Below are positions 1-64,000 of a DNA stretch of 64,000 nucleotides, one piece after another. The number at the start of each line of letters is the position of its first letter. Position 1 is the stretch's first letter. The DNA lies in the NCBI RefSeq assembly GCF_004324755.1, contig NZ_SDMQ01000004.1, forward strand, positions 124,001-188,000, in the 5' to 3' direction. A program made the translations under genes and the position numbers. The notes beneath the pieces were generated by a model. That model was given only the letters and a program-made list of their open reading frames with translations. It did not search any database and was not told the origin of the DNA. The DNA is from Propioniciclava sinopodophylli. Its GTDB lineage: Bacteria > Actinomycetota > Actinomycetes > Propionibacteriales > Propionibacteriaceae.

Positions 1-152
1 ACGCCGTCGGCGTCCAGCACCGGGTACACCCGCGCCGTGACGCCGGACATCGGCTCTCCGTCGGGCGTCAGGTGCCAGCGCCGGAAGGTGTCCTCGACGA
101 GGCGCGGGAGGCTGTCCTCCCACGCCTGCCGGGACACCGGGCCGGAACTCAA
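1..152 (-). CDS. Aminoglycoside/hydroxyurea phosphotransferase-like protein, N-terminus only
   Basis: Only the first ~50 codons lie in the window; the gene runs off the left edge. The visible peptide has a family-like opening, with [15 protein letters not shown] followed by a VYPVLDADG strand, as in the N-lobe of streptomycin 6-kinase-like (APH(6)) proteins. The likely start is a TTG overlapping the serS stop codon (TTGA), with an in-frame GTG at 137 as alternative. The overlap implies co-transcription with serS. The catalytic loop is outside the window, so substrate and activity cannot be judged. Family assignment is from recalled family openings only. Confidence 0.5.
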
Positions 153-1429
153 GCGGCGGCGACCGGGGTCAGGAACTCGCGCCCGCCGAGGTAGGGCCGG
201 AGTGCCTCGGGGACGCGCACCGACCCGTCGGCCTGCTGGTGGTTCTCCAGGATCATGATGATCGTGCGGGTCATCGCGCACAGCGTGCCGTTGAGCGTGG
301 CCAGAGGGCGGGTGCCGCCGGCGTCCCGCTGCCGGATGTTGAGGCGGCGCGCCTGGAACTCGGTGCAGTTCGAGGTCGAGGTGATCTCGCGGTAGCGCTC
401 CTGGGTGGGCAGCCAGCCGTAGCAGTCGAACTTGCGGGCGGCCGACGACCCGAGGTCGCCCGAGGCGACGTCGAGGACCTGGTACGGGATCTCCAGCGAC
501 TCGATGAACGCCTTCTCGTAACCCAGCAGCTTGGCGTGCTCGGCCTCGGCGTCCTCGGGCGAGCAGTAGACGAACAGCTCGGCCTTGTCGAACCAGTGCA
601 CGCGAAAGATGCCGCGGGTGTCCTTGCCGTAGGCGCCGGCCTCGCGGCGGAAGCAGCTCGACCACCCCACGTAGTGCTTCGGCAGCGACCCGGCGGGCAG
701 GATCTCGTCGGAGTGGTAGGCCGCCAGCGCGACCTCGGAGGTGCCGACCAGGTACAGATCGTCGCGCTCGAGGTGGTAGACGTCCTCGGCCGCCTGGCCC
801 AGGAACCCCGTCCCGGCCATCGCCTCCGGCTTCACCAAACTCGGGACGATCATCGGCGTGAACCCCCACGAGGACGCCATCGCCATCGCGTGCTGCAGCA
901 GCGCGAACTCGAGCTGGGCCCCTTGGCCGGTCAGCACGTAGAACCGCGAGCCGGAGATCTTGGCGCCGCGCTCCATGTCGATGGCGCCCAGCATCTCGCC
1001 CAGTTCGAGGTGGTCACGGGGGGCGAAGCCCTCGGCGGCGAAGTCGCGCGGGGTTCCCCACGTCTCGATGATCTCGCCCTCGTCCTCGCCACCCGAGGGA
1101 ACCCCGTCGATCACGATGTTGCCCAGCTGCATCATCAGCTCGTCGAAGGTGGCGTTGGCGGCCTCGGTCTCGGCCTGAGCCTCCTTGACGGACGCCGCGA
1201 GTTCCTTGGTGCGTGCCAGCAGGGCCTGCTTCTCCTCGGGCGAGGCCTTCGGGATCTGCGCCGACAGCGACTTCTGCTCCGCGCGCGCGGACTCCGACGT
1301 CGCCATCAGCGAACGACGCCGCTCGTCGGCGGCCACGAGCTGGTCGACCAGCTCGACCGACTCGCCGCGGGAGGCCTGGCTCCGGCGGACGCGGTCGGGG
1401 TCGGTGCGCAGAATCTTCGGATCGATCAC
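149..1429 (-). CDS. serS: Seryl-tRNA synthetase
   Basis: Charges tRNA-Ser with serine in the cytoplasm. At 426 aa it is full length for the family. Residues 1-110 form the long coiled-coil tRNA-binding arm, rich in Ala, Glu and Arg. The class II core follows: motif 2 contains [14 protein letters not shown] and motif 3 contains the [13 protein letters not shown] stretch and [18 protein letters not shown]. The GTG start at 1429 is supported by a TAGGAT -10 box six bases upstream, implying a leaderless message. The stop overlaps the start of a phosphotransferase-like gene. Every expected motif is present. Confidence 0.97.
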
Positions 1430-1435
1430 GGCAGC

Positions 1436-1441
1436 ATCCTA
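1436..1441 (-). promoter_or_regulatory. -10 box of a leaderless serS promoter
   Basis: TAGGAT on the minus strand ends six bases before the GTG start of serS, the arrangement expected when transcription begins at the start codon. No convincing -35 box was seen. Confidence 0.5.
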
Positions 1442-1492
1442 GCCGTGGGGCGCCCGACCGACGGGGCCCGCCCGGGCGCCCCGACCGCGTGG

Positions 1493-1498
1493 GAGACT
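1493..1498 (+). promoter_or_regulatory. -10 box deciding the start of the PAP2-DGK fusion
   Basis: GAGACT is followed by six bases and then the GTG at 1505. The same geometry is seen before serS, pheA and others, and it supports GTG 1505 rather than any of the many upstream in-frame codons. Confidence 0.4.
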
Positions 1499-1504
1499 GG
1501 ACGC

Positions 1505-3049
1505 GTGAGGACACGCTGGGGGCTCGCGCACCTCGCCACGGTGGTGCTGGCGGCGGCATTCGGGCTGTGGACGTGGCTCACGCTGTCCGTGGGGGCTTTC
1601 GAACGGGTGGACGCCCTCTCCCGCGTCCCCGGCGTCACGGGCGCCTCGGCGCGCGGACAGATCCTCGCCGCGATCGCGATCCTCACGACCCCGACCGTCC
1701 TCTACACCGTGCTGGCCGGGCTCACTTTGTGGGCCGCGCGCCGCCGGCTGCACAACCTCGCGTGGGCGATGTTGCTGAGCATCCCTCTCGGGTGGGGCAG
1801 CAGCCAGCTGGTGAAGATGATCGTCCAGCGCCCCCGCCCGGACACCGCACTTCCCCTCATCACCGCCGAGGGGTATGCCTACCCCAGCTCCCACATGACG
1901 GCGGCGACGATCGTGGCGGTGCTGGTCATCGCAGCGATGGTCGTGACCCGCCGCCGCCGGACCATGGTGGTCGCCGCCACCGCGGCCCTCGTCGTGGCCT
2001 GGTGGCTGATCTTCGCCGACCGCTGGTGGCTGCGGGCGCACTGGTTCTCCGACCTCATCGGCGGCGGGTTGCTGGGTGGGTTCGTCGCCGCGCTGGCGCT
2101 GGCGATGGCCGGCGTGAGGGTCATCAAGTTCGGCAGCCCCCGCCGGGTGACCGACGGCACGCGCCGGGCCGCGGTCGTCTACAACCCCACGAAGGTGCCC
2201 GACCTACCGGTCTTCCGCCGCCAGGTCGAGGGCGAATCCGCCGAGCGCGGCTGGCAGCCCCCGCTCTGGCTCGAGACGGACGCCGACGACGCGGGCGCCC
2301 GGGTGGCGCGGGTGGCCCGCAAGCGCAAGGTCGACCTCGTGCTCGTCGCGGGCGGGGACGGCACCGTCCGCACGGTCAGCGCCGAGTTCGCCGAGACCGG
2401 CATCCCCTTGGGCATCGTGCCGGTCGGCACCGGCAACCTGCTGGCCCGCAACCTCGGCGTCCCCCTCGACCTCGCGGACGCCCTCGACGCCGCCTTCGAC
2501 GGCCGCCCGCGCGGCATCGACATCGTCCGGCTGCGAGCCGACGATGCGCACGACGACGTGTCGCTCGTGATGGCGGGCATGGGCATCGACGCGCGCATCA
2601 TGAGCGAGACCAACGCCGACCTGAAGAAGGTCGTCGGCCCGGCCGCCTACGCGGTCACGGCCCTGACCAGCCTCAACTCCCCGCCGTTCCGGGCGGTGAT
2701 CACCCTCGACGGCGGCTCCCCCGTCGAGCGGACGCCCGCGCTCGCCCTCATCGCCAACGTGGGCAGCGTGCAGGGCCAGATCGCCCTCGCCCCGGACGCC
2801 CTCCCCGACGACGGGCTCCTCGACCTCGTGCTCGCCTCGCCCGAACGCCCCGCTGACTGGGGCGCGATGGCCACCCGCGTCCTCACCCGAACGGGCGACC
2901 ACCCCGGCATCGAGCGCGCGCAGGCGCGCCGACTGGTGATCGAGACCGACGAGCCGGTCGCCTACCAGGTCGACGGCGACACCATCGGCGAGTGCCGCCG
3001 CCTCGAGGTGTCGGTACGCCAGAACGCCGTGCTGGTGATGGTTCCGTAA
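1505..3049 (+). CDS. PAP2 phosphatase-diacylglycerol kinase fusion protein
   Basis: A 514-residue two-domain protein. The N-terminal ~200 residues are a membrane PAP2 phosphatase: several hydrophobic helices, KMIVQRPRP (KX6RP motif, about residue 103), PSSHM (about 127, a variant of PSGH) and RAHWFSD (the HxxxD-type motif). The C-terminal ~300 residues are a cytoplasmic lipid kinase of the DAGK/LCB5 type, with VAGGDGTV at about residue 280 and VGTGNLLARN. One domain removes lipid phosphates and the other adds them, suggesting an undecaprenyl- or phosphatidic-acid recycling role; that is inference. It converges with pheA across repeat arrays. Confidence 0.88.
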   Translation: MRTRWGLAHLATVVLAAAFGLWTWLTLSVGAFERVDALSRVPGVTGASARGQILAAIAILTTPTVLYTVLAGLTLWAARRRLHNLAWAMLLSIPLGWGSSQLVKMIVQRPRPDTALPLITAEGYAYPSSHMTAATIVAVLVIAAMVVTRRRRTMVVAATAALVVAWWLIFADRWWLRAHWFSDLIGGGLLGGFVAALALAMAGVRVIKFGSPRRVTDGTRRAAVVYNPTKVPDLPVFRRQVEGESAERGWQPPLWLETDADDAGARVARVARKRKVDLVLVAGGDGTVRTVSAEFAETGIPLGIVPVGTGNLLARNLGVPLDLADALDAAFDGRPRGIDIVRLRADDAHDDVSLVMAGMGIDARIMSETNADLKKVVGPAAYAVTALTSLNSPPFRAVITLDGGSPVERTPALALIANVGSVQGQIALAPDALPDDGLLDLVLASPERPADWGAMATRVLTRTGDHPGIERAQARRLVIETDEPVAYQVDGDTIGECRRLEVSVRQNAVLVMVP

Positions 3050-3053
3050 CGCC

Positions 3054-3207
3054 CCGCCGAGGGCTTGGGTCCAGCCCGCCGAGGGCTTGGGTCCGGTCCG
3101 CCGAGGGCTTGGGTCCGGTCCGCCGAGGGCTTGGGTCCGGTCCGCCGAGGGCTTGGGTCCGGTCCGCCGAGGGCTTGGGTCCAGTCCGCCGAGGGCTTGG
3201 CTCCTAT
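3054..3207 (+). repeat. Tandem array, seven 22-bp units (CCGCCGAGGGCTTGGGTCC type)
   Basis: Seven consecutive units of exactly 22 bp begin at 3054, 3076, 3098, 3120, 3142, 3164 and 3186. All share CCGCCGAGGGCTTGG; variation is confined to the last few bases. The array starts five bases after the TAA stop of the PAP2-kinase gene. There is no spacer, so it is not CRISPR-like. Confidence 0.93.
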
Positions 3208-3215
3208 AGAGAAGA

Positions 3216-3325
3216 GGGGCTCTCGGCGCCCAGAGCCGGGGCTCTCGACACACAAACCCGGGGCTCTCGGCGCGCAGGGCCGGGGCTCTCGGCACACAGG
3301 GCCGGGGCTCTCGGCGTCAGCGCTC
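3216..3325 (+). repeat. Tandem array, five 22-bp units (GGGGCTCTCGGCGC type) overlapping the pheA stop
   Basis: Units start at 3216, 3238, 3260, 3282 and 3304, each opening GGGGCTCTCG and ending in a variable purine-rich tail plus CC. The last unit runs over the stop codon and final codons of pheA (stop at 3317-3319). Read on the other strand the core is GCCGAGAGCCCC, clearly related to the preceding array. Confidence 0.92.
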
Positions 3326-4237
3326 CTTCGGGGCGCGGCCCAGGACGTCGTCGATCCAGCCCTCGGCTGCGGCGTACTCGGCGTCGGTGAAGCCGCGTGC
3401 GATCTTGGGCCTCACCTTGTCGGCGCGCGGGTAGGACCCCAGGAACGTCACCGCGCGACAGATGCGGTGCAGGCCCTTGAGGGTGCCGCGCATGCGGGGC
3501 TCGCCGATGTGTCCCTCGGCGTCGATCGAGAAGCAGTACTCGCCGAACGCCTTCTTCGTCGGACGGCTCTCGATGCGGGTCAGGTTCACCCCGCGCATCG
3601 CGAACTGCTGCAGGATCTCCAGCAGCGCGCCCGAATGGTCGGTGTGCATCCAGGCAACGAGCGTGGTCTTGTCCGCACCGGTGGGGGCGGGCAGCTCGCC
3701 CGGCCGGCGCACGAGCACGAAGCGGGTGACGGCGTCCGGGTTGTCGGCGATGTCGGTGGCCAGGCAGTCCAGGCCGTAGAGGTCGGCGGCGACCCGCGCG
3801 CAGATCGCACCGTCGAACGTCGAGTCCGGTTCGGCGACGGCGGCGGCCGCGGCGGCGGTCGACCCGCCCTCAGTGACGGTGGCCCACGGCAGGTTCTGGT
3901 CGATCCAGTCGCGGGTCTGGGCGTACGCGTGCGGATGGGTGAGGATGCGCTTGACGTCCTCCGCGCGCGTCCCGGGGCGGACGGCCAGCACGAACGACAC
4001 CGGCAGCAGCACCTCGGCGACGATGACCAGCGGCGTCCCCGCGGCGAGGTTGTCGAGGGTGGCCGACACCCCGCCCTCGACGGAGTTCTCGATCGGAACC
4101 AGCCCCGACTCGATCTCGCCCGCGCGCACGGCGTCCAGCACGCGCGCCACGGTCGCCAAGGGGGTGGACTCGGCGTCCGTCAGCGTCAGGAGGGCCTGGT
4201 GGGTGAACGTCCCCGCGGGCCCGAAGTATCCGATCAC
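3317..4237 (-). CDS. pheA: Prephenate dehydratase
   Basis: Converts prephenate to phenylpyruvate, the committed step of phenylalanine synthesis. The 306 residues fit the monofunctional actinobacterial enzyme. GPAGTFTHQA opens the catalytic domain and DAVTRFVLV carries the Thr-Arg-Phe signature. A C-terminal ACT domain (VAWMHTDHSGALLEIL, then IESRPTK) is the site of feedback inhibition by phenylalanine in this family. The start is GTG, seven bases after a TAGACT -10 box. A 22-bp repeat unit overlaps the stop codon. Confidence 0.95.
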   Translation of the reverse strand: MIGYFGPAGTFTHQALLTLTDAESTPLATVARVLDAVRAGEIESGLVPIENSVEGGVSATLDNLAAGTPLVIVAEVLLPVSFVLAVRPGTRAEDVKRILTHPHAYAQTRDWIDQNLPWATVTEGGSTAAAAAAVAEPDSTFDGAICARVAADLYGLDCLATDIADNPDAVTRFVLVRRPGELPAPTGADKTTLVAWMHTDHSGALLEILQQFAMRGVNLTRIESRPTKKAFGEYCFSIDAEGHIGEPRMRGTLKGLHRICRAVTFLGSYPRADKVRPKIARGFTDAEYAAAEGWIDDVLGRAPKER

Positions 4238-4244
4238 CCGGGTG

Positions 4245-4250
4245 AGTCTA
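4245..4250 (-). promoter_or_regulatory. -10 box of a leaderless pheA promoter
   Basis: TAGACT on the minus strand lies seven bases before the GTG start of pheA. Confidence 0.5.
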
Positions 4251-4264
4251 GGGTCGCGGACGCC

Positions 4265-5956
4265 TCAGCTCCCGGACTTCCTGCCTCCCGGACGCGGGGC
4301 GGAGATCCGCCGCACTAGCGGCGGGCCGACCTTGCCGCCGGCTGGCGTCCCGGACGCCGCGGCCGCCCGTTCGGCGCGCGGGCCGCTGACGAGCAGCCCG
4401 CGGAAGCCGTTGAGCACGAAGGACGCCGTGGGCCACTGCCGGTTCGTCGACCAGAACCAGGAGACGATCACGCCCAGTACGAACCACTGGACGCCCGAGC
4501 TGATGACGTCGCGGATCGTGAACGCCACGACGTCGACCATGAAGTCGGAGAAGCCCACCGTCCGACCGGTGACGTAGCCGACGGACAGCGCGGTGCCGCG
4601 CAGGGCCATCAGCCAGTCGAGGCGGGTGCGGTGCAGCAGGGCGAGCGGCGCCCACACGATGAGGTCGTACCAGGCGAGCGTGTAGGGCGAGGTGACGAGC
4701 CAGGCAGTGCACAGGACCACGGCCGTGCGGACGGCGATGGTCAGCGGGTCCCGCTCAGCCGGCAGCGCGGCGCCCGGGACAGCCTTCCACGGCAGCACAC
4801 GCGAGAGCATCCAGCCGATGACGAGCATGCCCGTCCAGCCGAGGATGCCGGTGGTGGAGCGCGCGACGTCGCCCGGCAGCACCCAGGCCAACGCCGAGTC
4901 GACCCACGGTGCCCACGAGCCGCCCGACACGTAGCCGGTGTTGCGGCTGGCCGCGAACAGGGCGTGCGGGGCGAACACTCCGTAGAGGATGCCGATGGGG
5001 ATCAGCGCTCCGATGCTGAGCTGCAACACCTTGCGCCAGTCGTGGCGGTAGCCCCACACCATCGCGAGACCGTAGAAGACCAGCGAGACCTTCACCGACC
5101 CGGCGAGCCCGATGAAGATGCCCGTCACGAACGCGCTGCGCCGCATGAACCACAGGGCGACGATGGCGAACACCAGCGTGAGGGCCTCGTTGTGTCCGCC
5201 GGCGACGACGGCCCAGATCAGCAGCGGGTTGAGGATGGTGAACAGCACCGAGCGGGTCTGCAGCGCGGCGTCGCCGTGGGCGAGCTTGATCATCACCGCG
5301 CAGACGACGATGAACGCCGTCACGTGGATGAGCTGCAGCCAGAACACGACGTCGTGCATCGACTCGCCGCCGAGCACGTTCGCGAGCCACTGGGTGAACG
5401 ACGCGATGGGCCCGTACACGCTGGGGGTGTCCTGCCAGGGGCGCTCGGTCCAGACCAGGACGGGGTCGTAGGTCTGCCGGAAGATCTCGGCCGGGGTGAT
5501 GCTGTACGGGTCGACACCCTGGCGCTGGAGGCGTCCGTACGCCGCGTACATGAGGACGTCCGCGCTCGTCAGGGGCGGGACGGCCGCGGTGGCGACGTTC
5601 AGCCCGACGCCCAGGTAGAACATGCGGTGGATGCGCGGACGCCAGCCGGCCGTGACCGCGCGCCACGCGATGAGCAGCCCGACCGTGCCGATCGTGATGC
5701 CGACCCACAGTGCGGGGACGACCACCCACTCGGACAGCGGCAGGCCGATGCGCTCACCCCACTCGACGGGGATGAAGTAGGGCGGGAGCAGGCTGCCGTT
5801 GGCGGGCCCGACGTTGAGGGTGACGCTGGAGGGGCCCAGGAAGGCCACGGCGATGGTGGTCAGGCAGCTCGCCACGATGAGCCAGAACCCGAGGCGTCCG
5901 TTCTTGGTCCACGGCCGATCGAGGAAGCGGTTCCACCGCTGGACGATCGCGTTCAC
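4265..5956 (-). CDS. MptB-like polyprenol-phosphate-mannose-dependent alpha-1,6-mannosyltransferase
   Basis: A 563-residue polytopic GT-C glycosyltransferase with roughly a dozen hydrophobic helices. The long extracytoplasmic loop after the first helix and the SVYGPIASFTQW segment are typical of MptB and related actinobacterial mannosyltransferases, which extend lipomannan or a related cell-envelope glycan using a lipid-linked sugar donor. The start GTG follows a GGAGGC Shine-Dalgarno sequence. A basic, proline-rich tail follows the last helix. The exact acceptor glycan cannot be told from sequence; GT87-type family membership is the main alternative. Confidence 0.75.
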   Translation of the reverse strand: MNAIVQRWNRFLDRPWTKNGRLGFWLIVASCLTTIAVAFLGPSSVTLNVGPANGSLLPPYFIPVEWGERIGLPLSEWVVVPALWVGITIGTVGLLIAWRAVTAGWRPRIHRMFYLGVGLNVATAAVPPLTSADVLMYAAYGRLQRQGVDPYSITPAEIFRQTYDPVLVWTERPWQDTPSVYGPIASFTQWLANVLGGESMHDVVFWLQLIHVTAFIVVCAVMIKLAHGDAALQTRSVLFTILNPLLIWAVVAGGHNEALTLVFAIVALWFMRRSAFVTGIFIGLAGSVKVSLVFYGLAMVWGYRHDWRKVLQLSIGALIPIGILYGVFAPHALFAASRNTGYVSGGSWAPWVDSALAWVLPGDVARSTTGILGWTGMLVIGWMLSRVLPWKAVPGAALPAERDPLTIAVRTAVVLCTAWLVTSPYTLAWYDLIVWAPLALLHRTRLDWLMALRGTALSVGYVTGRTVGFSDFMVDVVAFTIRDVISSGVQWFVLGVIVSWFWSTNRQWPTASFVLNGFRGLLVSGPRAERAAAASGTPAGGKVGPPLVRRISAPRPGGRKSGS

Positions 5957-5998
5957 TCGGGCCTCCAGGGGGTCATGGATGGCCCAAGGCTACTGGGA

Positions 5999-6871
5999 TC
6001 ACTTGAGGAGCTTCGACAGGCGCCGGTCGGCGAGCAGCTTGCCGCCGGTCTGGCAACGGGGGCAGTAGTTGAGGAACGAGTCGGCGAAGCTGACCTCGGC
6101 GATGGGCGTGCCGCAGGTCGGGCAGGCCTCGCCCTTGCGGCCGTGGACGCGCATGGTGCTGCGCTTGCCGTCCTTGAGGTTGGCGGGCTTCTCGCCGACC
6201 GCGCGGTCGATGGCGGACGTCAGCTCGGTGCGGATCGCCTCGAACAGGCCGGTCACCTCGTCGTCGGTGAGCGAACCCGCCAGCTTGAACGGGCTGAGCC
6301 GGGCGGCCTGGAGGATCTCGTCGGAGTACGCGTTGCCGATGCCGGCCAGCACCGACTGGTCCTTGAGGAGCCCCTTCACCTGGGTGCGCGCGTGTTCGGT
6401 GAGCACGGCCGCGAAGTCGTCGCGGCTGAAGCCTGCAGCGAGCGGGTCGGGGCCGAGCCGGGTGATGCCGGGGACCTCGGCGAGGTCGGCGACGACGTAC
6501 ACGGAGAGGTGCTTCTGCGTGCCGGCCTCGGTGAGGCTGAAACCGACCGGGTCGGGGTCGCCGTCGAACGCGACCCGCAGCGCCAGCGGGCCCTTGCCGG
6601 GCCGGACTGGCGTCGCCGGGACGGGGTCGTGCCAGGTCAGCCAGCCGGCGCGGGCGAGGTGGAAGGCGAGCCAGGTGCCGTCGACGTCGATGGCCAGGAA
6701 CTTGCCGTGCCGCTCGACGCCGGTGACCTCCATGCCGTGCAGCGCGCTGAGCGGGACGGCGAACGTCTTGAGCGCCGCGATCGCCGCCAGGTCGGCGCGG
6801 ACGACCGCTCGCCCCACCAGGTTCTCGGCCAGGAACGCGCGGAGCGCCTCGACCTCGGGCATCTCGGGCAT
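5999..6871 (-). CDS. Fpg/Nei family DNA glycosylase-lyase
   Basis: Base-excision repair enzyme of 290 residues. The N-terminus reads MPEMPEVEAL, giving the catalytic Pro2-Glu3 pair of the MPELPEVE signature. The helix-two-turn-helix contains GLLKDQSVLAGIGNAYSDEI. A C-terminal zinc finger of the form CPTC-x16-CPRC is intact. An Arg- and Lys-rich tail follows the zinc finger. Which oxidised base is preferred (MutM versus Nei type) cannot be decided from motifs. The next gene ends only two bases away, so the two are probably co-transcribed. Confidence 0.92.
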   Translation of the reverse strand: MPEMPEVEALRAFLAENLVGRAVVRADLAAIAALKTFAVPLSALHGMEVTGVERHGKFLAIDVDGTWLAFHLARAGWLTWHDPVPATPVRPGKGPLALRVAFDGDPDPVGFSLTEAGTQKHLSVYVVADLAEVPGITRLGPDPLAAGFSRDDFAAVLTEHARTQVKGLLKDQSVLAGIGNAYSDEILQAARLSPFKLAGSLTDDEVTGLFEAIRTELTSAIDRAVGEKPANLKDGKRSTMRVHGRKGEACPTCGTPIAEVSFADSFLNYCPRCQTGGKLLADRRLSKLLK

Positions 6872-6872
6872 G

Positions 6873-7472
6873 TCAGCGGTCGCGCTTGTCGAGCTTCACC
6901 GTGTGACCGCCCAGCACGAGCATGCCGCGCAGGACGAGGGTGCCGTTGGAGCCGTCCCCCTGCGCCGACCGGCGGATGCTGTTGCCGCCCGCGACCGCCT
7001 GGGTCTCCTCCACCACGCGGACGCCGCGGGGCACGTGCAGGCTGTGCCCGCCCAGGACGGCGGGCAGTTCGAGGGTGAGGACGACGCCGGGGCCGAGGGC
7101 GTCCCGGAGGTAGATGTCGTCACCGCCCATCAGCGCGAAGTTCCGCACGGACGCCCCGCGCTCGAGGTCGATGCGGCGTCCGGTGAGGATGGTCGCCGTC
7201 CAGCCCGCGCCGTTGGACGCCGCGACCGGCGCCTTCGCGCGGCGGCGCGTGGGCCGGACCCAGCGGCCGTCGAGGGCGTGGCCCTCGGGCACATCGGCGA
7301 CGAGCTCGGGGAGCTGGTCGATGTAGCGGGCGGCGAGCGCCTGCTCCTGCCGGTGGGTCAGGTCGTCGAGGTCGAGGCGCCCGGCCACGTAGGCCTCGTG
7401 CAGGATCGTGAGCACGGCGTCGCGATCCGCGTCGCTGGCGCGGAGTCGCCTGTGTCGCTCGATCTCGGGCAT
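6873..7472 (-). CDS. DUF1707 domain protein with LiaF-like C-terminal region
   Basis: The first ~60 residues (RLRASDADRDAVLTILHEAY through QLPELVADVP) are a DUF1707 domain, common in actinobacteria and usually joined to membrane or sensor segments. The C-terminal ~110 residues are a glycine- and valine-rich beta repeat (RNFALMGGDDIYLRDAL, then ARGVRVVEETQAVAGGNSIRR) like the cell-wall-active-antibiotic-response C-terminal domain of LiaF. There is no transmembrane segment, so it is probably cytoplasmic. ATG 7472 is set by TAGAAT seven bases upstream. Function is unknown; an envelope-stress link is inference from LiaF. Confidence 0.8.
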   Translation of the reverse strand: MPEIERHRRLRASDADRDAVLTILHEAYVAGRLDLDDLTHRQEQALAARYIDQLPELVADVPEGHALDGRWVRPTRRRAKAPVAASNGAGWTATILTGRRIDLERGASVRNFALMGGDDIYLRDALGPGVVLTLELPAVLGGHSLHVPRGVRVVEETQAVAGGNSIRRSAQGDGSNGTLVLRGMLVLGGHTVKLDKRDR

Positions 7473-7479
7473 GCCATCG

Positions 7480-7485
7480 ATTCTA
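7480..7485 (-). promoter_or_regulatory. -10 box of the DUF1707-glycosylase operon
   Basis: TAGAAT on the minus strand sits seven bases before ATG 7472, indicating a leaderless transcript covering the DUF1707 gene and the downstream DNA glycosylase. Confidence 0.5.
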
Positions 7486-7520
7486 CGAGGTGTGGCCGGT
7501 GCCGCCCCGAGGGGCCGGAT

Positions 7521-7539
7521 GGCTGAGCATGTCGAAGCC
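7521..7539 (-). repeat. REP-like element, GGCTTCGACATGCTCAGCC
   Basis: Read on the minus strand this 19-mer differs by one base from the element at 25259 and 28718. It lies in the 93-bp gap between the aat stop and the DUF1707 start, and is imperfectly palindromic (GGCT near both ends). Confidence 0.7.
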
Positions 7540-7565
7540 CGCCAGCCCTTCGGGGCTCCCCTCGC

Positions 7566-8261
7566 TCACACCTCAGGGACCTGGCCTCGCCTCAGTCCCC
7601 AGTTGGGCGCCGGCAGCCCAAGCGTCTCGTCGAGAAGGCGCAGGTAGTCGGGACGGTCGACCTCGACGGCACCCAGCGACTCCAGATGGTCGGTCACCCA
7701 CTGGACGTCGAGCAGGCGCCCCTCGACACCGTCGTCCAGCAGCTCGACCAGCCCCAGCAGAGCCACCTTGGAGGCGTCCCGCCCAAGAACGGGGTCGTGG
7801 AACATCGACTCCCCCGCGAACAACCCGCCCAAGGACACCCCGTACAAACCGCCCGCCAGGTCGCCGGAAGACGTCCACGCCTCCACCGAGTGCACGACGC
7901 CCGCGCGGTGCAGTTCGGCGTAGACCTCGACGATGCGGCCGTCGATCCAGCCCGAGGGACGCGCGGGGTCCGCGCACCGGGCCATCACCTCGTCGAACGC
8001 GGCGTCCACCGTCACCACGTACCGCCGGGCCGACTTGCGCAGCGACCGCGTCACCCGCACGTCGTCCAGCGGCAGGACGCCCCGGTGGACCGGCGACCAC
8101 CAGCCCATGGCGTCCGGCCACCCCGACTCGAGCAGCGGCATGGGGAACACGCCCGAGGCGTACGCGGCCACGACGAGGTCGGCGTCGAACTCCTGGGACA
8201 GGGCGATGAGGTCCTGGTCCGGCCAGGACGACTCCGGCCCGAACACGCCCGACAACGCCAT
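7566..8261 (-). CDS. aat: Leucyl/phenylalanyl-tRNA-protein transferase
   Basis: Adds Leu or Phe from charged tRNA to N-terminal Arg or Lys of proteins, marking them for ClpS/ClpAP-type degradation (N-degron pathway). The 231 residues match the family: YASGVFPMPL and WWSPVHRGVLPLDDV near the N-terminus, GLYGVSLGGLFAGESMF in the core, and LLDVQWVTDHLESLGAVEV near the C-terminus. ATG 8261 follows a CAGACT -10 box by six bases; the much longer upstream extension of the same frame is antisense to the EcsC-like gene and is not coding. Confidence 0.95.
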   Translation of the reverse strand: MALSGVFGPESSWPDQDLIALSQEFDADLVVAAYASGVFPMPLLESGWPDAMGWWSPVHRGVLPLDDVRVTRSLRKSARRYVVTVDAAFDEVMARCADPARPSGWIDGRIVEVYAELHRAGVVHSVEAWTSSGDLAGGLYGVSLGGLFAGESMFHDPVLGRDASKVALLGLVELLDDGVEGRLLDVQWVTDHLESLGAVEVDRPDYLRLLDETLGLPAPNWGLRRGQVPEV

Positions 8262-8267
8262 GGCTGC

Positions 8268-8273
8268 AGTCTG
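8268..8273 (-). promoter_or_regulatory. -10 box of a leaderless aat promoter
   Basis: CAGACT on the minus strand lies six bases before ATG 8261; it fixes the start well inside a longer open frame. Confidence 0.4.
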
Positions 8274-8366
8274 GCACGCCCCACCGACACCGCCCGGACG
8301 CCCCCGACCAGCACCGCTCAGGGGACGGCCGGGGGGCACCCGCTGGGGCGCAGCGCTTTCGGCGCT

Positions 8367-8372
8367 TACCCT
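8367..8372 (+). promoter_or_regulatory. -10 box of the EcsC-family gene
   Basis: TACCCT followed by six bases and ATG 8379, the leaderless geometry. It is divergent from the aat promoter 94 bp away. Confidence 0.45.
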
Positions 8373-8378
8373 GAACCC

Positions 8379-9059
8379 ATGGCACCCGAGTCGCGCGACA
8401 TCAGCAAGAACCCGGTCGCCCGTGCCCCTGAGGTCGGCGGCAACCTGCTGCGCACCCTGCTGGAGACGGCGATCACGGGCACGTCCACCCTGCCGGGAGC
8501 GAAGGTCGCCGCGGCCAAGCACCTCGGCAGGCGCGACTCCGTCGAGGACGCCCTCGAGTCGCTCGTGCTCTCCCACGTCGGCCTCGCCGGCGCGCAGGGG
8601 TTCCTGACCAGCCTCGGCGGACTGCCCACCCTCGCCGTGACCCTGCCCGCCAACATCGCCGGCCTGGCGGTGGTGCAGATCCGCCTCATCGCGTCGATCG
8701 CCCACCTGCGCGGCTACGACATCGACTCCCGGCAGGTCCGCACGGCGATGACGCTGTGCCTGATGGGCCGCGACGGTGTCCAGCGCCTCGTGGACGCCGG
8801 CGTCCTGCCGACCACCGCGCTCGCCATCGCGACCGCCCCCGTGTTCGACTCCTCGCTCGACCAACTGGTCAGCGAGAAGGTGCTCGGCGAGCTCGTCTCC
8901 CGCATCGGCGGACGCCGCGCGTCGCTGCTGTTCGCCCGCCGCGTCCCCCTCCTGGGTGGCGGCGTGGGCGCGACGATGGACGGCCTCTCCACGATCGAGA
9001 TCGGGGCGTACGCCCGCGAGGTCTTCGTGAGCCGCCGTCGCCTCACCCGCGGCGAGTGA
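8379..9059 (+). CDS. EcsC family protein
   Basis: A 226-residue protein of the EcsC family. The middle of the protein has long hydrophobic stretches (GGLPTLAVTLPANIAGLAVV and RRASLLFARRVPLLGGGVGA), so membrane association is likely. EcsC is named from the Bacillus Ecs ABC-transporter locus, but stand-alone homologues have no established reaction. The last 17 bases overlap the 3' end of the convergent flavin reductase gene. Start ATG 8379 is set by a TACCCT box. Confidence 0.75.
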   Translation: MAPESRDISKNPVARAPEVGGNLLRTLLETAITGTSTLPGAKVAAAKHLGRRDSVEDALESLVLSHVGLAGAQGFLTSLGGLPTLAVTLPANIAGLAVVQIRLIASIAHLRGYDIDSRQVRTAMTLCLMGRDGVQRLVDAGVLPTTALAIATAPVFDSSLDQLVSEKVLGELVSRIGGRRASLLFARRVPLLGGGVGATMDGLSTIEIGAYAREVFVSRRRLTRGE

Positions 9060-9678
9060 CTCCGTCGGGGTCGCGCGGGCGGAACAGGTCGAGCCGGCTG
9101 CCCTCGTCGATGCCGTAGTACGCCGACGGCCCGCCGCCGCGCAGCAGCGGCGCCCCGCCGACCGTGTCGTACACCCCGTCCACGATCAGGGACTCGTCGA
9201 TGTGCACCACCACCACCTCCCCCATCGTCAGCACCGCGCCGCTGGGAAGCCCATCAAGCCCGGTCAGCTCGATCTGCTGGGTGACCCGGCACTCGAACGT
9301 GACGCGGGCGTCCGCCACGCGCGGGGCCGCGATCAGGTCGGACGCCGCGGCCGCCAGTCCGGCGCGCTCGAACTCGTCGACGTCGGCCGGCGTGGACGTC
9401 TCGTTCATCGCCTCGGCGAGCTCGCGAGAGACGAGGTTCCAGGTGAACTCGCCGGTGTCCGCGCAATTGCGGGCCGTGTGCTTCCACGAGGTGCTCGAGA
9501 AGCCGACCAGCGGCGGGGTGTAGTTGAACGCGTTGAAGAAGGAGTAGGGCGCGAGGTTGCGGCGTCCGTCGGACGCGAGCGTGCCGATCCAGCCGATCGG
9601 GCGCGGCCCGACGATCGCGTTGAACGGGTTGTGGGCCAGCCCGTGCCCCTCGGCGGGGCGATAGGTGTGGACGCCCAT
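9043..9678 (-). CDS. Flavin reductase (FMN-binding split barrel) family protein
   Basis: 211 residues with the split-barrel flavin reductase fold: NAIVGPRPIGWIGTLASDG and LAPYSFFNAFNYTPPLVGFS near the N-terminus bind FMN, and TFECRVTQQIELTGLD belongs to the second barrel half. Members reduce flavin with NAD(P)H for a partner oxygenase or act directly on small substrates. The start ATG overlaps the stop of the upstream ArsR-type regulator gene by one base (TAATG), so the two are translationally coupled and the regulator likely controls this enzyme. The substrate is unknown. Confidence 0.87.
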   Translation of the reverse strand: MGVHTYRPAEGHGLAHNPFNAIVGPRPIGWIGTLASDGRRNLAPYSFFNAFNYTPPLVGFSSTSWKHTARNCADTGEFTWNLVSRELAEAMNETSTPADVDEFERAGLAAAASDLIAAPRVADARVTFECRVTQQIELTGLDGLPSGAVLTMGEVVVVHIDESLIVDGVYDTVGGAPLLRGGGPSAYYGIDEGSRLDLFRPRDPDGVTRRG

Positions 9679-10313
9679 TACGCACCCTGCACGGCGCCGC
9701 GGATGAGGGCACCGAGCCAGGCGGACTCCCCCGCCGGCGCCTCCTGCGCCTCGTTCGGGTGCCGCTCGGGTGGGGCGTCGGCGACGCGGTAGGTGCCCTC
9801 GGAGCGGGTCAGGTAGCGGTAATCGATGAGCTCGCGGCGCAGGGTGGCGACGTCGTCGTGCGCCTCGCGCAGGATCGCGTTCACCTCGGGCTCGCTGTAG
9901 TCGCGGCCGGCCTCGAAGCGGCGCAGCAGCTCGAGCAGCACCGACACCCGCGCCTTGCGCTTGGCCGGGATCTGCCGCAGCCGCGGCCCGTCGAAGAAGA
10001 TCCGCACCGTGCGCTGGTGGTCGGGGTCGTCGATACCCTCCTGCGCTCCGACCGGCGACGACCCGCGCACCTGGCTCAGCAGCCCGTCGTTGAGCGTGTA
10101 CAGGCGCCGGGTGGCGTCGGGGGTGGCGGTCACGATGCCGACGCCCTCGAGCCGGTGCATGTGGTGGCTCACCGTGGCGGCGCTGAGGCCCAGTGCGTCG
10201 GCGAGCTCGCGGCCGGTGTGGGGCCGGTCCGCGAGCAGGCCGAGGATGCGCAGGCGGGTGGCGTCCGCGATGGTCTTCAGCAGGCGGACACGATCATCCA
10301 GGTCGTTCGACAT
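9678..10313 (-). CDS. ArsR-family transcriptional regulator with DUF2087-like C-terminal domain
   Basis: Residues 1-70 form a winged helix of the ArsR type (DATRLRILGLLADRP, then LSAATVSHHMHRLEGVGIV). No metal-binding Cys motif such as ELCVCDL is present. The C-terminal region (RTVRIFFDGPRLRQIPAKRKAR) through YSEPEVNAILREAHDDVATLRRELID resembles DUF2087, a domain often appended to small regulators. It is co-transcribed with the flavin reductase. A 14-bp imperfect palindrome overlapping its probable -10 box suggests autorepression. The inducer is unknown. Confidence 0.87.
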   Translation of the reverse strand: MSNDLDDRVRLLKTIADATRLRILGLLADRPHTGRELADALGLSAATVSHHMHRLEGVGIVTATPDATRRLYTLNDGLLSQVRGSSPVGAQEGIDDPDHQRTVRIFFDGPRLRQIPAKRKARVSVLLELLRRFEAGRDYSEPEVNAILREAHDDVATLRRELIDYRYLTRSEGTYRVADAPPERHPNEAQEAPAGESAWLGALIRGAVQGA

Positions 10314-10315
10314 GC

Positions 10316-10350
10316 ATCAAACGTTAGATCTACATCGAACGAGACGTCAA
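10316..10350 (-). promoter_or_regulatory. Promoter and operator of the ArsR-flavin reductase operon
   Basis: The palindrome ATCTAACGTTTGAT (minus strand; 10316-10329) matches its own complement at 12 of 14 positions and ends three bases before the start codon. It covers the proposed -10 hexamer TAACGT. A -35 hexamer TTGACG lies at 10345-10350, 18 bases upstream. Repression by the encoded regulator is inferred from position. Confidence 0.55.
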
Positions 10351-10352
10351 GC

Positions 10353-10586
10353 TCAGCGCGGGAAGGCGAACTCCCCGATCACGAAGTAGACCGCGAACAG
10401 CGACGGCAGCACCGTCAGCAGCACGAGCAGCGAGCGCTCCTGCCGGCGGAACCACGCGACCACCGCGATGATGCCCGCCGCGATCAGGCCGCCCAACGCC
10501 GGCACGCTGACCAGGAACATCGGGACACCCGGGCCCTCGGGTCGGTTCGACGTCAGGACGAACGCGCCGACCACGAACAGCGCCAC
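10353..10586 (-). CDS. Small membrane protein, C-terminal part of an amber-interrupted gene
   Basis: From GTG 10586 this frame gives 77 residues with two complete membrane helices (MFLVSVPALGGLIAAGIIA and LLVLLTVLPSLFAVYFVIGE) and the end of another. That first helix is truncated by the GTG start; its missing N-terminal half is encoded in frame just upstream, after a TAG at 10629-10631. The upstream 70-residue reading frame is in the same phase. This therefore looks like the distal half of one gene split by a nonsense codon rather than an independent gene. No family recognised. Confidence 0.5.
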   Translation of the reverse strand: MALFVVGAFVLTSNRPEGPGVPMFLVSVPALGGLIAAGIIAVVAWFRRQERSLLVLLTVLPSLFAVYFVIGEFAFPR

Positions 10587-10628
10587 GCCCGCGATCGCGA
10601 CGCCGAGCGACCACCAGCCGAGCCGGGT

Positions 10629-10841
10629 CTAGGGCAGGAACGCCAACCGCTGGTGGCGTTCGTGCAGGCCGTCGGCGGCTGCGAGCGCCACCCCGACCAG
10701 ACCGACGAAGAACGCGGCCGTGTAGACCCAGGCGGCGGCCTCCATCGGCCGCACGACCAGGACGGCGAGGAGCATCACCACCGCGAGAACTCCGGCCCCG
10801 AGGGCCGCCAGGTTGAGCTTGGACCTCACCAACACCGACAT
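10629..10841 (-). CDS. Small membrane protein, N-terminal part of an amber-interrupted gene
   Basis: 70 residues from ATG 10841, with two hydrophobic helices (LAALGAGVLAVVMLLAVLVV and a following VYTAAFFVGLVGVALAA segment) and a basic end. It stops at TAG 10629-10631. The frame continues without interruption for 92 more codons that encode three more helices, so the original product was probably a ~162-residue, five-helix protein. A CAG-to-TAG change would explain the stop. Function not recognised. Confidence 0.6.
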   Translation of the reverse strand: MSVLVRSKLNLAALGAGVLAVVMLLAVLVVRPMEAAAWVYTAAFFVGLVGVALAAADGLHERHQRLAFLP

Positions 10842-10962
10842 CGTTCTCACCCCCGTCCGGGGAACGCGACCCGGTCGATCCGGGCCTGGCGATGCTTCGA
10901 TGCTACGCCGCGTAGGACCGCCCCCGACAGGAGGAAAGGTGCCCCTGCCCGGGCCTCGAACC

Positions 10963-12081
10963 TCAGCCGACGACAGCCCGCGCGACGCGGGCGTTGATGA
11001 GGCAGGTGACCTCGTACGGGATGGTCCCCATGAGGTCGGCGATGTCCTGCACGGTGATCTCCTCGTCGCCCTGACGACCGACCAGGGCGACCTCGTCACC
11101 CGTAGCCACAGTCGAATCGGGCCCGAGGTCGACCATCGTCTGGTCCATGCAGACGCGCCCGACGATGGGGTACGAAGCACCGCCGATCAGCACCCGCCCC
11201 CGGTTGGAGAGCAGGCGGCTGTAGCCGTCGCCGTAACCCACCGGGATCGTCGCGATCGTCGTGTCGCGCGGCGCCACCCAGGTGCGCCCGTAGCCGACAC
11301 TCTCCCCGGCCGCGACGTCCTTCACGAAGGACACCCGGGTCGTCCACTCCAGCCCCGGCAGCAGGGGCACGGTCGCGGGCGTGGTGGGGTCTGGCAGCAA
11401 CCCGTAGACCATGATCCCGGGGCGCACCATGTCGAACCACGAGCCGGGGTGCATCAGCACACCCCCGGAGTTGGCCAGGTGCGCGATCTCGACCCGACCA
11501 CGGGCAGCGGTCACGGCGTCCAGCACGTCGGCGAACAGCGCGACCTGGGCCTCGGTGAACTCCCGGCCCCCCTCGGTGTCGGACACCGGCAGGTGGCTGA
11601 AGAGACCGCGCAGGCGCAGGCCCGCGGCGTCCGCACGGCGGGCCAGGTCGGGCGCGGCGTCGGGTTGGCAGCCGATGCGGCGCATGCCGGTCTCCACCTT
11701 CAGGTGCACGGACGCCGTGCGCCCCAGCCCGGCGGCCACCCGGCCGACCTGGTCGATGGTCTCCGCGGACACGACGGCGAGGTCGACGTCGCGCTCGACG
11801 CACGCCGCGACCTCGTCGTCACCCAGCGCGTGACTGAGCTTGAGGATGGGCAGCCGCACGCCGGCATCGCGGATCGCGATCGCCTCGTCGACGGTCGCGA
11901 CGCCGAGACAGTCGGCCGCGCCGGTCGCCTCGAGCATGCGCGACACCGGCACGGCGCCGTGCCCGTAGGCGTCGGCCTTGACCGCGGCCAGCACGAGCCG
12001 CCCGCCGACCCGCGCGCGGATGGCGTCGAGGTTGGCGCGGATGTGGTCCAGGCGCGTGGTGGCCGTGGTCGCGTACAGCAT
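10963..12081 (-). CDS. alr: Alanine racemase
   Basis: PLP enzyme interconverting L- and D-alanine for peptidoglycan. AAVKADAYGHG contains the Schiff-base lysine, and the C-terminal beta domain (GRVCMDQTMVDLGP) contributes the partner subunit's active-site residues. The start is placed at ATG 12081: a CAGAAT box lies seven bases upstream, as at other leaderless genes here. An in-frame ATG at 12090 is the alternative and would add three residues. It stands alone, without the ygfB- or tsaE-type neighbours often seen in actinobacteria. Confidence 0.95.
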   Translation of the reverse strand: MLYATTATTRLDHIRANLDAIRARVGGRLVLAAVKADAYGHGAVPVSRMLEATGAADCLGVATVDEAIAIRDAGVRLPILKLSHALGDDEVAACVERDVDLAVVSAETIDQVGRVAAGLGRTASVHLKVETGMRRIGCQPDAAPDLARRADAAGLRLRGLFSHLPVSDTEGGREFTEAQVALFADVLDAVTAARGRVEIAHLANSGGVLMHPGSWFDMVRPGIMVYGLLPDPTTPATVPLLPGLEWTTRVSFVKDVAAGESVGYGRTWVAPRDTTIATIPVGYGDGYSRLLSNRGRVLIGGASYPIVGRVCMDQTMVDLGPDSTVATGDEVALVGRQGDEEITVQDIADLMGTIPYEVTCLINARVARAVVG

Positions 12082-12105
12082 GGGGACCATTCTGGCCCCT
12101 CGCCG

Positions 12106-12837
12106 TCAGCTCGCCTTGTCGCGCTCGGCCATCTCGGTGACGCGGTCGTGGATGCGGATCAGCGCCACGATGCCCTCGAGCACGAAGCGCGTGAACGCGA
12201 TCGAGAGCAGCACCGGGATCCACCCGACGAGCAGCACGAGCAGGCCGACCGCCGCACCGCCGTCGAAGCGGCTGGCGCCGAACGCCGCGAGCAGCCACAG
12301 CAGCCACGCGCCGACCGCGCCGACGACCTGGAGGATGTAGACGATCTTGACCAGGCCGGGCGTGGCGAACTTGGTGAAGCTGAAGTCGAACAGCGCCATG
12401 AGCGGGTTGGCGTCCCGGTGCTGGGGCACGCCGGGCCCGGCCGACCCGGGGGCCCACGCCGGGCCGCTCGCCGCGTAGGGCGCCGGGTACTGCTGCGCCT
12501 CGGGGGCGGGGGCGCTGGGGAAGGTCGCCGCGTACGGCGCCGCCGGCGGGGGCGGGGGAGGCGTGCTGCCCGGGAAGGGCGGCAGCTGCGAGGTGGGCTC
12601 GCTGCCCCACGGGGAGGTGTCGTAGGGGTTCTCGGGCTGGGCCGGCTCCACCGGCGGCTGGACGGCGGTCGGCTCGGCCTGCTCGACCGGCTCGGGCGGC
12701 TGCCAGGGATTGGCGGCCGGGCGGGCGAACGGGGACTCGTCGCCGGGCGGCGTCAGGTTCTGCCGCGGCATGGTGGCCCACGGGTCGGGTTCGGGCGAGG
12801 GCTGGCTCTGGGGGTTGCCTGGGTAGTTGTCTGCCAT
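12106..12837 (-). CDS. DUF4282 membrane protein with proline-rich N-terminal half
   Basis: About 243 residues. The first ~130 are low complexity, rich in Pro, Ala, Gln and aromatic residues (repeated PxPxP and WxPP motifs), and probably unstructured in the cytoplasm. The C-terminal ~100 hold FDFSFTKFATPGLVKIVYIL and a second helix (VGLLVLLVGWIPVLLSIAF), the DUF4282 pattern. Homologues have no known reaction. Start ATG 12837 is preferred over ATG 12846 because TTGGAT lies seven bases before it. It follows the bkd operon terminator and is transcribed separately. Confidence 0.8.
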   Translation of the reverse strand: MADNYPGNPQSQPSPEPDPWATMPRQNLTPPGDESPFARPAANPWQPPEPVEQAEPTAVQPPVEPAQPENPYDTSPWGSEPTSQLPPFPGSTPPPPPPAAPYAATFPSAPAPEAQQYPAPYAASGPAWAPGSAGPGVPQHRDANPLMALFDFSFTKFATPGLVKIVYILQVVGAVGAWLLWLLAAFGASRFDGGAAVGLLVLLVGWIPVLLSIAFTRFVLEGIVALIRIHDRVTEMAERDKAS

Positions 12838-12844
12838 GGCGTCC

Positions 12845-12850
12845 ATCCAA
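12845..12850 (-). promoter_or_regulatory. -10 box deciding the DUF4282 gene start
   Basis: TTGGAT on the minus strand lies seven bases before ATG 12837; it overlaps the alternative ATG at 12846, which argues against that start. Confidence 0.4.
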
Positions 12851-12892
12851 GCAGACGCCTCCGACAGGCCCCGGCGGCTTCCACCCGACAGC

Positions 12893-12922
12893 GGAGCCCC
12901 GGCCGGGGGAGGCCGGGGCTCC
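12893..12922 (-). terminator. Hairpin downstream of the bkdABC operon
   Basis: A perfect 12-bp stem (GGAGCCCCGGCC with GGCCGGGGCTCC) and six-base loop lies 30 bp after the bkdC stop. No long U-run follows, so a GC-rich actinobacterial terminator is assumed. Confidence 0.7.
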
Positions 12923-12951
12923 GTCCGACCGACCCACCGTGTTCCCGCTTG

Positions 12952-14376
12952 TCAGAACAGCAACGACAGCCCCGGGTCGGCCAGGATCGTGGCCACGTCG
13001 GCCAGGAACCGCGAGGCCTGCTCACCGTCGAGCACCCGGTGGTCAATGGTCAGGGTGAGCTTGGCGACCGTGCGGATCTCCAGGCGTTCGTCCGCCCCCT
13101 CCCCCACGACCCACGGCCGCCGGTTGAACGTGCCCAGCAGCAGGATCGCCGACTCGTTCGGGTTGAGGATCGGCGTGCCACCCTCCACCCCGAACACGCC
13201 CACGTTGGTGATGGTGAAGGTGCCGTGGGCGGCGTCGGCCGGGGTGATCCTGCCCTCGCGCACCTTGGTGACGAGGTCGTTGAGCGCGTGGGCCAGCTCG
13301 AGCAGGTTCATCTCGTTGGCCCGCTTGATGTTGGGGACCACGAGCCCCCGCTGCGTCGCCGCCGCGATGCCGAGGTTGACGTCGGAGTCGACGATGATCT
13401 CCTGGCGCTCCAGGTCGAGGCTGGAGTTCACCTCGGGGTGCCGCGCCATCGCGAGGCACACGGCCTTGGCGAGCACGATGATCGGGCTGATGCGCAGGCC
13501 GGCGAACTCGCGGCGTCCCTTGAGCTGCTCGATGAGCTCAACGGTGTTGGTGACGTCGACATCCATCCAGACCGACGCCTGCGGCACCTGCAGGGACGCC
13601 TGCATCGACTGCAGCATCTGCCGGCGCACGCCGCGGAGGGGGATGCGGGTGGGCCCGCGGCGTCCGGACGCCTCGCCCGCGGCCGCTTGCGCGACGTCGG
13701 TCGGGGTGATGGTGCCGTTGGGTCCGGTGCCCGCCACGGTGGCCAGGTCGAGGCCCAGGTCGCGAGCCAGCCGACGCACGGCGGGCTTGGCGAGCGGACG
13801 CCCCACCGGGTCGGTGGCGAGCTGTCCCCCACGGCGTCCGGCCTCGGGACGCGGCAGCGAAGGTTCGTGCGGCTCATCGACGACCGGATTCGTCGGGTGG
13901 GGCTCGTCGGTGCGGTGCCCGGGCGTCTCGTCCAGCCCGTAGCTGTCGTGCACCTGGTCGGTCTCGGGCACGGGCTGTGCCACGACCCCCTTGCGCGCAC
14001 GACGGGTGGCGGGCGCCGAGGAGGTGCCGTACCCGACGAGCACGGACCCGGACGCCGCATCCGCCGAGAGCCCCGGCTCTTCCTGCCCAGAGCCCCGGCT
14101 TCCTGTGTCGACAGCCCCGGCTTCTTGCGCCGACAGCCCCGAGCCGTCGTCGATGCGCGCGATCACGGTCCCGACGGCGACGACGTCACCCTCGGCGACC
14201 AGCAACTCGGCGACCGTCCCCGCGACGGCTGCGGGCAGCTCGACCAGCGACTTGGCGGTCTCGATCTCGACCACGATGTCGTTCACGGCCACCTCGTCGC
14301 CCACGGCGACGAGCCAGGTGACGACCTCGGCCTCCAGCAACCCCTCGCCGGGGTCGGGCAGCGTCATCTCGAACAT
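12952..14376 (-). CDS. bkdC: 2-oxo-acid dehydrogenase E2 (lipoyl acyltransferase)
   Basis: Third gene of an E1alpha-E1beta-E2 operon. Order: one lipoyl domain with the target lysine in EIETAKSLVELP (K42), a long variable linker (about residues 75-165), a peripheral-subunit-binding domain (AKPAVRRLARDLGLDLATV), then the catalytic domain ending in TIDHRVLDGEQASRF, with the His and Asp of HRxxDG. It moves the acyl group from lipoate to CoA. The E1 type suggests branched-chain 2-oxo acids, but pyruvate cannot be excluded. The linker residues ~76-105 are encoded by four 22-bp repeats, an unusual insertion. Confidence 0.9.
   Translation of the reverse strand: MFEMTLPDPGEGLLEAEVVTWLVAVGDEVAVNDIVVEIETAKSLVELPAAVAGTVAELLVAEGDVVAVGTVIARIDDGSGLSAQEAGAVDTGSRGSGQEEPGLSADAASGSVLVGYGTSSAPATRRARKGVVAQPVPETDQVHDSYGLDETPGHRTDEPHPTNPVVDEPHEPSLPRPEAGRRGGQLATDPVGRPLAKPAVRRLARDLGLDLATVAGTGPNGTITPTDVAQAAAGEASGRRGPTRIPLRGVRRQMLQSMQASLQVPQASVWMDVDVTNTVELIEQLKGRREFAGLRISPIIVLAKAVCLAMARHPEVNSSLDLERQEIIVDSDVNLGIAAATQRGLVVPNIKRANEMNLLELAHALNDLVTKVREGRITPADAAHGTFTITNVGVFGVEGGTPILNPNESAILLLGTFNRRPWVVGEGADERLEIRTVAKLTLTIDHRVLDGEQASRFLADVATILADPGLSLLF
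14063..14150 (-). repeat. Four 22-bp repeat units inside the bkdC linker
   Basis: Units begin at 14063, 14085, 14107 and 14129, all with a GCCGASAGCCCCGG-like core. They code for the flexible linker of E2 after the lipoyl domain. The total of 88 bp is not a multiple of three, so the three possible reading phases of the unit are all used. Confidence 0.9.
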
Positions 14377-14385
14377 GCAGGTCTC

Positions 14386-15363
14386 CTAGTGGGCGAGCGA
14401 CCGGTCGACGGCGTCGAGGATCCGGTCGAGGTCGGGCAGGTATTGGGCCTCGACCCGGCTGGGCGGGTAGGGCATGTCGTAGCCGGTGACGCGCAGCACG
14501 GGCGCCTCCAGCGCGTAGAAGCACGACTCCTGGATGCGCGCCGCGATCTCGGCGCCCAGCCCGCCCGAGCGGGCCGCCTCGTGCACGACGATCGCGCGAC
14601 CGGTGCGTTCGACGGACGCCACGATGGTCGCCTCGTCCAGCGGCGACAGCGAGCGCAAGTCGATGACCTCGATGCTGCGCCCCTCGCCCGACGCGGCCAA
14701 CGCCGCCTCGACGCAGGTCTTGACCATCGGCCCGTAGGTGAGCAGCGTCGCGTCCGACCCCTGCAGCACCACGCGCGCGGCGTCCAGCGGCAGGGGCGGC
14801 TCGGTGAGGTCGACCTCGCCCTTCTCGTGGTAGCGGCGTTTGGGCTCGAGGAAGACCACCGGGTCGTCGGAGGCCACCGCCTGCTGGATCATCCAGTACG
14901 CATCCAGCGGCGTGGACGGGCTGACGACCACCAGTCCCGGCGTGTGCGTGAAGTACGCCTCGGGCGACTCCGAGTGGTGCTCGATCGCTCCGATCGCCCC
15001 GCCGAACGGGATGCGGATCACCATCGGCATGCTGAGGCGCCCCATCGAGCGGAACCGCATGCGGGAGACCTGCGACGTGATCTGGTCGAACGCCGGCCAC
15101 ACGAACCCGTCGAACTGGATCTCGACGACCGGGCGGTACCCGCGCAGCGCCAGCCCCAGCGACGTGCCCACGATGCCGGATTCTGCCAACGGCGAGTCGA
15201 TCACCCGGTCGGCACCGAAGTCACGCTGCAGGTGCTCGGTGATGCGGAAGACGCCGCCCAGCTTGCCGATGTCCTCGCCGGCGAGCAGTACTTTGGGGTC
15301 GGCCTCGAGCGCCCGGCGCAGCCCCGCGTTGAGGGCCTTCGCCATCGTCATGGTCTCGCTCAT
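14386..15363 (-). CDS. bkdB: 2-oxo-acid dehydrogenase E1 beta subunit
   Basis: 325 residues, typical for the transketolase-like pyrimidine-binding and C-terminal subunit of heterotetrameric E1. MTMAKALNAGLRRALEADP opens the protein and ESGIVGTSLGLALRGYRPVVEIQF is conserved around the catalytic Glu. ATG 15363 overlaps the bkdA stop (ATGA), and bkdC follows after nine bases, so all three are one operon. It works with E1alpha to decarboxylate the 2-oxo acid on thiamine diphosphate. No E3 gene is in the window. Confidence 0.92.
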   Translation of the reverse strand: MSETMTMAKALNAGLRRALEADPKVLLAGEDIGKLGGVFRITEHLQRDFGADRVIDSPLAESGIVGTSLGLALRGYRPVVEIQFDGFVWPAFDQITSQVSRMRFRSMGRLSMPMVIRIPFGGAIGAIEHHSESPEAYFTHTPGLVVVSPSTPLDAYWMIQQAVASDDPVVFLEPKRRYHEKGEVDLTEPPLPLDAARVVLQGSDATLLTYGPMVKTCVEAALAASGEGRSIEVIDLRSLSPLDEATIVASVERTGRAIVVHEAARSGGLGAEIAARIQESCFYALEAPVLRVTGYDMPYPPSRVEAQYLPDLDRILDAVDRSLAH

Positions 15364-16532
15364 CGTCCACCCTCCCCATCGGCGTCCTCGAACGACGCCT
15401 CGTAGGCCAGGTACGCGTCGCGCTGCGCGGCCAGGGCCGGCGGGAGCGACGCGTAGGTGAGCGCCCAGTAGTCCTCCAGGCGGGGTTCGGGCAGCGCGAG
15501 CGCGCCCTCACGCACGCGGACGCCCAAGGCCTCCGCCTCGGCGTCCAGCTCGTCGAGCCAGGCCTGGTCGACCGCACCGCGTCCGAGGAGGTAGGTGCGG
15601 ACGCGCTCGATCGGGTCCTTGGCTCGCCAGGCGGCTTCCTCCTCGCGCCGGCGGTACTTGGTGGGGTCGTCGGAGGTCGTGTGGGCGCCCATGCGGTACG
15701 TGAACGCCTCGATGAAGGTGGGGCCGTCGCCGCGGCGGGCGCGATCCAACGCCCACTCGGTGACGGACTGGACGGCCAGCACGTCGTTGCCGTCGACCCG
15801 CACGCTCGGGATGCCGAACCCCGTCGCGCGCCGGTACAGCGGGATGCGCGACTGGATCTCGATCGGCTCGCTGATCGCCCACTGGTTGTTCTGGACGAAG
15901 AAGACCGTGGGCGTCTGGTAGCTCGCGGCGAAAACCAGCGCCTCGCTGACGTCGCCCTGGCTGGTGGCGCCGTCGCCGAAGTAGACCAGAACGGCGCCGT
16001 TGTCGGCCGGGTCGGGGTTGCCGACGACGCCGTCGCGCTGCATGCCCATCGCGTAGCCGACGGCGTGCAGCGCCTGGGTGCCGATGACGAAGGAGTAGAG
16101 GTGGAAGCGGGTGGCCACCGAATCCCAGTCGACCATCGCGGTACCGCGGAACGTCTTGAGGAGGTCCAGCGGGTCGACGCCGCGCATGAGGGCGACCGCG
16201 TGTTCGCGGTAGCTGGGGATCACCTCGTCCAGCCCGGCGATCGCGGCACCCGAGCCGACTTGGGCTGCCTCCTGCCCCAGCGAGGGGGCCCACAGGCCGA
16301 GCTGCCCCTTGCGCTGCAGCGCGGTCGCCTCGGTGTCGAGGCGGCGGCCGAGCACCATGTGGCGCAGGTTGGCGGCGATCGTGGCGTCATCGTGGGTGAA
16401 GCTGAACGTCTCGTCCTCGACGCGTTCGCCGGTGGGGGTCAGCAGCTGGATGAACTCCTCGCTGCGCTCGATGCGCGTCCCGCCCGGCGTCACCACCGTC
16501 TCGGACGCGTTCGGGTCGGTACTCGTGGTCAC
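15360..16532 (-). CDS. bkdA: 2-oxo-acid dehydrogenase E1 alpha subunit
   Basis: About 390 residues. The thiamine-diphosphate motif GDGATSQGDVSEALVFAASY through NNQWAIS has the GDG-x(n)-NN form. The phosphorylation-loop-like region SDDPTKYRRR is also conserved. The start is ambiguous among four successive GTG codons (16541-16530). GTG 16532 is chosen because TATAGT ends seven bases before it. First gene of the bkd operon, with a palindrome just upstream of the -10 box that is a likely regulator site. Confidence 0.92.
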   Translation of the reverse strand: MTTSTDPNASETVVTPGGTRIERSEEFIQLLTPTGERVEDETFSFTHDDATIAANLRHMVLGRRLDTEATALQRKGQLGLWAPSLGQEAAQVGSGAAIAGLDEVIPSYREHAVALMRGVDPLDLLKTFRGTAMVDWDSVATRFHLYSFVIGTQALHAVGYAMGMQRDGVVGNPDPADNGAVLVYFGDGATSQGDVSEALVFAASYQTPTVFFVQNNQWAISEPIEIQSRIPLYRRATGFGIPSVRVDGNDVLAVQSVTEWALDRARRGDGPTFIEAFTYRMGAHTTSDDPTKYRRREEEAAWRAKDPIERVRTYLLGRGAVDQAWLDELDAEAEALGVRVREGALALPEPRLEDYWALTYASLPPALAAQRDAYLAYEASFEDADGEGGR

Positions 16533-16539
16533 CACCACC

Positions 16540-16557
16540 ACTATACTGTTACGTAAC
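16540..16557 (-). promoter_or_regulatory. bkd promoter -10 box and GTTACGTAAC operator-like palindrome
   Basis: TATAGT (minus strand, 16540-16545) is the strongest -10 match in the region. A perfect 10-bp palindrome GTTACGTAAC lies at 16548-16557, inside the -35/-10 spacer, where a bound repressor would block RNA polymerase. No regulator gene is adjacent. Confidence 0.5.
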
Positions 16558-16620
16558 CGTAGGTTGTAGGGGGTCCCTGCACCGTCGCCGCGCTGGCGTC
16601 CCGCCCCTGGCGCATCCTGT

Positions 16621-16800
16621 CACAGTCCCACGCGGACGCCCCCGCCCGGACGCCCCTGGGACCTCGACCGCAACCACGGCGGCCTGCAGGTGCTGCCCCC
16701 GTTCGAGGGCGGACCGGGTGAGGGCTTCGCCGAGGGCAACGCGGACGCCGTCCACCGCCAGCGGGAGATGATCCGCTCCCACGACCCCGAGATCGCCTGA
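16621..16800 (+). pseudogene. Remnant of a glgC-like sugar-phosphate nucleotidyltransferase
   Basis: A frame ending at TGA 16798-16800 encodes GRPWDLDRNHGGL, LPPFEGGPGEGFAEGNADAV and HRQREMIRSHDPEIA. This is the pattern of actinobacterial glucose-1-phosphate adenylyltransferase just before its catalytic SADH segment. Both ends of the gene are missing: no start, no N-terminal GGxGxRL loop, and the frame stops where the SADHVY motif should follow. The rest of the 298-bp gap between bkdA and the HAD gene holds the bkd promoter. A decayed fragment is the simplest reading; identification is from memory of the family. Confidence 0.6.
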
Positions 16801-16827
16801 GACTCGGCCGGGGGCGGCTCGGCGCGG

Positions 16828-16833
16828 CAGACT
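16828..16833 (+). promoter_or_regulatory. -10 box of the HAD hydrolase gene
   Basis: CAGACT then six bases and ATG 16840, immediately after the end of the glgC-like remnant. Confidence 0.4.
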
Positions 16834-16839
16834 GGGCAC

Positions 16840-17442
16840 ATGATCCGTGCGGTGGTGTTCGACCTGGGTGGGGTGCTCGCGTCCGGCGAGGGTGTGACGA
16901 GCGAGCCGGCCAGGCTGCTGGGCGTCGACGAGGAGCGCTTCGCCGAGCTCTACTGGGCCGGACGCCGCGCCTACGACGCCGGCGCGTCCGACCGCGAGTA
17001 CTGGACGCCCATCCTCGAGGGGGTCGGCAAGCCCGCCGCGGTGGAGACGGTGCAGCAGCTCGCCCGGTTGGACGCCGACCTGTGGCTCCGCATCAGGCCC
17101 GAGGCACGCCGCCTCGTCGCGGACGTCCGCGAGGCCGGCCGGACGGTGGCGGTGCTGAGCAATGCGCCCTTCAACCTCGACCACGCCCTGCTCGACAGCG
17201 ACTTCGCCGACGCCGCCGACTACTGGTTCATCTCGGCGTCCATGGGGGTGCTCAAGCCCGACCTGGCCACCTACCTGCGAGCCACCGAGGTCATCGACCT
17301 GGCCCCGTACGAGATCGCGTTCATCGACGACGTCCCCGACAACGTCGCGGGCGCCGAGCGGGCCGGCTGGGTCGCCCACCTGTGGGTCTCGGACGCCGAC
17401 ACCCGGGCATGGCTTCAGGAGATCGACGTCCTCGGCAAGTGA
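16840..17442 (+). CDS. HAD-superfamily hydrolase (subfamily IA, YihX-like)
   Basis: 200 residues. Motif I is VVFDLGGVLAS, carrying the nucleophile Asp but with Gly at the second usual Asp, as in YihX-like phosphatases. Motif II is AVLSNAP, motif III includes KPDLATYLRATEV, and motif IV is FIDDVPDNVAGAERAG. These members hydrolyse small sugar or nucleotide phosphates; the substrate cannot be read from sequence. It is a single gene with a leaderless-type promoter and a bidirectional hairpin after it, converging with argF. Confidence 0.85.
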   Translation: MIRAVVFDLGGVLASGEGVTSEPARLLGVDEERFAELYWAGRRAYDAGASDREYWTPILEGVGKPAAVETVQQLARLDADLWLRIRPEARRLVADVREAGRTVAVLSNAPFNLDHALLDSDFADAADYWFISASMGVLKPDLATYLRATEVIDLAPYEIAFIDDVPDNVAGAERAGWVAHLWVSDADTRAWLQEIDVLGK

Positions 17443-17470
17443 CCGGTCGGTATCCGAGGCCCGCCACCGC

Positions 17471-17488
17471 CTCGGGGGAACCCCCGAG
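17471..17488 (+). terminator. Bidirectional hairpin between the HAD gene and argF
   Basis: CTCGGGGG and CCCCCGAG form a perfect 8-bp stem around AA, placed between two converging genes. Confidence 0.5.
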
Positions 17489-17544
17489 CCACGCAGCCGC
17501 AGTCCAGCGGGGCACCGCCCGTTCGGCGTCCGCGTGCGGAACGC

Positions 17545-18534
17545 TCAGGAGCAGGTCGCGACCAGCACGGCCTTGATCGTGTGCAGCCGGTTCTCGGCCT
17601 GCTCGAACACGATCGACGCCTCCGACTCGAACACCTCGTCGGAGACCTCCAGTTCACGCATGCCCGTGATGTCGTGCACCAGCCGGGCCGTGGACGTCTC
17701 CAGATCGTGGAACGCAGGCAGGCAGTGCATGAATTTCGCGCCCGGCCCGGCCAGCTCCATCACCTGTGCGGTCACCCGGTAGGGCGCAAGAACACGGCAC
17801 CGCTCCGCCCACACGCCCTTGGGCTCCCCCATCGAGACCCACACGTCGGTGTGCACGAAGTCGACTCCGCGCACGTCGGCGATGTCCTCGGAGATGGTGA
17901 TGCGCCCGCCGGTCTCCCGCGCGATGTCCTTCGCGCCGGCGACGAGGTCGGCCTGGGGCGCGAACGCGGCCGGGGAGATCATCCGGACGTCCATGCCCAT
18001 CATGGCGCCCATTGTCATCAGAGAGTTGCCCATGTTGAAGCGTGCGTCGCCGAGGTAGGCGAACGACAGCTCGGACGCGGGGCGTCCGGACGCCTCGACC
18101 ATGGTGAACGCGTCGCACAGCGACTGGGTGGGGTGCCACTCGTCGGTCAGGCCGTTCCAGACCGGGACGGGCGAGAAGTCGGCGAGCGTCTCGATGGTGT
18201 CCTGCTTGGCGCCGCGGAACTCGATGCCGTCGTACATCCGCGACAGGACCCGGCCGGTGTCGGCGGCGGACTCCTTCGAGCCGATGTGTGAGCCCGTCGG
18301 ATCGAGGTAGGTCGTGTGCGCGCCCTGGTGGCGGGCGGCGACCTCGAAGGCGGCCCGCGTGCGGGTGGAGCCCTTCTCGAAGATGAGGGCGAAGTTCAGC
18401 CCCTCCAGACGTCGCTCCTCGCGGCCTTGCCGCCGGGCGGCCTTCAGCTCCCCCGCCAGGGACACCAGGTGTGCCCACTCGTCTGGGGAGAAGTCCACCT
18501 CCTTGAGGAAGTCCCGTCCGGTCAGCTCGCCCAC
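17545..18534 (-). CDS. argF: Ornithine carbamoyltransferase
   Basis: Makes citrulline from ornithine and carbamoyl phosphate, or the reverse in the arginine deiminase pathway. Motifs: carbamoyl-phosphate site GSTRTR, then [13 protein letters not shown], and the ornithine site HCLPAFHD near the C-terminus. The 329 residues are slightly longer than typical anabolic enzymes and resemble the arcB group. No other arginine gene (argB, argG, arcA, arcC) is adjacent, so whether its role is anabolic or catabolic is open. GTG start follows GGAAAGGG. Confidence 0.93.
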
Positions 18535-18639
18535 GACACCCTGCCCTTTCCGAAACAGCGCCTTGCTGCGACCCGGGCCCCGGCTTGAGGCAGGGTATCC
18601 CCGGGGTCGTCATTCTGCCGCACATGGAAGGATGGACCC

Positions 18640-19023
18640 GTGATCATTCGATTCTTGGTCAGCGCCCTCTCTCTCGGGCTCGCCACCTGGCTGCTGCCCG
18701 GCATCTGGCTCGACTACGTCGGCGAGCCCGCCGACGCCGCCATCACGATGCTCATCGTGGCCGCGATCTTCGGCCTGGTGAACGCCGTCGTGAAGCCGAT
18801 CTTCGTGTTCGTCACCTCACCCCTGCTGCTCATCACCCTCGGGCTGTTCCTGCTGGTCATCAACGCGGCCCTGCTCATGCTCACCTCGTGGGTGTGCGCC
18901 CAGATGGGCGTTCCGTGGGGCGTCGACGGGTTCTGGGACGCCGTCCTCGGCGCCCTGTTCGTCTCGACGGTCAGCTTCATCCTGAACTCGTTCGTCGGAC
19001 GCCGCGGCGAGGTCCACACCTGA
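18640..19023 (+). CDS. Phage holin family (superfamily IV-like) membrane protein
   Basis: 127 residues with four hydrophobic helices, the first beginning immediately after the start (FLVSALSLGLATWLLPG), then AAIFGLVNAVVKPIFVFVTS and LLLITLGLFLLVINAALL. This is the chromosomal actinobacterial family annotated as phage holin IV; it has no demonstrated lytic role and no phage genes flank it. The stop overlaps the start of the phosphatase gene by one base, so it heads a phosphatase-MprAB-like cluster. GTG 18640 is the start. Confidence 0.85.
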   Translation: MIIRFLVSALSLGLATWLLPGIWLDYVGEPADAAITMLIVAAIFGLVNAVVKPIFVFVTSPLLLITLGLFLLVINAALLMLTSWVCAQMGVPWGVDGFWDAVLGALFVSTVSFILNSFVGRRGEVHT

Positions 19024-19508
19024 TGGCGCGGGGCAAGGCCGTCCGCGTCGTGTTCGTCTGCCTGGGCAACATCTGCCGCTCCCCCATGGCCGAGCGCGTG
19101 GCGCGCGGCTGGGCCGAGCGCGAGGGCCTCAGCGGCGTGGAGTTCACCTCCGCGGGCGTCAGCGCGGAGGAGACCGGAAACCCGATCGACCCCCGCGCCC
19201 GGAAGGTACTGACCGCGCATGGCTACGGTGCCGGGAACCACCGCGCCAAGCGGATCACGGCGTCCGACATCGCCGATGCCGACCTCGTGATCGGGCTGGA
19301 ACAGTTCCACGTCGACCGGATGCGGCGCCAGGCTCCCGACGCCACGCACCTGCACCTGCTCACCGACTTCGACCCGGACGCCGAGCCCGGCTCCGGCATC
19401 GACGATCCCTGGTACGGCGGCCCGGAGGGGTTCGACGACACTCTGGCGGCCGTCGAGGCGGCCATGCCCGGCGTGCTCGGCAAGGTGCGCGAGTTGCAGC
19501 GCGGTTAG
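19023..19508 (+). CDS. Low-molecular-weight protein-tyrosine phosphatase
   Basis: 161 residues. The P-loop is VCLGNICRSPMAERVA (CX5RS) near the N-terminus and the general-acid motif DDPWYGGPEGF is near the C-terminus, the classic LMW-PTP pair. Family members dephosphorylate tyrosine kinases or other envelope regulators. The ATG overlaps the holin-like gene's TGA and the stop lies nine bases before the response-regulator gene, so these genes may be co-expressed. No tyrosine kinase gene is adjacent. Confidence 0.93.
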   Translation: MARGKAVRVVFVCLGNICRSPMAERVARGWAEREGLSGVEFTSAGVSAEETGNPIDPRARKVLTAHGYGAGNHRAKRITASDIADADLVIGLEQFHVDRMRRQAPDATHLHLLTDFDPDAEPGSGIDDPWYGGPEGFDDTLAAVEAAMPGVLGKVRELQRG

Positions 19509-19511
19509 GAT
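19506..19511 (+). promoter_or_regulatory. Possible internal promoter for the response-regulator gene
   Basis: TAGGAT includes the TAG stop of the phosphatase gene and ends six bases before ATG 19518. The two-component pair could therefore be transcribed separately from the upstream genes. Confidence 0.35.
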
Positions 19512-19517
19512 GCCTTC

Positions 19518-20219
19518 ATGCACATCCTCGTGGTGGACGACGACCAGGCCGTCCGTGACTCGCTGAAGCGCTCGCTCCAGTACAGCGGGTACGAGGTCGC
19601 ATCCGCCAACGACGGCATCGAGGCGCTCGCCCACCTGTCGGCCCACAAGGTCGACGCGGTCGTGATGGACGTGATGATGCCGCGCCTCGACGGACTCGAG
19701 ACCACGCGCATGCTGCGCGGCCAGGGCAACGACGTGCCGATCCTCGTCCTCACCGCGCGGGACGCGGTGGGCGACCGCGTCGACGGCCTGGACGCCGGCG
19801 CCGACGACTACATGGCCAAGCCGTTCGCCCTCGACGAGCTGATGGCCCGCCTTCGCGCCCTCACCCGGCGCAGCCGCCCCGAGAACGAGGACGCAGGCGC
19901 GTCGGCCGAGACCCAGGTGCTCACCTTCGAGGACCTGCGCCTCGACCTGAACACCCGCGAGGTCACCCGCTCGGGCCACCGCATCTCCCTCACCCGCACC
20001 GAGTTCGCCCTGCTGCAGACGTTCATGGAGCACCCCCGCAAGGTGCTGGAGCGCTCGTGGCTGCTGAACGAGGTGTGGGGGTTCGAGTTCCCGACGACGG
20101 CGAACTCGTTGGAGGTCTACATCGGCTACCTGCGCCGCAAGACCGAGGGTGACGGCGGCTCCCGCCTGATCCACACCGTGCGCGGCATCGGGTACGTGCT
20201 GCGCGAGACGGCCCCGTGA
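19518..20219 (+). CDS. OmpR/PhoB-family response regulator (MprA-like)
   Basis: 233 residues. The receiver has the acidic pair in HILVVDDDQ, phospho-acceptor D51 ([12 protein letters not shown]) and the switch lysine in [12 protein letters not shown]. The C-terminal winged helix begins near residue 130 ([19 protein letters not shown]) and ends [20 protein letters not shown]. Sequence and gene order resemble actinobacterial MprA, a cell-envelope stress regulator; that identity is an inference. Translationally coupled to its kinase. Confidence 0.93.
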
Positions 20220-21652
20220 GCCGACTGCGTTCCTTCTTCTTCGCCGCCAACCGGCCCCTTCAGGACCGGCTCGCCGTCCTGATCGCCTCGGCGGTGGCCG
20301 CGGCCGTCGCCGTGACGGGCATCGCCGCGTACGCCATGACCCTGCTGACCGCCTACAACCAGCTCGACAACGAGCTGGTGGACGTGGCGTCCCTGACCTC
20401 CGGCACCGTCTCAGAGGACCTGGACAACATGGGCGGCATCGACACCACGACGTGGCGCGCGGCCAACGTGATCATCATGCTGATCCGGGCCGACACCCAC
20501 CAGATCACCCAGCCCAACCGGCAGGTCAGCCTCGTGCTGGGGCCGGAAGAGCTGGCCGTCGCCCGCACGTCGCAGGGCTACTCGTCGCGCACGGGCGTCG
20601 ACTCCAACGGCGTCCCGACCCGCATCGTCGCCGTCCCGCTGGTCAACCAGGACGAGCACTGGGCGCTGGTGCTGGGGCGTCCGCTGTCGTCGACGAGCGC
20701 GATGCTGCAGACAACCGGCCTCTCCCTGCTGCTGTTCGGCGGCCTGGGCGCCGCCGGCGCGGCCGCGGCCGGCTACGTCATCGCGAAGTCGGGCATGGCG
20801 CCCATCCGGCACCTGTCGGACGCCGTGCTCAACATCACCGCCACCAACAAGCTGAACCCCATCGACGTGACCGGCGACGACGAGGTGGCCGACCTCGGCC
20901 GCTCGTTCAACCAGATGCTGGCGGCGCTGGGCAACTCGCGCGAGCGCCAGAGAAGGCTCATCGCGGACGCCGGCCACGAGCTCCGGACGCCGCTGACCTC
21001 GATGCGCACCAACGTCGAGTTGCTGGTCGCCGACGAGCGCCAGCACATGCTGCCCGAGGGCGCCCGCGCGGAGATCCTGCGCGACGTCGCGGCCCAGCTG
21101 GGCGAGTTCACCCAGCTGGTCGGCGACCTCGTGCAGCTCAGCCGCGAGGAGACGGTCGAGGCCGCCCCCGAGCCCGTCGACCTGCGCGACATCATCGAGA
21201 GCTCGCTGGCGCGCGTGAAGCGCCGCGGGCCGGGCATCACCTGGGACGTCACGCTCGAGCCCCTCTACATGATGGGTGAGCCGGACGCCCTCGAGCGCGC
21301 GTTCACCAACCTGCTCGACAACGCCGTGAAGTTCTCCCCGCCGGACGGGACCATCACCGTCGAGCTGGTCGGCGACCGGTTCCGGGTGGCCGACCAAGGC
21401 CCCGGCATCGCCGAGGAGGACCTCCCCCACGTGTTCGAGCGGTTCTACCGCTCCGACCACGCGCGCACCACGCCGGGCTCCGGTCTGGGCCTGTCGATCG
21501 TGGCACAGACCATCCAGGCCCACGGCGGCTGGGTGAAGGCGGGCCGCGCCCCGGGCGGTGGCGCGGAGTTCATCACGCGCCTGCCGGGCTCGCCCGTACC
21601 GCTGGACGAGGAGCTCGACGACGAGGAACTCGACCATCCCTACACCGACTGA
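20216..21652 (+). CDS. Sensor histidine kinase (MprB-like)
   Basis: 478 residues. Helix 1 (about residues 20-45) and helix 2 (around residue 170) bracket an extracytoplasmic sensor loop of ~120 residues. A HAMP linker is followed by the H-box [14 protein letters not shown] with H254, the N-box [13 protein letters not shown], and G-boxes [20 protein letters not shown] and [12 protein letters not shown] start overlaps the regulator stop (GTGA). An acidic tail ([10 protein letters not shown]) ends the protein. Signal unknown. Confidence 0.93.
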
Positions 21653-21664
21653 CCGCAGCCAACC

Positions 21665-21798
21665 TGTGGACAAGGCGGTGGACAATCCGTGGACTTCACT
21701 TCAACTTCGCTTTGACTAGGATGTTCGGTGTCGTGTGGCAGCCAGAGGGAACTGACCCCGGGTACGCCTACCCGGGCGTTGTGCACACCGTATCCACA
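21665..21798 (+). promoter_or_regulatory. Cluster of DnaA-box-like nonamers
   Basis: TGTGGACAA (21665-21673) is a perfect complement of the TTGTCCACA box used in many actinobacteria. GGTGGACAA (21677-21685) has one mismatch, and GTATCCACA (21790-21798) differs by one base from TTATCCACA. They lie in a 325-bp gap downstream of the kinase gene. No dnaA, dnaN or AT-rich region is near, so this is not a replication origin; DnaA titration or DnaA control of the region is possible. Confidence 0.4.
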
Positions 21799-21815
21799 GC
21801 AGTCGGACTGCTTTT
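21728..21815 (+). ncRNA. Candidate small RNA between the MprB-like and DUF1345 genes
   Basis: A TAGGAT -10 box (21717-21722) with TTCACT 16 bases upstream precedes two hairpins. The first has an 8-bp perfect stem, CCCGGGTA/TACCCGGG (21757-21776). The second is AGCAGT-CGG-ACTGCT followed by TTT (21798-21815), a small intrinsic terminator. No open frame in the interval has a convincing start and codon use. The 5' end is estimated. The first hairpin could instead be the terminator of the two-component operon. Confidence 0.3.
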
Positions 21816-21965
21816 CAGGACGCCTCAGAGGCCTGAGCACTACCCCTCACGGTCGCCCTCGGCGCGAGTGTCCCCGCCGGTCGGCGCGTGCTGGTTGCCC
21901 GGTACTGGAGGTTCCCGTCGGGCCCACCGTGCCGCGCCGACGTGAGGAGCAGCTGAGACCCGTGG

Positions 21966-21971
21966 GAGAGT
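21966..21971 (+). promoter_or_regulatory. -10 box of the DUF1345 gene
   Basis: GAGAGT, six bases, then ATG 21978; same spacing as the other leaderless candidates in this window. Confidence 0.3.
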
Positions 21972-21977
21972 GGCCCC

Positions 21978-22715
21978 ATGTCCACCACCACCCCCGAAGA
22001 GCCCGCTTCGCCTGCTGAGCCCGAGCCCCAGCCGAAGGTCTCGTGGCTGGCACCCGACGGACGCCGGGGCTGGGTCTCGGTCGCGGGCGCTCTCATCCCC
22101 CAACTCGCGGTGACCCTGTGGGCCAACAGTACGACGGGGCCGGGCGCCGCGCGCGCCCAGGTGCTGGGCTTCATTCTGACGCTGGTGTTCTTCTTCGCCG
22201 CCTACCTCGGGCTCACGTGGTGGGTGTTCGGACGCCTGGACCCCCACCGTCTGCGCGCCGCGATCCGGGCGTCGAACAGCGCCCACGTCCGCCGCTTCGA
22301 CCGACTCTCGGGCATGGACGCCACCAGCTGGGTGCTCGGCAGCGTCGGCGTTTCGCTGGGCGTGGTGGCGTACACGCTACTCGAGACCGAGACCCGGAAG
22401 GACCCGCTCGCGCTCACCCTGACCGGCCTCATGGTCCTGCTGTCCTGGGCGGTCATGCAGATCTCCGCGGCGGTGCTCCTGTTGCGGCTGGACGCCGAGT
22501 CCCCCGCGCTCGTGTTCCCCGACGAGGGCCCGCACGGCCTTCCGGACTACACCTACGTCGCCACCCAGGTGCTCACGACGTTCGCGACCTCCGACGTCAC
22601 GGTCACGTCGACGACCGGGCGGCGGGCGATCACCACGCTCGCCATCGCGGCCATGGTGTTCAATACGGTCGTCGTCGCGCTACTGGTCGCGGCGTTCCTC
22701 GGGCTCACGAGCTGA
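21978..22715 (+). CDS. DUF1345 domain membrane protein
   Basis: 245 residues with a charged, proline-rich cytoplasmic N-terminus (~25 residues) and about five membrane helices. The late segment DYTYVATQVLTTFATSDVTV followed by a TSTTGRRAI turn and a final helix is the DUF1345 signature. The function of the family is not established. Its last 11 bases overlap the 3' end of the convergent ligase-like gene. Confidence 0.78.
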   Translation: MSTTTPEEPASPAEPEPQPKVSWLAPDGRRGWVSVAGALIPQLAVTLWANSTTGPGAARAQVLGFILTLVFFFAAYLGLTWWVFGRLDPHRLRAAIRASNSAHVRRFDRLSGMDATSWVLGSVGVSLGVVAYTLLETETRKDPLALTLTGLMVLLSWAVMQISAAVLLLRLDAESPALVFPDEGPHGLPDYTYVATQVLTTFATSDVTVTSTTGRRAITTLAIAAMVFNTVVVALLVAAFLGLTS

Positions 22716-23193
22716 GCGGGAACCGCCCCAGCACCCGGCACGCGCCGGACTCCCACCACGTGAGCACGAGATCCTCGGCCCGGCCGTACGCCGGCAGCAG
22801 GCCGGCGACGGACGCCCGCGTCGAGTCGACGCCGGTGTCCGGGCCGATGCGGTCGAGGGTGAGGTGCGGGACGGGCTCGAACCGCCCCCAGTAGGGCTGC
22901 ACCTCGGGCAGCAGGCGCCGGGCGGCGTCCGTCAGGGCACGGAAGCCGGCGTCCGGCTCCGGAACAAGGTGGATCGTCCCGTCGGGGAAGGCCGCGACGC
23001 GGGACAGGGTGAAGTCGAAGGCTGCGGTGGTGGCTGCGATGGCGGCCGCGCGATCGAGCGCGTCGGGCGGGAAGGGCGCCAGCACGGTCACGTGCGCGTG
23101 GGGGAAGGCCGGCTCCTCCGAGACGAACGAGGCGTCGTGGAACGCCGTGCGCTCCCGCACCCAGCCCTCCAGGGCCGGGACGCCGACCAGCAG
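22705..23193 (-). CDS. 2'-5' RNA ligase/phosphodiesterase (2H) family protein, start uncertain
   Basis: Two HxT-type motifs, HAHVTVLAPF and PHLTLDR, mark the 2H phosphoesterase fold; family members join or cleave 2'-5' phosphodiester bonds. The expected first beta strand (GHGVLLVGVPALEGW) is encoded, but no ATG, GTG or TTG lies in frame before it down to the cspA terminator. The nearest candidates are CTG codons at 23193 and 23190, or GTG 23160, which would remove the strand. A GAGGGGAG ribosome-binding-like sequence lies at about 23226-23233, so a non-standard start or a mutated start codon is possible. Confidence 0.72.
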   Translation of the reverse strand: MLVGVPALEGWVRERTAFHDASFVSEEPAFPHAHVTVLAPFPPDALDRAAAIAATTAAFDFTLSRVAAFPDGTIHLVPEPDAGFRALTDAARRLLPEVQPYWGRFEPVPHLTLDRIGPDTGVDSTRASVAGLLPAYGRAEDLVLTWWESGACRVLGRFPLSS

Positions 23194-23242
23194 GACGCCG
23201 TGGCCCGGCCAGGTCCCGGAGGTGCTCCCCTCGTGGGAAAAG

Positions 23243-23278
23243 CCGGACGCCGCGGCTCGTGCGAGCCGCGGCGTCCGG
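23243..23278 (-). terminator. cspA terminator
   Basis: A 17-bp perfect inverted repeat (CCGGACGCCGCGGCTCG and its complement) with a two-base centre is followed on the minus strand by CTTTT. It contains the locally abundant GGACGCC heptamer on both arms. Confidence 0.85.
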
Positions 23279-23290
23279 TAGGTGTCTTGG

Positions 23291-23494
23291 TCAGCCAACC
23301 GTGATGTTGGTCGCCTGAAGGCCCTTGGGGCCCTGCTCGGTGTCGAACTGCACCTTGTCGCCCTCGTTGAGCGAGCGGAACCCGCGCGAGTTGATGGCGG
23401 AGTAGTGGGCAAAGACGTCAGCCGAGCCGTCGTCGGGGGAGATGAAGCCGTAGCCCTTGTCAGCGTTGAACCACTTGACGGTTCCGGTGGCCAT
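23291..23494 (-). CDS. cspA: Cold-shock protein
   Basis: 67 residues with both RNA-binding motifs, [13 protein letters not shown] (RNP1) and DVFAHYSAI (RNP2). These proteins bind single-stranded nucleic acid and melt RNA structure. The gene has its own strong terminator and a long leader: about 300 bp separate it from the divergent M23 peptidase gene, and its 5' region includes a CCCCCGG/CCGGGGG-type hairpin at about 23523-23538. A leader of that kind fits post-transcriptional temperature control, though that is only inference. Confidence 0.96.
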
Positions 23495-23793
23495 GTTTCC
23501 TGCTTTCGTGATGTGTTGCTTCCCCCGGGTCCGGGGGCCATTGGGATGACGCTCGAACTTCTGCACCACGGGGACCGCACGCAAGAACTACCAACCTCAA
23601 CCAGGGCCAAGCCTACACGGACGACCCCCCACGGCGTCCATCCGGAGGCAACCCCGGTTCTCGCTTGGCCACATCGTCACCCTCTGTTTGCCCGCAGCCT
23701 CTGGACTTTCCGGCGCGGATGAATAGAGTCGGGGACGACACTCGCCCCACCGGGTTCCAACCTTCCCCGTCCCGGCCGACTCGAGGGACATCG

Positions 23794-25122
23794 ATGCAGC
23801 GCGCACACGGCGGCCCCACGCCGAACCGCAAGCGGCGACGCAGCCGCGCCGCCGGAGTTCTGGCCGCCTTGACAGTCTCCGCATGCCTCACCGTGCCCTT
23901 CACCGGCGCGGCCGCCCAAGCCCTCTCGGCGACGCCCGCTCCCCTGCCGCTCACCGACATCCCGACAGTGGCCGACGACATCCCGAGCGCGTTCGGCCTG
24001 CGTGGCACGGCCGCCGACTGGTGGTCGACCGAGGTCGCGTCGCGCGCCGAGCTCGTGCGCAACTCCACCGTCGAGTTCGGGGACGCCTCGGTTGAGGTTC
24101 CCTCGGGCCGCACGACCGCCATCAACGGCATGCTGGTGCCTCCGATGAACCTGAACCTGCCGTTCGTGTTCGGCGTCCCGGGCAGCCCGCAGAGCGCCCC
24201 GATCGAGTCGCGGTACGTCTCGCCCGTCCCCGGGCCGGTCACGTCGCCGTTCGGCCCGCGCTTCCACCCGATCCTCCACTACGTGCGCAGCCACAACGGC
24301 GTCGACATGACCGCCGCCTGCGGCACCCCGGTCGTCGCGATGGCGGACGGCGTCGTCACCCGCTCGGCCAACGCCGGCGGTTACGGCCTGCTCATCGAGA
24401 TCGACCACGGAACGCTGGACGAGGACCGAATGAGCAGCCGGTCGGCGCACCTGTCGGTGCTCGGGGTGAAGGTCGGCCAGCGCGTCCTCAAGGGCCAGCA
24501 GATCGGACTGGCGGGCACCACGGGCCTGTCCACGGGCTGCCACCTGCACTTCGAAGTGCTCATCAACGGCGCCTACGTCGACCCCGTCGCGGTCCTGACC
24601 GGCTCGCCGTACGTCCGCCTGGACACCCCGATGGTGACGTGGACGCCCGGCACGCGCCCCTCCAGGCCCGCGCTGCCGAGCCTGGAGGAACTGCCGCTCG
24701 TGCCGGCCAAGCCGACGCCGAAGCCGACCCCGAGCGCCACCCCGACGCCCGTGCCGACCCCCACTCCGAGTCCGTCCACGCCTCCGGTGAAGCCGCCGGT
24801 CACCGCGGATCCGCTGCCGGACGCCACGCCGTCACCGACGAGCCCGCCGCCGCCGCGCGTCACCATCACACCGAGGCCGCCGGTCCCCAGCCCGACGCCG
24901 GAGCCGACCCCCGAGCCGGAGCCGCAGCCCGAGCCGACGGCCGCGCCCAGCCCCCAGCCCGCGCCCACGACGCCTGCTGCCCCGGCCCCCACGCCCGCCG
25001 CGCCGGAGCCCACCGCGTCCGCCGCGCCGGAGCCCACCGCGTCCGCCGCGCCGGAGCCCACCGCGTCCGCCGCCGCACCGGCGTCGCCTGCCCCCAGCTC
25101 AGCCCCCACGCCGGAGGCGTGA
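23794..25122 (+). CDS. Secreted M23-family metallopeptidase with proline-rich tail
   Basis: 442 residues. From ATG 23794 there is a signal peptide: Arg-rich n-region (NRKRRRSR), hydrophobic core (AAGVLAALTVSACLTV) and AAAQA cleavage context. The LytM/M23 domain (residues ~145-275) has the zinc ligands in HNGVDMTAACGTPV and HLHFEV. After residue ~285 comes a 150-residue Pro/Thr/Glu tail ending in three EPTASAA repeats, probably spanning the wall. Expected role: cutting peptidoglycan cross-bridges. An earlier ATG at 23719 would mask the signal peptide. TAGAGT at 23723-23728 is the probable -10 box. Confidence 0.9.
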   Translation: MQRAHGGPTPNRKRRRSRAAGVLAALTVSACLTVPFTGAAAQALSATPAPLPLTDIPTVADDIPSAFGLRGTAADWWSTEVASRAELVRNSTVEFGDASVEVPSGRTTAINGMLVPPMNLNLPFVFGVPGSPQSAPIESRYVSPVPGPVTSPFGPRFHPILHYVRSHNGVDMTAACGTPVVAMADGVVTRSANAGGYGLLIEIDHGTLDEDRMSSRSAHLSVLGVKVGQRVLKGQQIGLAGTTGLSTGCHLHFEVLINGAYVDPVAVLTGSPYVRLDTPMVTWTPGTRPSRPALPSLEELPLVPAKPTPKPTPSATPTPVPTPTPSPSTPPVKPPVTADPLPDATPSPTSPPPPRVTITPRPPVPSPTPEPTPEPEPQPEPTAAPSPQPAPTTPAAPAPTPAAPEPTASAAPEPTASAAPEPTASAAAPASPAPSSAPTPEA

Positions 25123-25151
25123 ATGCCTGACTGAGCCGTGGTGCGTGGGAG

Positions 25152-25157
25152 TAGCAT
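25152..25157 (+). promoter_or_regulatory. -10 box of the 74-residue gene
   Basis: TAGCAT, then six bases, then ATG 25164; supports the small gene being real. Confidence 0.45.
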
Positions 25158-25163
25158 GCGCGC

Positions 25164-25388
25164 ATGGCCGAGACACGCAAGCACCGCATCGAGGTCCGAG
25201 ACGAACTCGACAAGGCGCTGCTCGCCGCGCTCGGTGAGCCGGTGCGTCGCGTTGAGCCGGGGGCTTCGACAGGCTCAGCCGCCGCGGACGCGACGGACGA
25301 GCCTTCGACGGCCCCGGCCAGCGGGGGTCCGTTCGTCACGCCGGACAGTTCCCTGGGCGGCTTCACGTTCGGCGCACCCAAGGGCTGA
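25164..25388 (+). CDS. Small conserved-looking protein of unknown function (74 aa)
   Basis: The N-terminal third is charged and helical (ETRKHRIEVRDELDKALLAA). The rest is Ser/Ala/Gly-rich and ends in GGFTFGAPKG. The middle is encoded by a REP-like element (GGGGGCTTCGACAGGCTCAGCC-type, at 25259) and a following related CTTCGACGGC sequence, so part of the protein is repeat-derived. A leaderless-type promoter and an eight-base gap to the antiporter gene suggest it heads that transcript. No family recognised. Confidence 0.6.
   Translation: MAETRKHRIEVRDELDKALLAALGEPVRRVEPGASTGSAAADATDEPSTAPASGGPFVTPDSSLGGFTFGAPKG
25259..25280 (+). repeat. REP-like element inside the 74-residue gene
   Basis: Contains GGCTTCGACAGGCTCAGCC, identical to the intergenic copy at 28718 across its full 22 bp. 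It is read in frame as part of a small protein. Confidence 0.8.
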
Positions 25389-25396
25389 GCGAAACC

Positions 25397-26800
25397 ATGA
25401 CCGTCGCATGGTGGAGCGTCATCCCGTTCGCGGTGCTCCTGCTGTCGATCGCGATCCTGCCGCTGGTCCCCGCCACCGCCCACGCGTGGGAGCACAACCG
25501 CACCAAGCTGGCCGTTGCCCTCGCCTGCGGCCTGCCGGTCGCCGTTTGGTTCGTCGTGGCGGGACACGGCACCGAGGTCGTCCACGCGCTGTGGGAGTAC
25601 GTCCAGTTCATCTGCCTGTTGTTGGCCCTGTTCGTGGTGTCAGGGGGCATCTTCCTCGCCGGTGACATCCGGGCGACGCCGCGCAACAACACAATCTTCC
25701 TCGCGATTGGCGGGCTGATCGCCTCCTTCATCGGCACGACAGGGGCGGCGATGCTGCTCATCCGCCCCCTGCTGAACACCAACCGGGAGCGCGCCCACCG
25801 CGTCCACACGGTCGTCTTCACGATCTTCGTCGTGGCCAACTGCGGCGGCCTGCTGACGCCGCTGGGTGACCCACCGCTCTTCCTCGGCTTCCTGCGCGGT
25901 GTGCCGTTCGAGTGGACCCTCTCGCTGTGGCCCCAGTGGCTCTTCGTCAACGTGCTGTTGCTCGCCACCTACTACGGGCTGGACCGTCGGGCGTACGCCC
26001 GCGAGACCCCCGAGGCCATCGCGTGGGACGACACGAGCCAGTCGCCCCTGCGGGTCGTCGGGAAGATCCACTTCGTGTTCTTCGCCCTCGTGATCGCTGC
26101 GGTGGCGTTCGTGCCCTCGCTCGACCTGCACGCGCTCGAGACCGGCCACGCGACCTGGGCACAGGCGATCCCGTGGCGCGAGCTGGTGTTCCTGCTAGCG
26201 GCGGTCCTGTCGTTCTTCCTCGGCGACCGCGAGGTGCGGTTCGCCTACAACCAGTTCAGCTGGGCGCCCATTCTCGAGGTCGCCGCCCTGTTCATCGGCA
26301 TCTTCCTGGCGATGATCCCGGCGCTGAACTTCCTGGCGCAGGTGGCGCCGCGCCTGCCGTTGGGCGAGGTCACGTTCTTCGTGTTCACCGGCGGGCTGTC
26401 GGCGTTCCTCGACAACGCGCCGACGTATGCCACCTTCTACGAGATGGCCTCCCAACTGCCGGGCGACCCGCGCATCGGCCTGGCGCCGGGGGTCCCGGAG
26501 GCCTACCTGGTCTCGATCTCGCTCGGCTCGGTGCTGTGCGGGGCGATCACCTACATCGGCAACGGCCCCAACTTCATGGTCAAGGCGGTTGCCGACGACG
26601 CGGGCGTCACGATGCCGAGCTTCGGCGGCTACCTCGGCTGGTCAGTCCGCCACCTGGTCCCGACCCTGGCCGCGATGGCCCTCATCTTCATCGCCGACGG
26701 TGTCGTCTGGACGGCGCTGGGCCTCGCCCTCGCCGTGGGGCTGCTGGTCCGGGCTGTCCTGCTGGCCCGCGCGCACGTCCACCCCGTCGACGCGAGCTGA
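25397..26800 (+). CDS. NhaD-type sodium:proton antiporter (ArsB/NhaD superfamily)
   Basis: 467 residues, around 11-13 membrane helices. LIASFIGTTGAAMLLIRPLL and FVVANCGGLLTPLGDPPLFL are the paired re-entrant motifs of the ion-transporter superfamily, and TGGLSAFLDNAPTYATFYE with ITYIGNGPNFMVKAVA repeats the pattern in the second half. The Asp and Asn residues in these segments are the expected ion site. Likely exchanges Na+ for H+ at the membrane; dicarboxylate transport is a weaker alternative. Its last 159 bases are overlapped by the opposite-strand DUF4349 frame. Confidence 0.85.
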   Translation: MTVAWWSVIPFAVLLLSIAILPLVPATAHAWEHNRTKLAVALACGLPVAVWFVVAGHGTEVVHALWEYVQFICLLLALFVVSGGIFLAGDIRATPRNNTIFLAIGGLIASFIGTTGAAMLLIRPLLNTNRERAHRVHTVVFTIFVVANCGGLLTPLGDPPLFLGFLRGVPFEWTLSLWPQWLFVNVLLLATYYGLDRRAYARETPEAIAWDDTSQSPLRVVGKIHFVFFALVIAAVAFVPSLDLHALETGHATWAQAIPWRELVFLLAAVLSFFLGDREVRFAYNQFSWAPILEVAALFIGIFLAMIPALNFLAQVAPRLPLGEVTFFVFTGGLSAFLDNAPTYATFYEMASQLPGDPRIGLAPGVPEAYLVSISLGSVLCGAITYIGNGPNFMVKAVADDAGVTMPSFGGYLGWSVRHLVPTLAAMALIFIADGVVWTALGLALAVGLLVRAVLLARAHVHPVDAS

Positions 26801-27667
26801 GGCACGCCGTCGGCGGCGCCACCACAGCAGAGGGACGACCACCAGCGCCGCGACAGCGGCGAAAGGCAGCAGCGCTGCGACGACCGTGACCAGGATCGAC
26901 ACCGACGCGAGGAACGCCGACCACCCGCGCGCCCAGCCAGTCTGCAGCGGGTTCGTCGTGGTCGACTGCGTCGGGGTGAGCAGCGACACGGTCAGCGTGG
27001 CGCGCTCGACTGCGCCGGCCAGCTGCAGGCGCTGAGACTTCAACGACTCCAACTCGGCCTGCCGGTTGGACAACTCACGCTCGACCGCGGCGATGTCCGC
27101 GACGCTGCCGGCGCGTCCGACCAACTCCTGCAGACGGGTGACGGACGCCTCCAGCGAGCGGATGCGGGCGTCCAGGTCGACCACGACCTCGGTGACGTCG
27201 TCGGCGGACGCCCCCCGGTTGCGGACGGTGCCCAGGGCGGCGACCTGGTCGGTGACGGCGTCCAGCCGGGACGCGGGCACCGACACCACCACCCACGAGC
27301 CGGCGGGCACCGAGTCGATGGCACCCTCGGGGAGGACGAGGGACTCGTTGGCCACCCAGCCGTCCAGCGAGGCGGTGATCGCGCGGATCCGGTCGGCGGT
27401 CGCCCGCAGGTCGTCGACCACCAGCGTCAGGGACGCCGTGCGCGCCACCTGCCGTTCGGCACCGGCCGCGTACTCGGACCCGCTCGCCCGGTCGGCGGCG
27501 GGTGCGCCCCCGGCCGGGGCGCCCTCGGGGGCCGGCGCGGCGGCCGGCGCGGTGGCCGGTTCGGGGAACCCGCTCAGGCCTTCGCCGGCACCACACCCTG
27601 ACAACAGGGCGACGGAGGCGGCCAGGGCCGCGACGAGACGGACGGGGGTGCTGGTCAGGGTACGCAT
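26642..27667 (-). CDS. DUF4349 lipoprotein
   Basis: 341 residues. A lipoprotein signal peptide (VALLSGCGAG, lipobox LSGC) is followed by an Ala/Pro-rich linker. The DUF4349 domain has the coiled coil VADIAAVERELSNRQAELES, and a C-terminal helix (SVSILVTVVAALLPFAAVAAL) ends in WWRRRRR. The protein should end there, but the frame continues for ~50 residues of Gln/Asp/Glu/Gly-rich sequence antisense to the antiporter gene; this tail may be a by-product of a lost stop codon. ATG 27667 is the start. Function of DUF4349 is unknown. Confidence 0.82.
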   Translation of the reverse strand: MRTLTSTPVRLVAALAASVALLSGCGAGEGLSGFPEPATAPAAAPAPEGAPAGGAPAADRASGSEYAAGAERQVARTASLTLVVDDLRATADRIRAITASLDGWVANESLVLPEGAIDSVPAGSWVVVSVPASRLDAVTDQVAALGTVRNRGASADDVTEVVVDLDARIRSLEASVTRLQELVGRAGSVADIAAVERELSNRQAELESLKSQRLQLAGAVERATLTVSLLTPTQSTTTNPLQTGWARGWSAFLASVSILVTVVAALLPFAAVAALVVVPLLWWRRRRRASARVDGVDVRAGQQDSPDQQPHGEGEAQRRPDDTVGDEDEGHRGQGRDQVAD

Positions 27668-27724
27668 ACCCACTCCACGCAGCGGACGCCACGGCCGTTG
27701 CGCGGGCGTCCGGCTGGTTGCTCC

Positions 27725-27888
27725 GTGGCAAGTCTGAGTGCGGATCCGGGTACCCGTGTGGCAAGTCTGGCTGCGCATCCGGGTAACCGTGTGGCAAGTC
27801 TGGCTGCGCTTTCGCACGCCTGGGCGGCGATTCCGTCACTCAGAGTTGCTACACACCCGGCAGGGACAGCACTCAGAGTTGCCGCACG
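27725..27888 (+). repeat. Opposed arrays of 33-bp repeats
   Basis: Three units starting at 27725, 27758 and 27791 open GTGGCAAGTCTG. After ~20 bp, two units in the other orientation start at 27837 and 27870, reading CACTCAGAGTTGC. The period is 33 bp in both sets. The inverted units would let a transcript fold into a long imperfect hairpin. The rest of the 290-bp gap between the DUF4349 gene and rplI holds only the rplI terminator. Confidence 0.85.
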
Positions 27889-27908
27889 CCGCCGAGCGCA
27901 ACGCGAAA

Positions 27909-27936
27909 CCGGCCGGCCCCCGAAGGGACCGGCCGG
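27909..27936 (-). terminator. rplI terminator
   Basis: CCGGCCGG at both ends of a short hairpin (27909-27916 and 27929-27936), 22 bp beyond the rplI stop and followed by TTT on the minus strand. Confidence 0.75.
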
Positions 27937-27957
27937 CTCAGCCTCGTGGCGGGTGCG

Positions 27958-28404
27958 TCAGGCGCTGACGACCTGCACCGGCAGGTGCGCGACGACGGCG
28001 TCGGTCAGCTTGACGCCGACCTTGTGCTCGCCGACGGTCTTGATCGGCTTGGCGATCTGGACCGAGCGCTTGTCGACGGCGGGGCCGCCGGCCTTCTTGA
28101 TCGCGGCAGCGATGTCGGTCGAGGTGACCGCGCCGAAGAGCTTCCCCTCGGCGGCGGCGCGAGCCGGCACCTCGATGGACAGGCCCTCGAGCTGCGTGCG
28201 CAGCTCCACGGCGTGCGCGTTGTCGCGGACCGTGCGGGCCTCGCGGGCGCGGTTGATGCCCTCGATCTGCTTCTCCGCACCGCGGGTCCACTTGATCGCG
28301 TAACCGCGGGGCAGGAGGTAGTTGCGGCCGTAGCCGTCCTTCACCTCGACGACGTCACCGGCGATGCCGAGGTGGTCGACGGCAGCAGTCAGGATGAGCT
28401 TCAT
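27958..28404 (-). CDS. rplI: 50S ribosomal protein L9
   Basis: 148 residues. The N-terminal domain has MKLILTAAVDHLGIAGDVVEV and GYGRNYLLPRGYAIKWT, the L9 signature, joined by a long helix (EKQIEGINRAREARTVR) to a C-terminal domain. Last gene of the rpsF-ssb-rpsR-rplI operon. A GC-rich terminator follows. Confidence 0.98.
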   Translation of the reverse strand: MKLILTAAVDHLGIAGDVVEVKDGYGRNYLLPRGYAIKWTRGAEKQIEGINRAREARTVRDNAHAVELRTQLEGLSIEVPARAAAEGKLFGAVTSTDIAAAIKKAGGPAVDKRSVQIAKPIKTVGEHKVGVKLTDAVVAHLPVQVVSA

Positions 28405-28421
28405 CTGTTCGTCTTCCTTTC

Positions 28422-28658
28422 TCAGCGAGCGGTGGATGCGTAGGGCAGCAGCGCGACCTCGCGGGCGTTCTTGATCGCGATGGCGACCTTGCGCTGCTCC
28501 TGCACGGACAGGCCGGTGACACGACGGGCGCGGATCTTCCCGCGCTCGGAGATGAACTTCCGCAGGGTCGCGGTGTCCTTGTAGTCGATGTTGCCGATCT
28601 TGATGGACTTCGCCGGAGCGATCTTCTTCTTGTTCACAGGCTTGCGCTGTGGGGCCAT
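28422..28658 (-). CDS. rpsR: 30S ribosomal protein S18
   Basis: 78 residues, with [20 protein letters not shown] and [20 protein letters not shown]. It lacks Cys residues, so it is the zinc-independent form. It partners S6, encoded in the same operon. 107 bp separate it from ssb; a REP-like element lies in that gap. Confidence 0.98.
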
Positions 28659-28717
28659 TGTGGTGCTCTCTCTCGTGAGCCCGGCTCGTGCCGGAATGGA
28701 CTGTGTCTGGACTGGGT

Positions 28718-28739
28718 GGGGGCTTCGACAGGCTCAGCC
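28718..28739 (+). repeat. REP-like element between ssb and rpsR
   Basis: Identical over 22 bp to the copy at 25259. A partial copy (GAGGCTCAGCC) follows 11 bases later. It interrupts the spacing of a ribosomal-protein operon. Confidence 0.8.
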
Positions 28740-28765
28740 ACCCGCGGGAGGCTCAGCCGGGCCGA

Positions 28766-29296
28766 TCAGAACGGCGGGTCGTCGCTCTGCGCGGTGGCCC
28801 ACGGATCGTTGACCGGGGGCTGCGGACGGCCTCCGCCGCCACCCTGACCCTGGTTGGACGACCACTGGTCGCCGCCGCCGGAACCGCCGCCCTGGGGGGC
28901 GTTGTTCCAGCCGCCACCACCGCCGCCGCCACCCGTGGTGCGGGTGACCTTCGCCGTGGCGTAACGCAGGGAGGGACCGACCTCGTCGACGTCGACCTCG
29001 AACACCGTGCGGCGCTCGCCCTCGCGCGTCTCGTAGGAGCGGCTCCTCAGCCGGCCCTGCACGATGACGCGCATGCCCTTGGTCAGCGACTCAGCCACGT
29101 TTTCCGCGGGCTGGCGCCACACCGAGCAGTTCAGGAACATGGCATCCCCGTCCTTCCATTCGCCGGTCGCCCGGTCGAACGTGCGGGGGGTGGAGGCGAC
29201 CGTGAAGTTCGCCACCGGGGCCCCGGACGGGGTGAAACGCAACTCGGGGTCAGCCGTCAGGTTGCCCACGAGCGTGATGGAAGTTTCGCCTGCCAT
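28766..29296 (-). CDS. ssb: Single-stranded DNA-binding protein
   Basis: 176 residues. An OB-fold N-terminal domain ([20 protein letters not shown]), a Gly/Gln-rich linker, and an acidic tail ending DDPPF that recruits repair and replication proteins. The AQSDDPPF end is typical of the principal SSB. Position between rpsF and rpsR is the conserved bacterial order. Confidence 0.98.
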
Positions 29297-29398
29297 GTTG
29301 GTCTCTCCGATTCAGTCGGACGTGTTGGATGAGTCGTTCACCAGCCTGTCAGGGCCCACCGACAATAAGAAGGTGTTCCCCGCAATCTGGGGACAGGC

Positions 29399-29692
29399 TC
29401 ACTTGTGCAGGTCGGGGCGGATGACCTTCGTCCGCATGATCTGCTCGTTCAGGGTGTACTGGCGATCCAGTTCCTTGACGACAGCCGGCTCGGCAGTCAC
29501 GTTGAGCACCGCATAGATGCCCTCGGACTTCTTCTGGATGTCGTAGGCGAGGCGACGGCGGCCCCAGTGGTCGATGTTCTCGACGGTGCCACCCGCGGCC
29601 TTGAAGGCCTCCAGCGGCTTCTCCACGACGCCGGCGACCTGACGGTCGTCCACGTCGGGGCTCACGATCACCATGATCTCGTACTCGCGCAT
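29399..29692 (-). CDS. rpsF: 30S ribosomal protein S6
   Basis: 97 residues starting [19 protein letters not shown], with [20 protein letters not shown] in the middle; the standard S6 length and motifs. ATG 29692 has an AGAGGAGG ribosome-binding site. First gene of the operon rpsF-ssb-rpsR-rplI. Confidence 0.98.
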
Positions 29693-29918
29693 GTTGGTGT
29701 CCCCACCTCCTCTGGTCTTGACGGCCACGGGTATCTCCCGGGGCAGGAGGGTTCTCATGCTCGGCACGCGCACGCGCGCACCGGGGTTTCACTCTACCGG
29801 ACGACGTGGATCCGCCCGAAATCCCCTCAGCGATCCCCCGTCGCCACGAACCTCCAAGACCCCTGAGGTGCGAGCGCCAGTGAGCCTCACAGGGCCGTCC
29901 TGCCCCGCTTGGCCGTGG

Positions 29919-29924
29919 CACCAT
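29919..29924 (+). promoter_or_regulatory. -10-like box deciding the globin start
   Basis: CACCAT followed by seven bases and GTG 29932. It favours GTG 29932 over the ATG at 29923, which overlaps the box; the shorter protein also begins as known group II truncated globins do. Confidence 0.3.
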
Positions 29925-29931
29925 GGCCGGT

Positions 29932-30309
29932 GTGACCGAGAGCTTCTACGACCGCGTCGGTGGTGAGCCGACGTTCCGCGCGCTGGTGGACCGCTTCTAC
30001 GAAGGTGTGGCCGGCGACCCGCCGCTGCGGGAGATGTACCCCGAGGAGGACCTCGGACCCGCTGCCGACCGGCTGCGGCTGTTCCTGGAGCAGTACTGGG
30101 GTGGCCCGAAGACCTACGGCGAGACCCGCGGTCACCCGCGCCTGCGCATGCGGCACGCGCCGTTCGTCGTGACGCCCACCCAGCGCGACCGCTGGCTGCA
30201 CCACATGCTGGGGGCAGTCGACACGCTCGGCCTGCCCGAGGCCGAGGACGCCGAACTGCGCGAGTACCTCGTCCGCGCCGCGCAGTTCATGGTGAACGCG
30301 TTCGAGTGA
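29932..30309 (+). CDS. glbO: Group II truncated hemoglobin (TrHbO type)
   Basis: 125 residues from GTG 29932; ESFYDRVGGEPTFRALVDRF opens the fold, YWGGPKTY carries the Trp-Gly motif of group II globins, and HPRLRMRHAPF has the proximal-His region. Such proteins bind O2 and react with peroxide or NO. It is a single gene, converging with the sigma-factor partner gene two bases away. Haem ligation cannot be proven from sequence but the expected residues are present. Confidence 0.9.
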   Translation: MTESFYDRVGGEPTFRALVDRFYEGVAGDPPLREMYPEEDLGPAADRLRLFLEQYWGGPKTYGETRGHPRLRMRHAPFVVTPTQRDRWLHHMLGAVDTLGLPEAEDAELREYLVRAAQFMVNAFE

Positions 30310-30311
30310 AC

Positions 30312-31544
30312 TCACGGGTGGCAGGCCGACGCCAGCTCCTCGTTGGGGTAGAGACCCTGCCACAGCGGCCCGGTGAGGACGCCGGCGCACGTCGCCCGGG
30401 ACGGGCGGTACCGAGCGTGCCCGTCGTCGAACAGCGGCGGCCGGCAGCCGTCGAACGGCAGCCGCAGGACGGCCTCGCCGCCGTTGATCCTGAGCGTGAG
30501 TTCGTCGCGGGTCGGTGTGCAGGCCTGCGGCGGCTCGGACGCCGTGACGGGCTCGCCGAGCCCGCCGAGGATGGCGTGGGCGTCCGCGCCGGTGAACGCG
30601 ACAGAGCCGGCCAGGTTGGGGCCGTCGCCGGGCAGGTCGGCGTACTGGCAGGCCACGACGGAATCGGTGGCCGTTGTCTGCGCGACAGGGGCACCGAGGG
30701 TGACGTCGCCGAGCCGCACCGGGCAGCCGCGCGGGTCGACCTCGACCACCTGGGCGGTGGCAAGGATGTCGTCCGCCAGCTGCTGGTCGGTGGCGGGCAC
30801 CTCGACGGTCAGCAGCGCCGAGCTGACGCGGCGGGAGACTGCGAGCCACCCGTCGCCCAGGTCCTGGGTGCGGTCGACGTCGGTCGTTGCGGCGGGGCGC
30901 CAGGTCAGGTGGGTCTGGCGCAGGGCGTCCGGCATCGGTTCGGGACACGCGATGGCCATGGTCGCCCGCGCGGAGGGGTTGCGGTCGACGAACGGGGCGT
31001 CGGGGCGCTGGTAGCCGTCGGCGGCGCACCAGTCGGGACCGGGCGCGAAGTCGTGGCCCCACGCGTCCGGCACGAGGACGGCCACGTCGAGCATCGACTC
31101 CCAGCGCAGCCCGGCCGGGGCCTGCGCCTCCGTGGCGCCGGACAGGGTGGCCGTGCTGGGCTGGGCGGCCGGTTCTGGGAAGGACTCGATGCGGCTGTCC
31201 TGGGCGCCGCCAGCGGCCGCGGGGGCCCCGGCCGTGGCCGAGATGGTGTCGCGGTTGGAGAACCAGATACCGATGACCGGCACGGCGAGCACCAGCGCGA
31301 CGGACGCCGCCGCCACCCCCACCCAAGTTCCTCGCCTTCGAGCGCCGAGAGCCCCGGGTTCGTCCGCCGAGGGCTTGCCTTCGAGGTCCGCCGAGGGCTT
31401 GCCTTCGAGGTCCGCCGAGGGCTTGCCTTCGAGGTCCGTCAGCTCGATCGGGGCGAAGTCGCGGTCGTCGGCGTGCTCGCGGAACGCCCTGCGGAAGGCC
31501 CGTTCTGCGCGGTCGGGGCTGTCGGCGCGGTCGTGGTCGGTCAT
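30312..31544 (-). CDS. Membrane protein partner (probable anti-sigma factor) of the SigE-type sigma gene
   Basis: 410 residues. A ~70-residue cytoplasmic N-terminus, one membrane helix (TWVGVAAASVALVLAVPVIG), and a ~300-residue extracytoplasmic region with several paired Cys (WCAADG, ACPEP, GCPV, ACQY, ACTP). No clear zinc-binding anti-sigma motif (HxxxCxxC) is seen, so the role is inferred from its overlap with the sigma gene (ATGA). Residues ~37-60 are DLEGKPSA repeated three times, made by a 24-bp version of the local repeat. Confidence 0.6.
   Translation of the reverse strand: MTDHDRADSPDRAERAFRRAFREHADDRDFAPIELTDLEGKPSADLEGKPSADLEGKPSADEPGALGARRRGTWVGVAAASVALVLAVPVIGIWFSNRDTISATAGAPAAAGGAQDSRIESFPEPAAQPSTATLSGATEAQAPAGLRWESMLDVAVLVPDAWGHDFAPGPDWCAADGYQRPDAPFVDRNPSARATMAIACPEPMPDALRQTHLTWRPAATTDVDRTQDLGDGWLAVSRRVSSALLTVEVPATDQQLADDILATAQVVEVDPRGCPVRLGDVTLGAPVAQTTATDSVVACQYADLPGDGPNLAGSVAFTGADAHAILGGLGEPVTASEPPQACTPTRDELTLRINGGEAVLRLPFDGCRPPLFDDGHARYRPSRATCAGVLTGPLWQGLYPNEELASACHP
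31344..31435 (-). repeat. In-frame repeat array (one 22-bp and three 24-bp units) in the anti-sigma-like gene
   Basis: One GCCGAGAGCCCCGG unit (31344) is followed by three identical 24-bp units at 31364, 31388 and 31412, each starting CCGCCGAGGGCTTGCC. The core equals that of the 22-bp array at 3054, but here the period is a multiple of three and encodes DLEGKPSA three times. Confidence 0.92.
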
Positions 31545-32044
31545 CGCGATTCCTCCAACAGGTTCGTGCGGAGCCGGGTCAGCGCGCGGTGCACGTGGCT
31601 GCGGGCGGTGGCCTCCGCGCAGCCGAGCACCTCGGCGATCTCGGCGAAAGCCAGCCCGGACCAGAACCGCAGCACGACGGCCGCGCGCTGGTCGGGGCTG
31701 AGGGTGGCGCAGAGGCGCCAGGCGGCGTCCGCGTCGGCGAGTTCGTCCTCGAAGCCGGACGCCGCGGCCTGCGGCAGGTCCTGGGGCGCCTCGACCGGCG
31801 TGGAGTGCCGCGTCTTGCGCCAGCGGGACACCGACGCGTTCACGATCGAGCGGTGGACGTAGGCGTCCACGTCACCCTTGGCGGCGACCTCGTCGTAGCG
31901 GGGCCACAGGCCGATCAGGGCGTCCTGGACCGCGTCGCGGGCGTCCTCGGGGTGACGCGTGACGAGGTACGCGAAGCGTTGCAGTGCGACCGAGCGGGCG
32001 CGCACGTACTCCTCGAACGTGCGGGCCGGCTCAACATCCGCCAC
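31541..32044 (-). CDS. SigE-family RNA polymerase sigma factor (ECF)
   Basis: 167 residues from GTG 32044, which has GGAGGAG six bases upstream. An upstream in-frame start at 32116 would add 24 Cys-containing residues and looks spurious. Region 2 includes FAYLVTRHPEDARDAVQDAL; region 4 includes LSPDQRAAVVLRFWSGLAFAEI then VLGCAEATARSHVHRAL. The SigE (Streptomyces) type normally controls cell-envelope stress genes. The stop overlaps the putative anti-sigma gene. Confidence 0.87.
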   Translation of the reverse strand: MADVEPARTFEEYVRARSVALQRFAYLVTRHPEDARDAVQDALIGLWPRYDEVAAKGDVDAYVHRSIVNASVSRWRKTRHSTPVEAPQDLPQAAASGFEDELADADAAWRLCATLSPDQRAAVVLRFWSGLAFAEIAEVLGCAEATARSHVHRALTRLRTNLLEESR

Positions 32045-32151
32045 GGGCCTCTCCTCCAGCAGGGTCACACCATCATCCACGCACGGGGATGCGCATCCGT
32101 TGCAGGACGCGGACACGCGCCGGGTCGCCTCGCTCCCCCTTCGTCAGGACC

Positions 32152-32239
32152 GGGGCTCTCGGCGCAAAACACCGGGGCTGTCGGCACACAACACCGGGGC
32201 TCTCGGCACACGAACCCGGGGCTGTCGGCGGTCAGGGGC
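32152..32239 (+). repeat. Four 22-bp repeat units overlapping the acyl-CoA synthetase stop
   Basis: Units at 32152, 32174, 32196 and 32218 with a GGGGCTSTCGGC core. The last unit runs across the stop codon (32232-32234) of the synthetase gene, as the unit at 3304 does at pheA. Confidence 0.92.
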
Positions 32240-34040
32240 GGCGGGTGCGGCGCCCCTGGACCTTGGCGTACATGTCCTCGATGAGGGAGGCGAAGCGCTC
32301 CTCGACCTGGCGGCGCTTGACCTTCAGGGTCGGGGTGAGCAGGCCGTTGTCCATCGTGAACTCCTCGAGGGCGACCCGGAAGTCCTTGATGCGCTCCTGA
32401 CTGGGGAGCTTCTCGGTCAGCGCCTCGACGCGACGCCGGATCTCCTCGACAACCTCGGGCGAGTTCGCCAGCTCGGCCGCGTCGGAGAAGCGCACCTGCA
32501 GCTTCTCGGCGAGTTCCTCAAGGTGCGGCATCGACGGGCGCACCAACAGCGTCACGAACGGGCGGTTGTTACCCAGAACGACCGCGTGCTCGAACAGCGG
32601 GTCGGCCAGGATCATGCCCTCGATCGGCGCCGGGGCGATGTTCTTGCCGCCGGAGGTGACGATGATGTCCTTGATCCGGTCGGTGATGACGAGGTAGCCG
32701 TCGGTGTCGACGTAGCCGACGTCGCCGGTGTGCAACCAACCGTCGGCATCGACGGCCGCGGCGGTGGCGTCCGGGTTGTTCCAGTAGCCCTTCATGACGT
32801 TGGGGCCGCGGTACCAGATCTCGCCCTCGTCGGCGATCTTCACCTCGCCGCCCTCGATCACCCGGCCGACTGTGCCGAACTTGAACGCCGCGGGCGCGTT
32901 GAAGGACACCAGCGGGGCGGCCTCGGTGAGCCCGTAGCCCTGGCTGACGAGCATGCCGGCGGCGGAGAAGAACTCCTCGATCTCCTTGCGCAGCGGGGCG
33001 CCGCCGCAGGCCATGACCGACTTGGGCCCGCCCAGGGCGTCCCGGATGGCGGAGAACACAAGCTTGTCGGCCACCGGCAGCTGCGCGCGCAGCCAGGCCG
33101 ACGGCCGGCGTCCCTTGCGGTAGGCGTGCTGCGACTGCGCGCCGATGCCCATCGCCCACGCGAAGATCGCCTTCTTCGCCGGCGACGCTGAAACGCGCTG
33201 GTGGACGGTCGAGTAGACCTTCTCGTACAGGCGAGGCACCGACACGAACATGGATGGGCGGGCCTCGACGAGCGCCTCGGCGACGGTGCGGGCGTCCGCG
33301 ACGTAGGTGTTCAGGGCACCCGACATCAGCACCTTGAAGGTCCACGCGCGCTCGAGCGCGTGCGAGAGCGGCAGGAACGCCAGCGAGGTGTCCTCGGAGG
33401 TGATGTCGAAGAAGGCGTCCAGCGAGTCGAGCTCGAACGTGAACGCGCGGTGGGTGAGCATCGCGCCGCGCGGCTCGCCGGTCGTGCCGGAGGTGTAGAT
33501 GATCGAGGCGAGGTCGTCACCGGACGCCTCCGCCAGACGCGCCTTGGCCGTGGCGTCGGCGTCCGCCTCGACGGGCTCGGCGAGCACGTCGGCGAGGTTG
33601 CGGACGCGGTCGTCCTCGGACGTCGTGGGGTCGAACGTCCACACGCCGCGCAGTCCGGGCAACTCGCCCCAGACGGGGAAGATGCGGTCGAGCAACGTGC
33701 CGTTCTCGACGATGGCGAACACGGCACCGGAGTCCGCGGCGATGTGGCGCACCTGGTCGGGCGTGCTCGTCGGGTACACCGGAACGGTCACCGCCCGCAC
33801 CGACAGAAGCGCCAGGTCGGCGACGCTCCACTCGGGGCGGTTGTTGGACAGCAGCAGGACGCGATCACCCGGCTCGATGCCCAGGCCCACGAGGTGCGCC
33901 GCGAGCGTGGACACCTTCTCGCCGAGCTCGCGGTAGGTCTGCACCGCCCAGCCGTCACCGGCCTTGATGCGCGTGGCTGGGCGCGAGCCGTTGCGGCTGA
34001 TGGCCTCGGCGAGCCTGACCGAAAGGTGTGCGTGGTCCAT
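32232..34040 (-). CDS. Long-chain fatty-acid-CoA ligase (FadD15-like)
   Basis: 602 residues; AMP-forming acyl-CoA synthetase. The P-loop is IIYTSGTTGEPRGAMLTH, A5 motif GYGLTEAAPLV, A7 motif WLHTGDVGYVDTDGYL, and A8 DRIKDIIVTSGGKNIAPAPIE. It activates fatty acids to CoA esters. The N-terminus resembles long-chain enzymes of actinobacteria. ATG 34040 has an AAGGA ribosome-binding site. Not in an operon; a repeat array begins at its stop codon. Confidence 0.92.
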   Translation of the reverse strand: MDHAHLSVRLAEAISRNGSRPATRIKAGDGWAVQTYRELGEKVSTLAAHLVGLGIEPGDRVLLLSNNRPEWSVADLALLSVRAVTVPVYPTSTPDQVRHIAADSGAVFAIVENGTLLDRIFPVWGELPGLRGVWTFDPTTSEDDRVRNLADVLAEPVEADADATAKARLAEASGDDLASIIYTSGTTGEPRGAMLTHRAFTFELDSLDAFFDITSEDTSLAFLPLSHALERAWTFKVLMSGALNTYVADARTVAEALVEARPSMFVSVPRLYEKVYSTVHQRVSASPAKKAIFAWAMGIGAQSQHAYRKGRRPSAWLRAQLPVADKLVFSAIRDALGGPKSVMACGGAPLRKEIEEFFSAAGMLVSQGYGLTEAAPLVSFNAPAAFKFGTVGRVIEGGEVKIADEGEIWYRGPNVMKGYWNNPDATAAAVDADGWLHTGDVGYVDTDGYLVITDRIKDIIVTSGGKNIAPAPIEGMILADPLFEHAVVLGNNRPFVTLLVRPSMPHLEELAEKLQVRFSDAAELANSPEVVEEIRRRVEALTEKLPSQERIKDFRVALEEFTMDNGLLTPTLKVKRRQVEERFASLIEDMYAKVQGRRTRRP

Positions 34041-34070
34041 GTCGATACGTCCTTGTCATCAGCGAGTACC

Positions 34071-34083
34071 CCAAACTTGCCAC
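34071..34083 (-). repeat. Solitary 33-bp-family motif GTGGCAAGTTTGG
   Basis: On the minus strand this matches the opening of the 33-bp units at 27725 except for one base, in the gap between the synthetase and ACT-domain genes. Confidence 0.4.
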
Positions 34084-34125
34084 ATGCGGACGCCGCCGCG
34101 CAGGTCGGGCGCCCTGCTGGCTCCC

Positions 34126-34131
34126 TACACT
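34126..34131 (+). promoter_or_regulatory. -10 box of the ACT-domain-nfo operon
   Basis: TACACT with six bases to ATG 34138; leaderless geometry. Confidence 0.5.
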
Positions 34132-34137
34132 GCTGCC

Positions 34138-34521
34138 ATGGCCGGACTCACCAACCTGCACGGGATCCTCGGCGCCCTACGCCCGAGCGTGCGCCAGGGC
34201 TTCTTCGTCTACGTCACCGCGTCCACGCCACCGGAGGTGGACGCCCACGCCCGCATCGTCGAGGACGAAGGCGTCACGCTCGTGCTCGACCAGCCCGTCG
34301 CGGACGAGCACGGGCTGGCGTACGAGGGCGTCTTCGGCTGGATCACCCTGCAGGCGCACACTTCGCTGGAGGCCGTGGGCATCACGGCGGCCGTGTCGAC
34401 CGCGCTGTCCCGCGTCGGCATCTCCTGCAACGTGCTCGCCGGCTTCTACCACGACCACCTGCTGGTGCCGATCGACGCCGTCGACGAGGCCGTCGAGGTG
34501 CTGGGCGGGCTGGAGTCGTGA
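34138..34521 (+). CDS. ACT-domain protein
   Basis: 127 residues, predicted to be one or two ACT-like domains: LHGILGALRPSVRQGFFVYV at the start and SLEAVGITAAVSTALSRVGI followed by SCNVLAGFYHDHLLVP at the end. The family is a small free-standing ligand-binding group of unknown role, probably sensing an amino acid or similar ligand. GTGA overlap with the endonuclease IV gene shows translational coupling, but no functional link is evident. Confidence 0.75.
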   Translation: MAGLTNLHGILGALRPSVRQGFFVYVTASTPPEVDAHARIVEDEGVTLVLDQPVADEHGLAYEGVFGWITLQAHTSLEAVGITAAVSTALSRVGISCNVLAGFYHDHLLVPIDAVDEAVEVLGGLES

Positions 34522-35315
34522 CCGCCGGCTTCCACGTCGGCGCCCACTCGGACGCCGACCCGCTCGCCCACGCCGCCGCCGGCGGCTTCTCGATCATGCA
34601 GACCTTCATCGGCGACCCGCAGGCCTGGAAGGGCCACGCGGTCGACCACCCGGGCGGGGCGGCCGGCCTGAAGGCGGACGCCGAGGCCGCGGGCGTGGGC
34701 CTCTACATCCACGCGCCGTACGTGATCAACGTGGCCACCACCAACAACCGGATCCGGATCCCGTCGCGCCAGATCCTCGCGCGGCAGGTCAAGCTGGCCG
34801 CCGAGGTCGGTGCCCGCGGCGTCATCGTGCACGGCGGGCACGTGTCCGCCGGGGATGACCCGGCCGTCGGCTTCGACAACTGGCGCAAGGCGATCGAGGG
34901 GCTCGATCTCGCGGTGCCGATCCTCATCGAGAACACCGCCGGCGGCGCCAACGCGATGGCACGCCACCTCGACCGCATCGCCATGCTCTGGGACGCCGTG
35001 GGTGCGGCCGCCGGCTCGGAGAACGTCGGCTTCTGCCTGGACACCTGCCACGCGCACGCCTCAGGAATGGACCCGTCCGGCCTGGTCGACGCCATCAAGG
35101 GCATCACCGGACGCATCGACCTCGTCCACCTCAACGACTCTCGGGACGCCGCGGGTTCGGGCGCCGACCGCCACGAGGTGCTGGGCCTGGGCCAGGTCGA
35201 CCCGGAGTTCCTCGTCGAGGTGGCACGCGAGGCCGACACGGCGACGATCCTGGAGACCCCCGGCGACGCGGCGTCCCACGCCGCCCAGGTGGGTTGGCTG
35301 CGCGAGCTGCTCTGA
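34518..35315 (+). CDS. nfo: Endonuclease IV (deoxyribonuclease IV)
   Basis: AP endonuclease of 265 residues, starting at GTG 34518 which overlaps the preceding stop. Metal-site motifs: HAPYVIN, IVHGGHVSAG, ILIENTAGG, FCLDTCHAHASG and LVHLNDSRDAAGSGADRH, all matching the TIM-barrel trinuclear zinc centre. It cuts DNA 5' of abasic sites in base-excision repair. A 22-bp repeat array begins at the next base after its stop. Confidence 0.94.
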   Translation: MTAGFHVGAHSDADPLAHAAAGGFSIMQTFIGDPQAWKGHAVDHPGGAAGLKADAEAAGVGLYIHAPYVINVATTNNRIRIPSRQILARQVKLAAEVGARGVIVHGGHVSAGDDPAVGFDNWRKAIEGLDLAVPILIENTAGGANAMARHLDRIAMLWDAVGAAAGSENVGFCLDTCHAHASGMDPSGLVDAIKGITGRIDLVHLNDSRDAAGSGADRHEVLGLGQVDPEFLVEVAREADTATILETPGDAASHAAQVGWLRELL

Positions 35316-35403
35316 GGGGCTCTCGGCGCACGCAACCGGGGCTCTCGGCGCACGAAGCCGGGGCTCTCGGCGCACGCAACCGGGGCTCTGGACGCTTCGC
35401 TCC
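35316..35403 (+). repeat. Four 22-bp repeat units starting directly after the nfo stop
   Basis: Units at 35316, 35338, 35360 and 35382 open GGGGCTCTCGGCGCACG; the fourth is degenerate. The first base is the base after TGA 35313-35315. Confidence 0.93.
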
Positions 35404-35481
35404 CACGTCGTCGCGGCGGAGGGGGGTCCGAGGGATGGAACGGGCTGACATCCCGAGTGAGCGCGGAACGGCCCGGAAAGG

Positions 35482-35487
35482 TAGCCT
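35482..35487 (+). promoter_or_regulatory. -10 box of the pta-ackA operon
   Basis: TAGCCT lies six bases before GTG 35494, a leaderless arrangement just after the repeat array. Confidence 0.5.
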
Positions 35488-35493
35488 GACCCT

Positions 35494-37554
35494 GTGACTC
35501 GGAGCATCTATGTGATGGCGCCCGAGGGCCAGACAGGGAAGTCGGTCGTCGCCCTCGGCATTGTTGACGCGCTCACGCGCGAGGTCGAAACGGTCGGCGT
35601 CTTCCGGCCAATCATCCAGAGCGGTGCGAAGGACGCGATCCTCACCGCCCTACTCAGGCAGCCGGCCGTCCACCAGGAGTACGAGGAGTCCTACGGCGTC
35701 ACGTACGAGGACGTGCGTGCCAACGCCGACGAGGCCCTCGCCACGATCGTGCGGCGCTACGGCGAGATCGCCGGGCACTTCGACGCCGTGGTCATCCTCG
35801 GCTCGGACTACCGCGACGCCCTCGGCGCCCCCGAACTGGGCCTCAACGCCCGCATCGCGGCGAACCTGAACGCGCCGGTCGCTTTCACGGTGTCGGCCCG
35901 CACGCGGTCGGCCGAGGAGGTCGTCCAGTTCGCGCGCAGCTCCCTGGAGGAGCTCAAGAAGCACCACGCGCAGACGATCGCGGTCATCCCGACCCGCGTG
36001 CCGACCGGCCACGAGGCCGAGTACGCCAACGCGGTCCGTGCCGCCTGGCCCGACGTCGTGGCCGGCGTCATCCCCGACCATCGGGTGCTCGCCGCCCCGC
36101 TGCTCGGCGCGCAGGTCAAGGCCGTCGAGGGACGCCTCATCGTCGGGCGCGACGACATGCTGCAGCACGACAGCCAGACCGTGATCGTCGGCGCCATGAC
36201 GCTGCCCAACCTGCTGGCCCGCCTCGAGCCCGAGGCGACGGTCATCATGCCGGGCGACCGCACCGAGATGATCCCGGGCCTGCTGCTGGCCCAGTCGTCC
36301 GGCTCGTTCCCGCAGCTGGCCGGGCTGATCCTCACCGGCGGCTACGAGGTGCCGGAGACGATCATGCGCCTCATCACGTCCGTGCCGCACGAGCTACCCA
36401 TCGCGGTGACCGAGCTGGGCACCTACACGACCGCGGAGCGGCTGTTCCGCCTCGAGGGCATGATGACCAGCTCGGAGCGCAAGACCGAGCTCGGCCGTCG
36501 CCTGTTCTCCGAGTTCGTGGACGCCGGCGCCCTGCTGGGCGCGATGCACGTCGACCGCGCCGAGATCCGGACGCCCGTCATGTTCGAGTACCAGCTCAAC
36601 GAGATGGCCCGCCGCGACAAGCGCCGCATCGTCCTGCCCGAGTCGGGCGACGACCGCATCCTTGAGGCGGCATCCATCGTGCTGCGCCGCGGCACGGCCG
36701 ACATCATCCTGCTCGGCGACCCGACCGACGTGAAGGCCCGCGCACTGGCGTCCGGCTACTCGCTGGAGGGCGCCGAGATCATCGACATGGCCACCCCGGA
36801 GCTGGTCGAGCAGTTCTCCGAGGAGTACGCACGCCTGCGTTCGGCGAAGGGCGTCACGGTCGAGCAGGCCAAGGAGAAGATGACCGACCCGAGCTACTTC
36901 GGGACGATGATGGTCCACCTCGGGCTGGCCGACGGCATGGTGTCCGGTGCTGCCAACACGACGGCGAACACGATCCGGCCGAGCCTGGAGTTCGTGAAGA
37001 CACGCCCTGGCGTCTCCGTGGTGAGCTCGAGCTTCCTGATGTGCATGGCCGACCGGGTCGACGTGTACGGCGACTGCGCCGTCAACCCCGACCCGACCGC
37101 CGAGCAGCTCGCCGACATCGCGATCAGCTCCGCCGAGACGGCCGTGGCGTTCGGCATCGAGCCGCGCGTCGCGATGCTGTCGTACTCGACGGGCACCTCG
37201 GGCGCCGGCGCGGACGTCGACAAGGTGCGCGAGGCGACCGACCTCGTCCGCCTGCGCGCGCCCGAGCTCAAGGTCGAGGGCCCGATCCAGTTCGACGCCG
37301 CCGTCGACCCGACGGTCGGGCTGAAGAAGATGCCGGGCTCGGAGGTGGCCGGTCGCGCGACCGTGTTCATCTTCCCGGACCTGAACACGGGCAACAACAC
37401 GTACAAGGCCGTGCAGCGGTCAGCGGGCGCGCTCGCCATCGGGCCGGTCCTGCAGGGGCTCAACAAGCCCGTCAACGACCTGTCGCGCGGCGCGCTGGTC
37501 GACGACATCGTCAACACCATCGCGATCACCGCGATCCAGGCCCAGCACGGCTGA
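35494..37554 (+). CDS. pta: Phosphate acetyltransferase (long form)
   Basis: 686 residues. The N-terminal P-loop domain has MAPEGQTGKSVVALGIVDA, the middle is a DRTGG-type regulatory domain, and the C-terminal ~330 residues are the catalytic PTA_PTB domain (VVSSSFLMCMADRVDVYGDC and YSTGTSGAGADVDKV). It converts acetyl-CoA and phosphate to acetyl phosphate. ackA begins 14 bases after the stop, so they form the acetate-forming, ATP-yielding operon. Confidence 0.97.
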   Translation: MTRSIYVMAPEGQTGKSVVALGIVDALTREVETVGVFRPIIQSGAKDAILTALLRQPAVHQEYEESYGVTYEDVRANADEALATIVRRYGEIAGHFDAVVILGSDYRDALGAPELGLNARIAANLNAPVAFTVSARTRSAEEVVQFARSSLEELKKHHAQTIAVIPTRVPTGHEAEYANAVRAAWPDVVAGVIPDHRVLAAPLLGAQVKAVEGRLIVGRDDMLQHDSQTVIVGAMTLPNLLARLEPEATVIMPGDRTEMIPGLLLAQSSGSFPQLAGLILTGGYEVPETIMRLITSVPHELPIAVTELGTYTTAERLFRLEGMMTSSERKTELGRRLFSEFVDAGALLGAMHVDRAEIRTPVMFEYQLNEMARRDKRRIVLPESGDDRILEAASIVLRRGTADIILLGDPTDVKARALASGYSLEGAEIIDMATPELVEQFSEEYARLRSAKGVTVEQAKEKMTDPSYFGTMMVHLGLADGMVSGAANTTANTIRPSLEFVKTRPGVSVVSSSFLMCMADRVDVYGDCAVNPDPTAEQLADIAISSAETAVAFGIEPRVAMLSYSTGTSGAGADVDKVREATDLVRLRAPELKVEGPIQFDAAVDPTVGLKKMPGSEVAGRATVFIFPDLNTGNNTYKAVQRSAGALAIGPVLQGLNKPVNDLSRGALVDDIVNTIAITAIQAQHG

Positions 37555-37568
37555 GAAGGGACCCGACC

Positions 37569-38756
37569 ATGCCTACACCCATCCTGCTGCTCAACGCGGG
37601 GTCGAGCTCCATCAAGTACCAGGTCATCGACGCCGACAGCGAGGAGGTGCTCGCCTCCGGCCTCATCGAGCGCATCGGCCTGGACGAGGGCGTCCTCACG
37701 CACAAGCGCGCCGACGGTGAGTGGATCGCGCACGAGGACTACTCGAATCACACGCTGGCCCTGCAGGCCATGGTGGCCATGTTCCACGAGCACGGCCCCT
37801 CGCTGGACGACGTGGTGGCGGTCGGCCACCGCACCGTGCACGGCGGCGACAAGCTGACCGAGACGATGCTGATCGACGACGCAGTGGTGAACACCCTCGA
37901 GGTGCTCTCCCCGTTGGCGCCGCTGCACAACCCGCCCGGCATCGCCGGCATCCGGGGCGCGCAGAAGGCGCTTCCGGACGTCCCGCACGTGGCGATCTTC
38001 GACACGGCGTTCTTCTCGTCCCTGCCCCCCGAGGCGTACACCTACGCGATCAACGCCGAGGTGGCCGAGCAGTACGCGATCCGTCGCTACGGCTTCCACG
38101 GCACGTCGCACAACTACGTGTCACACAAGGCCGCGGAGTACCTGGGCAAGCCGTACGAGGAGGTCACCCAGATCGTCTGCCACCTGGGCAACGGGGCGTC
38201 GATCTCGGCGATCAAGAACGGCGTGGCCGTCGACACCTCCATGGGGCTCACCCCGCTGGAGGGCCTGGTCATGGGCACCCGCTCGGGCGACATCGACCCG
38301 GGCATCATCGCCTACCTGCACCGCGAGGCCGGCCTCAGCACGGACGCCATCGACACGCTGCTCAACAAGAAGTCCGGCATGGCCGGGCTCTGCGGCAAGT
38401 CCGACATGCGTGACGTCGAGGCCGCCATGGTCGCCGGCGACGAGGCCGCCACCACCGCGTGGGGCGTCTACTGTCGGCGCATCGCGGGCTACATCGGCCG
38501 CTACATCGCAATCCTGGGCGGGGTCGACTGCGTCACGTTCACCGCGGGCGTCGGCGAGAACTCGGTCGCGGTCCGCCGCGACGTGCTCTCGGGCCTCGCC
38601 CCGCTGGGCCTGGTGTACGACGCCGAGCGCAACGCCCTGCGTTCCCGCGAGCCGCGTCCGATCTCGACCGACGACTCCCCCGTCACCGTCCTGGTGATCC
38701 CGACCAACGAGGAGCTCCAGATGGCCCGCGAGGTGAAGGCGGTCATCGTCGGCTGA
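37569..38756 (+). CDS. ackA: Acetate kinase
   Basis: 395 residues, starting MPTPILLLNAGSSSIKYQV, with VVAVGHRTVHGG and RYGFHGTSHNYVSHKA, plus GVGENSVAVRRDVLSGLAPL. Converts acetyl phosphate and ADP to acetate and ATP, or the reverse. Second gene of the pta-ackA operon; ATG has the ribosome-binding-like AGAAGGGA. Confidence 0.98.
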   Translation: MPTPILLLNAGSSSIKYQVIDADSEEVLASGLIERIGLDEGVLTHKRADGEWIAHEDYSNHTLALQAMVAMFHEHGPSLDDVVAVGHRTVHGGDKLTETMLIDDAVVNTLEVLSPLAPLHNPPGIAGIRGAQKALPDVPHVAIFDTAFFSSLPPEAYTYAINAEVAEQYAIRRYGFHGTSHNYVSHKAAEYLGKPYEEVTQIVCHLGNGASISAIKNGVAVDTSMGLTPLEGLVMGTRSGDIDPGIIAYLHREAGLSTDAIDTLLNKKSGMAGLCGKSDMRDVEAAMVAGDEAATTAWGVYCRRIAGYIGRYIAILGGVDCVTFTAGVGENSVAVRRDVLSGLAPLGLVYDAERNALRSREPRPISTDDSPVTVLVIPTNEELQMAREVKAVIVG

Positions 38757-38774
38757 TCGTGGACGGGGGCGGGG

Positions 38775-38780
38775 TAGGTT
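38775..38780 (+). promoter_or_regulatory. -10 box of the SDR gene
   Basis: TAGGTT then six bases and ATG 38787; separates this gene from the pta-ackA operon. Confidence 0.5.
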
Positions 38781-38786
38781 GACGGC

Positions 38787-39554
38787 ATGACCACTGCCCT
38801 CGTCACCGGCGCGACCGCCGGCATCGGCGCCGAGTTCGCCCGCCAGCTGGCCGCCCGGGGCGACGACCTCGTCCTGGTGGCGCGCAACGCCGAGCGACTC
38901 GAGGCGTCCGCCGCCGACCTGCGGACGCGGTACGGCGTCACCGTCGAGGTGCTGATCGCCGATCTGGCCGTCCGCGAGGACGTGGCCCGCGTGGCCGACC
39001 GCCTCGCCGACCCGGGGCGTCCGGTCGACGTGCTCGTCAACAACGCCGGCTTCGGCGACCCCACCCGCCTGCTCGACGCAGACACCAGCCCGCACGAGCG
39101 CGCCCTCGACGTGATGGGCGCGGCCGTCCTGGTGCTCGGCAACACCGCAGCCCGGGCGATGGTGGCCCGCGGCCACGGCCAGGTCGTCACGGTGGCGTCC
39201 CTGTCGGCGTGGATCACCCAGGGCAGCTACTCGGCGGTGAAGTCGTTCGCGAAGCTCTACTCCGAGGCGCTCAGCAACGAGCTGCACGGCACGGGGGTCA
39301 CCGCCACGGCGTTGTGCCCCGGCTGGGTGCGCACCGAGTTCCACGAGCGGGCGGCGATCGATGCGGGCAGGATCCCCGCCCCGGTCTGGGTGAGCGCGCA
39401 GCGTTGCGTGAGCGAGTGCCTCGCCGACGCGGACGCCGGCAAGGCCATCTCGCTGCCCACCAAGCGCTGGAAGCTGGCCGCCCTCGCGCTGCAGCACCTG
39501 CCGCGCGGGGCCGTCCGGGCGATCACCCGGCAAGTCGACCGCGCCAGGAACTGA
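38787..39554 (+). CDS. Short-chain dehydrogenase/reductase
   Basis: 255 residues. NAD(P) motif TGATAGIG near the N-terminus, NNAGF in the NNAG position, and the active site S of VASLSAWITQGSYSAVKSF with the YxxxK pair. It resembles the YqjQ/DltE-like actinobacterial SDR group. Substrate unknown. A leaderless promoter and a 45-bp gap to the acyltransferase suggest separate transcription. Confidence 0.9.
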   Translation: MTTALVTGATAGIGAEFARQLAARGDDLVLVARNAERLEASAADLRTRYGVTVEVLIADLAVREDVARVADRLADPGRPVDVLVNNAGFGDPTRLLDADTSPHERALDVMGAAVLVLGNTAARAMVARGHGQVVTVASLSAWITQGSYSAVKSFAKLYSEALSNELHGTGVTATALCPGWVRTEFHERAAIDAGRIPAPVWVSAQRCVSECLADADAGKAISLPTKRWKLAALALQHLPRGAVRAITRQVDRARN

Positions 39555-39587
39555 GGCCCGAGCAGGGATGGGAGCCCCGGCGTGGTG

Positions 39588-39593
39588 CAGAAT
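39588..39593 (+). promoter_or_regulatory. -10 box deciding the acyltransferase start
   Basis: CAGAAT, six bases, then GTG 39600. It rules against the in-frame GTG at 39582. Confidence 0.4.
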
Positions 39594-39599
39594 GGTCCG

Positions 39600-40382
39600 G
39601 TGACCAGTGACCACGACGAGGCCAAGGCGAGGGACGACCTCGCCAAGTACTCTGATACCCCGCAGCGGGTGGCGCGCTTCGTGGCACAGCAGCTGATCAT
39701 GAAGCCGTACGTCTGGTCGGCGCTGACGGTGCACATCCACGGCGAGCGCCACCTGACCGACCTGAATGCCCCCTTCATCGCGATCGCCAACCACTCAAGC
39801 CACGTCGACACGACGGTGATCTATGGCGCGCTCCCCCGTCGGCTGAGTCGCAACCTGGCCGCGGGGGCGGCCGCCGACTATTTCTTCAAGAAGAAGACCT
39901 CCGCGCTGGGCACCCGCCTCTTCTTCAACGCCTACCCGGTCGACCGCGGCGGCATGAAGGGCCACGCGGGCCTGTCCGGCCGACTGCTGGACGACGGCGT
40001 CCCGCTGCTGATCTTCCCCGAGGGCACCCGATCGCGCACCGGCGCGATGGCGAAGTTCAAGATGGGCGTCGCGGCGCTGTCGATCCAGCAATCCGTACCC
40101 GTTCTCCCGATCGCGCTGGTGGGCGCCTATGCCGCCATGCCGTACGGACAGAAGTTGCCGGTGCCCGGGCGTCCGACCGTGCACGTCGTGTTCGGCAACC
40201 CGCTGCGCGCGCACCCGGGCGAGACGGTCCCGCGGTTCACCGAGCGGCTGTACAACCGGGTCGTGGAGCTGCACGACACCACCGCGCGCGCCTACGGCAT
40301 GCCGACGCAGGCCGACTTCCACCGTTCGGTCGCCCTGAAGGCCGCTGCGAAGAAGGCCAAGGACAGCTCGACCACCGACTGA
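39600..40382 (+). CDS. 1-acyl-sn-glycerol-3-phosphate acyltransferase family protein
   Basis: 260 residues from GTG 39600. PlsC/LPLAT motifs: block I IANHSSHVDT (HX4D), block II region RLFFNAYPVDRGG, block III FPEGTRSR. Transfers a fatty acyl group to a glycerophospholipid or related acceptor at the membrane. A basic Lys-rich tail ends the protein. The neighbouring synthetase-type genes are not in its operon. Confidence 0.88.
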   Translation: MTSDHDEAKARDDLAKYSDTPQRVARFVAQQLIMKPYVWSALTVHIHGERHLTDLNAPFIAIANHSSHVDTTVIYGALPRRLSRNLAAGAAADYFFKKKTSALGTRLFFNAYPVDRGGMKGHAGLSGRLLDDGVPLLIFPEGTRSRTGAMAKFKMGVAALSIQQSVPVLPIALVGAYAAMPYGQKLPVPGRPTVHVVFGNPLRAHPGETVPRFTERLYNRVVELHDTTARAYGMPTQADFHRSVALKAAAKKAKDSSTTD

Positions 40383-40386
40383 CGCC

Positions 40387-40556
40387 TCAGGGCGACCGGA
40401 GCACGCGCACGGGGTCCTTCAGCGAGGCCGACAGGGCGGGCGGTAGCTGTGCCGTCGCCGCGCCCAGCACCTGCCAGGCGACCAGCCAGCCCACCAGGGT
40501 CACGGGGGTGGCGGTGTGGGAGGCGAGCTGGTTCCTGGCCCCGGCCCGACCGAACG
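40387..40556 (-). pseudogene. Remnant of an FtsX-family ABC permease (C-terminus)
   Basis: In one minus-strand frame, just beyond the YhgE stop, codons read LVGWLVAWQVLGAATAQLPP, then LSASLKDPVRVLRSP and TGA 40387-40389. This is the last helix and the DPVRALR-type end of MacB/FtsX permeases. No start or upstream domains remain. It probably was the third gene of the MMPL-YhgE operon. The assignment rests on ~55 residues. Confidence 0.5.
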
Positions 40557-40557
40557 G

Positions 40558-43110
40558 CTAGGCGGTCCGGGCCACGACCGACAACGGCACCATGCGCGTC
40601 CGCGCGACGGCGGCGACGGACGCCAGCGCGGCGACCAGGGCCCAGCCCACGAGCAGCAGCAGCGGGATCGTCACCCCCGTGCCCGTGGAGACCGCACGCA
40701 CGGCGTCCAGCGCCGGGGAGACCGGCGAGAGCACCCGCAGCGCACCGAAGATGCCCGGCGCGGTGGCGGTCGTCGCCGTCACGGCGGTGACCACGGCCAT
40801 CGCGAGGGCGGCGACGCGCCCCCCGTTCCCGAACAGGGCCGCCAGCGCGTGGTTGACGACGGCGAACGCCGCGCCGGCCACGAGCAGGACACCGGTGAGC
40901 AGGAGTCCCTCCTCGAACGTCAGCTTGAGCGCCACCCAGCCGGCGATCGCCAGCAGGAAGGCCTGCGCCGACACGATCCCCAGCCCCGGCAGCAGGGCGC
41001 GCTTGAGCAGCGCGCCGGAGCCGGCCGTGGAGAGCGCCGCCCGGCGCGAGGTGCCCGGCACGACCGCGAAGGTCGCGAGCGCGCCGACCCACAGCGCGGT
41101 GGTGAGCAGCAGGCTCACCCACGCCAGGTTGGGGCGCACCAGCCCGGACAGCCCGGTCGTCTCGACCGGCGAGGCGACCACGTCGGCGAGCCGGTCGCGC
41201 TCGGCATCGGTGTAGGTCGGGATCTCGCCGGCTCCGGAGGCCACGCCGTCCGCGAGCTCGCGGGTGCCCCCGGCGAGCTCGGTGGCGCCGTCGGCGAGCA
41301 GGCCGAGCCCGCCGGCGAGCTGCGAGGCGCCGCCCGCGGCCTGGTCGATGCCGCCGGTGTACTGGTCGACGCCCGAGCTGAGCTGGCCGAGGCCGTCCGC
41401 GAGCAGGCGCGCGCCGCCGGCGGCCTGGTCGACGCCGCCGGTGTAGGCGTTCACGCCGGTGCCCAGCTGGTCGAGGCCGCTCGCGAGCTCGTCGATGCCG
41501 CCGGCGAGCTGGCCGGTGCCGTCGGCGAGGCCGCGCGCACCGTCGGAGAGCTGACGCGCGCCCACGGCGAGCTGGTCGGCGCCGTCGGCGAGCTGCTGCC
41601 CGCCCTCGTCGAGCTGCGTGCCGCCGTGGATGAACTCGTCCAGCAGGGCGAGCACGGCCTCCTTGGTCAGGGGCGTGTCGCCGGGGATCGAGGTCTCGAG
41701 CTCCTGCAACTCCTCCTGCGCGCGCGGCGCCCAGGCGACCATCTCCTTCGACAGCTCCGAGAGCCGATCCAGCAGGGCGAGGATCTGCTCGCCGGTCTGC
41801 TGGAGCAGCGTCGCGTCGGCGGCCAGGTCGCGCGCGTCGGTGCGGACCGGCGCGAGGACACCCGCGAGCTTCTCCCCGGCCTCGGCCAGGCCGGCGCGGT
41901 AGGCGGCGCACGCCTCCTCCGACAGGTCGGCCGGGCAGGCCTGAGCGTCGGACGCCAGCGCCGCGGCCGTGGCGGCCGCCGCGTCCACCCCACTGCGCAC
42001 GTCGGACGCCGCGGGCGCGAGCGCCATGGCCTCGCTGATCCACGCCCGGGCCTGCTCGATGAAGGCCTGCACCTGGGCGTCCCAGGCGATGGCGTTCTCC
42101 GTGAGGTCGGTGACGCCGGCCTCGATGTCGTCGATCCAGCCGGCCCACTCGGGCAGGCGGTCGAGCGCGTCGCGCAGCGGGGTGACGAGGCTGTTCACGC
42201 CGCCGGTGTACTGGGTGACGCCGTCGGCGAAGGTGTGCATGCCGTCGGCGTAGGTCTCGACGCCATCGGCGTAGGTGTCGGCCCCGTTCGCCCACTGGGT
42301 CGTGCCCGCCGAGAGCGCACCGGCGCCGTCGGCGAGCTGGCCCGCGCCATCCGAGGCCGACGCCACGCCCGCGCGCAGCTGCGCGGAACCGGCCGAGGCC
42401 AGGCCCAGTCCGTCGGCCAGGGCGTCCGCGCCAGAGGCGGACTGGCGGGCGCCGTCGCGCAGCTGGGGCGAGCCGGCCGAGGCGAGGTCGAGGCCGTCGG
42501 CCAGCGCCCAGGCGCCGTCGGCGGACTGCCGGGCGCCGTCGGCGAGCTGCCCGGCGCCGTCGGCGAGCTTGGCCGTGCCATCCTTCATCTCGAGCATCTG
42601 CTCGGCCATCTGGTTGAAGCCGACGTAGATGTTCTTGAGGTACTCCCCGGTCAGGAACCGGTTGAGGGCGTTGGCAGCCGCGTCGGCGATGGTCTGGCCG
42701 AGCGCGGTCTCGTCGAGGCCGGCCACCGGCGAGGTCTCGACGTGGATCGTGGCCTTGCGCGCCTCGCCGGCCTCGCCGCCGAACGACGTGGCGGCCGCGG
42801 AGAACTCCTTGGGGATGGTCACGACGGCGGCGTAGCGGCCGTTCGCCAGGCCCTCGGCCGCCTTGGTCTGCGTGGCCAGCACCCAGTGGAGGTTCTGCTC
42901 CCGGTCGGAGTCGACGAGCTCGGCCGTCAGCTGGCGGCCCAGGGGCATGGACTGGCCGTTGACCTCGACCATCTCGTCGAGGTTCACGATCGCGGCCTGG
43001 ACGCCGCGCAGGCCGCTGTCGGCGTACGCGGTGCCCCAGAGGAAGCCGCCGGCTGTCAGCAGCGGCACCAGGAGAAGGGCCACCCATGTGGTCCAGCGCT
43101 TGCGGTTCAT
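40558..43110 (-). CDS. YhgE/Pip (phage-infection-protein) family membrane protein
   Basis: 850 residues. An N-terminal helix (VALLLVPLLTAGGFLWG) precedes an extracytoplasmic domain (residues ~40-180). Next is a very long, regular segment with dozens of LADGAxQL and YADG-type heptads, predicted to be a helical stalk. Six C-terminal helices follow from about residue 640. YhgE/Pip proteins are associated with ABC-2-like export and phage reception. Its start overlaps the MMPL stop (ATGA), making one operon under the TetR gene. Confidence 0.85.
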   Translation of the reverse strand: MNRKRWTTWVALLLVPLLTAGGFLWGTAYADSGLRGVQAAIVNLDEMVEVNGQSMPLGRQLTAELVDSDREQNLHWVLATQTKAAEGLANGRYAAVVTIPKEFSAAATSFGGEAGEARKATIHVETSPVAGLDETALGQTIADAAANALNRFLTGEYLKNIYVGFNQMAEQMLEMKDGTAKLADGAGQLADGARQSADGAWALADGLDLASAGSPQLRDGARQSASGADALADGLGLASAGSAQLRAGVASASDGAGQLADGAGALSAGTTQWANGADTYADGVETYADGMHTFADGVTQYTGGVNSLVTPLRDALDRLPEWAGWIDDIEAGVTDLTENAIAWDAQVQAFIEQARAWISEAMALAPAASDVRSGVDAAAATAAALASDAQACPADLSEEACAAYRAGLAEAGEKLAGVLAPVRTDARDLAADATLLQQTGEQILALLDRLSELSKEMVAWAPRAQEELQELETSIPGDTPLTKEAVLALLDEFIHGGTQLDEGGQQLADGADQLAVGARQLSDGARGLADGTGQLAGGIDELASGLDQLGTGVNAYTGGVDQAAGGARLLADGLGQLSSGVDQYTGGIDQAAGGASQLAGGLGLLADGATELAGGTRELADGVASGAGEIPTYTDAERDRLADVVASPVETTGLSGLVRPNLAWVSLLLTTALWVGALATFAVVPGTSRRAALSTAGSGALLKRALLPGLGIVSAQAFLLAIAGWVALKLTFEEGLLLTGVLLVAGAAFAVVNHALAALFGNGGRVAALAMAVVTAVTATTATAPGIFGALRVLSPVSPALDAVRAVSTGTGVTIPLLLLVGWALVAALASVAAVARTRMVPLSVVARTA

Positions 43111-45857
43111 CGGGTACCTCCAGTGAGGGCGGGGTCGGTGAGCTCGGCGGCGTCGGCCGGCACCGCGGGTGCGGCGAGGTCGGCGCGGACGCGCTGAGCG
43201 GGGACGAGGGCGGCCAGCACGTCGGCGTCCGACGCGGCCAGGACGAGGGACATGCCCTCGTGCGAGGTGAGTTCGGCCAGCGCGCCGCGGGCGTCCGCGG
43301 GGAGCCGGTCGGCGTCGTCGACGGCGACGAGGGTGACGTCGTCGTGGGCGGACGCCCGGGCGAGGATGCGGGCGGCGTCCGGGTCGCTGCCGTCCAGCCA
43401 CAGGGCGTGGCGGCGCAGGGAGCCGGCCTGCTGCGGCAGGACCAGCCCGAGCACCTTCAGCTCGCCGGAGGTGAGCGCGAGGCGTCCGGTCAGCGCCAGC
43501 GTGAGCGCGCGCCGGGAAGCCGCACCGCCCTCGAGCACGAGCGTGCCGCCGCGGGGCAGGGCCAGGTCGACGTCGGAGAACAGGGTGGTGCGCTCGGTGG
43601 CGGCGGCGAGGCCCTCGCCGTAGACGGCGTGGTCGGCGTCCGGGTGCGGCCACTCGGCCAGGGACAACTGGTGGGTGATGGCCTCGCCCTCGGCGTCCAG
43701 CGCGGGCAGGCGGCGGTCGAGCCACGCCGGCAGCCACCAGGCGCCGCTGCGGAGCATCTTCATGACCGCCGGGCCGAGGGTCATGCGGACGAGGAAGGCG
43801 TCGATCGCCACGCCGACGGCCAGGCCGAGGGCGATGGGCTTGATGACGCCGCTACCCGCGGGCACGAAGAACGCGAAGACGCTGACCATGATGATGGCGG
43901 CCGCGACCACGACCTTGGCGGAGTGGACGAAGCCCTCCTCGGTCGGGTTGGTGCGGTTGCCGTGGACGTACTCCTCACGCATACGGGAGGTGAGGAAGAT
44001 CTCGTAGTCCATGGCGAGGCCGAACAGGATGCCCATCAGGATGATCGGCAGGAACGAGATCACCGGGATGGCCTCGGGGAGGTTGATGACCTCCTTGAAC
44101 CAGCCGAGGTTGAACACCAGCGTGGTGATGCCGAACGCCGCGCCCACGCTGAGCAGGTAGCCCAGCGCCGCCTTGACCGGGACCACGAGCGAGCGGAACA
44201 CGACCGTGAGCAGCACCAGCGACAGGCCGACCACGAACAGCGAGAACGGCAGCAGGGCGCCGGCGAGCTGGGCCGAGACGTCGAGCGCCATGGCCGTGTA
44301 GCCGGTGATCGCCATGTCGACGCCGCGCTCGGCGCGCCAGGTGTCGGTGAGCGCCCGCAGGTCGTGGACGAGCTGGTTGGTGGCGGGGTCGTCGGGCCCC
44401 GTGGTCGGGATGACCTGGATGAGGCCGGTGTCGGCGTTGGGGTTGGGGACGGCCATCGCGACGAGCTTCACGCCGGGCACCTGCTCGACCTCGCCGGCCA
44501 GTTCGGTGACCAGGCCCATCGGGTCGTTGGACTCGACGATCGGTCCGGTGATGACCAGCGGGCCGTTGTAGCCGGCGCCGAAGCGCTCGGTGATGAGGTC
44601 GAACGTGATGCGGTCGGGCGCCCCGGGCGGGTTCTGGCCCGAGTTGGGCAGGGCCAGCTTGAGCTGCGTGGCCGGCAGCGCCAGCGCGCCGAGCATCGCG
44701 ATGACCGCGAGGATGGTGAGCAGCGGCACCTTGGTGATCACGCGCACCCACCAGCGGGATGCCCGCGTCCAGGCGTCCGGCTTGGCGTGCTGCTCGATCG
44801 AACGCCCCTCGGCCATCGCCAGGCGCGCCTCCTTGGGGCGGATGCGGTCTCCGGCGAAGCCGAGCATGGCAGGCAGCAGCGTGAGCGCCAGCGCCACCTC
44901 GATGGCGACCGCGACGGCGGAGAAGACGCCCATGATGCCGAGGAAGGGGATGCCGGCGACGCTGAGGCCGACCAGCGCCACGATGACGGTGGAACCGGCG
45001 ACGACGACGGCCGATCCCGCTGTGGCGGTGGCGCGGGCGGCCGACTCCTCGGCGTCCATGCCGGTGGCGAGCTGGTCGCGGTGGCGGCTCACGATGAACA
45101 GGGAGTAGTCGATGCCGACCGCCAGCGCGAGCATGAGCGCCAGCAGCAGCGTGGTCGACATGATGGGGATGACCCCGGCCGCGATCACGATGACGAGCAC
45201 GGACGCCCCGGCGCCGACCAGCGCGCTGATCACGGGCATCAGGGCGGCGCGGAGCGACCCCAGGACGACCAGCAGCACGATGATGGCGATGCCGACGCCG
45301 ATGGCCTCGATCGCGGAGAGGTGGGGCATGGAGACCGAGAAAAGGTCACCGCCGACGTGGACCTCGCCACCGGGGATGGCGTCCTGCAGGTCGGCGCCCG
45401 CCTCGACGAGCATCTCCCGCTGGGCGTCGCTGAGGTTGGACGGGCCGAGGCCCTCCTTGGCGCGGACGTTGATCAGCGCGGCGGTCTCGTCGTCGCTGAT
45501 CAGGCCGTCGACGTACTCGAAGAAGGGCGACTGCGCCATCTCGACCCAGTCGAGCTCCTTCAGCTTCGGCAGTTCGTCCTCGATCGCCTGCTTGATGGCG
45601 GGGTCGGTGACCTTCTGCCCCTCCGGGGCGAGGACGACCATGTTCGCCGAACTCAGAGCGGCCTCGGGGAAGGTCATGCGGAGGCCGTCGAGCGCCACCT
45701 TGGAGGAGGCGCCGGGGATGTCGAACTCGTCGTTGAACGAGCCGCCGACCGCGAGGGCGAGGCCGCCGAGGGCGACGAGGATGGCGAGCCAGATCGCCAC
45801 AACGCGACGGCGTGCACGCCAGGACGCGTGCGCGAGTCGGTAGATCCAGGTGGACAC
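43107..45857 (-). CDS. MMPL-family transporter with degenerate ABC-ATPase-like C-terminal domain
   Basis: 916 residues. Two RND/MMPL halves with twelve helices: VGIDYSLFIVSRHRDQLATG in the first half and FGLAMDYEIFLTSRMREEYV in the second carry the proton-relay Asp-Tyr pairs. After the last helix (about residue 700) is a ~200-residue ABC-ATPase-like domain (LRRHALWLDGS, VDDADRLPADARGAL), but the Walker A position reads EGGAASRRAL with no Lys, so ATP binding is doubtful. GTG 45857 is the start. The substrate is unknown; envelope-lipid or drug export is typical for MMPL. Confidence 0.85.
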   Translation of the reverse strand: MSTWIYRLAHASWRARRRVVAIWLAILVALGGLALAVGGSFNDEFDIPGASSKVALDGLRMTFPEAALSSANMVVLAPEGQKVTDPAIKQAIEDELPKLKELDWVEMAQSPFFEYVDGLISDDETAALINVRAKEGLGPSNLSDAQREMLVEAGADLQDAIPGGEVHVGGDLFSVSMPHLSAIEAIGVGIAIIVLLVVLGSLRAALMPVISALVGAGASVLVIVIAAGVIPIMSTTLLLALMLALAVGIDYSLFIVSRHRDQLATGMDAEESAARATATAGSAVVVAGSTVIVALVGLSVAGIPFLGIMGVFSAVAVAIEVALALTLLPAMLGFAGDRIRPKEARLAMAEGRSIEQHAKPDAWTRASRWWVRVITKVPLLTILAVIAMLGALALPATQLKLALPNSGQNPPGAPDRITFDLITERFGAGYNGPLVITGPIVESNDPMGLVTELAGEVEQVPGVKLVAMAVPNPNADTGLIQVIPTTGPDDPATNQLVHDLRALTDTWRAERGVDMAITGYTAMALDVSAQLAGALLPFSLFVVGLSLVLLTVVFRSLVVPVKAALGYLLSVGAAFGITTLVFNLGWFKEVINLPEAIPVISFLPIILMGILFGLAMDYEIFLTSRMREEYVHGNRTNPTEEGFVHSAKVVVAAAIIMVSVFAFFVPAGSGVIKPIALGLAVGVAIDAFLVRMTLGPAVMKMLRSGAWWLPAWLDRRLPALDAEGEAITHQLSLAEWPHPDADHAVYGEGLAAATERTTLFSDVDLALPRGGTLVLEGGAASRRALTLALTGRLALTSGELKVLGLVLPQQAGSLRRHALWLDGSDPDAARILARASAHDDVTLVAVDDADRLPADARGALAELTSHEGMSLVLAASDADVLAALVPAQRVRADLAAPAVPADAAELTDPALTGGTR

Positions 45858-45870
45858 GTGCGGCCTTCCG

Positions 45871-45901
45871 ATACAGAACTGTATTGAATACGGTACTGTA
45901 T
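45871..45901 (+). promoter_or_regulatory. Two tandem 14-bp TetR-type operators
   Basis: ATACAGAACTGTAT (45871-45884) is a perfect palindrome in its arms and ATACGGTACTGTAT (45888-45901) matches its complement at 12 of 14 positions. Their starts are 17 bp apart, on one face of about 1.6 helical turns. They lie 13 bp upstream of the MMPL start and 57 bp before the TetR start, so both genes can be repressed together. Confidence 0.75.
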
Positions 45902-45957
45902 CGAACCGCGCCACCCAAGCCGGCTGCCCTGCCCCGGGCTGGCGCTGAGGAGGAACT

Positions 45958-46590
45958 GTGACGGAGCTCACCGCCCGGCGTGCCGCGACCCGAGAACGCC
46001 TGGTCGACGCCGCCGTCGTCGTGTTCGCCGAGAAGGGCGTGCTCGGTGCGGCGGTGGAGGAGATCTGCGAGGCAGCCGGGTTCACCCGGGGCGCCTTCTA
46101 CTCCAACTTCACCAGCAAGGACGACCTCTGCGTCGAGCTCCTTCAGCGCAACTACGAGCTGCAGATGGCCGCGCTCGACCAGGCGATCGCCGGCATCGAC
46201 GCCGCCCCCACGAGCAACCTGGACGACCTCATCGCACGCACGCTCGACATGTTCTTCGCCGCCCAGCCCGAGGGCCGGCACTGGGTGCTGGCCAGCCAGG
46301 AGCTGCGGCTCCACGCCGCACGCTCCCCCGAGTTCGCCCCGGCGTACCGGCGCTTCACCGACCAGGGCACGCTGCGGGTGGCCGAGACGATCCGCTCCGT
46401 CGTCCAGGCACTGGGCTACGAGCTCACCACGAGCGGCCCCGCCGCCATCGGGCTGCTCCACGCCGTGCACGAGTACGGCACGCTCGGGTCGCTGATCGGG
46501 TCGGGCACCCTCGAGGGCGGCTACAAGGAGCGCCTGCTCGCCGAGGTGCTGCGCACGCTGGTGCGTCCTAGCTCGACCACCGTCCGGTGA
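45958..46590 (+). CDS. TetR-family transcriptional regulator
   Basis: 210 residues; N-terminal helix-turn-helix TRERLVDAAVVVFAEKGVLG then AAVEEICEAAGFTRGAFYSNF and KDDLCVELLQ. The C-terminal ligand-binding domain is unassigned. Divergent from the MMPL-YhgE operon across two palindromic sites, hence probably its repressor. GTG 45958 has the ribosome-binding site GAGGAGG. It converges with and overlaps the PIG-V-type gene by 23 bases. Confidence 0.9.
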   Translation: MTELTARRAATRERLVDAAVVVFAEKGVLGAAVEEICEAAGFTRGAFYSNFTSKDDLCVELLQRNYELQMAALDQAIAGIDAAPTSNLDDLIARTLDMFFAAQPEGRHWVLASQELRLHAARSPEFAPAYRRFTDQGTLRVAETIRSVVQALGYELTTSGPAAIGLLHAVHEYGTLGSLIGSGTLEGGYKERLLAEVLRTLVRPSSTTVR

Positions 46591-47680
46591 AGTAGAGCCA
46601 CGCCCACACGCCCTGCACGGCCAGCGCCACCAGCCCCGCGAGGACGCCGACGACGCGCCACCCGGTCGTGTCGGGGCGGGACTCGACGAACTCCCCCACC
46701 TGCCGCCACAGCGGGAACCACAACAGGACGGCGCGGTTGACGCTCATCAGCCAGTAGGAGAGCGAGAACGCCAACACCTGAACGCCCACCCAGGCCGCCT
46801 CGGCGACCCGCTTGCGGAACAGGGCGACCAGCGTCACGACGACGCCCACGACCCACGAGACGAGTTCGGCCCGGAACAGCCACACCCACTCGGGGTGGTC
46901 CGGCGTCGGGCGCTGGACGACCTCCCAGTGGTTGGCGATGGCTTCCCAGGGCCAGTGGAAGCCGCGGTCCCAGCCGGCCTCCTGGGCGGCGAACCAGGCC
47001 GTCCACGATCCGGTGAGGCCGTAGAGGTAGGTGACGTAGGCGACCAGCACGGCGGTCGGCAGGACCAGCCAGGCCAGCCGCGCGCCCAGCCCACCGTCGC
47101 GGACGCCGCGGCGCCGGGAGGGGTTGCGGCCCTGCGTGATCGCGAGAATGGCCAGCGCCCCGATCAGGAACAGTCCCGAGACCCGGAGCGCGCACGCCAG
47201 GGCGGTGAGCAGGGCGGCCTGGCCCCAGCGGCGCTGACTGGCGCGCTCCCATGCCCAGAAGGCGGCCGCACAGAAGGGGGCCTCGGTGTACGGGACGGCC
47301 GTGAAGACGGCCGTCGGGGCGAGGATCCAGGCGATGGCGCCCCACGCGCCGGCGATGCGCTTGAGAGCGAAGGCGGCGGCCAGCGAGCAGGCCAAGGCGA
47401 GGATCGTGCCGAACAGCACCGCGGGCAGGCCCAACTCGGTGAAGCCGCGCAGAAGCAGCGGCAGGCCCGGGAAGAACGCCATCTCGTCCGGGTCCGCGTA
47501 CCCCTCCCGCGCGATCTTGAGGAAGTGCCCCACGTCCCACTGGGCGAGGACGGACTCAAGCGGACGGCGTCCGGCCACCGCCAGCGTGACCGCGATGATC
47601 GCGAACAGCAACCGGCTGACGAGCCACACCTGCACGATGAGCAGGTTCTCGTCAGCCAGTCGCCTCAGCGTGCGCGCCAT
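46568..47680 (-). CDS. PIG-V-type mannosyltransferase-like integral membrane protein
   Basis: 370 residues with about nine helices. AQWDVGHFLKIAREGY (WDxxxxxxIAxxGY) and MAFFPGLPLLLRG (FFPxxP) are the two luminal motifs of the PIG-V family, and SWTAWFAAQEAGWDR lies in a later loop. It probably transfers mannose (or another hexose) from a polyprenyl donor to a cell-wall glycolipid. ATG 47680 has a GGGGGAG ribosome-binding site. Same family logic as the MptB-like gene at 4265. Confidence 0.78.
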   Translation of the reverse strand: MARTLRRLADENLLIVQVWLVSRLLFAIIAVTLAVAGRRPLESVLAQWDVGHFLKIAREGYADPDEMAFFPGLPLLLRGFTELGLPAVLFGTILALACSLAAAFALKRIAGAWGAIAWILAPTAVFTAVPYTEAPFCAAAFWAWERASQRRWGQAALLTALACALRVSGLFLIGALAILAITQGRNPSRRRGVRDGGLGARLAWLVLPTAVLVAYVTYLYGLTGSWTAWFAAQEAGWDRGFHWPWEAIANHWEVVQRPTPDHPEWVWLFRAELVSWVVGVVVTLVALFRKRVAEAAWVGVQVLAFSLSYWLMSVNRAVLLWFPLWRQVGEFVESRPDTTGWRVVGVLAGLVALAVQGVWAWLYFTGRWSS

Positions 47681-47713
47681 GCCGCTCCCCCTTCCGCGGG
47701 GGATTCTGCCAGC

Positions 47714-49948
47714 TCAGCCGTTGCCTCCCGGCCGACCGGGGGTCGGCCGCGGCCTGACCTGCCCCGGCGGCGACGCTGTCGGGAGCGGCGTGGCCGCGGG
47801 CGGCGGCTGCGTGGGCTCCGTGGTGGGCTCGGGTTCGGGCGTCGGCTCAGGCTCCTGCGTGGGCTCCGGCGTCGGCGTCGGCTCCGGCGTCGGCTCCACG
47901 GTGCGGGTGACCGTCGGGGCGGCGGACGCCTTGGGCACCGGCGGCGCGGAGAACTTGCCCGAACGCGACTGCTTCGTGGGGCCGGGGAAGCGGATCTTCT
48001 CCTTGCCGTCCATCGCGACGCGCATGAACTCGAGCCACGCGGGCGCCGGGTAGGTCGAGCCGTACGTCTGGCCGATGTCGGAGTAGCCGTGCTCTCCACC
48101 GGTGAGCACGACGGCGGTCGAGATCTGCTTCGTCGCGCCGATGAACCACGTGGCGCGGGTCTCCTTCTTGCCGGAGTCGTAGTACGTTCCCGTCTTGCCG
48201 GCGACCTGGTGGCCCAGGCGGGAGACGCTGCGCGCGGTGCCCTCCTCGACCACGCCGGTGAGCGCGGCGACGGCGTTCTGAGCGACGTCCGGCTCGATGG
48301 TCTGGTCCTGGGCGATGACCGGCTTGTAGATCACGTTGCCCTTGGCGTCCTGCACTTCGGCGACGATGTGCGTGTTGGTGCGCTTGCCCTCGTTGACGAG
48401 GGTGGCGAGCCCGCGAGCGGCGTCCAGGGGCGAGACCTCGGCGTAGCCCAGCGCGATCGTGGCCTGGGGGTCCCAGTTGCTGTTGTGGATGCCGACGTCC
48501 TCGGCGGCCTTGATGACCTTGGCCGGGCCGTCCTCCATCTGCGTGGTGAGGTCGACGTAGGCGGTGTTGATGGACAACGTCGTCGCCTTCTTCAGGGTCA
48601 CCGGCCCGTAGCTGGTGCCGCCGGCGTTGGTCACCTCGTGGTTGGTGCCCTTGACGCGGAACTTGTTGTTGCCGTCGAAGCGGTCGGCCAGGGTCGCCCC
48701 GTCCCGGAGGCCCGCGACCAGCGCCCACGGCTTGAACGTCGAGCCCGTCGGACGCGGCGTCTCGGCCCACACGCGGGCGTCCTCGATGGCGTCCGCCCCG
48801 GAATACAGCGCGAGGATCGCGCCGGTCGAGGTGTCGATCGAGGCCATGGCCGGGTGGTAGAACATCGGGTCGCGGTCGGGGTTGGCCTTCGAGCGGAGGT
48901 TCTTCGCGACGCGGTCGCGCATGTCCTGCATGGTCTTGATGGCCGTGTCCTGCAGGTTCTGGTCCACGGTCGTGATGATGCGCAGGCCGCCGCCGTCGAT
49001 GAGGGACTCCTCGATGCCGGCGTCCTTGAGCTCGTTCTTCACCTTGTTCATCAGGAAGCCGTTGGGGCCGCCGAGGCGGTTGTCCGTCGGCAGGTTCGGG
49101 AAGTCGGGGAGAGAAGTGTAGATCGCGTCCTTCTCGGCCTCCGTCATGTAACCGACCTTGACCATCTGGTTGAGCGTGTACTGGTAGCGCTCCAGGAGGT
49201 CAGCCGCCTGCTTCTCACCGCGCCGCGGGTCGAGGCGCCCGGGGTCGTTGATCATGGCGGTCAGCGCGACGGCCTGCGGGTCGGTGAGGTCCTTGGCGTC
49301 CACGTCGAAGAAGGCCCGCGAGGCGGCCTGGATGCCGTACGCACCGCGTCCGTAGTAGACGGTGTTGAGGTAGCCCTCGAGCACCTGCTCCTTGGGCACG
49401 TCGCGGCCCATCTTCAGGGCGAGGATGATCTCGGTCAGCTTGCGGGTGACGGTCTTGTCCTGGGTGAGGTACAGGACCTTCACGTACTGCTGCGTGATCG
49501 TCGAGCCACCGACGGTGTCGACGCCGGGCGTGAGGGCGGTCTGGACGGCGCGCGCGAGGCCGGCGACGGAGATGCCGGGGTCGTTCCAGAAGTCCTCGTT
49601 CTCGCCGGCGATGATCGCCTCCTTGGCGTTGTCCGGCATCTCGGACAGGGGGATCGACACGCGGTTGTGCACCATGAACGTGCTGATCGGCTGCTCGCCA
49701 CCGGCGAAGTAGACCGTCGAGACGTTGGTCTGGAAGTCCTTGTTGGGGTCGGGGATCTTCGTGTTGGCGTACACGACCGCAAACGCGCCCGCGCCCAGCA
49801 CGGCCAGCGCGACCGCAAGGATGCCGATCCACTTGAAGATGCCCAGCGCGATCTGCCCGCCGGTGCGCTTGGCACGCCGGGTCGTCGCGGACGTCGAACC
49901 CTGCGAGGGTCGCTGGCCTGAAGAAGCCGCGCGCTTGGCGTCAGTCAT
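47714..49948 (-). CDS. Class A penicillin-binding protein (PonA-like)
   Basis: 744 residues: cytoplasmic basic N-terminus, one membrane helix (IGILAVALAVLGAGAFAVV), glycosyltransferase domain (IIAGENEDFWNDPGISVAGL, then GGSTITQQYVKVLYL), and a transpeptidase domain with TGSTFKP (SxxK), SIN (SxN) and KTGTYYD (KTG). A ~70-residue Pro/Thr/Glu tail follows. Builds peptidoglycan strands and cross-links them. Start ATG 49948 is preferred to 49954 by context. Located just upstream of tRNA-Ala. Confidence 0.95.
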   Translation of the reverse strand: MTDAKRAASSGQRPSQGSTSATTRRAKRTGGQIALGIFKWIGILAVALAVLGAGAFAVVYANTKIPDPNKDFQTNVSTVYFAGGEQPISTFMVHNRVSIPLSEMPDNAKEAIIAGENEDFWNDPGISVAGLARAVQTALTPGVDTVGGSTITQQYVKVLYLTQDKTVTRKLTEIILALKMGRDVPKEQVLEGYLNTVYYGRGAYGIQAASRAFFDVDAKDLTDPQAVALTAMINDPGRLDPRRGEKQAADLLERYQYTLNQMVKVGYMTEAEKDAIYTSLPDFPNLPTDNRLGGPNGFLMNKVKNELKDAGIEESLIDGGGLRIITTVDQNLQDTAIKTMQDMRDRVAKNLRSKANPDRDPMFYHPAMASIDTSTGAILALYSGADAIEDARVWAETPRPTGSTFKPWALVAGLRDGATLADRFDGNNKFRVKGTNHEVTNAGGTSYGPVTLKKATTLSINTAYVDLTTQMEDGPAKVIKAAEDVGIHNSNWDPQATIALGYAEVSPLDAARGLATLVNEGKRTNTHIVAEVQDAKGNVIYKPVIAQDQTIEPDVAQNAVAALTGVVEEGTARSVSRLGHQVAGKTGTYYDSGKKETRATWFIGATKQISTAVVLTGGEHGYSDIGQTYGSTYPAPAWLEFMRVAMDGKEKIRFPGPTKQSRSGKFSAPPVPKASAAPTVTRTVEPTPEPTPTPEPTQEPEPTPEPEPTTEPTQPPPAATPLPTASPPGQVRPRPTPGRPGGNG

Positions 49949-49957
49949 GCACAATCC

Positions 49958-51964
49958 TCAACATCGTCGTGCCCCGGGCCGAAGTCGTGGCGGTGGCCAC
50001 CGCAGCTCGCCGGGACGGTCATCGCGTGGCGTTCTTGCCATACCACACCGTTCTAGGGTAGTTGCCCGGACGCCCAACCTGGAACCAGAGTTGCCACCGC
50101 CCCGCCGAGAGCCCCGGTGTTGCGCGCCGACAGCCCCGGTGTTGCGCGCCGACAGCCCCGGTGTTGCGCGCCGACAGCCCCGCACAGCTGCACGGTTGGC
50201 CTCCCGCCAGCGCCTCCGCGTACACTGATTCCTCGCCGGGGCCATGGCGCAATTGGTAGCGCACCTGCTTTGCAAGCAGGGGGTTAGGGGTTCGAGTCCC
50301 CTTGGCTCCACCGACGGCACAAGGCTCGAACCCTTGCCAATGGAAACTTTGGCGGGGGTTCGGGCCTTGTTCGTGTCTGCGGCCCGAGTGAGAGCGTTGG
50401 CGTTGACCTGGGGGTCGAGCAGCATTTCGAAGGGCCGGTTGTGCTCGACGCGCAGCTCGTTGTCCTCGTCGATGTCGACCTTCGTGAAGAACGCCTGGTT
50501 GCATAGCCGTCGGTTGGTACCGTCGCAGCGGGCGTAGATTTCGGCGCAGTTGGCGAGGAGCCCGAGGGCGTCGTCGAGGTGGGCGCGGGCGTCGGCGTAG
50601 TCGCCGAAGTGGGCGTCGATACGTCGGGTCACCTTGTCGAGTTCGGCGGGGATGCGGTCCTGCTCGCGCTTGAGCACGGTCAGCGGGATCGCGTCGGCAT
50701 AGTGGGCCTGCATGAGTCGGTCTTGCTCGCTTTCGAGCCGGTCGCGGTTGGCCGTGAGACGCGCGAGTTCTTCGGTTTCGGCGGCCATCAGCCGGTCGAA
50801 CTCGTGGTGGAGCATCCCGGCGAGGGCGTCTTGCTGGGCGGGTGTGATCTGGACGCGGGAGTAGTAGTCCTCGACGAGCTTCTCCACGTCCTCGATGAGC
50901 ATGGCCTGGCGCGTGCACTCGGTCCGCTTGGAATGCCGGCCGGAGCAGACGAAGTCGCAGTACACGTTGCCGTGGCGGTTCTTCGCGTTGGAGACGATGA
51001 GCCGCGACCCGCATTGGCCGCAGTGGATGGTGCCTTTGAGGTAGTGACCGTGAACCTGGGTCGCCTCGACGGCGCACTGGTGCGCGGTGAGCACGGACTG
51101 GACCTGGTACCAGACCTCGGCGGGCACGAGCGCGGGGTGGTTCCCCTTGTAGCGGGTGCCGCGGTAGACGACATCGCCTTTGTAGTAGGGGTTGGTGAGG
51201 AGCCGGTGCACGGTCGAGACGGCGAGAGCCTTCGCCGCTCGCTTCGGGGTTGGCAGGCTGCGGAGTCCGCGTGAGGTGAGTTCGTCGTGGAGCTGGCTGA
51301 CGCTCCAGTTCCCGGAGGCGTATGCCTTGAAGGCCCACTCGATCATGGGCGCGCGTTCGGGGTCGAGCTCGATGGTGCGGAGCTCGCGGCCCGTCTCGTC
51401 GCGCTTGCGGACGTTGAGGTAGCCGATGGGTGCTCGCCCGTTCGTTCCTCCACCGATGGCTTTCTGCGTCATGCCTTTGGTGACTTCGGTGGCGAGGTTG
51501 CGGGAGTAGAACTCGGCGATCGTGGACATGATGCCGTGCAGCAGCATGCCCGAGGGCGTCTCGTCGATGTTCTCTGTCGCGGAGACGAGCATGACCCCGC
51601 ACTGTTGGAGTGCGAGGTGGATGCTCACGTCGTCGGCGCGGTTGCGGGCGAGTCGGTCTACCTTGTGGACGATGCAGTAGGAGACCTTGTTGGCCTTGAC
51701 GTACTGGATCATCCGCATCAGCTCGGGCCGGTCGGATGACTTAGCGGAGGCTCCTGCGTCGATGAACTCTTCGACGATGCCGGCGCCGAGCTGTTCGGCC
51801 TTGCGCCTGGTCGCTTCGCGTTGGGCGGGGATCGAGAAGCCTTCGTCGGTGCCGCCCTTCTCTGCCTGCTCACGGGTTGAGACCCGGAGGTAGGACACTG
51901 CGACAGCAGCGGTCCGGGGTGGGTCGATCAGGCTGGCTGTTGGATCATCGGCGACGGTGGTCAT
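49958..51964 (-). CDS. Large serine recombinase reading through tRNA-Ala
   Basis: 668 codons from ATG 51964. The first ~550 make the enzyme: catalytic domain with the active serine in SYLRVSTREQAEKG, IVHKVDRLARNR, recombinase domain, and zinc ribbon (HCGQCG, then VYCDFVCSG). From about 50313 the frame leaves the element: it is antisense to tRNA-Ala, crosses the 22-bp array and ends at 49958 in chromosomal DNA. So the natural stop codon is missing here, and the tail depends on the site of insertion. Integration at the tRNA 3' end is inferred from this abutment. Confidence 0.82.
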   Translation of the reverse strand: MTTVADDPTASLIDPPRTAAVAVSYLRVSTREQAEKGGTDEGFSIPAQREATRRKAEQLGAGIVEEFIDAGASAKSSDRPELMRMIQYVKANKVSYCIVHKVDRLARNRADDVSIHLALQQCGVMLVSATENIDETPSGMLLHGIMSTIAEFYSRNLATEVTKGMTQKAIGGGTNGRAPIGYLNVRKRDETGRELRTIELDPERAPMIEWAFKAYASGNWSVSQLHDELTSRGLRSLPTPKRAAKALAVSTVHRLLTNPYYKGDVVYRGTRYKGNHPALVPAEVWYQVQSVLTAHQCAVEATQVHGHYLKGTIHCGQCGSRLIVSNAKNRHGNVYCDFVCSGRHSKRTECTRQAMLIEDVEKLVEDYYSRVQITPAQQDALAGMLHHEFDRLMAAETEELARLTANRDRLESEQDRLMQAHYADAIPLTVLKREQDRIPAELDKVTRRIDAHFGDYADARAHLDDALGLLANCAEIYARCDGTNRRLCNQAFFTKVDIDEDNELRVEHNRPFEMLLDPQVNANALTRAADTNKARTPAKVSIGKGSSLVPSVEPRGLEPLTPCLQSRCATNCAMAPARNQCTRRRWREANRAAVRGCRRATPGLSARNTGAVGAQHRGSRRGGGNSGSRLGVRATTLERCGMARTPRDDRPGELRWPPPRLRPGARRC
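50085..50097 (-). repeat. Solitary 33-bp-family motif GTGGCAACTCTGG
   Basis: Same motif as the 33-bp units at 27725-27888, seven bases from the 22-bp array, so the two repeat families meet here. Confidence 0.4.
50104..50191 (+). repeat. Four 22-bp repeat units upstream of tRNA-Ala
   Basis: Units at 50104, 50126, 50148 and 50170 with GCCGASAGCCCCGGTGTTGC core. The array sits between the divergently transcribed PBP and tRNA genes and is the last one seen in the window. Confidence 0.92.
50238..50310 (+). tRNA. tRNA-Ala (UGC anticodon)
   Basis: 73 nt. The acceptor arm GGGGCCA pairs with TGGCTCC (one G-U). The D arm has AATTGGTA. Anticodon arm CCTGC-TTTGCAA-GCAGG shows anticodon TGC, and TTCGAGTCC is the T loop. 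The discriminator A at 50310 is followed by CC, so CCA is not fully encoded. It is the probable attachment site of the adjacent element. Confidence 0.97.
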
Positions 51965-52145
51965 CGGGGGCTCACTCTCACGCGGTTCGACCCTCGCGCT
52001 CCCACTGCGGTGGGATGGGGCGTTGATCGTGAGAGCAGCCGGTGAAGGCTGTAGGGCGAGACCCGATGGTCTCGGTGCGTGTTGCCCGCCAGATGACGAG
52101 GTTTGGGCCACAACGCCCCGCGTCGCGAGGCTTGCAAGGTTCATT

Positions 52146-52373
52146 CTACCGGGCGGCCTCTGAGACGACCAGGCCATCGGGGGGTCGCCCGGTAGGTGTC
52201 GGGCACCCGGACCGCTTCGCGGGCGCTCGGCTCTCGCCTGTCTCCTGCAACGTCAGCCGGATCAGCACTTCGGCGAGCTTGTGCAGGTCGGCGCGGTCGC
52301 GATGCACGGCCCGGACGGAGAATGACCGCTCGTCGTAGGAGCGTCGGTCGGTCTTCTTGACATAGCGGCTCAT
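52146..52373 (-). CDS. Small ICE-associated protein
   Basis: 75 residues. The first half, RYVKKTDRRSYDERSFSVRA then DRADLHKLAEVLIRLTLQE, is helical and charged and is a pattern I associate with genes just upstream of actinobacterial ICE recombinases. The second half is basic and likely disordered. It may be a small regulator. Function unknown. The 180 bp between it and the recombinase start holds a short CCCACTGC-type hairpin and no gene. Confidence 0.5.
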   Translation of the reverse strand: MSRYVKKTDRRSYDERSFSVRAVHRDRADLHKLAEVLIRLTLQETGESRAPAKRSGCPTPTGRPPDGLVVSEAAR

Positions 52374-52377
52374 CGGT

Positions 52378-52977
52378 CTACGGAGCCCCGTCGTCGGCGA
52401 GATTGGCGTAGAACTCGTCTTCGGCTTCCTGCCGCTTGCGGACCTGAGCGATCACGAACTCGACGAACTCGCTATCCCGGTCGGTGAACTTCACGTCCTG
52501 GATTGCGGGGGCCGGCTCATCGCCGGGCCAGGCCGCTTGCCGGGTGGGGCGGTCGCGGTCCCCGTGCGTGCCGCAGGCGGTGACCCAATCGCGGAGTCGC
52601 TGGCGAGCATCGGCGAAGTCGCGGTGCCAGCCGAGGGGTGCGGACGCGTTCTGCTCGGGGTCGTAGGCAGCCAGCCAGTGCAGGTGGAGCGCCGAGAGTT
52701 CCCAGACGAGCTCGGGATGGTGATGCCAGAACGGCGGGATCACGGCGACTTGGAGACCGTAGGTGCGGCGCAGCCAGTCCACCCACCGGTTCAGCGCGAG
52801 CCATTCCTGCTCCAACTCGTGAGCCGTCAGCAGGTTCCAGTTCACCGGATGGGGCGGTTCGGGCGTGTCGGCGTTGGTGACGCGGGGCGGCCCGTCGAAC
52901 ACATCAGCCTCATCCACGTCGGACGGACTACCGGGGACATCTGGCGATGTGGGTTCCTGGTTCTGATCGTTCGTCAT
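52378..52977 (-). CDS. ICE-associated hypothetical protein
   Basis: 199 residues. Acidic N-terminus of ~45 residues, then a domain rich in Trp and His (WNLLTAHELEQEWLALNRWV, HWLAAYDPEQNAS) and a helical C-terminus (EFVEFVIAQVRKRQEAEDEF). The Trp and His richness suggests a folded domain conserved in this ICE family; no known function. Four bases before the preceding small gene. Confidence 0.6.
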   Translation of the reverse strand: MTNDQNQEPTSPDVPGSPSDVDEADVFDGPPRVTNADTPEPPHPVNWNLLTAHELEQEWLALNRWVDWLRRTYGLQVAVIPPFWHHHPELVWELSALHLHWLAAYDPEQNASAPLGWHRDFADARQRLRDWVTACGTHGDRDRPTRQAAWPGDEPAPAIQDVKFTDRDSEFVEFVIAQVRKRQEAEDEFYANLADDGAP

Positions 52978-52993
52978 GGCCCGGCTCCCGAAC

Positions 52994-53296
52994 TCACATG
53001 CTCACCGGCGCGGCCTGGGCCGCAGCGGTCGTCCGTTGCGGCGACTCGTAGGCGGCGGCGTCTCGTCCGGCCGAGTTGCGCGGGGTGCGGTCCACCTCGT
53101 AGCGGGTTCGCGCGGCGTCGTGGCCGATCTTCTTGGCGATGAACTCTTCGACCTCGATCGCCTGGCCGTTGCGCTCGTAATTGACCGGGGCGCGTGTAGC
53201 CCTCGGCCACGAAGTTGTCGCCTTGGGCGAAGTTCGCGTGCGCAACGGCTCCGAGGCGATGAAGCCTGACAGTGATTCCTGGGTGTGAATGGCCAT
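52994..53296 (-). pseudogene. SSB-like ICE gene with internal deletion and frameshift
   Basis: The N-terminus MAIHTQESLSGFIASEP and the C-terminal half (NYERNGQAIEVEEFIAKK, then DAARTRYEVDRTPR) match an SSB-like protein family of actinobacterial ICEs. Between them about 20 codons are out of phase; the proper residues (ANFAQGDNFVAEGYTRP) are visible in another frame. A missing middle segment (~50-60 residues by family memory) and an extra C in the run at about 53186-53192 together bring the frame back. The product would not bind DNA normally. Confidence 0.65.
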
Positions 53297-53375
53297 GATG
53301 GCGTCCTCCTGAACTTGGGCGGCCAGCTGCATGTGGTCGCTGTGTCAGGCAGGTGCGCCCCAGCACCCAGAGTCG

Positions 53376-55151
53376 TCAGGGTGCGGGGCGGCGCAGGAGG
53401 GCTTCGAGCTCGGCGCGATCGCTGCGGAGTTGCGCGGCATCCTGCCGGCTGGGCCAGGCCCGCAGGTCGGTGACGATGGGTGGTGCGGAGCGGAGCATGG
53501 TGATGCCGGTGCCAAACGGCAGCGTGCGAATGCGGTCGGGCGGCAGGATCGGCACGCGGCGGATGGAGCGCTGGTTGGAGCGCGTGCCTCGGTCGCCGAG
53601 GGTGATGCTGTCGGTGTACTCGTCTCGCTCGCCGATGAGGGTGGAGAGGTCTTGGAGGTCGCGGCTGTTGGATGCGCCGCCGAGGATGATCTTGACGATG
53701 CTGGCATCCCAGATCGCGCCGGCCTGGTGCTCGCTCCACCGGTCGCGAGCCTGTGCGAGGGACTGCAAGACCGGCATGGTCGTGATCCCGGTGCCACCGC
53801 CTTCGGCCATGAGCGTCGGCAGTGACGGCATGGGCGCGAGGTTTCCGATCTCATCGAGCGCGAGCAGCAACGGTGGATCGAGCCGGGCTCCGGGTGAGCG
53901 GGCGGCGAGTCGGCGGGCGGTTTCGATGAGGTCTTCGACGAACGCCGCGACCAGTGACGCGGAGGCTCCCGCTCCGGCTCCGGTGGCGAGTAGGTAGAGG
54001 GTGCCTTGCTCGGTGAGGAAGGTCTCGGGGTCGAAGTGCTCGTGCGGGCCTGGCGTGATGGCATCGAGTACGCGCGGGTCGGCGAGGGCGGCGAGTGCGA
54101 GGGAGACGCCTTGCCAGATGCTGTCGCGGGTCTTGGGGTCGGCTTCGATCATCGCGCCCAGGGAGTCGTCCCAGCCCATCGCGGCGTTGGGGTGTGAGTT
54201 GAGGATCGCGACGGCCTCGGACGCCGCGCTGGGGTCGAGGGTCCACCTGAACAGCTCGGCGGGCGGGCGGCCATCAAGCGCGGCGGCGTGCAGCAACGAC
54301 TGGAGTGCGGTGCGGGTCTTGCCTTCCCAGAACCCGCCGGACTCGACCCCTCCAGCGGACAGGCCGGTGGCGGCGGCGAGGCCGTTGGCGCGGATCATCG
54401 CCGTCAGCGGATCATCACAGCCGCGAATGGGTGACCAGCGCAGCCCGGCGGGGATGCCTTCGGCGAGGTGTTGAGGGTCGAACACGGCGACCGGGCCACC
54501 CTTGCGGCGTCGGGCGCGGAGGGTCGCGGTGAGGTTGTCGGGCCTTGTGCTGGTCGTGACCACAGCCCCCGGCGCGTCGAGGATCGCATTGATGACGACG
54601 TGCAGACCCTTGCCCGAGCGGGGCGGGCCGATCAGCAGGATCGAGTCTTCGACCGATGCCCAGACCTTCGTTCCACGACTGGCACCGAGCAGGTAGCCGA
54701 CATCCTGCGGTGGTGGTGACTCCAAGGAGGGTCGCAGCGTGGCCGCGCGGTGAAGGAGCGCCTTGGCGGATGCTGCGGTCTTGACTTCGTGGCTGGTCGC
54801 GATTCCGGCGAGTCGGTGCGGGTCGGTCTCTGTCTTCCGGGTGTGTCGGCGCAGGACGATCCACACCCAGACGATCCCAGCGGCGAGTCCGGCGAGCAGT
54901 GCCGTGCTGACGAGCCAGTAGACAACTGGGTTGAGCCCGTCGGCACCGAGCGCGGTCGCAGGGTCGCTGGGGTTGAACAGCGCGGCGAGCCCCGCCGCTG
55001 CTCCGGCGTCGGGCTGCGGTGTGCCGGTGAGGAACGCGGCGACGCTGCCAGCGGCGCGGAGGACGAGAGCGATCCCGAACATGCCGATCAGGCCAATGAG
55101 GGCGGCGTTGGTGAGTTCGTCGCCCATGCCCCCGGCCTGGCGCTGGTTCAT
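53376..55151 (-). CDS. Type IV secretion coupling protein (VirD4/TraG, TraM-recognition type)
   Basis: 591 residues. Two membrane helices near the N-terminus (LIGLIGMFGIALVLRAAGSV and YWLVSTALLAGLAAGIVW), Walker A GPPRSGKG, Walker B LLLALDEIGN, and the TraM-recognition-like region TLMAEGGGTGITTMPVLQSL. It would bring DNA to a secretion channel for conjugation. It remains intact. ATG 55151 is the start, with ATG 55127 an alternative. Confidence 0.88.
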   Translation of the reverse strand: MNQRQAGGMGDELTNAALIGLIGMFGIALVLRAAGSVAAFLTGTPQPDAGAAAGLAALFNPSDPATALGADGLNPVVYWLVSTALLAGLAAGIVWVWIVLRRHTRKTETDPHRLAGIATSHEVKTAASAKALLHRAATLRPSLESPPPQDVGYLLGASRGTKVWASVEDSILLIGPPRSGKGLHVVINAILDAPGAVVTTSTRPDNLTATLRARRRKGGPVAVFDPQHLAEGIPAGLRWSPIRGCDDPLTAMIRANGLAAATGLSAGGVESGGFWEGKTRTALQSLLHAAALDGRPPAELFRWTLDPSAASEAVAILNSHPNAAMGWDDSLGAMIEADPKTRDSIWQGVSLALAALADPRVLDAITPGPHEHFDPETFLTEQGTLYLLATGAGAGASASLVAAFVEDLIETARRLAARSPGARLDPPLLLALDEIGNLAPMPSLPTLMAEGGGTGITTMPVLQSLAQARDRWSEHQAGAIWDASIVKIILGGASNSRDLQDLSTLIGERDEYTDSITLGDRGTRSNQRSIRRVPILPPDRIRTLPFGTGITMLRSAPPIVTDLRAWPSRQDAAQLRSDRAELEALLRRPAP

Positions 55152-55201
55152 GTCAGCAGCCGCACCGCGAGCGTGCCCGAGATGCGCCCGAACAAGATCA
55201 C

Positions 55202-55696
55202 CTAGTGCGTGCCGTCGGGCCGATCGTCGAGGTCGATGAGCGCGCGGGCCTCGCCGGTTCCGGTGGCGTCGGTATGGGAGACAATCGTCGCGACGGCGAC
55301 ATCCTCGCCGGGCACGAACCCCTCCGCGGTGACCTCAGCCAGGCGTGGCGCCCGTCGGGCGTGACGGCTCCGACGAGTCTCTGGCACAGGGTTCTCGGAT
55401 GGGGCCACTGCGCGTCTGGGCTTGCGGGTGGGGAGGATGTCGGTGAAGACGGTGCCATCGCATTCGCGGACCTCGACCCGAACCGCGATCGTGCGGTCCT
55501 TGGTGATGGTATCCATGAGCGGCCCGAACGTCGCCCGCGTCCACGCGCTCGCGTCCGGTGACGCGAACGGTGTTCCATCGACCGTCGCGGTAAGGGTGCC
55601 GTCGTCGCCGACTGTGACGAGGACGTGCGGCAGCTCGACGGGAGCGGTCGTGTCGTCGTCGTTCGAGCCTGTTCGGCGCGGGCTGGTGAGGTTCAT
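55202..55696 (-). CDS. ICE-associated hypothetical protein
   Basis: 164 residues, start ATG overlapping the VirB4-like stop (ATGA). A beta-rich middle (VLVTVGDDGTLTATVDGTPF, then ITKDRTIAVRVEVRECDGTV) and a basic stretch (PETRRSRHARRAPR). No family identified. Translational coupling to the upstream gene and location before the coupling-protein gene tie it to the transfer cluster. Confidence 0.6.
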   Translation of the reverse strand: MNLTSPRRTGSNDDDTTAPVELPHVLVTVGDDGTLTATVDGTPFASPDASAWTRATFGPLMDTITKDRTIAVRVEVRECDGTVFTDILPTRKPRRAVAPSENPVPETRRSRHARRAPRLAEVTAEGFVPGEDVAVATIVSHTDATGTGEARALIDLDDRPDGTH

Positions 55697-56400
55697 CGGT
55701 GACCTCCTGCTGCGCGGCTGCTGGTGTCGAACAGGGCGAGTTCGTCGGGGTGCAGTTGGTGTTGGCAAACGAAGCTCCTGGACTTGATCCGCCACAGGCC
55801 TTGGCCAACGCCAAGGTTCGGCAATAGCAGTTGCTCCGTGCCGGTCAGGCCGAGTGCCTTTGCGGTCGGACCGAGCTGGTCGGACTCCTGCCGGTACACG
55901 ATCCGCGTCTCCGCGTTCGCCAACAATGAGTTGGCCAGGGAGCGCATGGCTGAGCCTTGGTCGCCCACGTTGTCGAGGTCGGTGAGCTTGTGGAAGATCA
56001 GCATGTTCGCGATCCCGTAGTGCCGGGCGAGGCGCCAGTGCGCACCCATCCGCCGCAACAGCGCGGGATGGGACATGAGTCACCATGCCTCGTCGTAGAT
56101 CACCCACCGCTGCCCACCGTTCGGGTCGAGCAGCGCGGACTCCATCCACGCCGACGAGCACGTCATCAACACCGAAATCAGCGTCGAGTTCTCCGTGACC
56201 CGTGACAGGTCGAGGGAGATCATTGGCAACGACGGATCGAACTTGACCGTGGACGGCCCGTCGAGTCGGAGCTGTTCGGTCGCCCAGCGGCAGGCCCGGG
56301 TGGTCAGCATTGCCCGCGGTTTGGCGATACCGGTGTCCTGCTCGGTGACCACCCCCACCGGACACGACGGCTCCGGGCACGTCCACGTGCGTTTGCGCCA
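55693..56400 (-). pseudogene. VirB4/TraC-type conjugation ATPase, broken by a nonsense codon
   Basis: A single frame runs through DGPSTVKFDPSLPMISLDLS, then QRWVIYDEAW, a TGA at 56080-56082, then LMSHPALLRRMGAHWRLARH and SDQLGPTAKALGLTGTEQLL to the stop at 55693. These are C-terminal ATPase segments of actinobacterial ICE ATPases. The TGA occupies the Arg position after DEAW (CGA to TGA). Upstream of the visible part (about 56400) the family pattern is lost. The start shown is approximate. Confidence 0.75.
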
Positions 56401-56901
56401 ACGCACGAAGCAGCTCCTGCAGACGTGGCGCATGTTGGAAGACGCGCGGTGCATCCGCTGTTGCGGCGAGCGGGTCGACGAGATCATGGGACAGCAGGCC
56501 CAGTGCCGCTGGCTCCTGGAGCGGTACCAGGTCTTCGACCCGGCTGGCGACAATGAGCGCCACGAATCTCAGCAAGCCCTGCAGAGGCTGCAGGAACCGA
56601 CACCATCTCAGGACTGGCTCGCAGCAGCGCAAGCCCTGATCCGCCTCCGCCCCGAAGCCTGAGGGAAGCACCCCATGGGACTTGACCCCGCACCAGTCGA
56701 GCCCTGCGGCGGCCTGAACCGCGGCGCGTCGGATGGCCGGCGGTGTGTGGGGTCTGGCCCCCATCTCGGCGTGGACGCCCGCCCATCCACCAGCTCCAAT
56801 GCTGCATCAAGCACCCGTGCGGGGGCACGCTGGACGTGTCGGGTTGGCCACGGGTGTGGCCGCCCCTGGAGAAGCTATGAACCCTGACCTGTGGAGGAAC
56901 C
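56401..56901. other. Degraded stretch with no confident gene
   Basis: About 500 bp between the ICE ATPase remnant and the thioredoxin gene. A plus-strand open frame to 56662 contains RYQVFDPAGDNERHE and QEPTPSQDWLAAAQALIRL, which read protein-like, but it overlaps the ATPase remnant and matches no family I know. The remainder shows only shadow frames. Confidence 0.3.
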
Positions 56902-57327
56902 ATGGACGCCCACATCACCACCTGTCCTGCCTGCAACACCCGCAACCGGGTCCCCGCGGTGGCTGCTGGGGTGCCGCAGTGCGCTACCTGCCACGCGCCA
57001 TTGCCCTGGATCACCGACGCCCACGACGCCGACTTCGCCGCTGTCAGCGACTCGTCGAAGCTGCCGGTCCTGGTGGACCTGTGGGCGCCGTGGTGCGACC
57101 CCTGCAAGCAGTACTCGCCGGTGCTGGAGAGGCTCGCCGCGCAGTACGCCGGCCGTCTCAAGCTGGTGAAGGTCAACGTCGACGAGTCGCCAGCCACGCA
57201 GGCCTCCTTCGACGTCCAGTCGATCCCGACGCTGGTACTGCTGCGGGATGGCCAGGTGGTGGCCCGACAGGCCGGTGCCATGTCGTTGGGGGCCCTGCGG
57301 CGCTGGGTCGAGCCGCACCTGGACTGA
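56902..57327 (+). CDS. Zinc-motif thioredoxin (TrxC-like)
   Basis: 141 residues. An N-terminal zinc-ribbon-like region has CPAC and CATC pairs, as in thioredoxin 2. The thioredoxin fold then carries the active site WCDPC, with Asp in place of the usual Gly, and the cis-Pro segment SIPTLVLLRDGQ. The Asp variant should alter redox potential. ATG 56902 has GGAGGAAC just before. First gene of the stress block; nothing shows that it is co-transcribed with clpB, which is on the other strand. Confidence 0.9.
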   Translation: MDAHITTCPACNTRNRVPAVAAGVPQCATCHAPLPWITDAHDADFAAVSDSSKLPVLVDLWAPWCDPCKQYSPVLERLAAQYAGRLKLVKVNVDESPATQASFDVQSIPTLVLLRDGQVVARQAGAMSLGALRRWVEPHLD

Positions 57328-57813
57328 CCTCACCTGTCGACGAACATCCCGGCCATCACTAAGCATGCGCAGGGTTTCGAGATCGCCAACCACACCTATG
57401 ACCACAAGCCGACCAGCGACCTGCCGGACGCGAAGGTGGCGTGGGAGGTCAGGCGCACCAATGCGGCCCTGCAGAAGATCACCGGCCAGAAGCCGACGCT
57501 GATGCGTCCGCCCTATGCCGCCCGCACGCAGCGCACGGACAAGGTCGTCGGCACCAACGGGCTGGCCGTCGTGGTCTGGAACAACCCACCGGAGGACTGG
57601 GTGGCCGGCCACAACACGGCGGCGGTCATCACGAAGCTCACGGTGCAGCGCGCCAGCCGGGACTCCATCCTGCTGATGCACGACATCCACCTGTGGACCG
57701 TGGATGCGGCCGCTCCCACCATCGACACGCTACAGAAGCAGGGCTACACGCTGGTCACGGTCAGCCAGCTGCTGGGCTCCACGAAGCCCGGGAAGCTCTA
57801 CCCGGCGGCCTGA
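57328..57813 (+). pseudogene. 5'-truncated polysaccharide deacetylase (NodB domain)
   Basis: Directly after the thioredoxin stop, in a different frame, codons read IPAITKHAQGFEIANHTYDH then RPPYA and LLMHDIHLWTVD up to TGA 57811-57813. These are motifs 2 (HTYDH), 3 (RPPY) and 5 of the NodB deacetylase fold. Motif 1 (TFDDG), the catalytic base, and the start codon are missing. The join to thioredoxin marks a deletion. Confidence 0.75.
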
Positions 57814-57898
57814 CGCACCAGTCGACTGGCCAGGTGCGGTTGGAGCTCGAGCCCCACCTCCTGGCGAGGTGATCCCGATCTCTTGCGTCAGGGCCCGG

Positions 57899-57904
57899 TA
57901 GCCT
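57899..57904 (+). promoter_or_regulatory. -10 box of the 245-residue membrane protein gene
   Basis: TAGCCT, six bases, ATG 57911; the only leaderless-type start seen in the right-hand block. Confidence 0.4.
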
Positions 57905-57910
57905 CGAAGC

Positions 57911-58648
57911 ATGCCCAGCCACCTTGATCCTCCAGTGACCGCCCTGACGTCCCAGCCCCCGCCCGGCTGGTCGATGCGACGCAGGCTGCTGCTGGTGGCC
58001 GCCTCCACCGTCCCGCTGGCCTTCGCCGCCGCGCTGGAGTGGGTCAAGGGCCGCGACGGCATCGGCACCGTCGCATTCGTCGCACTGAGCGCCGCTGGCT
58101 ACCTGTTGGCGATGTACGGACGCCTGCCGGACGAGGTGAACGTTGCCGGTAACGGAGCCAAGTTCACCACCGAGCAACGCCTGGAGGTGCAGGCCATCCT
58201 CGACGAGATGACGGCCGAGCAGCTCGAGGAGATCGCCACCGGCGGGTCCGACGAGATGCGCGAACTGGCCAGCGACGCCCTCGACTTCCGCGACCGAGCC
58301 CGCGCCTACCTGGAGCAGGCCGCCACGCTGGAGGGCTTCAGCCTGTCGTCCACCGGCCACGGCAGCCTCGACGCCGGCCCAATCCTGGGCCTGGTGCGCG
58401 CCGTCAACGGCATCGTCCTCACCCGTGACGACCGGGTCGTGGCCGTCGACCTGGGCGAGGCCGAGCTCTCCTCGCTGGAGCTGGCCGCCCGGGGCGTCAC
58501 CCATGTGCTGGAGGTGCAGCGCACCCACGTCACCGTTCGCCGCGTCAGCGACGACACCTCGCTCTACTCCTCCGACCGCACGATCAGCGTCGACCAGCTA
58601 CGACGGGCGCTGCGTGCCGTTACCCAGGACACCACCCACACCGCCTGA
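57911..58648 (+). CDS. Two-helix membrane protein of unknown function
   Basis: 245 residues. A ~20-residue N-terminus, two membrane helices (LLLVAASTVPLAFAAALEWV and GTVAFVALSAAGYLLAMYG), then a cytoplasmic part with an acidic helix (EEMTAEQLEEIATGGSDE-like), a linker, and a beta domain with VTHVLEVQRTHVTVRRV. No family recognised. It converges with clpB and shares a terminator with it. Confidence 0.65.
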   Translation: MPSHLDPPVTALTSQPPPGWSMRRRLLLVAASTVPLAFAAALEWVKGRDGIGTVAFVALSAAGYLLAMYGRLPDEVNVAGNGAKFTTEQRLEVQAILDEMTAEQLEEIATGGSDEMRELASDALDFRDRARAYLEQAATLEGFSLSSTGHGSLDAGPILGLVRAVNGIVLTRDDRVVAVDLGEAELSSLELAARGVTHVLEVQRTHVTVRRVSDDTSLYSSDRTISVDQLRRALRAVTQDTTHTA

Positions 58649-58666
58649 CCTCACGCAGACATGAAG

Positions 58667-58701
58667 CAGGCCGGGGCTCCCGTGGTGGGAGCCCCGGCCT
58701 G
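58667..58701. terminator. Bidirectional terminator between the 245-residue gene and clpB
   Basis: A 15-bp perfect stem (CAGGCCGGGGCTCCC and its complement) with a five-base loop, midway between two converging genes. Confidence 0.8.
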
Positions 58702-58710
58702 TTGGTCGGG

Positions 58711-61293
58711 TCAGACGATGCGCAGTTCGTCGGTGTCGGGATCGACATCGAAGGTGACCACGGCCCCGTCGACGATCTCGCCGGCGAGCAGCTTGCGGGC
58801 GAGCTGGTCCTCGATGGTGGACTGCACCAGGCGACGCAGCGGGCGGGCGCCGTAGACCGGGTCGAAGCCGTTGCGGGCCAGCCATTCTTTGCCCTCGTCG
58901 GTGACGTCGATCACGATGCGACGCTCCGCGAGCCGAGCGTTGATCTTGTCGAGGTTCGTGTCGACGATGTGGGTGAGGTCCTCCAGCGTCAGCGGGTCGA
59001 ACATCACGATCTCGTCCAGCCGGTTCAGGAATTCGGGACGGAAGGCCCCGCGCACCACACCCATCACAGCCTCATGCTTGGCCTCGTCATCCAGGCTCGT
59101 GTCCGCGAGGAACTGGCTGCCCAGGTTGCTGGTCAGGATCAGGATGGTGTTGCGGAAGTCCACCGTACGGCCCTGCCCGTCGGTCAGGCGACCGTCGTCC
59201 AGCACCTGCAGCAGGATGTTGAACAGGTCCGGGTGGGCCTTCTCCACCTCGTCGAGCAGCACCACGCTGTAGGGACGTCGACGCACGGCCTCGGTGAGCT
59301 GGCCGCCCTCCTCGTAGCCCACGTAGCCGGGAGGCGCACCCACCAGGCGGCTGACCGAGTGCTTCTCCGAGTACTCGGACATGTCGATGCGGATCATGGC
59401 GGTCTCGTCGTCGAACAGGAAGTCCGCCAAGGACTTGGCCAGCTCGGTCTTGCCGACGCCCGTCGGGCCGAGGAAGAGGAAGCTGCCGGTGGGCCGGTTC
59501 GGGTCACTGATCCCGGCACGGCTGCGCCGGACGGCGTCGGCGACGGCCTCGACGGCCTTCTTCTGGCCGATCAATCGCTTGCCGATGTGCTCTTCCATGT
59601 GGAGCAGCTTGTCGGACTCGCCCTGCAGCATCTTGCCGACGGGGATACCGGTCCAGGCGCTGACCACCTCGGCGATGTCGGTGGCGGTGACCTCGTCAGC
59701 CACCATCCGTTCCGCCTTCTCCTGGTCCTCGGCCTGCTTGGCCTGCTCCAGCTCGCGTTCCAGTGCCGGGATGCGTCCGTAGGCGATCTCGGCGGCCGCG
59801 GCCAGGTCGCCGGCACGCTGGGCCCGTTCCGCCTCGATGCGCAGCTGGTCGATCTGGGTTTTCAGCTCACCGATCCGGTTCAGGCCAGCCCGCTCGGCCT
59901 CCCAGCGCGCCTCCAGGCGACGCAGCTTCTCCTCGGCGTCGGCCAGCTCCTTCTCCAGGCGCTCCAGGCGGGCCTTCGAGGCGGCGTCGGACTCATTGCT
60001 GATCGCGAACTGCTCCATCTTCATCCGGTCCACCTGACGGCGCAGCACGTCGATCTCCTCCGGGGAGGAGTCGATCTCCATCCGCAGCCGACTGGCGGCC
60101 TCGTCAATCAGGTCGATGGCCTTGTCGGGTAGCCGCCGGTTGGTGATGTAGCGGTGGGACAGGCTGGCGGCGGCCACCAGGGCGCTGTCGGTGATCCGGA
60201 CCTTGTGGTGCGCCTCGTAGCGTTCGCGCAGGCCGCGCAGGATCGCGATGGTGTCCTCGACTGTCGGCTCACCCACGTAGACCTGCTGGAAGCGGCGCTC
60301 CAGGGCCGGATCCTTCTCGATGTGCTCGCGGTACTCGTCGAGCGTGGTGGCGCCGATCATGCGGAGCTCGCCGCGGGCCAGCATGGGCTTGAGCATGTTG
60401 CCGGCGTCCATGGCGCCCTCGCCGCCGGCACCAGCGCCGACGACGGTGTGCAGCTCGTCGATGAAGGTGATGATCTGACCCTCGGACTCCTGGATCTCCT
60501 TCAGCACTGCCTTGAGTCGTTCCTCGAACTCGCCGCGGTACTTGGCGCCGGCGACCATGCTCGACAGGTCGAGGCTGACGACCCGGCGGCCCTTGAGGGA
60601 GTCGGGGACGTCGCCGGCGACGACGCGCTGCGCGAGGCCCTCGACGACGGCGGTCTTGCCGACGCCGGGCTCGCCGATCAGCACCGGGTTGTTCTTGGTG
60701 CGACGGGCCAGCACCTGCACCACCCGGCGGATCTCCTGGTCCCGGCCGATGACCGGATCCAGCTTGCCCTCGCGGGCACTTTCAGTGAGGTCGACGGAGT
60801 ACTTGCCCAGCGCCGACTCGCCACCCTCGGCCTCCGGACTGGTGACGCGCCGGTCACCGCGGGCCTCGGCAAAGGCTGCTTCCAGTTTCTCGGTGGTGGC
60901 GCCGGCTCCCACGAGGATCGTCTGGGCCTCCGACGGGATGGTGGTCAGGGCGATGAGCAGGTGCTCGGTGGAGACATAGGAGTCGCCGAGCTTGTCGGCG
61001 CGGATCTCGGCGTCGGCGAGCACCCGGGCCATGGCGCCCGACAGCTGCGGCTGCGCCACCGAGCTGCCCTGGCTGGAGGGCAGCTTGCCGATCGCGGCCT
61101 GGGCACGCTGGTCGACCTGGTCGGCGTCCACGCCGACGGCGGCCAGCAGCGGCGCGACGGAGTTCTCCGGCACCATCAGCAAGGCGTGCAGCAGGTGCTG
61201 GGGTTCGACCGTCGGATTGCCGGCGGCCAGGGCATTGCGGATCGCGGCCGAGACCGCGTCCCGGCTCATCGTGGTGAGCTTCTCGGTGTCCAT
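58711..61293 (-). CDS. clpB: ATP-dependent disaggregase ClpB
   Basis: 860 residues, full length. N-domain, first AAA domain (Walker A GEPGVGKT), coiled-coil middle domain ([20 protein letters not shown]), second AAA domain (GPTGVGKT), and the C-terminal small domain. Works with DnaK to rescue aggregated proteins. ATG 61293 has a GAAGGAGC ribosome-binding site. Upstream, neither a CIRCE nor a HAIR palindrome was found, so heat-shock control through HrcA or HspR is not evident. Unusually separate from dnaK genes. Confidence 0.97.
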
Positions 61294-61607
61294 CAGTGCT
61301 CCTTCGTCAGGGTGACCGCGCCGGTGGCGGGTCGTGGTCCATGGGTGGTTCGTGGGCGGTCCCGGCCTGCGGGGCTTGCGGCCCGGCGGCTGGGATCCGG
61401 TGCACATCGATGGTGTGCAGCGGCCCCCGGGCAGGTCAAGGAGTTCGCAGGCAATTGGGGGTTGGCACTCACCTGTGTGGGGGACGACGCCCATCCGGGC
61501 CGTGAACCGTGGCCTTTCGCGCGAGACCCGGTGAAGCTGGAGGTGTCCCGGACCGGCCGCAGCCTGCGGGTCCTGTCCCTGACCCAGTCCTCAAGGAGGC
61601 ATCGCAG
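61294..61607. other. Intergenic region between clpB and the universal stress gene
   Basis: 314 bp, GC-rich, between divergent genes. The only strong elements are ribosome-binding sites for clpB (GAAGGAGC) and the universal stress gene (AAGGAGGC). A lone TTGGCACTC resembles half a CIRCE site, without its inverted partner. No open frame or hairpin stands out. Confidence 0.4.
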
Positions 61608-62354
61608 ATGGAATGCACAGACCACGTCGTGGTGGGCGTCGACGGCTCGCCCGCCTCGATCGCCGCGGCCGTGTGGGCCCAGGACATCGCCCGCGCTGGC
61701 GACTGGCCCCTGACGATCCTGCACACCCCCCACCTCGCCACCGGCATCCGCACCCTGCTTGCTGACAGCGGCCAGCTCGTGGCCGCACCCGGCATGCTCG
61801 CCCCCGCCCTGGCCGAGGCCAGCCGCACCGCGGCCATGGTGGTCATCCCAGCACGAGGGGCCGATGCGCCGATCGTCCCGGTGATGGACACTGTCGCCGA
61901 GGACCTGCTGCAGGAGGCCCACGGGCCGGTGGTGGTGATCCCTGCCACCACCTGGAACACCTTCGAACGTCCCGTCGTGTTGGGGCTGGACCTGGAGGAG
62001 CCCGGCGTGCCGGGGATCCGCTTAGCCGCCGCCGTGGCCCGCCGCGCGGGGATGCCTCTCAAGGTGGTCGTCGCCGACGAGAGATGCGAGGACATTGACG
62101 AGCTGCGGAACCGTGCCGTGGCCATCCTCACCGAGGCCGCCGCCGAGCTGCTGCCCTCCAGCTACGACGTCATGATCTCACCCCACGAACCCGCCGATGC
62201 CCTGCTCGCCGAGGCTCTGGAAGCCAGCCTGACCGTGGTCGGTAGCCGAGGCCCGAACTACCGGGGCCAGCGGGAGAACTCCGAGAGCCGTCGACTGCTG
62301 CGGCTGACCTCGACCCCGGTGGCCGTCGTCGCCGACCACGACCCGACCCCCTGA
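61608..62354 (+). CDS. Universal stress protein with two UspA-like domains
   Basis: 248 residues. Domain 1 opens DHVVVGVDGSPASIAAAVWA and ends in VVIPA; domain 2 ends in TVVGSRGPNYRG followed by RRLLRLTSTPVAVV. The GxxG nucleotide-binding pattern is only partly kept in domain 1. These proteins accumulate in stationary phase or hypoxia. Located 105 bp before a two-component pair, like DosR-type regulon arrangements, but regulation is not shown. Confidence 0.85.
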   Translation: MECTDHVVVGVDGSPASIAAAVWAQDIARAGDWPLTILHTPHLATGIRTLLADSGQLVAAPGMLAPALAEASRTAAMVVIPARGADAPIVPVMDTVAEDLLQEAHGPVVVIPATTWNTFERPVVLGLDLEEPGVPGIRLAAAVARRAGMPLKVVVADERCEDIDELRNRAVAILTEAAAELLPSSYDVMISPHEPADALLAEALEASLTVVGSRGPNYRGQRENSESRRLLRLTSTPVAVVADHDPTP

Positions 62355-62368
62355 CCGTCCCGGACCCC

Positions 62369-62374
62369 TAGGAT
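62369..62374 (+). promoter_or_regulatory. Probable -10 box for the kinase-regulator pair
   Basis: TAGGAT about 85 bp before ATG 62460; the kinase has a GAGGAG ribosome-binding site, so this message has a leader. Confidence 0.35.
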
Positions 62375-62459
62375 CGAGACTGCAGACTCACGACAGGGCC
62401 TGTCGCCGTCCCCCGGCCACCACTGGCGCCGAGGGCGGCTCATCCGCGAGGAGCCCCCG

Positions 62460-63425
62460 ATGAGTCTGCAGCAGCGGGTCTGGGCGACGGTCTCGGGTGC
62501 CTTCCTGTCGATGAACCTGCTCATCGTCGCAACCCCACTCACCGTCAGCTGGCCCCCCAAGCCCTGGGAGATCGCCTGTTCCCTGACTGGAGTGATCATC
62601 GTGTCTATCATCAGCTGGCGCGCCATCGAGCGGGGCTTCGCCCCGGTGCAGAAGGTCGCGCGGCAGATCGCCGAGACACCCAACCTCGACGACGCTGCCC
62701 CGATCCAGGCCGTTCCGGAGATGCCCGACCTGGACAGCATCGTCGATGCCCACAATAACCTTGTGGAGCGCCTGCGGTCCCAGCGACGGGCGACGCTGAC
62801 CGCGCTCATCGAGGGCCAGGAACTGGAACGGGCCCGCCTGTCGCGGGAACTGCACGACCAGATCGGCCAGACCCTCACCTATGCGCTGTTGCTGCTTCAG
62901 TCCATCCAGGACGGCGCCGACCAGGAGCAGAAGGTGGCCATGGCCCAGGAGGCGGTGCGCACCAGCTTGCAGGAGGTCCGTGGGCTGGCCGCCGACCTGC
63001 GTCCCAGCGTCCTGTCAGACCTGGGCCTGGTCGCCGCCCTGACCTCCTTGGCCACCGCACACGCCGAGGCCACCGGCGTGGTCGTGCGCCGAGACCTGCA
63101 GCCGGTGCCCGACCTGGGCTGGGCCGCCGAACTGGTCGTCTACCGCATCGCCCAGGAGGCCCTCACCAACAGCGCCAAACACGCCCAGGCCAGCACCGTC
63201 ACCCTGTCACTGCACTGCGACCAGGACACCGTGCGGCTGGTCATCGCCGACGACGGCCGCGGCCTGCAGGGCTCCACCCCCGGCACGGGCCTGGCCAGCA
63301 TGCACGACCGCGCACGCTCCATCAACGCCCAGCTCACCATCACCGACAACCCCGGCGGCGGCACCCGCGTCGAACTGCGCATCGACCGGGGTACCCTCCC
63401 CCACGACAGCCTCCCGGAGGACTGA
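62460..63425 (+). CDS. NarL-type sensor histidine kinase
   Basis: 321 residues. Two N-terminal helices and a HAMP-like linker (FAPVQKVARQIAETPNL), with little extracytoplasmic loop. The HisKA_3 region carries RLSRELHDQIGQTLTYAL with H132, then LGLVAALTSL, and the ATPase domain has AQEALTNSAKHAQ and ADDGRGLQGS. The short sensor suggests a membrane or intracellular cue. ATG 62460; stop is two bases before the regulator gene. Confidence 0.9.
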   Translation: MSLQQRVWATVSGAFLSMNLLIVATPLTVSWPPKPWEIACSLTGVIIVSIISWRAIERGFAPVQKVARQIAETPNLDDAAPIQAVPEMPDLDSIVDAHNNLVERLRSQRRATLTALIEGQELERARLSRELHDQIGQTLTYALLLLQSIQDGADQEQKVAMAQEAVRTSLQEVRGLAADLRPSVLSDLGLVAALTSLATAHAEATGVVVRRDLQPVPDLGWAAELVVYRIAQEALTNSAKHAQASTVTLSLHCDQDTVRLVIADDGRGLQGSTPGTGLASMHDRARSINAQLTITDNPGGGTRVELRIDRGTLPHDSLPED

Positions 63426-63427
63426 CC

Positions 63428-64000
63428 ATGCACACGCCCACCACCCGAGTCGCCCGCGTGCTGCTGGCCGACGACCACACCCTGCTGCGCCAAGGCGTGA
63501 AGATGATGCTCGACCCGCAGCCCGACTTGACCGTCGTCGCGGAGGCCGCCGACGGGGCCGAGGCCCTCGAGCGGATCAGCCGCGGCGACATCGACCTGGC
63601 CATCCTGGACGTCACCATGCCCCGCATGACCGGGCTGCAGGTGGCCCGCGAGGTCTCCCAGCGCAAGCTGCCCACCCAGATGCTGATCCTGAGCATGCAC
63701 GACAACGAGCAGTACTTGTTCGGGGCCCTCAAGACCGGCGCGGCCGGCTACGTCCACAAGTCCATGGCCGACCGCGACCTGCTCAACGCCTGCCATGCCG
63801 CCGTGCGCGGGGAACCCTTCCTGTACCCGGGTGCCATGTCGACCATCATCCGCGAGTACGTCCAGCGTGGTGAGGCCCACGAAGGCGACCGGCTGCTGAC
63901 CCCGCGTGAGGAGGAGATCCTCAAGCTCATCGCCGAAGGGCACTCCGGCAAGGAAATCGCCGAGATGCTGTTCATCAGTCCCAAGACCGTCGAGCGGCAT
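63428..64000 (+). CDS. NarL/LuxR-family response regulator (3' end outside window)
   Basis: 191 residues visible. Receiver with acidic RVLLADDHTLLRQGV, phospho-acceptor D61 (LAILDVTMPRMTG) and switch Lys in GYVHKSMADRD. The LuxR helix-turn-helix begins LTPREEEILKLIAEGHSGKE and is cut at KTVERH by the window end. It pairs with the upstream kinase and may control the adjacent universal stress gene. Confidence 0.92.
   Translation, partial: MHTPTTRVARVLLADDHTLLRQGVKMMLDPQPDLTVVAEAADGAEALERISRGDIDLAILDVTMPRMTGLQVAREVSQRKLPTQMLILSMHDNEQYLFGALKTGAAGYVHKSMADRDLLNACHAAVRGEPFLYPGAMSTIIREYVQRGEAHEGDRLLTPREEEILKLIAEGHSGKEIAEMLFISPKTVERH

Follow-up and report, generated by a model that had tools for sequence, protein, structure and literature searches.

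A 24-bp coding array in an anti-sigma-like gene of Propioniciclava sinopodophylli and a dispersed 22-bp repeat family proposed to be the binding boxes of AbiEi-nuclease proteins

The 24-bp array and its host gene

The gene for an anti-sigma-like membrane protein of Propioniciclava sinopodophylli (genome G000) contains a short tandem array with a period of 24 bp, the core of which is repeated elsewhere in the same 64,000-nucleotide stretch of DNA (the window) with a period of 22 bp. This raises the questions of where the coding array originated and whether its frame-compatible period reflects selection on length. The features at the locus are as follows.

31364..31438, plus strand: three units of 24 bp, of the T1 subtype but 2 bp longer; their core is on the other strand from the host gene
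31342..31363, plus strand: single 22-bp T2 unit, GCGCCGAGAGCCCCGGGTTCGT, adjoining the 24-bp array in register (29.2 bits against the T2 profile)
31507..31528, minus strand: lone T2-like unit facing the 24-bp array (18.3 bits), within the same anti-sigma-like gene
30312..31544, minus strand: the host gene, coding for the anti-sigma-like membrane protein and directly following the ECF sigma gene; orthologs in G001, G012 and G007 are 43-50% identical
31541..32068, minus strand: ECF sigma factor gene (SigE-like), with Pfam Sigma70_r2 and r4_2 domains and a TIGR02983 match below its cut-off

Tandem Repeats Finder locates the array at 31362-31438 (period 24; 3.2 copies; match 100%), and the three copies of the 24-bp unit, CCGCCGAGGGCTTGCCTTCGAGGT, are identical and in frame. 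The translated minus-strand ORF 30312-31544, which matches no Pfam family at E ≤ 0.001, carries DLEGKPSA at residues 37, 45 and 53 and has one strong hydrophobic stretch, the 19-residue segment of highest hydrophobicity starting at residue 75. The repeat finder and the translation agree in this with the initial annotation, which had described three in-frame DLEGKPSA copies with an exact 24-bp period N-terminal to a membrane helix. It made no mention of the adjoining T2 unit at 31342 or of the opposite unit at 31507-31528. The latter is situated 73 bp from the 24-bp array, at a short N-terminal insert which, by alignment, the G001 and G012 orthologs are without. This lone unit gives a facing layout even at the 24-bp array, and may itself be a chance match.

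A dispersed family of 22-bp units

The G000 genome (3.07 Mb) contains 142 exact matches to the T1 core and 151 to the T2 core, and none to the reversed core patterns. The two subtypes align without gaps, as SCGCCGAGRGCYYS followed by eight variable bases. Within the window, 21 matches to the core with at most two mismatches were found, against a mean of 2.28 in shuffled sequences. Its ten exact copies comprise seven at 3054-3199 in 22-bp steps and three at 31364-31425 in 24-bp steps, which bears out the earlier observation that the core is also used with a 22-bp period at 3054. Further arrays of the window are listed here.

3054..3207, plus strand: T1 array of seven 22-bp units, the first half of a facing pair
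3208..3317, minus strand: T2 array opposite the T1 array
32144..32231, minus strand: T2 array separating the sigma gene from an AMP-ligase gene; G001 has no unit at the corresponding place
35330..35373, minus strand: T2 array following a gene that encodes an AP_endonuc_2 (TIM barrel) domain
50102..50189, plus strand: T2 array of four units, beyond tRNA-Ala (50238-50312)

Unit spacing was counted in a sample of 452 kb, consisting of the window and 20 stretches selected as repeat-rich, with genes called by our own codon-usage script. Among the 189 steps between neighboring units, 184 are of 22 bp, two of 44 bp, one of 21 bp and two of 24 bp, so that 186 are multiples of 22 bp. Both 24-bp steps belong to the array at 31364-31438, with none elsewhere in the sample. 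Although 90% of the sampled DNA was called coding, only 21 of the 265 units lie inside called genes, and four of these fall in the tail of a serine recombinase ORF overrunning a tRNA. Since this ORF overlaps tRNA-Ala (50238-50312), its tail across the array at 50102-50189 is probably not real coding sequence and was not counted as such. The recombinase ORF (49958-51898) traverses the tRNA gene, which is on the other strand, as expected at the edge of an integrated element. A tandem repeat of 33 bp at 27725-27809 of the window (2.6 copies) is unlike the 22-bp family.

Repeats at the flanks of AbiEi-nuclease family genes

Two paralogous G000 genes sharing 59% identity, L032 and L015, are located between facing T1 arrays and between facing T2 arrays, respectively, and neither matches a Pfam family at E ≤ 0.001. 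In the L015 model (mean pLDDT 86; 17 sequences), the N-terminal part resembles AbiEi (6y8q; Z 9.2), with the nucleotidyltransferase toxin MenT1 (Z 8.5) nearly tied, and the C-terminal part resembles the homing endonuclease I-Bth0305I (3r3p; Z 10.7 over 95 residues of the 97-residue chain), Vsr (1cw0; Z 8.8) and also a mitoribosome protein chain (Z 9.0). A single Foldseek match fell under E 0.001, namely the best match, Rv2827c (TM 0.31); Vsr was matched at E 0.19. PADLOC AbiEi profiles match four of the four members tried, two of them weakly, with L015 itself matched weakly, and AbiEi_4 matches seven of the 17 members. An AbiEi-like winged-helix and C-terminal antitoxin fold is thus present by profile matches and by the 6y8q fold match, and the predicted structure presents a Vsr/EDxHD-type nuclease fold with conserved residues of catalytic type. 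Residues E173, D206, E217, D219 and K223 are invariant in the 17 sequences, and we infer from this conservation that these acidic residues and the lysine may be catalytic. By predicted fold, members of the family would combine an AbiEi-like part for DNA binding with a homing-endonuclease (EDxHD/Vsr-like) part, EDxHD being the name of the family to which I-Bth0305I belongs.

In G001 and G008, T1-type arrays flank the L032 ortholog on both sides; in G007 a single side was readable, and it has them too. A G007 paralog is flanked by CGCCGAGGACCGG units, which account for 11 of the 12 tandem steps counted in six loci of isolate S3R_St_70, taken as G007. The flank units of family genes, either tandem or palindromic, are 20 bp long in G005 and G006 and 19 bp long in G002 and G004, and flank-like units recur in other 20-kb stretches of G006 (3/11) and G005 (3/10). 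The dispersed subtype is that found at the flanks of a resident family gene in G000 (T1 and T2), G007, G008 (T1), G005 and G006. Furthermore, the repeat period tracks the protein clade, as members with 22-bp units share 49-59% identity with L015 and the rest 26-38%.

Inverted flank repeats, counted at a score of 40 or more, are present at ten of 16 family genes of the genus (8/14 without L032 and L015, which were first met through their arrays) and at 13 of 614 other genes, where the G000 control stretches were mostly selected for repeat content. Five of the 13 scoring controls are themselves family genes left in the 614 (L032, L015, L131, L188 15514 and L187 3978), and in four cases (L136, L137, L022 and L027) the gene is an ordinary one enclosed by facing arrays. 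Further family genes of the genus have inverted flank repeats in five of six cases. These six are the new members of a follow-up set of 22 entries, from which L240, L249 and L255 were dropped as lying at contig ends; of the remaining 19, 13 belong to the 16-gene set, and 15 score at least 40. Across the order, where the family profile matches 68 of the 77 genomes searched, inverted flank repeats were found at 18 of 29 loci, and shuffles, which keep local base composition only, reach the score at 2/29 (any of 20). Direct flank repeats are equally common in this set (18/29), which excludes a thirtieth locus as too short and counts the L032 gene once more, as L197. Some of the order-wide flanks are near-perfect palindromes of ~20-bp units. 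Reading 160 kb from each of two other genera gave a single additional copy of the flank element in G015 and none in G069. Among the seven family genes of G000, that on C42 has no flank repeats, that on C11 has two units on one side, and that on C4 shows a weak match.

Several individual genes may be recorded here. A 315-aa protein of G001 (L111 18367-19314; AbiEi_4 E 0.084), its gene being another of the 13 scoring controls, has a near-perfect inverted palindromic element at its flanks, and inspection by eye lends weak support to its being a distant AbiEi-nuclease member, unmatched by the family profile. Two family genes, at C33:136603-137505 in G000 and C1:2471886-2472797 in G001, have an in-frame stop and are apparently decaying, with palindromic units still at their flanks. 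The family gene on C129 of G007 (L238) shows a long direct match between its flanks (score 502), which may reflect a duplication or an artifact of assembly.

Comparison with REP/RAYT and toxin-antitoxin systems

In the REP/REPIN and RAYT system, as presented in PMC3686654, dispersed extragenic short repeats occur in facing pairs, the gene lies between cognate repeats, and genes and repeats have co-diversified; REPs there bear a GTAG/GGAG-type 5′ tetranucleotide beside a short palindrome. The arrays described here are likewise dispersed, extragenic and in facing pairs, with a cognate gene that is flanked by the repeat and is not found in every genome. They differ in consisting of tandem boxes of 19-22 bp, and in that the protein is AbiEi-like and nuclease-like, whereas that of the REPs is a Y1 transposase (TnpA-REP). 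The T1 and T2 profiles of G000 have no GTAG/GGAG-type tag. Y1_Tnp (PF01797) was found in none of the 13 genomes of the genus, against five positives among 14 control genomes. Membership in REP/RAYT is ruled out by this absence of the defining transposase, leaving a likeness in working.

A second comparison is with the type IV toxin-antitoxin systems AbiE and MenA-MenT. According to PMC3985639, AbiEi binds two inverted 23-bp boxes 3 bp apart, each with a conserved outer part of ~11 bp, and one monomer per box has been proposed; PMC7319586 gives four 23-bp boxes, with gaps of 4 and 13 bp, for Rv2827c. The family shares with these the AbiEi-like domain and facing boxes of ~22 bp, conserved in their outer part and separated by few bp. 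In the facing pairs of 22-bp units, the conserved 13-14 bp are outermost, and the gap is 0, 8, 11 or 33 bp in ten of the 17 close facing pairs. A facing pair has the same topology as the inverted AbiEi boxes. Here, however, a nuclease-like part is fused to the protein, and the boxes, which flank the gene on either side and are also dispersed, form long arrays. The likeness to I-Bth0305I and Vsr consists in the predicted C-terminal fold and in the invariant acidic residues and lysine, and the difference in the suspected target, which is the repeat itself rather than an allele lacking the gene. In the literature covered in full text, a scope with most subscription journals outside it, no paper was found that links dispersed repeats with AbiEi or with DUF559/Vsr-like genes.

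A proposed mechanism for repeat spread

In our proposal, the repeats would belong to a system akin to REP/RAYT that works through another protein, one whose genes are associated with the repeats and which would mobilise them. Dispersal, facing order, the association of gene with subtype, the predicted folds and the absence of units from matching sites of a relative are directly supported, and we infer that the family protein would bind, cut and copy the boxes. Because AbiEi antitoxins bind inverted boxes of 23 bp, each 22-bp unit is probably, by analogy, one putative protein box. One molecule of the family protein would bind one box, as proposed for AbiEi, such that an array would be an expanded operator; the nuclease part would nick or cut at the boxes, and repair would copy and multiply them, giving tandem growth, facing duplicates and new sites. 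We consider it rather probable that the dispersed repeats are binding boxes of the AbiEi-nuclease family, with the 24-bp array as their offshoot in coding sequence, and that the protein cuts and spreads the boxes in the proposed manner. Counting against this reading are the arrays of P. flava, where no family gene was found, the missing or incomplete flank repeats at three family genes of G000, the facing pairs around genes of other kinds, the few or no extra flank copies in G015 and G069, the competing fold matches, the equal frequency of direct flank repeats across the order, and the singleness of the 24-bp event.

The repeats might instead be passive tandem repeats that grew by slippage and spread by ordinary recombination, with the AbiEi-nuclease genes being mere neighbors with operators of their own. 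Arrays can grow through slippage alone, and AbiEi promoters have box pairs, so that finding boxes next to the gene is no surprise. Spacer similarity, moreover, is higher inside an array (0.74 and 0.69) than from one array to another (0.55 and 0.43), as local duplication predicts. A further point in its favor is P. flava (G011), which has arrays of a third subtype, CGCCGAGGACTTCGG (12 tandem triples), and none of whose 46 scored candidates is a family gene. Its facing arrays enclose ordinary genes (L136 10262-11260, L137 around 8049-9014 and L135 6580-7098), among them an MBL-like hydrolase and an oxidoreductase-like gene as judged by eye. Operators, however, account for the upstream side only, whereas inverted copies are also found downstream, and the many dispersed copies that match the flank subtype of the gene need more than an operator. 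We therefore regard passive spread as rather unlikely and retain the copying of boxes by the family protein as the preferred reading.

Layout and turnover of the arrays

Among 82 arrays, 17 of 19 neighboring pairs less than 150 bp apart are in facing order, as are 10 of 13 at 150-1600 bp, but none of 29 beyond 1600 bp. Facing arrays 600-1320 bp apart, enclosing a complete gene or two of either orientation, are found in eight G000 records (L015, L019, L022, L024, L027, L028, L029 and L032), and facing pairs also enclose carbonic anhydrase, M20 peptidase and epimerase genes.

A role as bidirectional transcription terminators or mRNA-stabilising hairpins, selected at gene ends, would accord with the closeness of arrays to stop codons (within 10 bp for 26 of the 52 that border one), with arrays being somewhat more frequent in convergent intergenic regions (12/39) than in tandem (26/143) or divergent ones (12/67), and with the long hairpins that facing arrays could form. 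Nevertheless, 17 arrays in tandem regions are read with the genes and 17 against them, and arrays occur in divergent regions too, on which grounds gene-end terminators were rejected as the main cause. The facing order is also independent of gene direction, and 23 of the 25 matched G001 sites described below are without a unit. Such selection at gene ends is hence a quite improbable explanation.

In a comparison of 30 array clusters of G000 with G001, 25 were matched and five unmatched, and at 23 of the 25 (a number in which two halves of a single site are counted separately) G001 has no T1 or T2 unit. Relative to G001, the sequence at L022 4278-4894 looks like a facing pair cleanly inserted, and at one G000 array site G001 has a minimal palindrome alone. 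A facing pair is present around a DUF421 gene in both genomes, with differing unit numbers. For the facing pair that encloses a GtrA and an alpha/beta-hydrolase gene, no tandem units were found by the hydrolase orthologs in the six relatives examined.

Coding copies and the 24-bp period

The 24-bp array is, judging by sequence likeness, a coding offshoot of the dispersed 22-bp family, that is, a T1 repeat with 2 bp added. Removal of two nucleotides (position 20-21) from the 24-mer gives a 22-mer with one mismatch to two real T1 units elsewhere, in keeping with the initial view that the coding copies are members of the 22-bp arrays. DLEGKPSA is absent from the G001 and G012 orthologs, which have a shorter linker and no repeat, from the more distant G002 and G003 proteins, and from the truncated G008 copy as far as readable; an old DLEGKPSA repeat common to distant species, which the initial annotation had named as the contrary case, was thus not observed. 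That the 24-bp unit is such an old protein repeat, resembling the 22-bp family by chance or through native codons, finds some support in a native 11-nt stretch of G001 that matches part of the unit at nine positions, by which the spacer is possibly partly native, but is very improbable given that the core agrees at all 14 bases with that of a family present in 142 exact copies, that a 22-bp T2 unit adjoins in register, that the shortened 24-mer is so close to real T1 units, and that G001 and G012 are without the repeat.

Coding arrays were also found in two other genes and in one ortholog of the host gene. In the window, an array is located in an interdomain linker of a dihydrolipoamide (E2) acyltransferase gene:

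14061..14148, plus strand: T2 array of four units (three steps of 22 bp) in the linker of the E2 acyltransferase gene (12952-14376, minus strand)

This linker is overall not longer. The ThiF-rhodanese gene carries an array (L020 15601-15666; two steps of 22 bp) in an interdomain linker that is longer than in relatives. In the G007 ortholog of the host gene (record L037), the same linker contains about three 22-bp units of the subtype proper to that genome, CGCCGAGGACCGG, whose core is on the coding strand, opposite to G000; the different subtype and strand point to independent arrivals. As these copies are situated in linkers, the tolerance of arrays within genes probably derives from linker flexibility.

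The frame can thus be kept either by the number of 22-bp units or by a 24-bp unit. The expectation of 24-bp multiples in coding copies does not hold, as the E2 acyltransferase, ThiF-rhodanese and G007 arrays keep 22-bp steps, and 24 bp as a rule for genes is ruled out; of the proposed frame-compatible variant, the derivation from the 22-bp repeat stands and its generality in coding sequence does not. Stop codons were likewise rejected as the cause of the 24-bp period, since 22-bp arrays translated against the direction of the core have no stop in any frame for 71 of 110 (T1) and 138 of 150 (T2) units. With a 24-bp step, an array is frame-neutral at any copy number. Eight of the 189 unit steps were judged to be in true coding sequence, so that the chance of a single 24-bp event falling there is ~0.04 (0.043 with a base of 187). 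The link to selection, coming from one event, is suggestive, and selection on the length of the coding array is plausible. Units would have come into the flexible linker ahead of the membrane helix, one T1 unit would then have received two extra bp in its spacer, and the resulting 24-bp unit would have been duplicated locally, the products in frame surviving.

Implications

A wider reading is put forward as a tentative possibility, namely that an unrecognised selfish system exists in Actinobacteria, in which fusions of AbiEi with a homing endonuclease copy their own operator boxes, by then turned into their targets, genome-wide, build facing arrays, can enclose and perhaps move genes, and occasionally put boxes into linkers, where frame-compatible lengths are selected. 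The multiplication of short repeats in bacteria is known mainly through REPs and their associated Y1-transposase proteins. If the reading is true, a second and unrelated repeat-tied protein family across an order would provide a new test system, and it would suggest a route from a toxin-antitoxin operator to a selfish repeat. The coding arrays show dispersed repeats supplying new sequence to protein linkers.
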